Below are positions 1 to 21,465 of a stretch of DNA of 21,465 nt, piece by piece (the stretch's first letter is position 1; every line of letters starts with the position of its first letter). This stretch comes from a virus. The position numbers were made by a program, and so were the translations under genes. The DNA lies in IMG/VR virus record IMGVR_UViG_3300030406_000492, positions 1 to 21,465 of that record. One strand, written 5' to 3'. The notes beneath the pieces are model-generated. The model was given only the letters and a program-made list of their open reading frames with translations, did not search any database and had not been told where the DNA came from.

Positions 1-414
1 GTTCTCGTGTTTGTACCTTTCAAACATGCAATAGATATACTAACGGACAAGCTACGCTCGGAGGGTATAACGACAGAAGTTATACGTGGAGATGTACCTG
101 CACACAAACGCACACATATATTTAAACAGTTTCAAGAAGATGATGACCCACAAGTGCTTGTCATCCAACCACAAGCAGCCGCGCATGGTGTCACGTTAAC
201 ACGAGCTAACACAGTGGTGTGGTGGGGGCCAACGAGTTCGCTAGAAACATACGACCAAGCGAACGCACGTGTGCATAGGTCTGGGCAAACACATAAATGC
301 ACCGTAGTACAACTGCAAGGGTCTGATGCAGAAAAGCATGTATACAGACTATTAGATAGAAAAATAAACGTACACACAAAGTTTGTAGAACTTTACAAAG
401 AAGTACTTGACTAA
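1..414 (+). CDS. SNF2-type DNA helicase, C-terminal part (5' end outside window)
   Basis: This is the C-terminal RecA-like lobe of a superfamily 2 helicase of the SNF2 type; the reading frame is open to base 1, so the N-terminal ATPase lobe lies off the window. Visible motifs are the motif V region (HGVTLTRANTVVWW, around bases 184-225) and the classic motif VI signature QANARVHRSGQ (bases 256-288), whose arginines contact ATP in this superfamily. Many phages carry a compact SNF2-like helicase next to their replication genes, where it probably remodels DNA or protein-DNA complexes during replication or recombination; the exact substrate cannot be read from this fragment. The TAA stop overlaps a promoter-like -35 box, and the next gene starts 50 bases on with its own ribosome-binding site. 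Family assignment is strong; the precise role is inference. Confidence 0.88.
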   Translation, partial: VLVFVPFKHAIDILTDKLRSEGITTEVIRGDVPAHKRTHIFKQFQEDDDPQVLVIQPQAAAHGVTLTRANTVVWWGPTSSLETYDQANARVHRSGQTHKCTVVQLQGSDAEKHVYRLLDRKINVHTKFVELYKEVLD

Positions 415-435
415 GACACTTTTTACTATTATATG
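407..435 (+). promoter_or_regulatory. Candidate sigma70-like promoter overlapping the helicase stop codon
   Basis: TTGACT at 407-412 and TATATG at 430-435 are separated by 17 bases, the ideal spacing for a sigma70-type promoter. The -35 matches 5 of 6 consensus bases and the -10 matches 4 of 6. The -35 overlaps the helicase stop codon. An imperfect AT-rich dyad (ATGT 433-436 with ACAT 441-444, plus flanking A/T pairs) covers the -10 region and could be an operator or chance. It would drive the genes starting at 465. In AT-rich DNA such matches are not rare, so this is only a candidate. Confidence 0.35.
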
Positions 436-464
436 TTACTACATAATAAGAATAGGAGAGAGAC

Positions 465-860
465 ATGGGTGACAAGATAACCCCTGACAAGTTGGCAAAG
501 ACGTATTTACGTATACGAGCAGAGAGATCTATGCTGTCAGCCAAGTACAAGGAAGAAGATGGCAACCTTGTGCGACAGTTAGATACAATAAAACAGGCAA
601 TGCTAGATCATTGTGAAGACCATAATGTAGAAAGCGTGAGAACTTCTGAAGGATTATTCTTTCGTTCGACTAAGAAGAAATACTGGGTTAGTGAATGGGA
701 TGCAATACACAAACTTATTGTGGAAGAAAATGCACCTCAGTTACTTGACAAACGTATCAATCAAGCGAACATGAGAGAGTTCTTGGAAGAAAATCCTGAT
801 CTTAAGCCAGAGGGATTAGAGATTGAAGAAGAAGTAACAATTTCTGTGAGGAAGAAATGA
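465..860 (+). CDS. Conserved phage protein of unknown function, replication operon
   Basis: A 131-residue soluble, highly charged protein with no signal peptide or membrane segment. The N-terminal half (about residues 6-50) looks like a continuous amphipathic helix rich in K/E/R. The C-terminal half (about residues 60-131) has the pattern EGLFFRSTKKKYWVSEWDA, followed by a helical stretch ending in EVTISVRKK. Proteins with this helical N-terminus and the 'RT..G..fRs....v.dWda' C-terminal pattern are, as I recall them, common in phage early regions and are usually annotated hypothetical; I cannot assign a biochemical role. The start is supported by AGGAG about seven bases upstream. It overlaps the following helix-turn-helix gene by 4 bases (ATGA), so the two are probably translated together. 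Confidence 0.8.
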   Translation: MGDKITPDKLAKTYLRIRAERSMLSAKYKEEDGNLVRQLDTIKQAMLDHCEDHNVESVRTSEGLFFRSTKKKYWVSEWDAIHKLIVEENAPQLLDKRINQANMREFLEENPDLKPEGLEIEEEVTISVRKK

Positions 861-1093
861 ATGAACCTTTTGTAACAATAGAAGACGTAGCTAAACACTT
901 TAGCGTGTCCGTATCAACTGTTCGTGCTTGGGTGAGTCAGAAACACATACCTGAAGATACTTATGTAAAAATAGGTAAAACTCATAGGTTTCGTATTTCA
1001 GATGTAACTGAAGCATTGACGAAAACATCTAGTAGCCGTAGCGAAGAAACAGTGGGCGAAGACTCACTAGCTGAACTAGATGAAGACTTATAA
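857..1093 (+). CDS. Small helix-turn-helix DNA-binding protein (MerR/excisionase-like fold)
   Basis: A 78-residue protein whose residues 4-55 match the helix-turn-helix/winged fold shared by excisionases and MerR-like proteins (HTH_17 type): TIEDVAKHFSVSVSTVRAW gives the two helices, and the wing region contains KIGKTHRFRISDVTEAL. The last 20 residues are acidic and probably disordered (EDSLAELDEDL). It starts inside the stop of the preceding gene (ATGA overlap) and is followed after 20 bases by the SSB-like gene. No integrase or attachment site is visible here, so the excisionase label should not be taken as a function. A transcriptional regulator or a replication-associated DNA-binding protein fits the context equally well. 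Confidence 0.8.
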   Translation: MNEPFVTIEDVAKHFSVSVSTVRAWVSQKHIPEDTYVKIGKTHRFRISDVTEALTKTSSSRSEETVGEDSLAELDEDL

Positions 1094-1113
1094 TATAGAG
1101 AGAAGGAGAGAAA

Positions 1114-1797
1114 ATGGAACCATATATTATAAAAAACGTAGAGGCTCTTTGGCCTAAAATAAACACAACTTACCACTTTGATAATAAAGCAGGTAGGTCT
1201 GTTGCGTGTGATGCCAAAGCTGATGGCGCAGAATATTCTATACAATTTCGTATGGACAACGATACTGCCAAAGCTTTGTATATTGAAATGGCGAAGGTGT
1301 ATCAAGCCAATAGAAAAGAAAAATGGCCAGAAAAGTTGGAGCGTCTGTTTGTCAAGGACGACGATGGCATGTTTACGCACAAGGCTGTTTTAAAGGGTGC
1401 GTATAAAAACCAAGCCACTCCTAGACCCATACAGGTTGATACCAAGGGTAACAGATTACCAGCAGATTTTATGTTGACCACAGGTAGCACGGTTAACATA
1501 GCTGTAACATTTACTCCGTATGAGATGGGTACTAAGCAAAATATTTCACTGCGTCTCAAAGGGGTACAGGTCATAAAGTACGTACCTTATGAAGATAGAA
1601 ATCCTTTTGAAGAAACTGAGGGGTTTGTATTTGAAGCAAAGGAAGAAAACCCTTTTGATACAGGTGAAACTGAAGCAGAGGACGTTGTGACAGAAGATGC
1701 TGTGGCAGAGCCAAAGAAAGTTGCTAAGAAGTCTTCCCCTCCCACCAAGGATGCTGATGGCGACTTGAGTTCTATTGTTGCCGATTGGGACGACTAA
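1114..1797 (+). CDS. Single-stranded DNA-binding protein, T7 gp2.5-like
   Basis: A 227-residue protein that most resembles phage single-stranded DNA-binding proteins of the T7 gp2.5 type: a beta-rich OB-fold core (about residues 1-165) with the VDTKGNRLPADF strand pattern and a GSTVNIAVTFTPYEMG / ISLRLKGVQVIKY ending, followed by a long low-complexity acidic tail (about 170-227) finishing in SSIVADWDD. In T7 the acidic C-terminus recruits the replication proteins and competes with DNA for the binding surface; the tail here is consistent with that. A purine-rich ribosome-binding site (AAGGAG) lies just upstream of the ATG. It sits directly before the primase-helicase gene, as expected for a replication module. 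The assignment rests on architecture and remembered family patterns, not on a search. Confidence 0.68.
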   Translation: MEPYIIKNVEALWPKINTTYHFDNKAGRSVACDAKADGAEYSIQFRMDNDTAKALYIEMAKVYQANRKEKWPEKLERLFVKDDDGMFTHKAVLKGAYKNQATPRPIQVDTKGNRLPADFMLTTGSTVNIAVTFTPYEMGTKQNISLRLKGVQVIKYVPYEDRNPFEETEGFVFEAKEENPFDTGETEAEDVVTEDAVAEPKKVAKKSSPPTKDADGDLSSIVADWDD

Positions 1798-1804
1798 TAG
1801 AACT

Positions 1805-1868
1805 ACACCACGACTAGGTTTTTACCGAAAGGATAACGTGCCGTATCTTGTCGTGGTGTCTTCGGCAC
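1805..1868 (+). promoter_or_regulatory. Two crossing inverted repeats (candidate pseudoknot) in the leader of the primase-helicase gene
   Basis: ACACCACGAC (1805-1814) is perfectly complementary to GTCGTGGTGT (1850-1859), giving a 10-bp stem with a 35-base loop. Independently GTGCCG (1838-1843) pairs with CGGCAC (1863-1868). The second 5' arm is inside the first loop and its 3' arm is outside it, so the stems cross: they can coexist only as an H-type pseudoknot or else alternate. The second stem ends directly next to the ribosome-binding site AAGGTGGG (1869-1876) of the gene starting at 1881. A cis-acting translation control element is the natural inference; a protein-binding site or origin element on DNA is an alternative. 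Confidence 0.5.
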
Positions 1869-1880
1869 AAGGTGGGAAAA

Positions 1881-4628
1881 ATGGAAACAAAAGAATTTTT
1901 AGAGAAGGTTTTAGGTGATGGATATTACTCTGTATTAGGTCTTGGAGACAAGAAGATACAGAGCTTTCACGCAACCATAGACGATGTAATAGAGAGGGCT
2001 AACGAGTTAGATGCTGAAGGTATTAACGCATACTTTGGTTTAGCCACATTTGAAACAAATAAAGATAGACGTGTAACAAACGTAAAAAGTCTAAGTTCTT
2101 TTTATTTAGATTTAGACTGCGGTGTTGGTAAAGAATACACTAACCAGAACGAAGCGTTTCTAGATTTAAAAAGATTTGTAAAAGCAACAGGACTGCCTCG
2201 ACCTATGTTAATCAACTCTGGGTACGGGATACATGTGTACTGGGTTCTTACAGAGAGTGTATCATATGCGGAGTGGTTACCTGTAGCCCAGGGCCTCAAG
2301 GATATGTGCATACGTCATAACTTGTCAGCAGACAATGGTGTAACTGCGGACGCAGCGCGGGTACTCAGAGTCCCTGGCACACATAACCACAAGCGTGGCA
2401 CACAGAAACCTGTCATGTTTCTTGGCACGGGTGAGTTTCACGACGTGGAGTTTGACGAGTTTTCTAGACTTGTGGGTGCAGAGGGCATCAGCATACCAAC
2501 CAAAGTAGACAACGAAGAGAACGAATTTAAGAAAGCTATAATAGAAAACTCTGAGAACAGCTTCAAAGTTATACTTGACAAAACTATAAAAGGCGTTGGG
2601 TGTGAGCAGATTAAAAACATCATGGAGAACCAACAGGATATAAGCGAACCTTTATGGAGAGCAGGACTATCCATAGCAAAGTTCTGTAATGACGCTGACA
2701 AAGCTATACATAAGATGTCTGAGAGACACCCAGAATACAATCAGTATCTGACAGAAGAGAAAGCAGACCTTATAAAAGGTCCGTATACATGCGCTAAGTT
2801 TGCAGAGGAAGATCCAACCACGTGTTCGGCTTGTCCTCATTGGGATAAGATAGCGTCACCGATAGTGTTAGGTAAAGGTATAAAGAAAGCACCTGTGTCA
2901 AAGGACATACCGCTATACCCAGAGCCATACTTTAGAGGGGCAAATGGCGGTGTATATATGCACTTTAAAGACAAAGATGGTAACACAGAGGACAAAGTTA
3001 TATATCAAAACGACTTGTATGTAGTCAAACGTATCATGGACGTAGAGGTGGGCGAAGCTATTGTCATGCGTTTACACTTACCTCAAGATGGTATAAGAGA
3101 GTTTACAGTTCCGTTGACTTCTGTAACATCTAAAGAGGAACTAAGAAAACAATTGTCTATGCACGGCATAGCTGTACTAAGAATGGATGATATCATGGCA
3201 TACACAACTACATGGGTAACACAACTACAAGCAAAAAGCGTAGCAGAAGAAGCTCGCAGGCAGTTTGGGTGGACTGACGATGATTGTGGAGGTTTTGTGC
3301 TTGGTAATGAAGAGATAACTATTAACGAGACAAAGTTTAATCCTCCTTCTACACCTACGGCTAGTTTGTTTCCATCTTTTGAACCTAAAGGCACGTTAGA
3401 AGATTGGAAAGATACGGTGAACTTTTACAACCGTGATAACTTTGAGTTACATCAGTTTGTTCTTGGTACGTCATTTGGTTCTCCATTGATGAAGTTCTCC
3501 CCCATAAATTGTGCTGCTTTGCATATATACAGTAAGGAGTCAGGGGTTGGTAAGACAACTGCCATGATAGCAGGGGCATCTGTGTGGGGTAGTCCAGAAG
3601 ATTTGATTATGCACGAACGAGACACGTACAATACAAAGATGAACAGGGGTGAGATATACCACAATTTGCCTATGTATATGGACGAGCTTACAAATACTTC
3701 AGGTAAAGAGTTGTCTAATCTAGCGTACCAACTGACTGGGGGTAGACAGCGTGGGCGTATGTCAGCGAGCAGTAACGTGGAGCGTCATAGAGGTGAGGCA
3801 TGGAAGCTACTAGCTGTTACTACAGGAAATACAAGCATGGTAGAGCGTATAAGCATTATAAAAGCCATGCCAAAAGCTGAAGCACAGCGCATACTAGAGT
3901 GCCGTGTTAGCCGTATGCAGTTTGACACGAAAGAAGAAACAGACGTATTTAGCACATGTCTACAAAATAACTACGGACACGCAGGTAAAGTATACATCAA
4001 ACATGTCATGGAGAACTTAGACGAGGTGCAAAAACTTATACGACAGGTACAAGAAAAGGTTGATGCTAAAGCAAATCTCACAGCTGAGAACAGATATTGG
4101 TCAGTGCTTGTTGCTTGTACGTTGACGGGTATCATATTGGCAAAGCGGTGTGGTCTGGTGCAGTATGACACCAAAAAACTGTTTCAGTGGGCTGTAGAAC
4201 GTTTGAAAGAGAACAAACGTCAGGTTGAGGACATGAGCATATCTGTCGAAGAGACACTCAACGATTACATACACGAGCATTGGAGTAATGTATTATGGAT
4301 TAAAAGCACAGAGGATTTACGTAAGCAAGAGGGCGATATAGCTAACCTTGTCATACCTGAAGCTTTACCAAGAGGTAAACTCGTAGCCCGATACGAGACA
4401 GATTTGAAACGTGCTTTCCTTGTACCTAAACCTTTGAAAGCATGGTGTGGTGAACATCAAATAAACTATAACTCGTTTCTACAAGATCTTACAACTAAAC
4501 TGGGAGCCACTAAGGTTAAGATGCGATTAAGTAGAGGCACACACATGAACTTACCACCTACATGGGTGATACAAGTTGATTGCGCGATAAACGATGAGAT
4601 TACGACAGGGGATACTAAAGTCGGATGA
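1881..4628 (+). CDS. Bifunctional primase-helicase: AEP/PrimPol-type primase fused to DUF927-like ATPase
   Basis: A 915-residue replication protein likely to synthesise primers and unwind DNA at the fork. N-terminal archaeo-eukaryotic primase domain (about 1-210): metal-binding FYLDLD (D77, D79), the SGYGIHVYW motif (H118) and TADAARVLRVPGTHN (D157). A cysteine cluster (C304, C315, C318, then PH) resembles a zinc-binding insert. The helicase part (about 400-800) has Walker A SGVGKTT (K558) and Walker B MYMDEL (D601, E602), in the arrangement of DUF927-type phage ATPases. The ATG at 1881 is preferred because AAGGTGGG sits 4 bases upstream; an in-frame TTG at 1848 would start inside a predicted RNA structure. 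Its 3' end overlaps the next small gene by 35 bases. Domain types are confident; the biochemical activities are inferred. Confidence 0.88.
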   Translation: METKEFLEKVLGDGYYSVLGLGDKKIQSFHATIDDVIERANELDAEGINAYFGLATFETNKDRRVTNVKSLSSFYLDLDCGVGKEYTNQNEAFLDLKRFVKATGLPRPMLINSGYGIHVYWVLTESVSYAEWLPVAQGLKDMCIRHNLSADNGVTADAARVLRVPGTHNHKRGTQKPVMFLGTGEFHDVEFDEFSRLVGAEGISIPTKVDNEENEFKKAIIENSENSFKVILDKTIKGVGCEQIKNIMENQQDISEPLWRAGLSIAKFCNDADKAIHKMSERHPEYNQYLTEEKADLIKGPYTCAKFAEEDPTTCSACPHWDKIASPIVLGKGIKKAPVSKDIPLYPEPYFRGANGGVYMHFKDKDGNTEDKVIYQNDLYVVKRIMDVEVGEAIVMRLHLPQDGIREFTVPLTSVTSKEELRKQLSMHGIAVLRMDDIMAYTTTWVTQLQAKSVAEEARRQFGWTDDDCGGFVLGNEEITINETKFNPPSTPTASLFPSFEPKGTLEDWKDTVNFYNRDNFELHQFVLGTSFGSPLMKFSPINCAALHIYSKESGVGKTTAMIAGASVWGSPEDLIMHERDTYNTKMNRGEIYHNLPMYMDELTNTSGKELSNLAYQLTGGRQRGRMSASSNVERHRGEAWKLLAVTTGNTSMVERISIIKAMPKAEAQRILECRVSRMQFDTKEETDVFSTCLQNNYGHAGKVYIKHVMENLDEVQKLIRQVQEKVDAKANLTAENRYWSVLVACTLTGIILAKRCGLVQYDTKKLFQWAVERLKENKRQVEDMSISVEETLNDYIHEHWSNVLWIKSTEDLRKQEGDIANLVIPEALPRGKLVARYETDLKRAFLVPKPLKAWCGEHQINYNSFLQDLTTKLGATKVKMRLSRGTHMNLPPTWVIQVDCAINDEITTGDTKVG

Positions 4629-4827
4629 TTTAAATCCTGACGGGGTTCGCATTGTGGTAAATTGGGACAACATGGTAACAAGTTCCTCTGTATTTATCTT
4701 ATGTGTGGATGTTCGAGAAGCCGTGAGACAAATAAAAAACATAGCAAAAACAAAAGGTTGGGACGTAAAAACACAAGTGCGTGTGGAGAATAACAAATTA
4801 GGTGTTCGCATTTGGAGAATTTTGTGA
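4594..4827 (+). CDS. Small conserved hypothetical protein
   Basis: A 77-residue protein overlapping the end of the primase-helicase gene by 35 bases in another frame. The first 15 or so residues may not be real coding sequence, since ATG 4594 lacks a clear ribosome-binding site; a later start such as ATG 4672 is possible. The central and C-terminal part is compact and protein-like: SSVFILCVDVREAVRQIKN, then KTKGWDVKTQVRVENNKLGVRIWRIL. The pattern helix - 'GW' - strand - 'GVRiWR' recurs, as I remember it, in small proteins of marine phage genomes, and no function is known to me. It is the last gene before the tandem terminators, so it shares the replication transcript. Confidence 0.6.
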   Translation: MRLRQGILKSDDLNPDGVRIVVNWDNMVTSSSVFILCVDVREAVRQIKNIAKTKGWDVKTQVRVENNKLGVRIWRIL

Positions 4828-4835
4828 TAAATGTA

Positions 4836-4870
4836 GGGTGACAGGTTATGCTTGTCACTCTCTTTCTCTT
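4836..4870 (+). terminator. First of two tandem intrinsic terminators for the + strand operon
   Basis: A 10-bp stem (4836-4845 with 4851-4860, containing two G-T wobbles) encloses a 5-base loop and is followed by the pyrimidine-rich TCTTTCTCTT. It lies 8 bases after the stop of the last + strand gene. The U-run is interrupted by C, so alone it may be leaky. On the - strand no T-run follows the hairpin. Confidence 0.6.
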
Positions 4871-4872
4871 AT

Positions 4873-4901
4873 GTGACCATCTTCGGGTGGTCACTCTTTT
4901 T
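4873..4901 (+). terminator. Second tandem intrinsic terminator with UUCG tetraloop
   Basis: A 9-bp stem (4873-4881 with 4886-4894, one G-T wobble) closes on the unusually stable C(UUCG)G tetraloop and is followed by TCTTTTT. This is a textbook intrinsic terminator for + strand transcription. In the opposite direction the hairpin is preceded by A-rich sequence and not followed by a T-run, so it should not stop - strand transcripts efficiently. Confidence 0.85.
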
Positions 4902-4905
4902 ACCC

Positions 4906-7900
4906 CTAAAAGAAAGTATAATCGTCGTCAAACTGTTGTTCGTGTAATAAAATTAAGTTTTTATTAGAAGAAGATATGGATATACCATTGTGTTGTTGTA
5001 TGTTTTTAGATTGCTCTATATGTCTTTGCATAGATTTTTTTACAGAATCCCCTGTTATAGAAGATAATGGGTGACGCTTATTATGATCCATCATCTCTTT
5101 CAAAGCTTTGTTCATCTCTTGCGTGTTACCAGATCGAACAGCAGTGTAGTACTTTTTTAATATTTTGCTTTTCTTTTCGTTAACCGCTTTGTCTATGCCC
5201 TTCTTTATGTTGTTCTTTTCCATAGTATTTGTGTACTCAACAGGAGGGAATCCAAATAATATACCTGCCAAATCCCCACCCGTAACGTCATCAAATATTG
5301 GATCTCCTCTTCTTGTCGCATACCCCTCTTCTGTTAGTCTACCACTTACAGGGGTAGGCACTACTTTGTATATGTTTGCCAAACCAGGAGGTAAAAAGTT
5401 TTCTGTAGCTCTCTCTAGCTGACCATTACCTACATCTCTAAAACCCTGTTCTATCCTTTTTACCGTGCTGTATGCAGGTCCTCCGAACATAAAAAACAAA
5501 GTTTCTTCTAAAGAAGCGTCTCTGTTATATCTATTTTCGTTTAGCAAAAGACCTGTTAACCGTATTCTGGTAGCCACATCAACACCAGTCATCGAGTTTA
5601 TAGCTCCTTTAAAACCTTGTTCCCCTACAAAACTTCGCACTATGGAATCAAAATCCTCTTCCTCATCATCTAGCAGAAATAGATTCGCTAAAACTTCAAA
5701 CGCCCCGTACAGAGGTATACCTTGCGCTCCTGCAAAGAATAGTGCGCTTGCATGCACACCTATTAACTTGTTACGAGCAACTCTTTTAGCTTCTAATCTT
5801 TCTGTTTTCTGTGCAGGTGTCTCTCCATCAACAGGAGCGAACATATTGTCTAGATAGTCTTTGCTTGTTTGTAACATAGTTGTGTACATTCTTATGCCGT
5901 AACTCTTATACATCAAAGCTACACGCCCTAGACCCTGCTGCGCCCAACGCGGTGCTGTCTCTAGCACGGCTCCACCATTAGTTTCTTGCGTTTGTCTTAA
6001 CGCTTTCAAAGCAGCGTCTTGCTCACTCATGCCTTTTTCAAGAGCTAACTCATAACTTGCCATCAAGGTGACTTGTCTATTGAGTCGCTCCGCTTGGTTA
6101 AAAGGTATGGCAGATATAGCAACAGTGTTGTTCATGAAAGATCGCCAATCACCTGTTTTTCGTCTTCCTGCTTCGTCAAGACCTAGCGCATCCACTATAA
6201 AAGATCTGGTCAACTGACCTCTGGATTGTGCTACCTCTACCAGTGTTGCAAACTTTTTTAATTCTTGCACCTCTTTGGCAGGTAAATCCACGCCTGTAAC
6301 AGACTTTAGATCCTTTTTTAGAACATATTTTCCATTTGCTACCTCAAAGTAATTATCTAAAGAGTTCTTAGCATTAGCCACACGTCTGTATGCGTTTGCT
6401 ATGGCTTTACCAGATTTAAGATAACCATGTTCTGCTCCTAGATATGGGTAAACAAACAACGGTATTTGAGATAGGTTTACCACCGCTGATGACACGTTAA
6501 ACCCTATCGTATACAGAAAGGCTCCTTGGTTTGCGTTCTTAAACCACTTTTCTAACTCTTTGTAGTTTGCGCCTGTACGTGCAAACTTTGACCTATCCAA
6601 TAATTCTTTTGCTATGTTTTGGGCATATTTATTTGTTTTAAGTTGAGGTTCCTTAGATAAACTAAGTATTTCGGATTCTATACCTGCAATCTCTGCACTA
6701 TACTCCAGCTTTACTACATCACGACCTAAGTTAAATCCTTTTATTCTAAAGGCTTCTAACATATTTTTTCCGTGACCAGGGTTGCCTGTTCTACGTTGCA
6801 ACGACTTAGCGTACGATGTTTCAGGTAGTGTGTTTATAAACAACTCCACAACACTTTCTTTTAAACCGTCAGCCTTATTACCTAGTTTGCTTTCGTCGAT
6901 TATATCCATAACTTGTCTTACAAAAGAGGATGGGGGTGCATTTTTTCTCATATATTCGTTAAATACAGATTGAGTTTCATCTACTCTAACCTCCCCATCA
7001 GCCAGACCTTCTGCCTCTATCTGTGCAGCTCTCCTATCCATCTCTCTCTTTGAAGATACTAACTCAACAACTAACGGATCTTTTAAGCCTCGTGCTTCTG
7101 CATCAGCAGCTATGTAGGATATTTTATAAGTGCCTTGACGAACAAGTGGAAAGTATATTTCTAACTCTTTATCTTTAAATATCTCTTCAAAAATAGTTTT
7201 TATCTTCGTTTTAGACTCCTCATTTCCCTCCATTTCTTTATCTATTTTGCCAAATAATATCTTCTTCAATCTTTTAAAATTGCTCTGGTAAAATTTTCTT
7301 TGTGTATCGTACACCTCTTTCCATTTATCTTTACCAAACTTCTTATTAAGCTGATCTATTATAGCCTGTTGCTTGTCATATCGAGATGCTAAATCTGCAT
7401 CAGTAGGGCGTTTACCTAAGGGGTCTATCTGCCATATTGTAGCTCCGAATGTTTCATCGTAGATAAGATCATTTAATAACGACTCCATACCATCATTATT
7501 TTTTAGTATGTTCATAACTTTTCTTATAGCATCATCAAACGTTCTGTTCGCTGTATCTAGACCACCTCTTTGCCGTAGTAAGGCATCATTTAATTTAGCC
7601 CCCAGTCCTTTAAAACCGTTTCTATCTGCTAAATCGCCTATAACTAAGGAGTCTGTAAACCCTAAAACAAATTGTTGTAGATAATTTTTTAATTTATACA
7701 CTACCTCTGAGAATTTATCTAACCACTCAATTTTCTCTGTAGATGTCATGGCTTTTTGTTTAGCCTGTTGCCCTAAAGATTTAAGAACGTTCCGCACTCC
7801 AGCTTGATCTGATGCCATGCGATAAACAGAGGCATTTCTGCTATTTGGTGCAGGTTCTAGTATTGACTCTATCAATGGATCAACAGTGTTAAGGGCTGAA

Positions 7901-10900
7901 TCTGTTCTAAGTATATCTTGCAGAGGCATTAGTTTTGCTCCTAGAACACGCTGTAACAAGTTAGCAACTATATTACCAAAACGTCGTAACGCACTAAGAG
8001 GTTTACCTTTGGGATTTATACCTGCAAGTTGACTTCTAAATAAAGGGTTACTAAACGCTTCAGCTACAAACTCATCTACATTCTTGGACCCATATGCCGT
8101 ATCCAGGCTATCTTTAACATCATTGTATAACGTGTTAAGTTGTCTTGTAATTGGATTAGATGGTTTTTTCAGCGTAGCAGACGTAAGTGCGTGAGTAACT
8201 TCATGTAACAAGACATGAGAGTTCATTCCTCTGTCAGGGTGCAGTTCTACTGTGTTCGTCTTTGGGTCAAACAATCCAGCTGTATCTTCTGGTAAGTTTT
8301 GGTTTAACACAATTTTAGTGTCACCTATAACATTAGCTAACTTATTTCCAAGTGTGATTATCTTTGAGGGTATTATGCCGTTAGCATTAGTTTTACCAAG
8401 ATACTCAAGAGCTTTCTTTAACTCCCCTGCTTTCAACAACGCTCGCACGTCAGGGTGAAACTTTATGCTCATACCAAACACTTGGGTGCTTAATAACTTT
8501 TGTTCTTTGCTGCCCAAGTTAGCTAATATCCCGTCATCACTATTTGCATTTCTTGCGGCAATCGCTCGTTCATTTCTTTCTACGGCTTGAAGTTTTTGTA
8601 TTGTTTCATACGCAGAGGGAGCATTCTTTTGAATCCACTTTGCAGCATTATTCGCTCTTATTTGACCTGTGCCTCTACGTAGGTTCTCTGAAGCTAAAAA
8701 TAATTGGTTCACTTCAGAGATCTCCCCTACCATGCCTTGCACGTTAAAAAACTCTTTTGACGGTCTATATTTATCCACAGGTTTAACTACCTCTGTTTTG
8801 ATAATCCTACCGTACTCATCTCTTCTACCTGTTCTTTTCCCTGTTTCTGGATCTTTCTCTGACACTAATTTTATATCTTGTAGGATCATGTCGTGCGCTA
8901 TAACTTCCAAAGCATACGAGGTATTACTATACTTTTTAAGATAATCTCTAGCGGCTTCAGCAGGTCTATCGTTCTTTGCTACTTTTCTCTTGCCAATAAC
9001 TAATTCAATTAGCACCGCTTTGTCTTTTGCATTAGTTTCGTCTTCTACCTCTTTTGTGCCTCGGTAAAAGTTTTTATCTATCAAAGCCGCATCGTCAGAA
9101 GCGTTCTGTTCGAACCATGCCTTATGAGCCGTATTAAGGTTTCTAATCTTTTGTATACCTGCAACTCGTGCCTCTTCTTCTTTTTGCTTCGTAAGTGTTT
9201 CTAGAGCTGCATCAGTCTTTTTTTCTCTTTCTTCTTTTGTTAACTGCGCTTGTTGTTTTTGTATACTACGCCTTACCTCTGCCTCATCATCAATTTTTAA
9301 AGCTTCTGGTCTTTTTACTTTTGCCTTAACTTCTTTCTGTGTTTCGGCTGTCTGCTTTCTTAAATCTTTAAACCGCGTCTCTGCCTCTTGTATAGCTTTA
9401 GATCTTTCTTCTACTAAAGTCCTTTTCGTATCTGCTAACTGCTTTTTTAAATTATTTACTATGGGCGATCTAGGACCCTCCTGCGCTCTTGCTTGTTTAA
9501 TAACAGGATTAAACTCTGCATCCAAAGCATCAAGTCGTGCTTGGTAACGGTTGTTGATTGTTTTTTTAGTGTCTTCGAGAGGATCGACTAAAATCCTGCC
9601 ATCATATAGCTCGTCAATCTGGGCAGCTGCGTCCTCTTCACTAACCTCTACAGGTGTCTTTGTGGGAGTTTTAGCCACCACAGTTTTATCTTGTTGTTCT
9701 TGTGGTGCAAACCCCATTTCAGGTTCTTTACTTTCAACTTTTTCTTTTTTACCTTCGGTAACTATGGGCGCGGCTTGCTCACCCTTTTCTCGTAAAGCTT
9801 CAAGTGCTTCGACCTGTGTCATACCTTTTGGTACTGTCAGGTCATTAGTTTTCATAGCCCGTCTCATTTCGGGAGTGACAGCAAAACTTGTAGTAGATAT
9901 TCCTTCTTCATCAAGCCTAGATATCAACTTAGCTGCTGTAGGGGTAACTCCTGAGTATCGTTTTACAGGATCTGGCTCTACAGGCACATTTTTAAACTCT
10001 ATCTTCTTTTTCTTTGTCTTTTTTGTTTCTGTTTTCTTTGGTTCTTGTACTTTTGTTTCTTCTGGTATTAAAAAGTCCTCTGCTAGTGGTCCACCCAGTT
10101 CTCTTTCAAATTCAGCCTCCTCTCGTTTCTTTTTTTCCTCTATTTGTTCTTGTATCTGCTTTCTAGTTTTCTGAGCTTCAATCTCTTCTTCCTCTGTAAG
10201 GTTTCGTGGTTGTGCTTTTTTCTTCTCTAGTGTAGACTTTTCTTTTCTTTTTCTAGTAGCACCAGGTCCAGTAGTTGTGCTAGAAGCATCCACTCTATTG
10301 TCTGTAACTCCCTCAATGGCTTCGGTAATCTCTTTATCGGTTGCGCTGAAGTCCTCGCGTTGTGTATCGTCTCTAGGGCGAGTTCTACTTCCTTCGTCGT
10401 CAGTCTTTGTAACATCTGCTTTAGCTCCTCTTCTAGGTGCAATCATCTCAACAATGGTTTGCACAAACCCACCTACGCCTGCGCCATAACCGAAAGCCTC
10501 CCCAGACCCCTCGAATGTGCCTTGTTCTGGATTGTATATACCTTGCTCAATTAAGTTCTGCCCCACTGCAGCGGCATATTCCTGCAGACCCTCAACACCT
10601 GCTTCCTGTAGTATACGCCCCCCTTTATCATAGATGTCGTCCGCAGCGGTTTTACCTAAACCTCCTCTTAACTTATTAAGTATCCTAGTGGGAGATATAA
10701 GTTCGGATAATCCCACTCCTGCTCCCAATACAGCGGCTCTTGTTCTCTCTCCTTCGGTAGCCTCTGACTCTCTAGCTCGCTCACTAGCTTCACCTGCACC
10801 TGCTGTGACTGCTAGCCCTGCACCCGCAAGAGGGTTTATTGCGGCTGTACCAAGAATACCACCAAAAGATCCTAAGGCTTCTGCAAACTTACGTGGTACA

Positions 10901-11286
10901 GCAGACGCTCCATAGCCTATATTTACATCAGGGGCAAGGTAGTCCTGTATCCCTTCTCCAACAGATTTTATACCTCTACGTACAGGGTCTTCTAAAACTT
11001 CAGGTAGTATACCCGCTGCGCCTAACGCACCACTTTCTAATACACCTGCTATACCGCTACCAAGACCTTTTACCACTTCACCTGCTTGGTCAGCTATGGT
11101 TCCAGGTCTCTTTCTTTTTGCCTCGCGTATAGCAGCGAAAGCTCTTTGTGTAGGACTTAATGTGTCTTCTTCTTTGTCGGATTGTCCTGACGCAAGTATA
11201 CCTATAAGATCGTCAATAGTTGCTCCCTCTGGGCCTTCTACCCGTATCGGAGTGCCGTCTTTTTTGTATATCTCGTAAGTAGGCAT
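4906..11286 (-). CDS. Giant polyvalent internal virion/ejection protein with HExxH metallopeptidase motif
   Basis: A 2126-residue multi-domain protein of the polyvalent type that phages package and inject. The first 35 residues form a short conserved-looking module (YEIYKKDGTPIRVEGPEGAT). Residues ~60-290 are Gly/Ala-rich and hydrophobic, suggesting membrane interaction. Residues ~290-720 are highly charged and largely coiled coil. A zincin motif HEVTH sits at 1028-1032, followed by E1076 in DEFVAEAFSN, a plausible third zinc ligand. The C-terminal ~900 residues are mostly helical; the part around 1680-1800 recalls large-polyvalent-protein-associated (LPD) domains, and ~1840-1872 is hydrophobic. 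It is longer than T7 gp16 (about 1300 residues), which does a comparable ejection job. AGGAG precedes the ATG by about 6 bases. Protease activity and ejection are inferred, not shown. Confidence 0.8.
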   Translation of the reverse strand: MPTYEIYKKDGTPIRVEGPEGATIDDLIGILASGQSDKEEDTLSPTQRAFAAIREAKRKRPGTIADQAGEVVKGLGSGIAGVLESGALGAAGILPEVLEDPVRRGIKSVGEGIQDYLAPDVNIGYGASAVPRKFAEALGSFGGILGTAAINPLAGAGLAVTAGAGEASERARESEATEGERTRAAVLGAGVGLSELISPTRILNKLRGGLGKTAADDIYDKGGRILQEAGVEGLQEYAAAVGQNLIEQGIYNPEQGTFEGSGEAFGYGAGVGGFVQTIVEMIAPRRGAKADVTKTDDEGSRTRPRDDTQREDFSATDKEITEAIEGVTDNRVDASSTTTGPGATRKRKEKSTLEKKKAQPRNLTEEEEIEAQKTRKQIQEQIEEKKKREEAEFERELGGPLAEDFLIPEETKVQEPKKTETKKTKKKKIEFKNVPVEPDPVKRYSGVTPTAAKLISRLDEEGISTTSFAVTPEMRRAMKTNDLTVPKGMTQVEALEALREKGEQAAPIVTEGKKEKVESKEPEMGFAPQEQQDKTVVAKTPTKTPVEVSEEDAAAQIDELYDGRILVDPLEDTKKTINNRYQARLDALDAEFNPVIKQARAQEGPRSPIVNNLKKQLADTKRTLVEERSKAIQEAETRFKDLRKQTAETQKEVKAKVKRPEALKIDDEAEVRRSIQKQQAQLTKEEREKKTDAALETLTKQKEEEARVAGIQKIRNLNTAHKAWFEQNASDDAALIDKNFYRGTKEVEDETNAKDKAVLIELVIGKRKVAKNDRPAEAARDYLKKYSNTSYALEVIAHDMILQDIKLVSEKDPETGKRTGRRDEYGRIIKTEVVKPVDKYRPSKEFFNVQGMVGEISEVNQLFLASENLRRGTGQIRANNAAKWIQKNAPSAYETIQKLQAVERNERAIAARNANSDDGILANLGSKEQKLLSTQVFGMSIKFHPDVRALLKAGELKKALEYLGKTNANGIIPSKIITLGNKLANVIGDTKIVLNQNLPEDTAGLFDPKTNTVELHPDRGMNSHVLLHEVTHALTSATLKKPSNPITRQLNTLYNDVKDSLDTAYGSKNVDEFVAEAFSNPLFRSQLAGINPKGKPLSALRRFGNIVANLLQRVLGAKLMPLQDILRTDSALNTVDPLIESILEPAPNSRNASVYRMASDQAGVRNVLKSLGQQAKQKAMTSTEKIEWLDKFSEVVYKLKNYLQQFVLGFTDSLVIGDLADRNGFKGLGAKLNDALLRQRGGLDTANRTFDDAIRKVMNILKNNDGMESLLNDLIYDETFGATIWQIDPLGKRPTDADLASRYDKQQAIIDQLNKKFGKDKWKEVYDTQRKFYQSNFKRLKKILFGKIDKEMEGNEESKTKIKTIFEEIFKDKELEIYFPLVRQGTYKISYIAADAEARGLKDPLVVELVSSKREMDRRAAQIEAEGLADGEVRVDETQSVFNEYMRKNAPPSSFVRQVMDIIDESKLGNKADGLKESVVELFINTLPETSYAKSLQRRTGNPGHGKNMLEAFRIKGFNLGRDVVKLEYSAEIAGIESEILSLSKEPQLKTNKYAQNIAKELLDRSKFARTGANYKELEKWFKNANQGAFLYTIGFNVSSAVVNLSQIPLFVYPYLGAEHGYLKSGKAIANAYRRVANAKNSLDNYFEVANGKYVLKKDLKSVTGVDLPAKEVQELKKFATLVEVAQSRGQLTRSFIVDALGLDEAGRRKTGDWRSFMNNTVAISAIPFNQAERLNRQVTLMASYELALEKGMSEQDAALKALRQTQETNGGAVLETAPRWAQQGLGRVALMYKSYGIRMYTTMLQTSKDYLDNMFAPVDGETPAQKTERLEAKRVARNKLIGVHASALFFAGAQGIPLYGAFEVLANLFLLDDEEEDFDSIVRSFVGEQGFKGAINSMTGVDVATRIRLTGLLLNENRYNRDASLEETLFFMFGGPAYSTVKRIEQGFRDVGNGQLERATENFLPPGLANIYKVVPTPVSGRLTEEGYATRRGDPIFDDVTGGDLAGILFGFPPVEYTNTMEKNNIKKGIDKAVNEKKSKILKKYYTAVRSGNTQEMNKALKEMMDHNKRHPLSSITGDSVKKSMQRHIEQSKNIQQHNGISISSSNKNLILLHEQQFDDDYTFF

Positions 11287-11294
11287 TACCTCTC

Positions 11295-12689
11295 CTATAC
11301 TACTTTAGGAGCTTTAGTTCTATCTATCCCCGTGGACTCTGAATATAGTCTGTTCTGTATGGCTTTTAGTTGCGCTATCAATCCTATGTTATCTTCTGAC
11401 TTAAAAGCCTGCGCTCGTTCTTCAATAGCAGCTCTTATAAGCTGTCTATGCGCCTCTAGCTCTTCTTGTAAAGATTCATCTTCAGCAGCTTCCCTCTCCA
11501 ATGCAGAGTAAGCTAATCCTAAAGGCGTGTTCATAACTTCATCAGTAATTTCTTTTAGTTGTTTTTGAAGTTTCTCTGCTTGTGTTAACAACTTATTGTA
11601 CGCTGCAGTATCTTTGCCAACCGTAGCTAGAGTTGTCTGCGCTTTAGCGGTCTCTTCTTGTATATCAAGTTGCCTGTCTTTTTGGTCGTTTAATAGTAAT
11701 AATTGTGATCTACGTAGGTCTGTTCTAGCCATATTCTTAAAACCGCCTGGGGCTGTAGCTATATTAACAAGCCGTGCAAATGCGTCATCCTTCTCTTTTT
11801 TTGTTGCCCCCTTGTCAACAGTAGGAGTCGTGGTTACAGTGGGTGCAGTATCTTTATCTAAATCTAGCTTTTTATCTTCTTTTTTAGGCTCTTCCTTCTT
11901 TGGCTTCGGCTCTTCATCTTTTAACATCTGCGAACCAAGAAGACCTGCCACACCTAAACTTTGAGCTGTCCTAGCTGGAGAGAATTTTCTAGGAATATTT
12001 TTAACACCTGGCCCTATAAATTCAGGTGTTTGTTTATATGCAGGTTTACTATACAGCTTCTGAATACCTCGTTGCGCCATACCTGCTAGACCTTTTGCAG
12101 CGGGTGCGCCTAGTTTTAACGCTCCCAAACCTGCTCTTACCAATCCACCTCCAGGGACAAGTATAAAACCGAGAGACGCAAGTTCTGCAGGTGACATACC
12201 TAAAACACTATACTCGTCACCAAATAGGAAATCTTTTACGCCTCCACCCTCTTGATACCCTACAACTCCACCTTGAGCCATTGCTTTCATGTTAGGTCTA
12301 TTTACGCCCCCCAACCCACGACTCATTACTTTTTGTAGATTTCTGTTAGCGGTTCGTTGTTTATTAGCCAACACCTGTGCCACAGCCATCGCTTTTTCTT
12401 GTTGACTGGGCAGACCCATTTCTTGACGGCTTTGTTCTACCAATTTATTCTCGTTTTGACTTTTTACAGTATTTGGGTCTCCTTGTTGCGCTAACATTAG
12501 GGCATTTTTAGAGTCATTTTTTCTTTTTATTGCGTCTTGTACGGCTAATAACTCTATTAAGTCAGGACTTATACCCCTACGCAATGATTGCATACCTTGC
12601 ATATTCATGCCTTGAAGCTGTTGTTCGGGTAGCATACTAAAAGCATCCGCTTTTTTGTTCATAGTTCTATTTATGTCCATCAAGCTCAT
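11295..12689 (-). CDS. Putative internal virion protein, Gly-rich motif plus coiled coil
   Basis: A 464-residue protein of unrecognised family. Residues 1-130 are polar, Gln/Met/Lys-rich and helical. Residues 136-150 carry the Gly-rich motif AMAQGGVVGYQEGGG, of a kind often seen in structural proteins of environmental phages. About 160-215 is a hydrophobic Gly/Ala/Leu stretch that could associate with membrane. About 260-300 is a Lys/Glu/Thr-rich disordered linker, and about 310-450 is predicted coiled coil with many Q/E/K. It begins with a 4-base ATGA overlap with the preceding gene, has a strong GGAGGGG ribosome-binding site, and ends 8 bases before the giant polyvalent protein. Position and composition suggest an internal or ejected virion protein. 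Confidence 0.7.
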   Translation of the reverse strand: MSLMDINRTMNKKADAFSMLPEQQLQGMNMQGMQSLRRGISPDLIELLAVQDAIKRKNDSKNALMLAQQGDPNTVKSQNENKLVEQSRQEMGLPSQQEKAMAVAQVLANKQRTANRNLQKVMSRGLGGVNRPNMKAMAQGGVVGYQEGGGVKDFLFGDEYSVLGMSPAELASLGFILVPGGGLVRAGLGALKLGAPAAKGLAGMAQRGIQKLYSKPAYKQTPEFIGPGVKNIPRKFSPARTAQSLGVAGLLGSQMLKDEEPKPKKEEPKKEDKKLDLDKDTAPTVTTTPTVDKGATKKEKDDAFARLVNIATAPGGFKNMARTDLRRSQLLLLNDQKDRQLDIQEETAKAQTTLATVGKDTAAYNKLLTQAEKLQKQLKEITDEVMNTPLGLAYSALEREAAEDESLQEELEAHRQLIRAAIEERAQAFKSEDNIGLIAQLKAIQNRLYSESTGIDRTKAPKVV

Positions 12690-13540
12690 TCATCCCCTCC
12701 AAACGTTTTCTGGTAGTAATCAATAAACGCATCTGTTAGAGCCGCAAGATTACCTGCTCCTGCTGTAAATGTGCTTAATGGTGAAGGTTGTGCGTATGTA
12801 TATGACTTAGTGGCTAGTGGTAGTCCTTGTAGTAACGATTGCATGTACTGTACTTGCTTATATGGAAAGTCACGCTCTTCTTCAAACTGTAGTCTGTCAG
12901 CTGTTATACCTTCAGATTCTATAGCTCGTTGATCTGCACCCAAATCAGCCTGTCTAGCTAGAGCAGCTAATCCAAACTTGTTTATATCTTCTTGTACGCC
13001 TCGCTCTCTATCTTGTTCAATATTAAATTGTTTCATGGCTTGGCTAAATGCGTCTGAATACCCTTTTCCTGTAATCGCTGCTAGGTTTTGTTGTAGGTTT
13101 CTATCTCTTTCAGCGTCTATTATAGCCTGTCTACTACCACCAAACGCTCCTGCTTGAGTAAGCTTTGATCGGTCAGCAAGTGCTGATATGTTAGACTGCC
13201 TTCGTGCCTCCTCTATTTGCGGGGCTAAAGCGGCTTCTAAGAAGGGGTTCATATACTGTGTGGCTATACCACCTGTAAATGTCTTGGGAGTAAACGAACC
13301 CATTTCATCTGTAGGTATATTAATACTACCAATACCCTCAAATGCTTTTGTTTGTAAATCTGATGGACCTGCAGTAAGAGGACCCATATACGCCTGATAA
13401 GGCTCGCTAGCTATACCTGCGCCTCTACCTAACATTTCTGTTACATATGGACCCACGTACGGTGACAAGTTAGACTCTACACCTGTTGCTTCACCGAAAT
13501 TTGGGTCAGTTAGTTCTACATCTGATAAAGGACTAGCCAT
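12686..13540 (-). CDS. Putative internal virion protein (helical, T7 gp14-like size and position)
   Basis: A 284-residue, mainly helical protein without a signal peptide. The N-terminal 80 residues are Pro/Gly-rich (SPYVGPYVTEMLGRG), followed by a long Ala/Gln/Arg-rich region (about 100-220) with an AGAFGGSRQAI segment and many charged residues suited to coiled coil. The last 40 residues contain a short Ala/Leu stretch. I know this type from many uncultured phage genomes as an unnamed virion-associated protein. Its place between other large internal proteins resembles the T7 internal core protein cluster, but homology to gp14 is not demonstrated. GGAG lies 6 bases before the ATG; it overlaps the next gene by 4 bases. 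Confidence 0.72.
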   Translation of the reverse strand: MASPLSDVELTDPNFGEATGVESNLSPYVGPYVTEMLGRGAGIASEPYQAYMGPLTAGPSDLQTKAFEGIGSINIPTDEMGSFTPKTFTGGIATQYMNPFLEAALAPQIEEARRQSNISALADRSKLTQAGAFGGSRQAIIDAERDRNLQQNLAAITGKGYSDAFSQAMKQFNIEQDRERGVQEDINKFGLAALARQADLGADQRAIESEGITADRLQFEEERDFPYKQVQYMQSLLQGLPLATKSYTYAQPSPLSTFTAGAGNLAALTDAFIDYYQKTFGGDE

Positions 13541-13549
13541 AATATTCTC

Positions 13550-14392
13550 CTACGTTGGAAGAAAGTCTTCTGGATCAATTTCGGGGGCTTGTTTCTTAGT
13601 CCCTGTCCTTGCCATTCGCACTTCATCCATCATGTTTTCTAATGTTTTCGCGCCCGCATCAGAGTTACCATTACCTAAATGACTAACAACATCTGCAGGG
13701 ATTACAAACTCACCATCACTTAACATAGCAGGTTGTTCCCCATCTATCATAGCGGGTATTTCATCTGCCATACCATCTGTAGCTCCATCTAAATACATAC
13801 CTTGTTTTTTAGCAGTAGCAATACCACCCTCTGCCATAAACGTTGTCGCTGTGCGATCTTGAGCAGGATTAGCTAAATTTACAGCCTGTAGTCCCTTTGC
13901 TTCAGTTGCGGCTGCCGCCATCGCAGCTTCTTTATCTTCATCAGGCACAAACTGCATATCTGTAAAGTATCTTTGCCCTCCACTTCCAGGTCTTCTTGCA
14001 GGGTCAAATGTCCCAGGAACTTGTGATCGTATACCTCTGTATCTGGGTATACTGCCCTGATAGCCTGAAACGGGAGGTTCTCCTGTAAAAAGTCCAGGGG
14101 CAAATAAGGAACCTAACCCTCCTATACCCATAGCAGCGAGGTTTATGTAGTCCGAAGTAGAGGGAGTTGATCCCGTGCTTGTTTCAGAGGGAAAAAATTG
14201 TTGGACGAAGTCTATAGGTTTCTGAACAAAATCAGGAACGCCATAATTGCTTGATGTTCGAGCAGACGTACCACCTGTTGAAGTAACAAAGTCAGGTGTA
14301 CCAAGGTTTGAATACGGTGTACCACTGCTACCTCCTTTACGAGATTTTGACCCCGTAGTTGAAGAGCCAAGATTCTGCCACCAGCTAGCCAT
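13550..14392 (-). CDS. Phage structural protein with conserved 'DGEFVIPADVVS' C-terminal module
   Basis: A 280-residue protein. Residues 1-80 are Ser/Thr/Gly-rich and probably disordered, with two PDFV motifs; about 85-105 is a Gly/Leu hydrophobic patch (MGIGGLGSLFAPGLF). The C-terminal part (186-264) holds the distinctive module FMAEGGIA ... DGMADEIPAMIDG ... LSDGEFVIPADVVSHLGNG ... DAGAKTLENMMDEVR. I recognise this module as recurring in tail, tape-measure-like and internal proteins of many unrelated phages, where its function is unknown. It is translationally coupled to the SleB-domain protein (TAATG overlap at 14392) and is followed by another putative internal protein after 9 bases. A virion-associated role is likely; the specific role is unknown. 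Confidence 0.72.
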   Translation of the reverse strand: MASWWQNLGSSTTGSKSRKGGSSGTPYSNLGTPDFVTSTGGTSARTSSNYGVPDFVQKPIDFVQQFFPSETSTGSTPSTSDYINLAAMGIGGLGSLFAPGLFTGEPPVSGYQGSIPRYRGIRSQVPGTFDPARRPGSGGQRYFTDMQFVPDEDKEAAMAAAATEAKGLQAVNLANPAQDRTATTFMAEGGIATAKKQGMYLDGATDGMADEIPAMIDGEQPAMLSDGEFVIPADVVSHLGNGNSDAGAKTLENMMDEVRMARTGTKKQAPEIDPEDFLPT

Positions 14393-17300
14393 TATCCGAT
14401 GTTCCTAAGTAGTTTGAGTAAGTTATCAGTGCTATCTCCACCTGTTCTGTTAACTGGACTAGGTTCTAAAAGTTCTTCCATATCTTCGTCAATACTTCTA
14501 TTTATACTATCTTCGTATGGAGTACGCAACATTCTTCTTTGTTCGGGAGTCGCAAAAATATCTTCAAAATCGTAAAAATACTCTATATCTGCGGTCTCTG
14601 GAGGGTCTACCCGCACTTGTTGAAGACCCGCAAGTTGTGCTATCCCCTGAGTGGGGCTTATAGGAAGATTAAAAGAAGGAACATCTGTTGCCGTGTCTGT
14701 AGCGGTATCTATAGCCGTGTCTATAGCTGTGTCTGTGGCTGTATCCGTGGCTGTATCCGTGGCTGTGTCAACCAAATTCGCCACATCCGTGACCGCTGCT
14801 ATATCGGCATCAGTAACAAAGTTTGTCGGTTTGTTTAATATGTCAGCTACAACTTCAGCCGCTATGTCAGGTGTGGGTTTGGCATCTATTTGACCTGTAC
14901 CCAACACATCAGCGGTTGTTGTAGGAGTTGTAGGCTTTTTATCTATATTATCGGCAACTTCTGCTACATCTACTGTCTCCACAGCACCTGTGTTACCTCC
15001 AAATATATGGCTGTCTATTTTTGTTCCACCACTTTTGTGTTCAGATAGTAGTTGGTCGCCCCAAGACGGATTAGCCACATCAGGATTCCAATAGTGCGTG
15101 GCTCCCTCTGTGGGATCTTTGACTTTACCTTTTAGTATGTCATTTACAAGTTTTTCAGCTCTTTTGTACTCAGGACTACTTTTACTTTTTTGGTGTAACA
15201 AGTTACCGCCTTGATCTAAACTATTATAAGTAGAGAATTGATATGGAGCTTTTACAACTTCTGTTAAAGTATCTCCAAAACCACCATCTTTATACCTGTT
15301 TAGTATAGTGTGCGCCACTGCTGCCTGCCCTGCATCGGACTCACCTGCAGCCTCACCTATTATAGTACGTATCCAAGCTTCTTTATCTGCGGGAGATATG
15401 TCTTTACTCACAGTATCAACTTGTGCGGTTTCTGTCACACTGACTGGCGCAGTTGGAGTGCCTACAAACTCACCTTCAGGGGCTAGTATCTCATTCTCTA
15501 CGTAATTTCTGTCTTCTAAACTTAACGTGCCTTTTTCATACTTTGATGTTAACGCATCATTTATGCCACTTAAAGTGTTAGCTACCGTAACAGCTCCTCC
15601 TTGCCCTGCCGCACCTAAAAGAAATGATGCTCCAGTTTCTGTTTTTGGATAGATGCCAAAATCTCTCAAAGCTTTTTCAGTTATTGCTGTTTGACCTGCT
15701 TCGGTAAGTCCACCAACCCCAGTCGCTGCAGTTATATTTACAGGTATTCCTATGGCTTTTCGTTGTTTGGGAGTTAGTTTAGTATACAAATCACCAATGG
15801 TTTTTACATTTAAAGTCCCAAGAGCTGCCTTTGCAGTCACTAGATCTCCAACGGCTTCTAAACTACCAGCTGCTAGGGTATATTTAAAAAATTGCTTCTT
15901 TAGAGCTTCTTTGGCATTTTTTGATTTTTCTTCGAAAGTGTTTCCTTTTGCGTCAGCCAACATGGTCTGCCACCCCACATTTTCTGCTAACGTTCCATTA
16001 TCAATCGCTGTTTGTATTTCTTGATCTAACCTTCGTGATGAATCTGCTTGTCCTTCAGCCACACCAAGGGCGGTAGTTATCGCAGGTCCTAGCACAGGGC
16101 CAGTAAGGTAGAGAACTGCTATATCTGTAAATACATCACCAAATTCTTCAGAAGCATTTAAAAATGTGGCAAACTTGTCTGTACCATAAGGTCTTCCTAA
16201 CATATCCAATGCCTCTTCGCCCCCAGGAAGAGCTGTGGTAAATTCCATACCTTCAGCAGGTAAAGCATCACGTCTTCTTCTTAGTAAATCTCCGCTAATT
16301 TTTTCTTTTTGATCTTCACTTTTTCCATCTAACCAAGCAACCACGTTACCTGTTTTATCTCTAAGAAATCTGGTAGGGTCTTTATCGAATAGTTCTCTAA
16401 ATTTATTTACAGTCGCATCGCCAATATTTGCAGTGCCTTCGACTTGTAATGCAATCGCCTCTAAAGTCCCTGAAGACACACTATAACCAAACCCTGCTAG
16501 ATTCTTCTTTGCATCATCTATTATTCTTTTACTTACTTCACTTACCTTGGGAGTTTCTTCTCCTAATATACCTGCTAATTGACTCTTAAAATCATCATCG
16601 GTCGTTTCAGGTCCAATTCCTGCGCCCACAGGTCCTTTAAAAGTCTTTGGGTCGTCTAATATTTCTTTTTCCGATAAAGATCTAGTAGGAGCTACTCTTT
16701 TTTCATAATCAGATATAAGTTTAGCTATATCAGAAGACCTACCTAATTCTATACCTGTAGTTCTTAATATCTCTTTTCTTACCTCGTCTGAGATAAAGTC
16801 AGATTCTAAATTTTGAGGTGAGTACGGTAAATCTTCTTCTATAATACCTGTGCCTGTTCTTTTTTTATACTCATCTATCAATCTAGCTATGTCAGAAGGT
16901 TTACCTAATTCTATACCTGTAGTGCTTGATATTTTATCTAGCATTTTTGCATCAGGTAACACTGCTTCAGTTAAGAACTCTCCTGTATCCATAGGCAGTT
17001 CTTCTACAGGGTCTATGAAGTCTTTGACTTTTGTCTTTACAAGGTCGCGTAAGTCAGCTGTAGCTGTGTTGCCCAGCTCTTGGTTTATAGCATCATAGAC
17101 ATTCTCACCTTTTGCACCCGCAACCAACGCTGTAGAAACAAGTTTAGATACATCTCCAAGAGCTTCAGGAGTTAATTTGTTCCCCCTCTCCAGTACAGGA
17201 TTAATAATTGTATCTGATATTGCAGCTATAGATGCAGCTTTTACACCATCCTCACCCATAATTTCTGCTGATATGCCTGTTTTTAAAGACTTATCTAGTG

Positions 17301-17820
17301 TTTTACCTAGATCAGTAGAAGTGTCTATACCTAAAGAATCGACTATTGTATTCGTTGTATTAGAAACTATCTGAGAGCCTTTCAACCCTGCATCCAAAAC
17401 AGCAGCTCCTATATCACCACCGTTTGTTACTACATTTACACCTGTATCAGCTATAAAGTTAGCTACAGTATCTCCCACTTTATCTGTTAAGGCTTCAGCA
17501 GCTACCTCTCCTACAGCATCTGCTGCACCTGCGGCTACAGTAGATATAACAATAGTTTTTAGTACATCTTCAGGGTCAGCCCCCTCATCTATAGCGTCTG
17601 CACCGTTAATTATAGGCACAGCCCACGAGTTACCTGTTGCCACCGCTGCTACATTTACAACAGTTTTTACCTCATCACTACGTAGTATGGCTTCGCCTAC
17701 AGGACGTAACACATCAGCCGCAGCGTCAGCAACTGGTCTCACAACATCACCAACTACATCCGCAACAGGTCTAACTACATCACCAACTGCATCAGCTACT
17801 TCTTGTATAAAATTTACCAT
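14392..17820 (-). CDS. Large virion-associated protein with SleB-type (Hydrolase_2) cell-wall hydrolase domain
   Basis: A 1142-residue protein. The N-terminus has three copies of an 11-residue amphipathic repeat (residues 9-41, each ending RPV), followed by Ala/Val/Gly-rich helices to about 270. Two copies of a ~22-residue motif (TTGIELG.-SDIA-LI-Y-KR) lie near 296-317 and 350-371. Residues 812-940 form a SleB/CwlJ-type hydrolase domain: IIGEAAGESDAGQAAVAHTI with candidate catalytic E823, then NRYKDGGFGDT and APYQFS. SleB-family enzymes cleave peptidoglycan glycan strands. A Thr/Ala/Asp tandem repeat (~1018-1045) links to an acidic tail. With no signal peptide and large flanking regions, a role in opening the wall during genome entry is more likely than lysis. 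The start overlaps the previous stop (TAATG), with GAAGG upstream. Confidence 0.8.
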   Translation of the reverse strand: MVNFIQEVADAVGDVVRPVADVVGDVVRPVADAAADVLRPVGEAILRSDEVKTVVNVAAVATGNSWAVPIINGADAIDEGADPEDVLKTIVISTVAAGAADAVGEVAAEALTDKVGDTVANFIADTGVNVVTNGGDIGAAVLDAGLKGSQIVSNTTNTIVDSLGIDTSTDLGKTLDKSLKTGISAEIMGEDGVKAASIAAISDTIINPVLERGNKLTPEALGDVSKLVSTALVAGAKGENVYDAINQELGNTATADLRDLVKTKVKDFIDPVEELPMDTGEFLTEAVLPDAKMLDKISSTTGIELGKPSDIARLIDEYKKRTGTGIIEEDLPYSPQNLESDFISDEVRKEILRTTGIELGRSSDIAKLISDYEKRVAPTRSLSEKEILDDPKTFKGPVGAGIGPETTDDDFKSQLAGILGEETPKVSEVSKRIIDDAKKNLAGFGYSVSSGTLEAIALQVEGTANIGDATVNKFRELFDKDPTRFLRDKTGNVVAWLDGKSEDQKEKISGDLLRRRRDALPAEGMEFTTALPGGEEALDMLGRPYGTDKFATFLNASEEFGDVFTDIAVLYLTGPVLGPAITTALGVAEGQADSSRRLDQEIQTAIDNGTLAENVGWQTMLADAKGNTFEEKSKNAKEALKKQFFKYTLAAGSLEAVGDLVTAKAALGTLNVKTIGDLYTKLTPKQRKAIGIPVNITAATGVGGLTEAGQTAITEKALRDFGIYPKTETGASFLLGAAGQGGAVTVANTLSGINDALTSKYEKGTLSLEDRNYVENEILAPEGEFVGTPTAPVSVTETAQVDTVSKDISPADKEAWIRTIIGEAAGESDAGQAAVAHTILNRYKDGGFGDTLTEVVKAPYQFSTYNSLDQGGNLLHQKSKSSPEYKRAEKLVNDILKGKVKDPTEGATHYWNPDVANPSWGDQLLSEHKSGGTKIDSHIFGGNTGAVETVDVAEVADNIDKKPTTPTTTADVLGTGQIDAKPTPDIAAEVVADILNKPTNFVTDADIAAVTDVANLVDTATDTATDTATDTAIDTAIDTATDTATDVPSFNLPISPTQGIAQLAGLQQVRVDPPETADIEYFYDFEDIFATPEQRRMLRTPYEDSINRSIDEDMEELLEPSPVNRTGGDSTDNLLKLLRNIG
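14687..14770. repeat. 12-bp tandem repeat, seven copies, coding
   Basis: Seven contiguous 12-base units lie in frame within the SleB-domain gene, e.g. GTGGCTGTATCC (14735-14746, repeated exactly at 14747-14758), with a few substitutions in the others. On the coding (-) strand they encode Asp-Thr-Ala-Thr/Ile units that form a low-complexity linker after the hydrolase domain. The units stay in frame, so copy-number change would alter linker length without a frameshift. Confidence 0.9.
16709..16934. repeat. Direct duplication inside the SleB-domain gene, offset 162 bp
   Basis: Two related segments, 16709-16772 and 16871-16934, share an exact 20-base core, ACCTAATTCTATACCTGTAG (16741-16760 and 16903-16922), and are similar over about 60 bases. 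The offset of 162 bases is exactly 54 codons. They encode the TTGIELG...SDIA motif pair, so this is an in-frame internal duplication. Confidence 0.85.
17698..17796. repeat. Three 33-bp repeats encoding an 11-residue amphipathic motif
   Basis: Near the start of the SleB-domain gene, residues 9-41 fall into three 11-residue units ending RPV (RPV at 17-19, 28-30 and 39-41), with Asp and Val at equivalent places. The 33-base DNA units are diverged but clearly related. An 11-residue period is typical of extended amphipathic helices. Confidence 0.8.
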
Positions 17821-18296
17821 TACGCAGCCTTCATAAGAGGTTCTTTACCAAATTTAATAAACATAGCATGCCCATCTATATTTTCTAACTCCACAAACTC
17901 TAGGTTTGTATCTAATTTTTCTAGTCGTTTCTGTAGCACTCGTAATGCAGGTAATAGTCTTTCATTTCTAATTTGTGCGCTAGCAAAAGCAACTCCCTTT
18001 TTTTGTAAAAACGCTATGTATTTATACATATTATCTATAACGTTACGTCCCACGTCCATATTATACAGCCTAATATACATGTTGTTTTTTTCAGGAGTAA
18101 ACACACCTACAAATATGCTATTGCCTATCTGCACAGTTTGCACATTTTTACCTTCTATCTCTTTAAGAATCGTAGCCACAGCTTGGCGCATGGTGATGTT
18201 TTCTGGTATTTGTCCTGAACTCTTAAGATTAACTATAGAACCAAACAATACTTGGTTATAACTTAATTTATCTTTTTTGCTGTCTTTTAGCTCCAC
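17820..18296 (-). CDS. Hypothetical protein, virion module
   Basis: A 158-residue mixed alpha/beta protein of unrecognised family. The start is GTG at 18296, which overlaps the previous stop (TAGTG); GGAG lies about 9 bases upstream, and the next in-frame Met is 40 residues further in, so GTG is preferred. Visible features: a strand-rich middle (GNSIFVGVF, MYIRLYNMD), a helix KYIAFLQKKGVAFA, then ALRVLQKRLEKL and a final strand GHAMFIKFGKEPL. The helix-strand order in the last 70 residues faintly recalls an acetyltransferase-like fold, but no acetyl-CoA-binding motif is seen. It is immediately upstream of the SleB-domain protein with a TAATG overlap. Function unknown. Confidence 0.75.
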   Translation of the reverse strand: MELKDSKKDKLSYNQVLFGSIVNLKSSGQIPENITMRQAVATILKEIEGKNVQTVQIGNSIFVGVFTPEKNNMYIRLYNMDVGRNVIDNMYKYIAFLQKKGVAFASAQIRNERLLPALRVLQKRLEKLDTNLEFVELENIDGHAMFIKFGKEPLMKAA

Positions 18297-18616
18297 TACG
18301 TAATCTCCAGATAACTTGCTACTACATGTAGTCTGTTTGCTGTTGCTGCTGTTACCTTTAGTATCTCTGACGCTTGTACAACAAGGGGGGCTGTCAGAAG
18401 CTCTACTGTGCCATTTGCACCTACAGCTTTTACTTTATATATACTAAATACGTCTGACCCACTTGTTATGGTCAATGTTATTGTATCCCCACTGCCTGAG
18501 TCATCAGACACCAAGATAGATTTCATAATAGCTGTGGTGCTTGTAGGGCATGTATATAACGTAGTTATATTGGTGCTTGTGAGGTCTACTTTAGAGTTTT
18601 TATAGTTATTTGCCAT
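18296..18616 (-). CDS. Small beta-rich structural protein, unknown family
   Basis: A 106-residue protein dominated by alternating Thr/Ser/Val strands (DTITLTITSGSDVFSIYKV, GTVELLTAPLVVQASEILKV, RLHVVASYLEIT), giving the look of a beta-sandwich or barrel. There is no signal peptide, cysteine or membrane segment. Small proteins with this composition in phage structural modules are often decoration or tail-associated proteins, but I cannot name the family. It starts within the stop of the preceding gene (TAATG) without a clear ribosome-binding site, which suggests translation by coupling, and it ends overlapping the GTG start of the next gene. Confidence 0.75.
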   Translation of the reverse strand: MANNYKNSKVDLTSTNITTLYTCPTSTTAIMKSILVSDDSGSGDTITLTITSGSDVFSIYKVKAVGANGTVELLTAPLVVQASEILKVTAATANRLHVVASYLEIT

Positions 18617-18810
18617 TAGCTAATAAACCACGCCTGTGCATCTGATTGTTCTTTTAACGTATTCTTCCTAAACTGCTCGTCTATTTGGTTAAAATACAGG
18701 CGTAGCGCATCGTTTAGCTTCATAGCTTCTTCTCGACTGTACTCTGCCCTTGGTAGGGGTAACGCAGGAGCGCGAAAAAGCACTTCATAATCTGTTAAAT
18801 CTATACTCAT
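18616..18810 (-). CDS. Small hypothetical protein, virion module
   Basis: A 64-residue protein, predicted mostly helical in its C-terminal two thirds (YSREEAMKLNDALRLYFNQI), with a Pro-rich turn near residues 14-20. No motif I recognise. It is bracketed by TAATG stop-start overlaps on both sides, and its start has a GGGAG ribosome-binding site about 7 bases upstream, so it is very likely a real gene in the operon. A helical connector or assembly role would fit the neighbourhood but is speculation. Confidence 0.7.
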   Translation of the reverse strand: MSIDLTDYEVLFRAPALPLPRAEYSREEAMKLNDALRLYFNQIDEQFRKNTLKEQSDAQAWFIS

Positions 18811-20693
18811 TATCGTCTCCCATCAGGTCGCATATCCAATCTAGGAGAGCCAAGCTGCCATTGCACCCCTACAGTATTAGATTGTATCTTTAAATTAAGT
18901 TGCCGTCCCCTAATACGCACATCAAGCTGGTCCGTAAATGTCTCTACAGGTGATGTGGCAGAACGTGTTACTGTGCCACTACTGTTTCCGCCTTCCGATG
19001 GGGTAGACTTAATACCTGACCCAGAGTTCGTTAACGGGTCTAATGTCAGCGTTACAGAAGGACTAACCGCTGTAGAACCATCAAACGTTACATCAGGCAT
19101 AATCCTATTTACTAAAAACAATCTGTGTCCATCATCAAGATCAAAATCTGCAGATGTTATAAATGCAGTTATAGCCGCAGGTGTGGTTGTTTCGTTATCA
19201 TCTAACCCCTGTTCATGTTCCACTAATTTACCTGATGTAGTCGCTGCAAGTGGGTGATCTCTTGCTCCTGAATCCACCCATGCTGTGCGTGTTAAGTTAC
19301 CAAAATACCACACGTTTTCAGCATAATTGTATATTATATACCTATTCGGCACATCTGACCCTGTTGCACAATAGAACCACCATATCTCATTAAACGACTC
19401 ATTTGTACCTGCAAATACTTGTTCGTATTGGTCTTCGTTAAAATCGTTAAACACATAACGACGTAGATCACAGTTAAGTGTTTCTGTTCTACCATCGTAT
19501 TTATAAAACTTATCTGTACCCATCCAGTAAGCTATACCATTTGCATACGCCACAGCATTTTTAGAGGCTATGGATATGTTTTCACCAACTAAATTAGCTC
19601 CCCATACTATAGGCGCACCTATGTACTGCAAACTATATAACGCGGCATCTGTCCAAACTAACACTGATTGTCGTGAGTTTGCGCCTGTAACGATCTTTGA
19701 ACCTTGCGATAGACGTAAACTACCTGCCTGATTAGTTGCTGAAGGTGTCCAATCTACCAAGCTTTCTTGGTCAGACCATCTAATCAGTAAAGGGTCTAAA
19801 TCAGCCGCTCCAAAGGGGTTGGCTCCTAGACAAAAAACAAAACGACTTACATCAGACACCACTAAGTTGTTATGAGAAGTGGGAACTCCTGATGCGCCTG
19901 GTAAACCAGACACAAGCACTCCTCTGGTGGACGTGCCATTTGTAGCGTCCCATGTGTATAACTTGCCTCCATCAAACCCTAATACTAAATCCTCGCCAAA
20001 ATTTTGCTGATGCCACAAACGAATACCAAATGTGGTTGACCCACCGTTACCCCATGTTGTACCTGTTTCATTCCAAGCACCTCCGCCCCAACCTGTTAGT
20101 GCGGCTTGTCCTTCTTTTCCTATATTTTCTTGGTACTCTGCTGTTTGACTTGAGCTAGTGTAATCAAGGTTAGCATCGCCTGTAGAGGTAGCTGTAGCAG
20201 TAAACGTGTATACATTTGCGGACGTGACACCCGTTATTTCATGTTCCTTATTAAGTACGGCTGCTGTTATCCCACCTCCTAATGTAGTAAACCCAGCAAA
20301 AGTCACAAAATCTCCTATCTCTGCCCCATGTCCAGTATCGGTTACTGTTATGGTTGCTGACCCGTCAGTTCTGGCAAGATTAATTGTACTAACACTAGCT
20401 GTTGTGGTTTTACGCACGGGGGTGATGTCGTAGTATCTGCCTCCCTCTTCCACATAAAATTTTTTATGTGTGCCAACACCCACCAAAGGTATGTTACCAA
20501 GTGTTGTCCATGCACGTAAGGAACGAGCTTTTCCGTCAAACGTGTTATCAGATATACGTGTCCACCCACCTATTTTTTCAGGACTGCCCTGCCTGAATCG
20601 TATCTTGTCACAGTCAAACCACCCACCCTCGTTAGTGTATCGAGTACGTTCTCTATTGACCCCAGGTTTAAATGTTATCTTCTTTAGAGACAT
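18810..20693 (-). CDS. Large head-closure/tail structural protein, P22 gp10-like beta-propeller type (putative)
   Basis: A 627-residue beta-rich protein. The N-terminus (ITFKPGVNRERTRYTNEGGW, then DCDKIRFRQGSPEKIGGWTR) is the characteristic opening of a phage virion protein family that is usually annotated as a DNA-stabilisation or tail protein. The repeated W/G/D-containing strands (for example LRAWTTLGNIPLVGVGTHKK, LVLGFDGGKLYTWDA, AVAYANGIAYWMGTDKFYKY) look like propeller blades. Residues ~111-170 (TVTDTGHGAEIGDFVTFAGF) look like an inserted small beta domain of the kind found in many phage fibres. In P22, gp10 plugs the portal after packaging. ATG 20693 is chosen over TTG 20696; it overlaps the endolysin stop (TGATG). 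Structural role likely; gp10 homology uncertain. Confidence 0.68.
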   Translation of the reverse strand: MSLKKITFKPGVNRERTRYTNEGGWFDCDKIRFRQGSPEKIGGWTRISDNTFDGKARSLRAWTTLGNIPLVGVGTHKKFYVEEGGRYYDITPVRKTTTASVSTINLARTDGSATITVTDTGHGAEIGDFVTFAGFTTLGGGITAAVLNKEHEITGVTSANVYTFTATATSTGDANLDYTSSSQTAEYQENIGKEGQAALTGWGGGAWNETGTTWGNGGSTTFGIRLWHQQNFGEDLVLGFDGGKLYTWDATNGTSTRGVLVSGLPGASGVPTSHNNLVVSDVSRFVFCLGANPFGAADLDPLLIRWSDQESLVDWTPSATNQAGSLRLSQGSKIVTGANSRQSVLVWTDAALYSLQYIGAPIVWGANLVGENISIASKNAVAYANGIAYWMGTDKFYKYDGRTETLNCDLRRYVFNDFNEDQYEQVFAGTNESFNEIWWFYCATGSDVPNRYIIYNYAENVWYFGNLTRTAWVDSGARDHPLAATTSGKLVEHEQGLDDNETTTPAAITAFITSADFDLDDGHRLFLVNRIMPDVTFDGSTAVSPSVTLTLDPLTNSGSGIKSTPSEGGNSSGTVTRSATSPVETFTDQLDVRIRGRQLNLKIQSNTVGVQWQLGSPRLDMRPDGRR

Positions 20694-21145
20694 CAACTTA
20701 ACTCAAAGTGTGGTCCATCTATAAACGGGCGACGACCTTGCGAACGACGTAGGTCTATGTAAGCATTCATAGCTTCTTCTGCTGTGCCTTCCCAGTTACG
20801 AAAGTCATCTATGTGCCATGCCGCGCCCCATTTTATTGGAACACCTACACGCACTGCAGCTTCTTTCATTGCATCGGCTATGTCATCATACAGGTTCAAC
20901 TCCCAGCTCGCCCGTCCAGAAACATACGCCATTAAGTCGACGGCATCCCCTGTAAGGTGTTTAGACTTCATCGTCTGCGATGCCCCACGGGCTACGAGGT
21001 CAGCCTGTTCTGCCTCAGTGCGAAGACCACAGATCACTCCAAAGTCGACGTTGCTCACTGTGATGGCATGCGTAACGACTGAGTGCATCTCTGCTTTTAC
21101 TCCATCTAATCGTCCTAAACTTCTCTGTGATAATTTAAACGCCAT
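20693..21145 (-). CDS. Endolysin: M15-family L-alanyl-D-glutamate-type peptidase
   Basis: A 150-residue zinc peptidase expected to cut peptide stems of peptidoglycan and lyse the host. The zinc-ligand pattern is complete: SKHLTGDAVDL gives H63 and D70, and FIDGPHFEL gives H146, with D143 in the catalytic position. The spacing (7 residues from His to Asp, 3 from Asp to the last His) equals that of phage T5 endolysin as I recall it. There is no signal peptide, so it needs the adjacent holin. Two consecutive ATGs exist; the second (21145) is preferred because TAAGGAGG then lies at normal spacing, whereas the first is only 2 bases from it. It overlaps the holin stop and is itself overlapped by the next gene. 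Confidence 0.9.
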   Translation of the reverse strand: MAFKLSQRSLGRLDGVKAEMHSVVTHAITVSNVDFGVICGLRTEAEQADLVARGASQTMKSKHLTGDAVDLMAYVSGRASWELNLYDDIADAMKEAAVRVGVPIKWGAAWHIDDFRNWEGTAEEAMNAYIDLRRSQGRRPFIDGPHFELS

Positions 21146-21465
21146 CATTTCCTCCTTAATTTAGTAAATGATCGTAGTCCAAAGCTAGCAGCGATACTTG
21201 CATACATGCCATATGTTACCCACTCAGGACATTTTTCAAGGTTCTCAAAGCCTTTTGCCATATACTCTTGTATGCCCCATAAAGGTATAAAATTGGCAAT
21301 AAGTATGGCTACGAATACAATAGTCCACAACTCGTCTTTCCACGAGTTTTTAGACGCATCCATTGCGATTGTTTCCCAGTTTGCCGTACCCTCTGCTATT
21401 TTCTGCTCTTTCATAGCTTTTGCCTTCTGAATCTCTGCTTTTGAGTCTAGAAAGCTAGTGCCTAA
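21145..21465 (-). CDS. Holin, gene-transfer-agent 3TM type (5' end outside window)
   Basis: The visible part is 106 residues and the frame stays open to the window edge, so an internal Met at 21414 is probably not the start. The visible N-terminal stretch is a charged amphipathic helix (LDSKAEIQKAKAMKEQKIAE), then SWKDEL and a membrane segment (WTIVFVAILIANFIPLWG), the segment QEYMAKGFENLEKCPEW, and a second hydrophobic segment (YGMYASIAASFGLRSF) with a basic tail. The W-K-D-E / membrane / PEW / GIR-like order is that of the holin family linked to release of gene-transfer agents, best known from alphaproteobacteria and their phages. It would permeabilise the inner membrane so that the downstream endolysin reaches the wall. 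Confidence 0.82.
   Translation of the reverse strand, partial: LGTSFLDSKAEIQKAKAMKEQKIAEGTANWETIAMDASKNSWKDELWTIVFVAILIANFIPLWGIQEYMAKGFENLEKCPEWVTYGMYASIAASFGLRSFTKLRRK

Follow-up and report, generated by a model that had tools for sequence, protein, structure and literature searches.

The primase leader of a marine phage contains a conserved pseudoknotted RNA apparently related to int-alpA RNA

What is the role of two inverted repeats that cross each other immediately upstream of the start codon of a phage primase gene? The locus belongs to a marine phage, known from a virus record of 21,465 bases, hereafter the window; the genes at its left end all lie on the plus strand (Table 1). A gene for a Gp2.5-like single-stranded DNA-binding protein (SSB), closed by the tandem stop codons TAA TAG at 1795–1800, is separated from the gene for a DUF927 primase-helicase by 83 nt. 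This is the longest gap among the co-directional genes at 1–4827, which bears out the view, taken in the preliminary description of this DNA, that it is a sizeable non-coding stretch in the replication operon. A small HTH_17 gene is placed two genes 5′ of the primase gene, and a minus-strand ORF of 2126 amino acids occupies 4906–11286. The Shine-Dalgarno (SD) sequence and the ATG of the SSB gene lie between the arms of an A/T-rich inverted repeat of 10 bp, TTATAATATA/TATATTATAA (1088–1097/1123–1132); this repeat is retained in close relatives, is absent from more distant ones, and could be a ribosome-binding-site (RBS) hairpin or a promoter.

Both repeats of the primase leader are perfect, as first described: ACACCACGAC pairs fully with GTCGTGGTGT over 10 bp, and GTGCCG with CGGCAC over 6 bp. 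They cross, and the second stops at 1868, flush against the SD region AAGGTGGG. These are two helices of a larger structure, of which two further hairpins, P2 and P3, had been missed. P1, formed by the longer repeat, encloses P3 and P2 in a three-way junction of about 65 nt, and the loop of P2 pairs with the 3′ tail to form a pseudoknot (PK).

Table 1. Features of the primase leader and of the genes around it (window coordinates)
Feature	Position	Strand	Evidence
Helicase end, then small ORF	left end of window, 5′ of HTH_17 gene	+	
Small HTH_17 gene (excisionase/AlpA/MerR-like)	857..1093	+	Pfam HTH_17 4e-9; PHROG excisionase/HTH matches
Gp2.5-like SSB gene	1114..1797	+	phrog_112 3.6e-17
P1 5′ arm ACACCACGAC	1805..1814	+	sequence; P1 covariation
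Junction UA and first GG of P3, part of conserved CUAG	1815..1818	+	invariant in alignment A7; CUAG in int-alpA
P3 hairpin, GGU (1817–1819) with ACC (1824–1826)	1817..1826	+	covariation at third pair
Junction GAAA, counterpart of int-alpA GAAAA	1827..1830	+	alignment
P2 hairpin, GGAUA (1831–1835) with UAUCU (1844–1848), first pair G·U; loop 1836–1843	1831..1848	+	
PK strand a GUGCCG, inside P2 loop	1838..1843	+	swap test, compensated pairs
P1 3′ arm GUCGUGGUGU (DNA: GTCGTGGTGT)	1850..1859	+	perfect complement of 1805–1814
PK strand b CGGCAC	1863..1868	+	swap test, compensated pairs
SD region AAGGUGGG (DNA: AAGGTGGG), touching PK end	1869..1876	+	sequence
DUF927 primase-helicase gene, ATG at 1881	1881..4628	+	Pfam DUF927 2.3e-28; PHROG primase/helicase

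A 10-bp perfect repeat arose in 45 of 20000 dinucleotide shuffles of the leader and the crossing pair of repeats in 2 of 20000, and elsewhere in the window a perfect repeat of 10 bp whose loop measures at most 60 nt occurs just once. The 6-bp match between loop and tail taken alone is found in about 11% of the leader shuffles, and the case for the pseudoknot therefore rests on covariation and not on the window sequence. A plain fold of the leader recovers the long stem, together with a hairpin resembling P2, at only modest support (z −1.5). In the window the SD shows no clear base-pairing of its own, and no strong local hairpin forms there (z −1.15). Two familiar kinds of element were rejected at this level. 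A readthrough or frameshift pseudoknot is excluded for the window, since no open frame joins the SSB and primase ORFs: the tandem stops are followed by an in-frame TAG at 1815–1817 that also shuts the primase frame upstream. A hammerhead ribozyme would have a CUGAUGA ... GAAA core and a UH cleavage site; the window junction holds only CUA and GAAA, and no Rfam ribozyme matches it.

Relatives of the leader were collected with the primase as query against viral contigs (204 coding stretches, of which the best 80 were used) and by three further scans with distant relatives as queries, which gave 185–258 matches each and extra loci. The SSB–primase gap was extractable in 134 loci, 68 of the gaps being distinct. 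Most leaders display the same four-helix order, namely P1, a short P3, the GAAA junction, P2, the 3′ arm of P1 and the loop–tail PK, with arms that vary in sequence: CACCACGAC/GTCGTGGTG versus CACTGCGGC/GCCGCAGTG for P1, GGATA/TATCT versus GGGTGT/ACACCC for P2, and GTGCCG/CGGCAC versus TGTGTCA/TGACACA, TGCCG/CGGCA, GCACC/GGTGT or ACCGA/TCGGT for PK. Over 24 primase leaders, 97.6% of the cells of P1, P2 and P3 are paired and 11 of the 16 pairs have changed on both sides. This covariation was matched by none of 500 shuffles, and pairing falls below 30% when the partner is slid by one base. Two-sided changes affect 6 of 9 pairs in P1 (alignment A7) and all 4 counted pairs in P2, while the third pair of P3 is UA in 12 sequences and CG in 9.

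One-base shifts of the tail prevent the PK columns from being aligned across all 24 leaders, and the knot was therefore probed by pairing loops with their own or with swapped tails. The observed complementarity was reached by 148 of 20000 permutations for 12 distinct primase-leader loops and by 0 of 20000 for 52 loops of int-alpA-pattern loci (see below). In an ungapped subset of 10 sequences that includes the PK, 99.6% of cells pair and compensation is seen at two PK pairs. Neither the permutation figures nor the covariation counts take account of tree structure. Within their main stem, the primase leaders have 42 G·U cells versus 4 A·C cells, an excess that indicates selection on the plus-strand RNA rather than on DNA or on the opposite strand. 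Covariation in all helices, the swap test and this coding-strand excess thus uphold the RNA pseudoknot that had been proposed for the primase leader.

The full fold is nevertheless dispensable in some lineages. In L049 the three-way junction is lost and a loop–tail complementarity, GUGUUUAAA/UUUAAACAU, is still there; by eye, L077 behaves likewise (ACACTG/CAGTGT). The distant leaders L147–L175, L150–L166, L052, L058, L083 and L109 have a strong hairpin of changed sequence in the same gap, in which neither an evident PK nor a three-way junction was found, as if this hairpin were a reduced form of the element. Pseudomonas phage Rollin has no element, and Rhizobium phage RHph_TM3_14A carries a G/C-rich hairpin of another kind. 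In single lineages (L046, L086, L176, L301) P3 is swapped for far longer arms, such as GAGATTA/TAATCTC in L176; P3 tolerates insertions there while the junction bases stay. A blastn search of the element against phages gave chance matches only, and the primase protein alignment, run against bacterial genomes, found no relatives.

Does this RNA belong to a known family? Rfam was silent on the window itself, with nothing relevant at curated or permissive thresholds (E up to 5), and the link to int-alpA RNA (RF02996) came only from relatives: at the orthologous place in their leaders, L128 (47.8 bits), L169 (39.6 bits) and L120 (37.9 bits) match this family over its cut-off. On this basis public collections were searched with the int-alpA core DNA pattern, which yielded 64 bacterial stretches, mostly from Betaproteobacteria, and at least 120 viral stretches, 80 of which were used. 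A covariance model, R1, was built from 29 int-alpA-pattern loci, none of them from the primase-leader set; a few of the 29 are viral loci in front of primases that are more distant, which leaves the training set independent of the tested leaders but not of all phages. R1 matches the window at 1807..1875 on the plus strand with 20.7 bits (over 21 kb, E 2.3e-4), the next best match scoring 7.1 bits, and also detects 18 other SSB–primase leaders at E 3e-4 or better. The 29-sequence alignment A6 was selected partly for P1 pairing, which inflates its pairing figure of 97%; an anchored count without P1-based choice gives 657 standard pairs out of 735. Over the first seven pairs, the anchored count in the int-alpA-pattern set is not lopsided (G·U 38, A·C 30), and the strand argument for that set therefore rests on gene context. 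Only the primase-leader figure is used for strand, automatic stem detection having often chosen wrong stems in the int-alpA-pattern set.

The window element and int-alpA RNA have in common the order P1–UA–P3–GAAAA–P2–CU–P1′, the conserved CUAG and CGAAA junction, and complementarity between the P2 loop and the 3′ tail. They differ in P2, which is A/U-rich in the window (GGAUA/UAUCU) and G/C-rich in int-alpA RNA (GCGGG/CCCGC), with intermediate forms in L065 (GGGUAA/UUACCU) and L128 (GGGUGA/UCACCC), and in the closing sequence, CUUG versus CCUG. They also differ in location: the window element lies between SSB and primase, int-alpA RNA after int and before alpA. The Rfam model is printed without a pseudoknot and typed as 'Gene; sRNA'. 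The window element is called a divergent relative of int-alpA RNA, rather than a filed member, because it does not reach the gathering threshold of 35.8 bits. An earlier paper is reportedly the primary description of int-alpA RNA; no functional study of it was found in the literature searched. The suggestion of a new control element consequently stands in part: the RNA family is already catalogued, as an sRNA, while the context and the placement in cis look new.

The placement is nearly constant. Of 112 distinct int-alpA-pattern loci with enough flanking sequence, an ORF on the same strand begins no more than 70 nt after P1 in 106, and in 99 the RNA has a same-strand ORF on either side; the opposite-strand control for these loci gives 42 and 10, respectively. 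The upstream ORF mostly stops 6–28 nt 5′ of P1. TTTT follows soon after P1 in just 19 of the 112, so that the usual sRNA terminator is lacking. An intrinsic terminator was rejected for the same reason and because the window has no G/C-rich stem with a U-tract, its tail being UCUUCGGCAC. The genes 5′ of these RNAs encode integrases, HTH regulators, SSBs and others; on the 3′ side, many marine phages have a gene for a DUF927 primase, and bacteria mostly an unclassified ORF, Pfam, NCBIfam and PHROGs giving essentially no family for the bacterial ones. The E. coli islands read integrase, RNA, a DUF6387 or hypothetical ORF, an AlpA/HTH gene, a KilAC antirepressor and an Icd-like gene, and a DUF927 protein is encoded further along the same gene run (L393 10215–12241, L394 9087–10170). 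The RNA is present in 7 of 198 sampled genomes from the order of Pluralibacter. Some loci carry more than one copy: L398 has two on the same strand, at 809–877 and 1501–1571, about 690 bases apart, and genome G219 has three. In one clade of phages (L308, L313, L275, L334 and related viral loci), a gene for an HTH-like protein of 74–86 amino acids lies directly 5′ of the RNA–primase pair, a layout that resembles the int-alpA islands. A family listed as sRNA is thus common in phages and mobile islands, has a covarying pseudoknot and, with few exceptions, lies immediately 5′ of a start codon. On these grounds RNA-level control of replication genes in uncultured marine phages becomes a definite hypothesis that experiments can address, and the E. 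coli islands offer laboratory models.

The comparisons above establish how the RNA folds, that this fold is conserved, which strand is under selection, that the RNA has homologues, and that it nearly always sits between the stop codon of one gene and the RBS of the next. From its position, and from its relatives in other gene contexts, a role of the element at the primase start is plausible. I consider it reasonably probable that the leader holds a cis-acting structured RNA, homologous to int-alpA RNA, in the form of a three-way junction of P1, P3 and P2 with a loop–tail pseudoknot. Such an element would most likely control translation of the downstream gene, probably as a switch or brake. In the SSB–primase message, the folded knot packed against the SD would hinder 30S binding and uncouple translation of the primase from that of the SSB. 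Unfolding by the ribosome finishing SSB or, alternatively, through loss or gain of a partner that recognises the conserved CUAG/CGAAA junction, would raise primase synthesis; a constant brake and a sensed switch are both candidate modes. In some subfamilies the SD itself is paired. By eye, the sequence 5′ of P1 pairs with the SD in one subfamily, where L072 (CACCAAAA/TTTTGGTG) and the group of L075, L117, L120 and L126 (CACCATA/TATGGTG) differ by two-sided changes, and many bacterial copies enclose the SD in a small hairpin whose arms vary (GCACC/GGTGC, ACACC/GGTGT); over the bacterial copies, SD-region folding is weakly better than in shuffles (mean z −0.33, with imperfect start-codon calling). 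In some bacterial copies, L226, L215, L217 and L220 among them, the CCUUCA loop of P2 is complementary to two stretches of UGAAGG, one being the PK strand and the other the SD itself, possibly a built-in switch. A wider proposal, made tentatively and with some doubt, is that int-alpA-type RNAs, the window element included, are widespread cis switches of phages and satellites, in which the invariant CUAG/CGAAA junction would bind one shared partner, be it a metabolite or a host factor such as a ribosomal protein, and the PK would relay the signal to the RBS of the next replication or accessory gene, including the DUF927 primases of marine phages.

The element could instead leave initiation untouched and set the SSB:primase ratio by cutting, protection or partial termination of the message. 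The flanking genes are probably required in very different amounts, distant relatives retain just a strong hairpin in the gap, and U-rich tails occur in a few leaders (L150, L165); however, the tail of the window family is not a terminator tract, the SD-pairing extras point to initiation, and a simple stabiliser would not need conserved junction bases, so that processing or attenuation seems rather unlikely. A trans-acting small RNA, transcribed alone or cut from the message and pairing with another target, would agree with the Rfam type, and its stable fold would outlast processing. It is unlikely given the scarcity of U-runs or terminators after P1, the almost invariable placement in an operon-like gap close before a start codon, irrespective of the flanking genes, and the little space that 83 nt leave for a promoter of its own. 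The preliminary description had raised the SSB as a bound autoregulator, and the SSB gene does lie directly 5′ of the element, but the T4 operator pseudoknot, the precedent for a gp32-style repression of this kind, lies 5′ of gene 32 itself (PMC535899). In the window the knot precedes primase, not SSB, and is separated from the start codon only by AAGGUGGGAAAA, with none of the UUAAA or UAAA repeats. RNAs of the same class are also found after integrase or HTH genes, where the immediate neighbours include no SSB gene, and after others, and they precede genes that are unrelated, so that SSB binding is not supported and is very improbable. Least credible of all is a DNA element, either a replication origin or operator, as the preliminary description had also envisaged, or a single-strand initiation site: inverted repeats do adjoin the primase gene, but the G·U excess, the near-constant orientation toward a same-strand start codon and the copies beside integrase genes in bacteria speak against it.

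Known systems offer partial parallels. Like the T4 gene 32 operator, the window element is a phage mRNA pseudoknot 5′ of an RBS in a replication gene region, but the T4 operator is a knot of about 28 nt with over 40 nt of UUAAA-rich RNA on its 3′ side, 5′ of the SSB gene (PMC535899). The window element, by contrast, is built on its much larger three-way junction, lies 3′ of SSB and 5′ of primase, and abuts the SD. With pseudoknotted translational riboswitches such as preQ1-II and SAM-II it shares invariant core bases and a pseudoknot at the RBS. No Rfam riboswitch matches the window element, the genes downstream of int-alpA-type RNAs are unrelated to each other, and the element would be a candidate switch without a known ligand.
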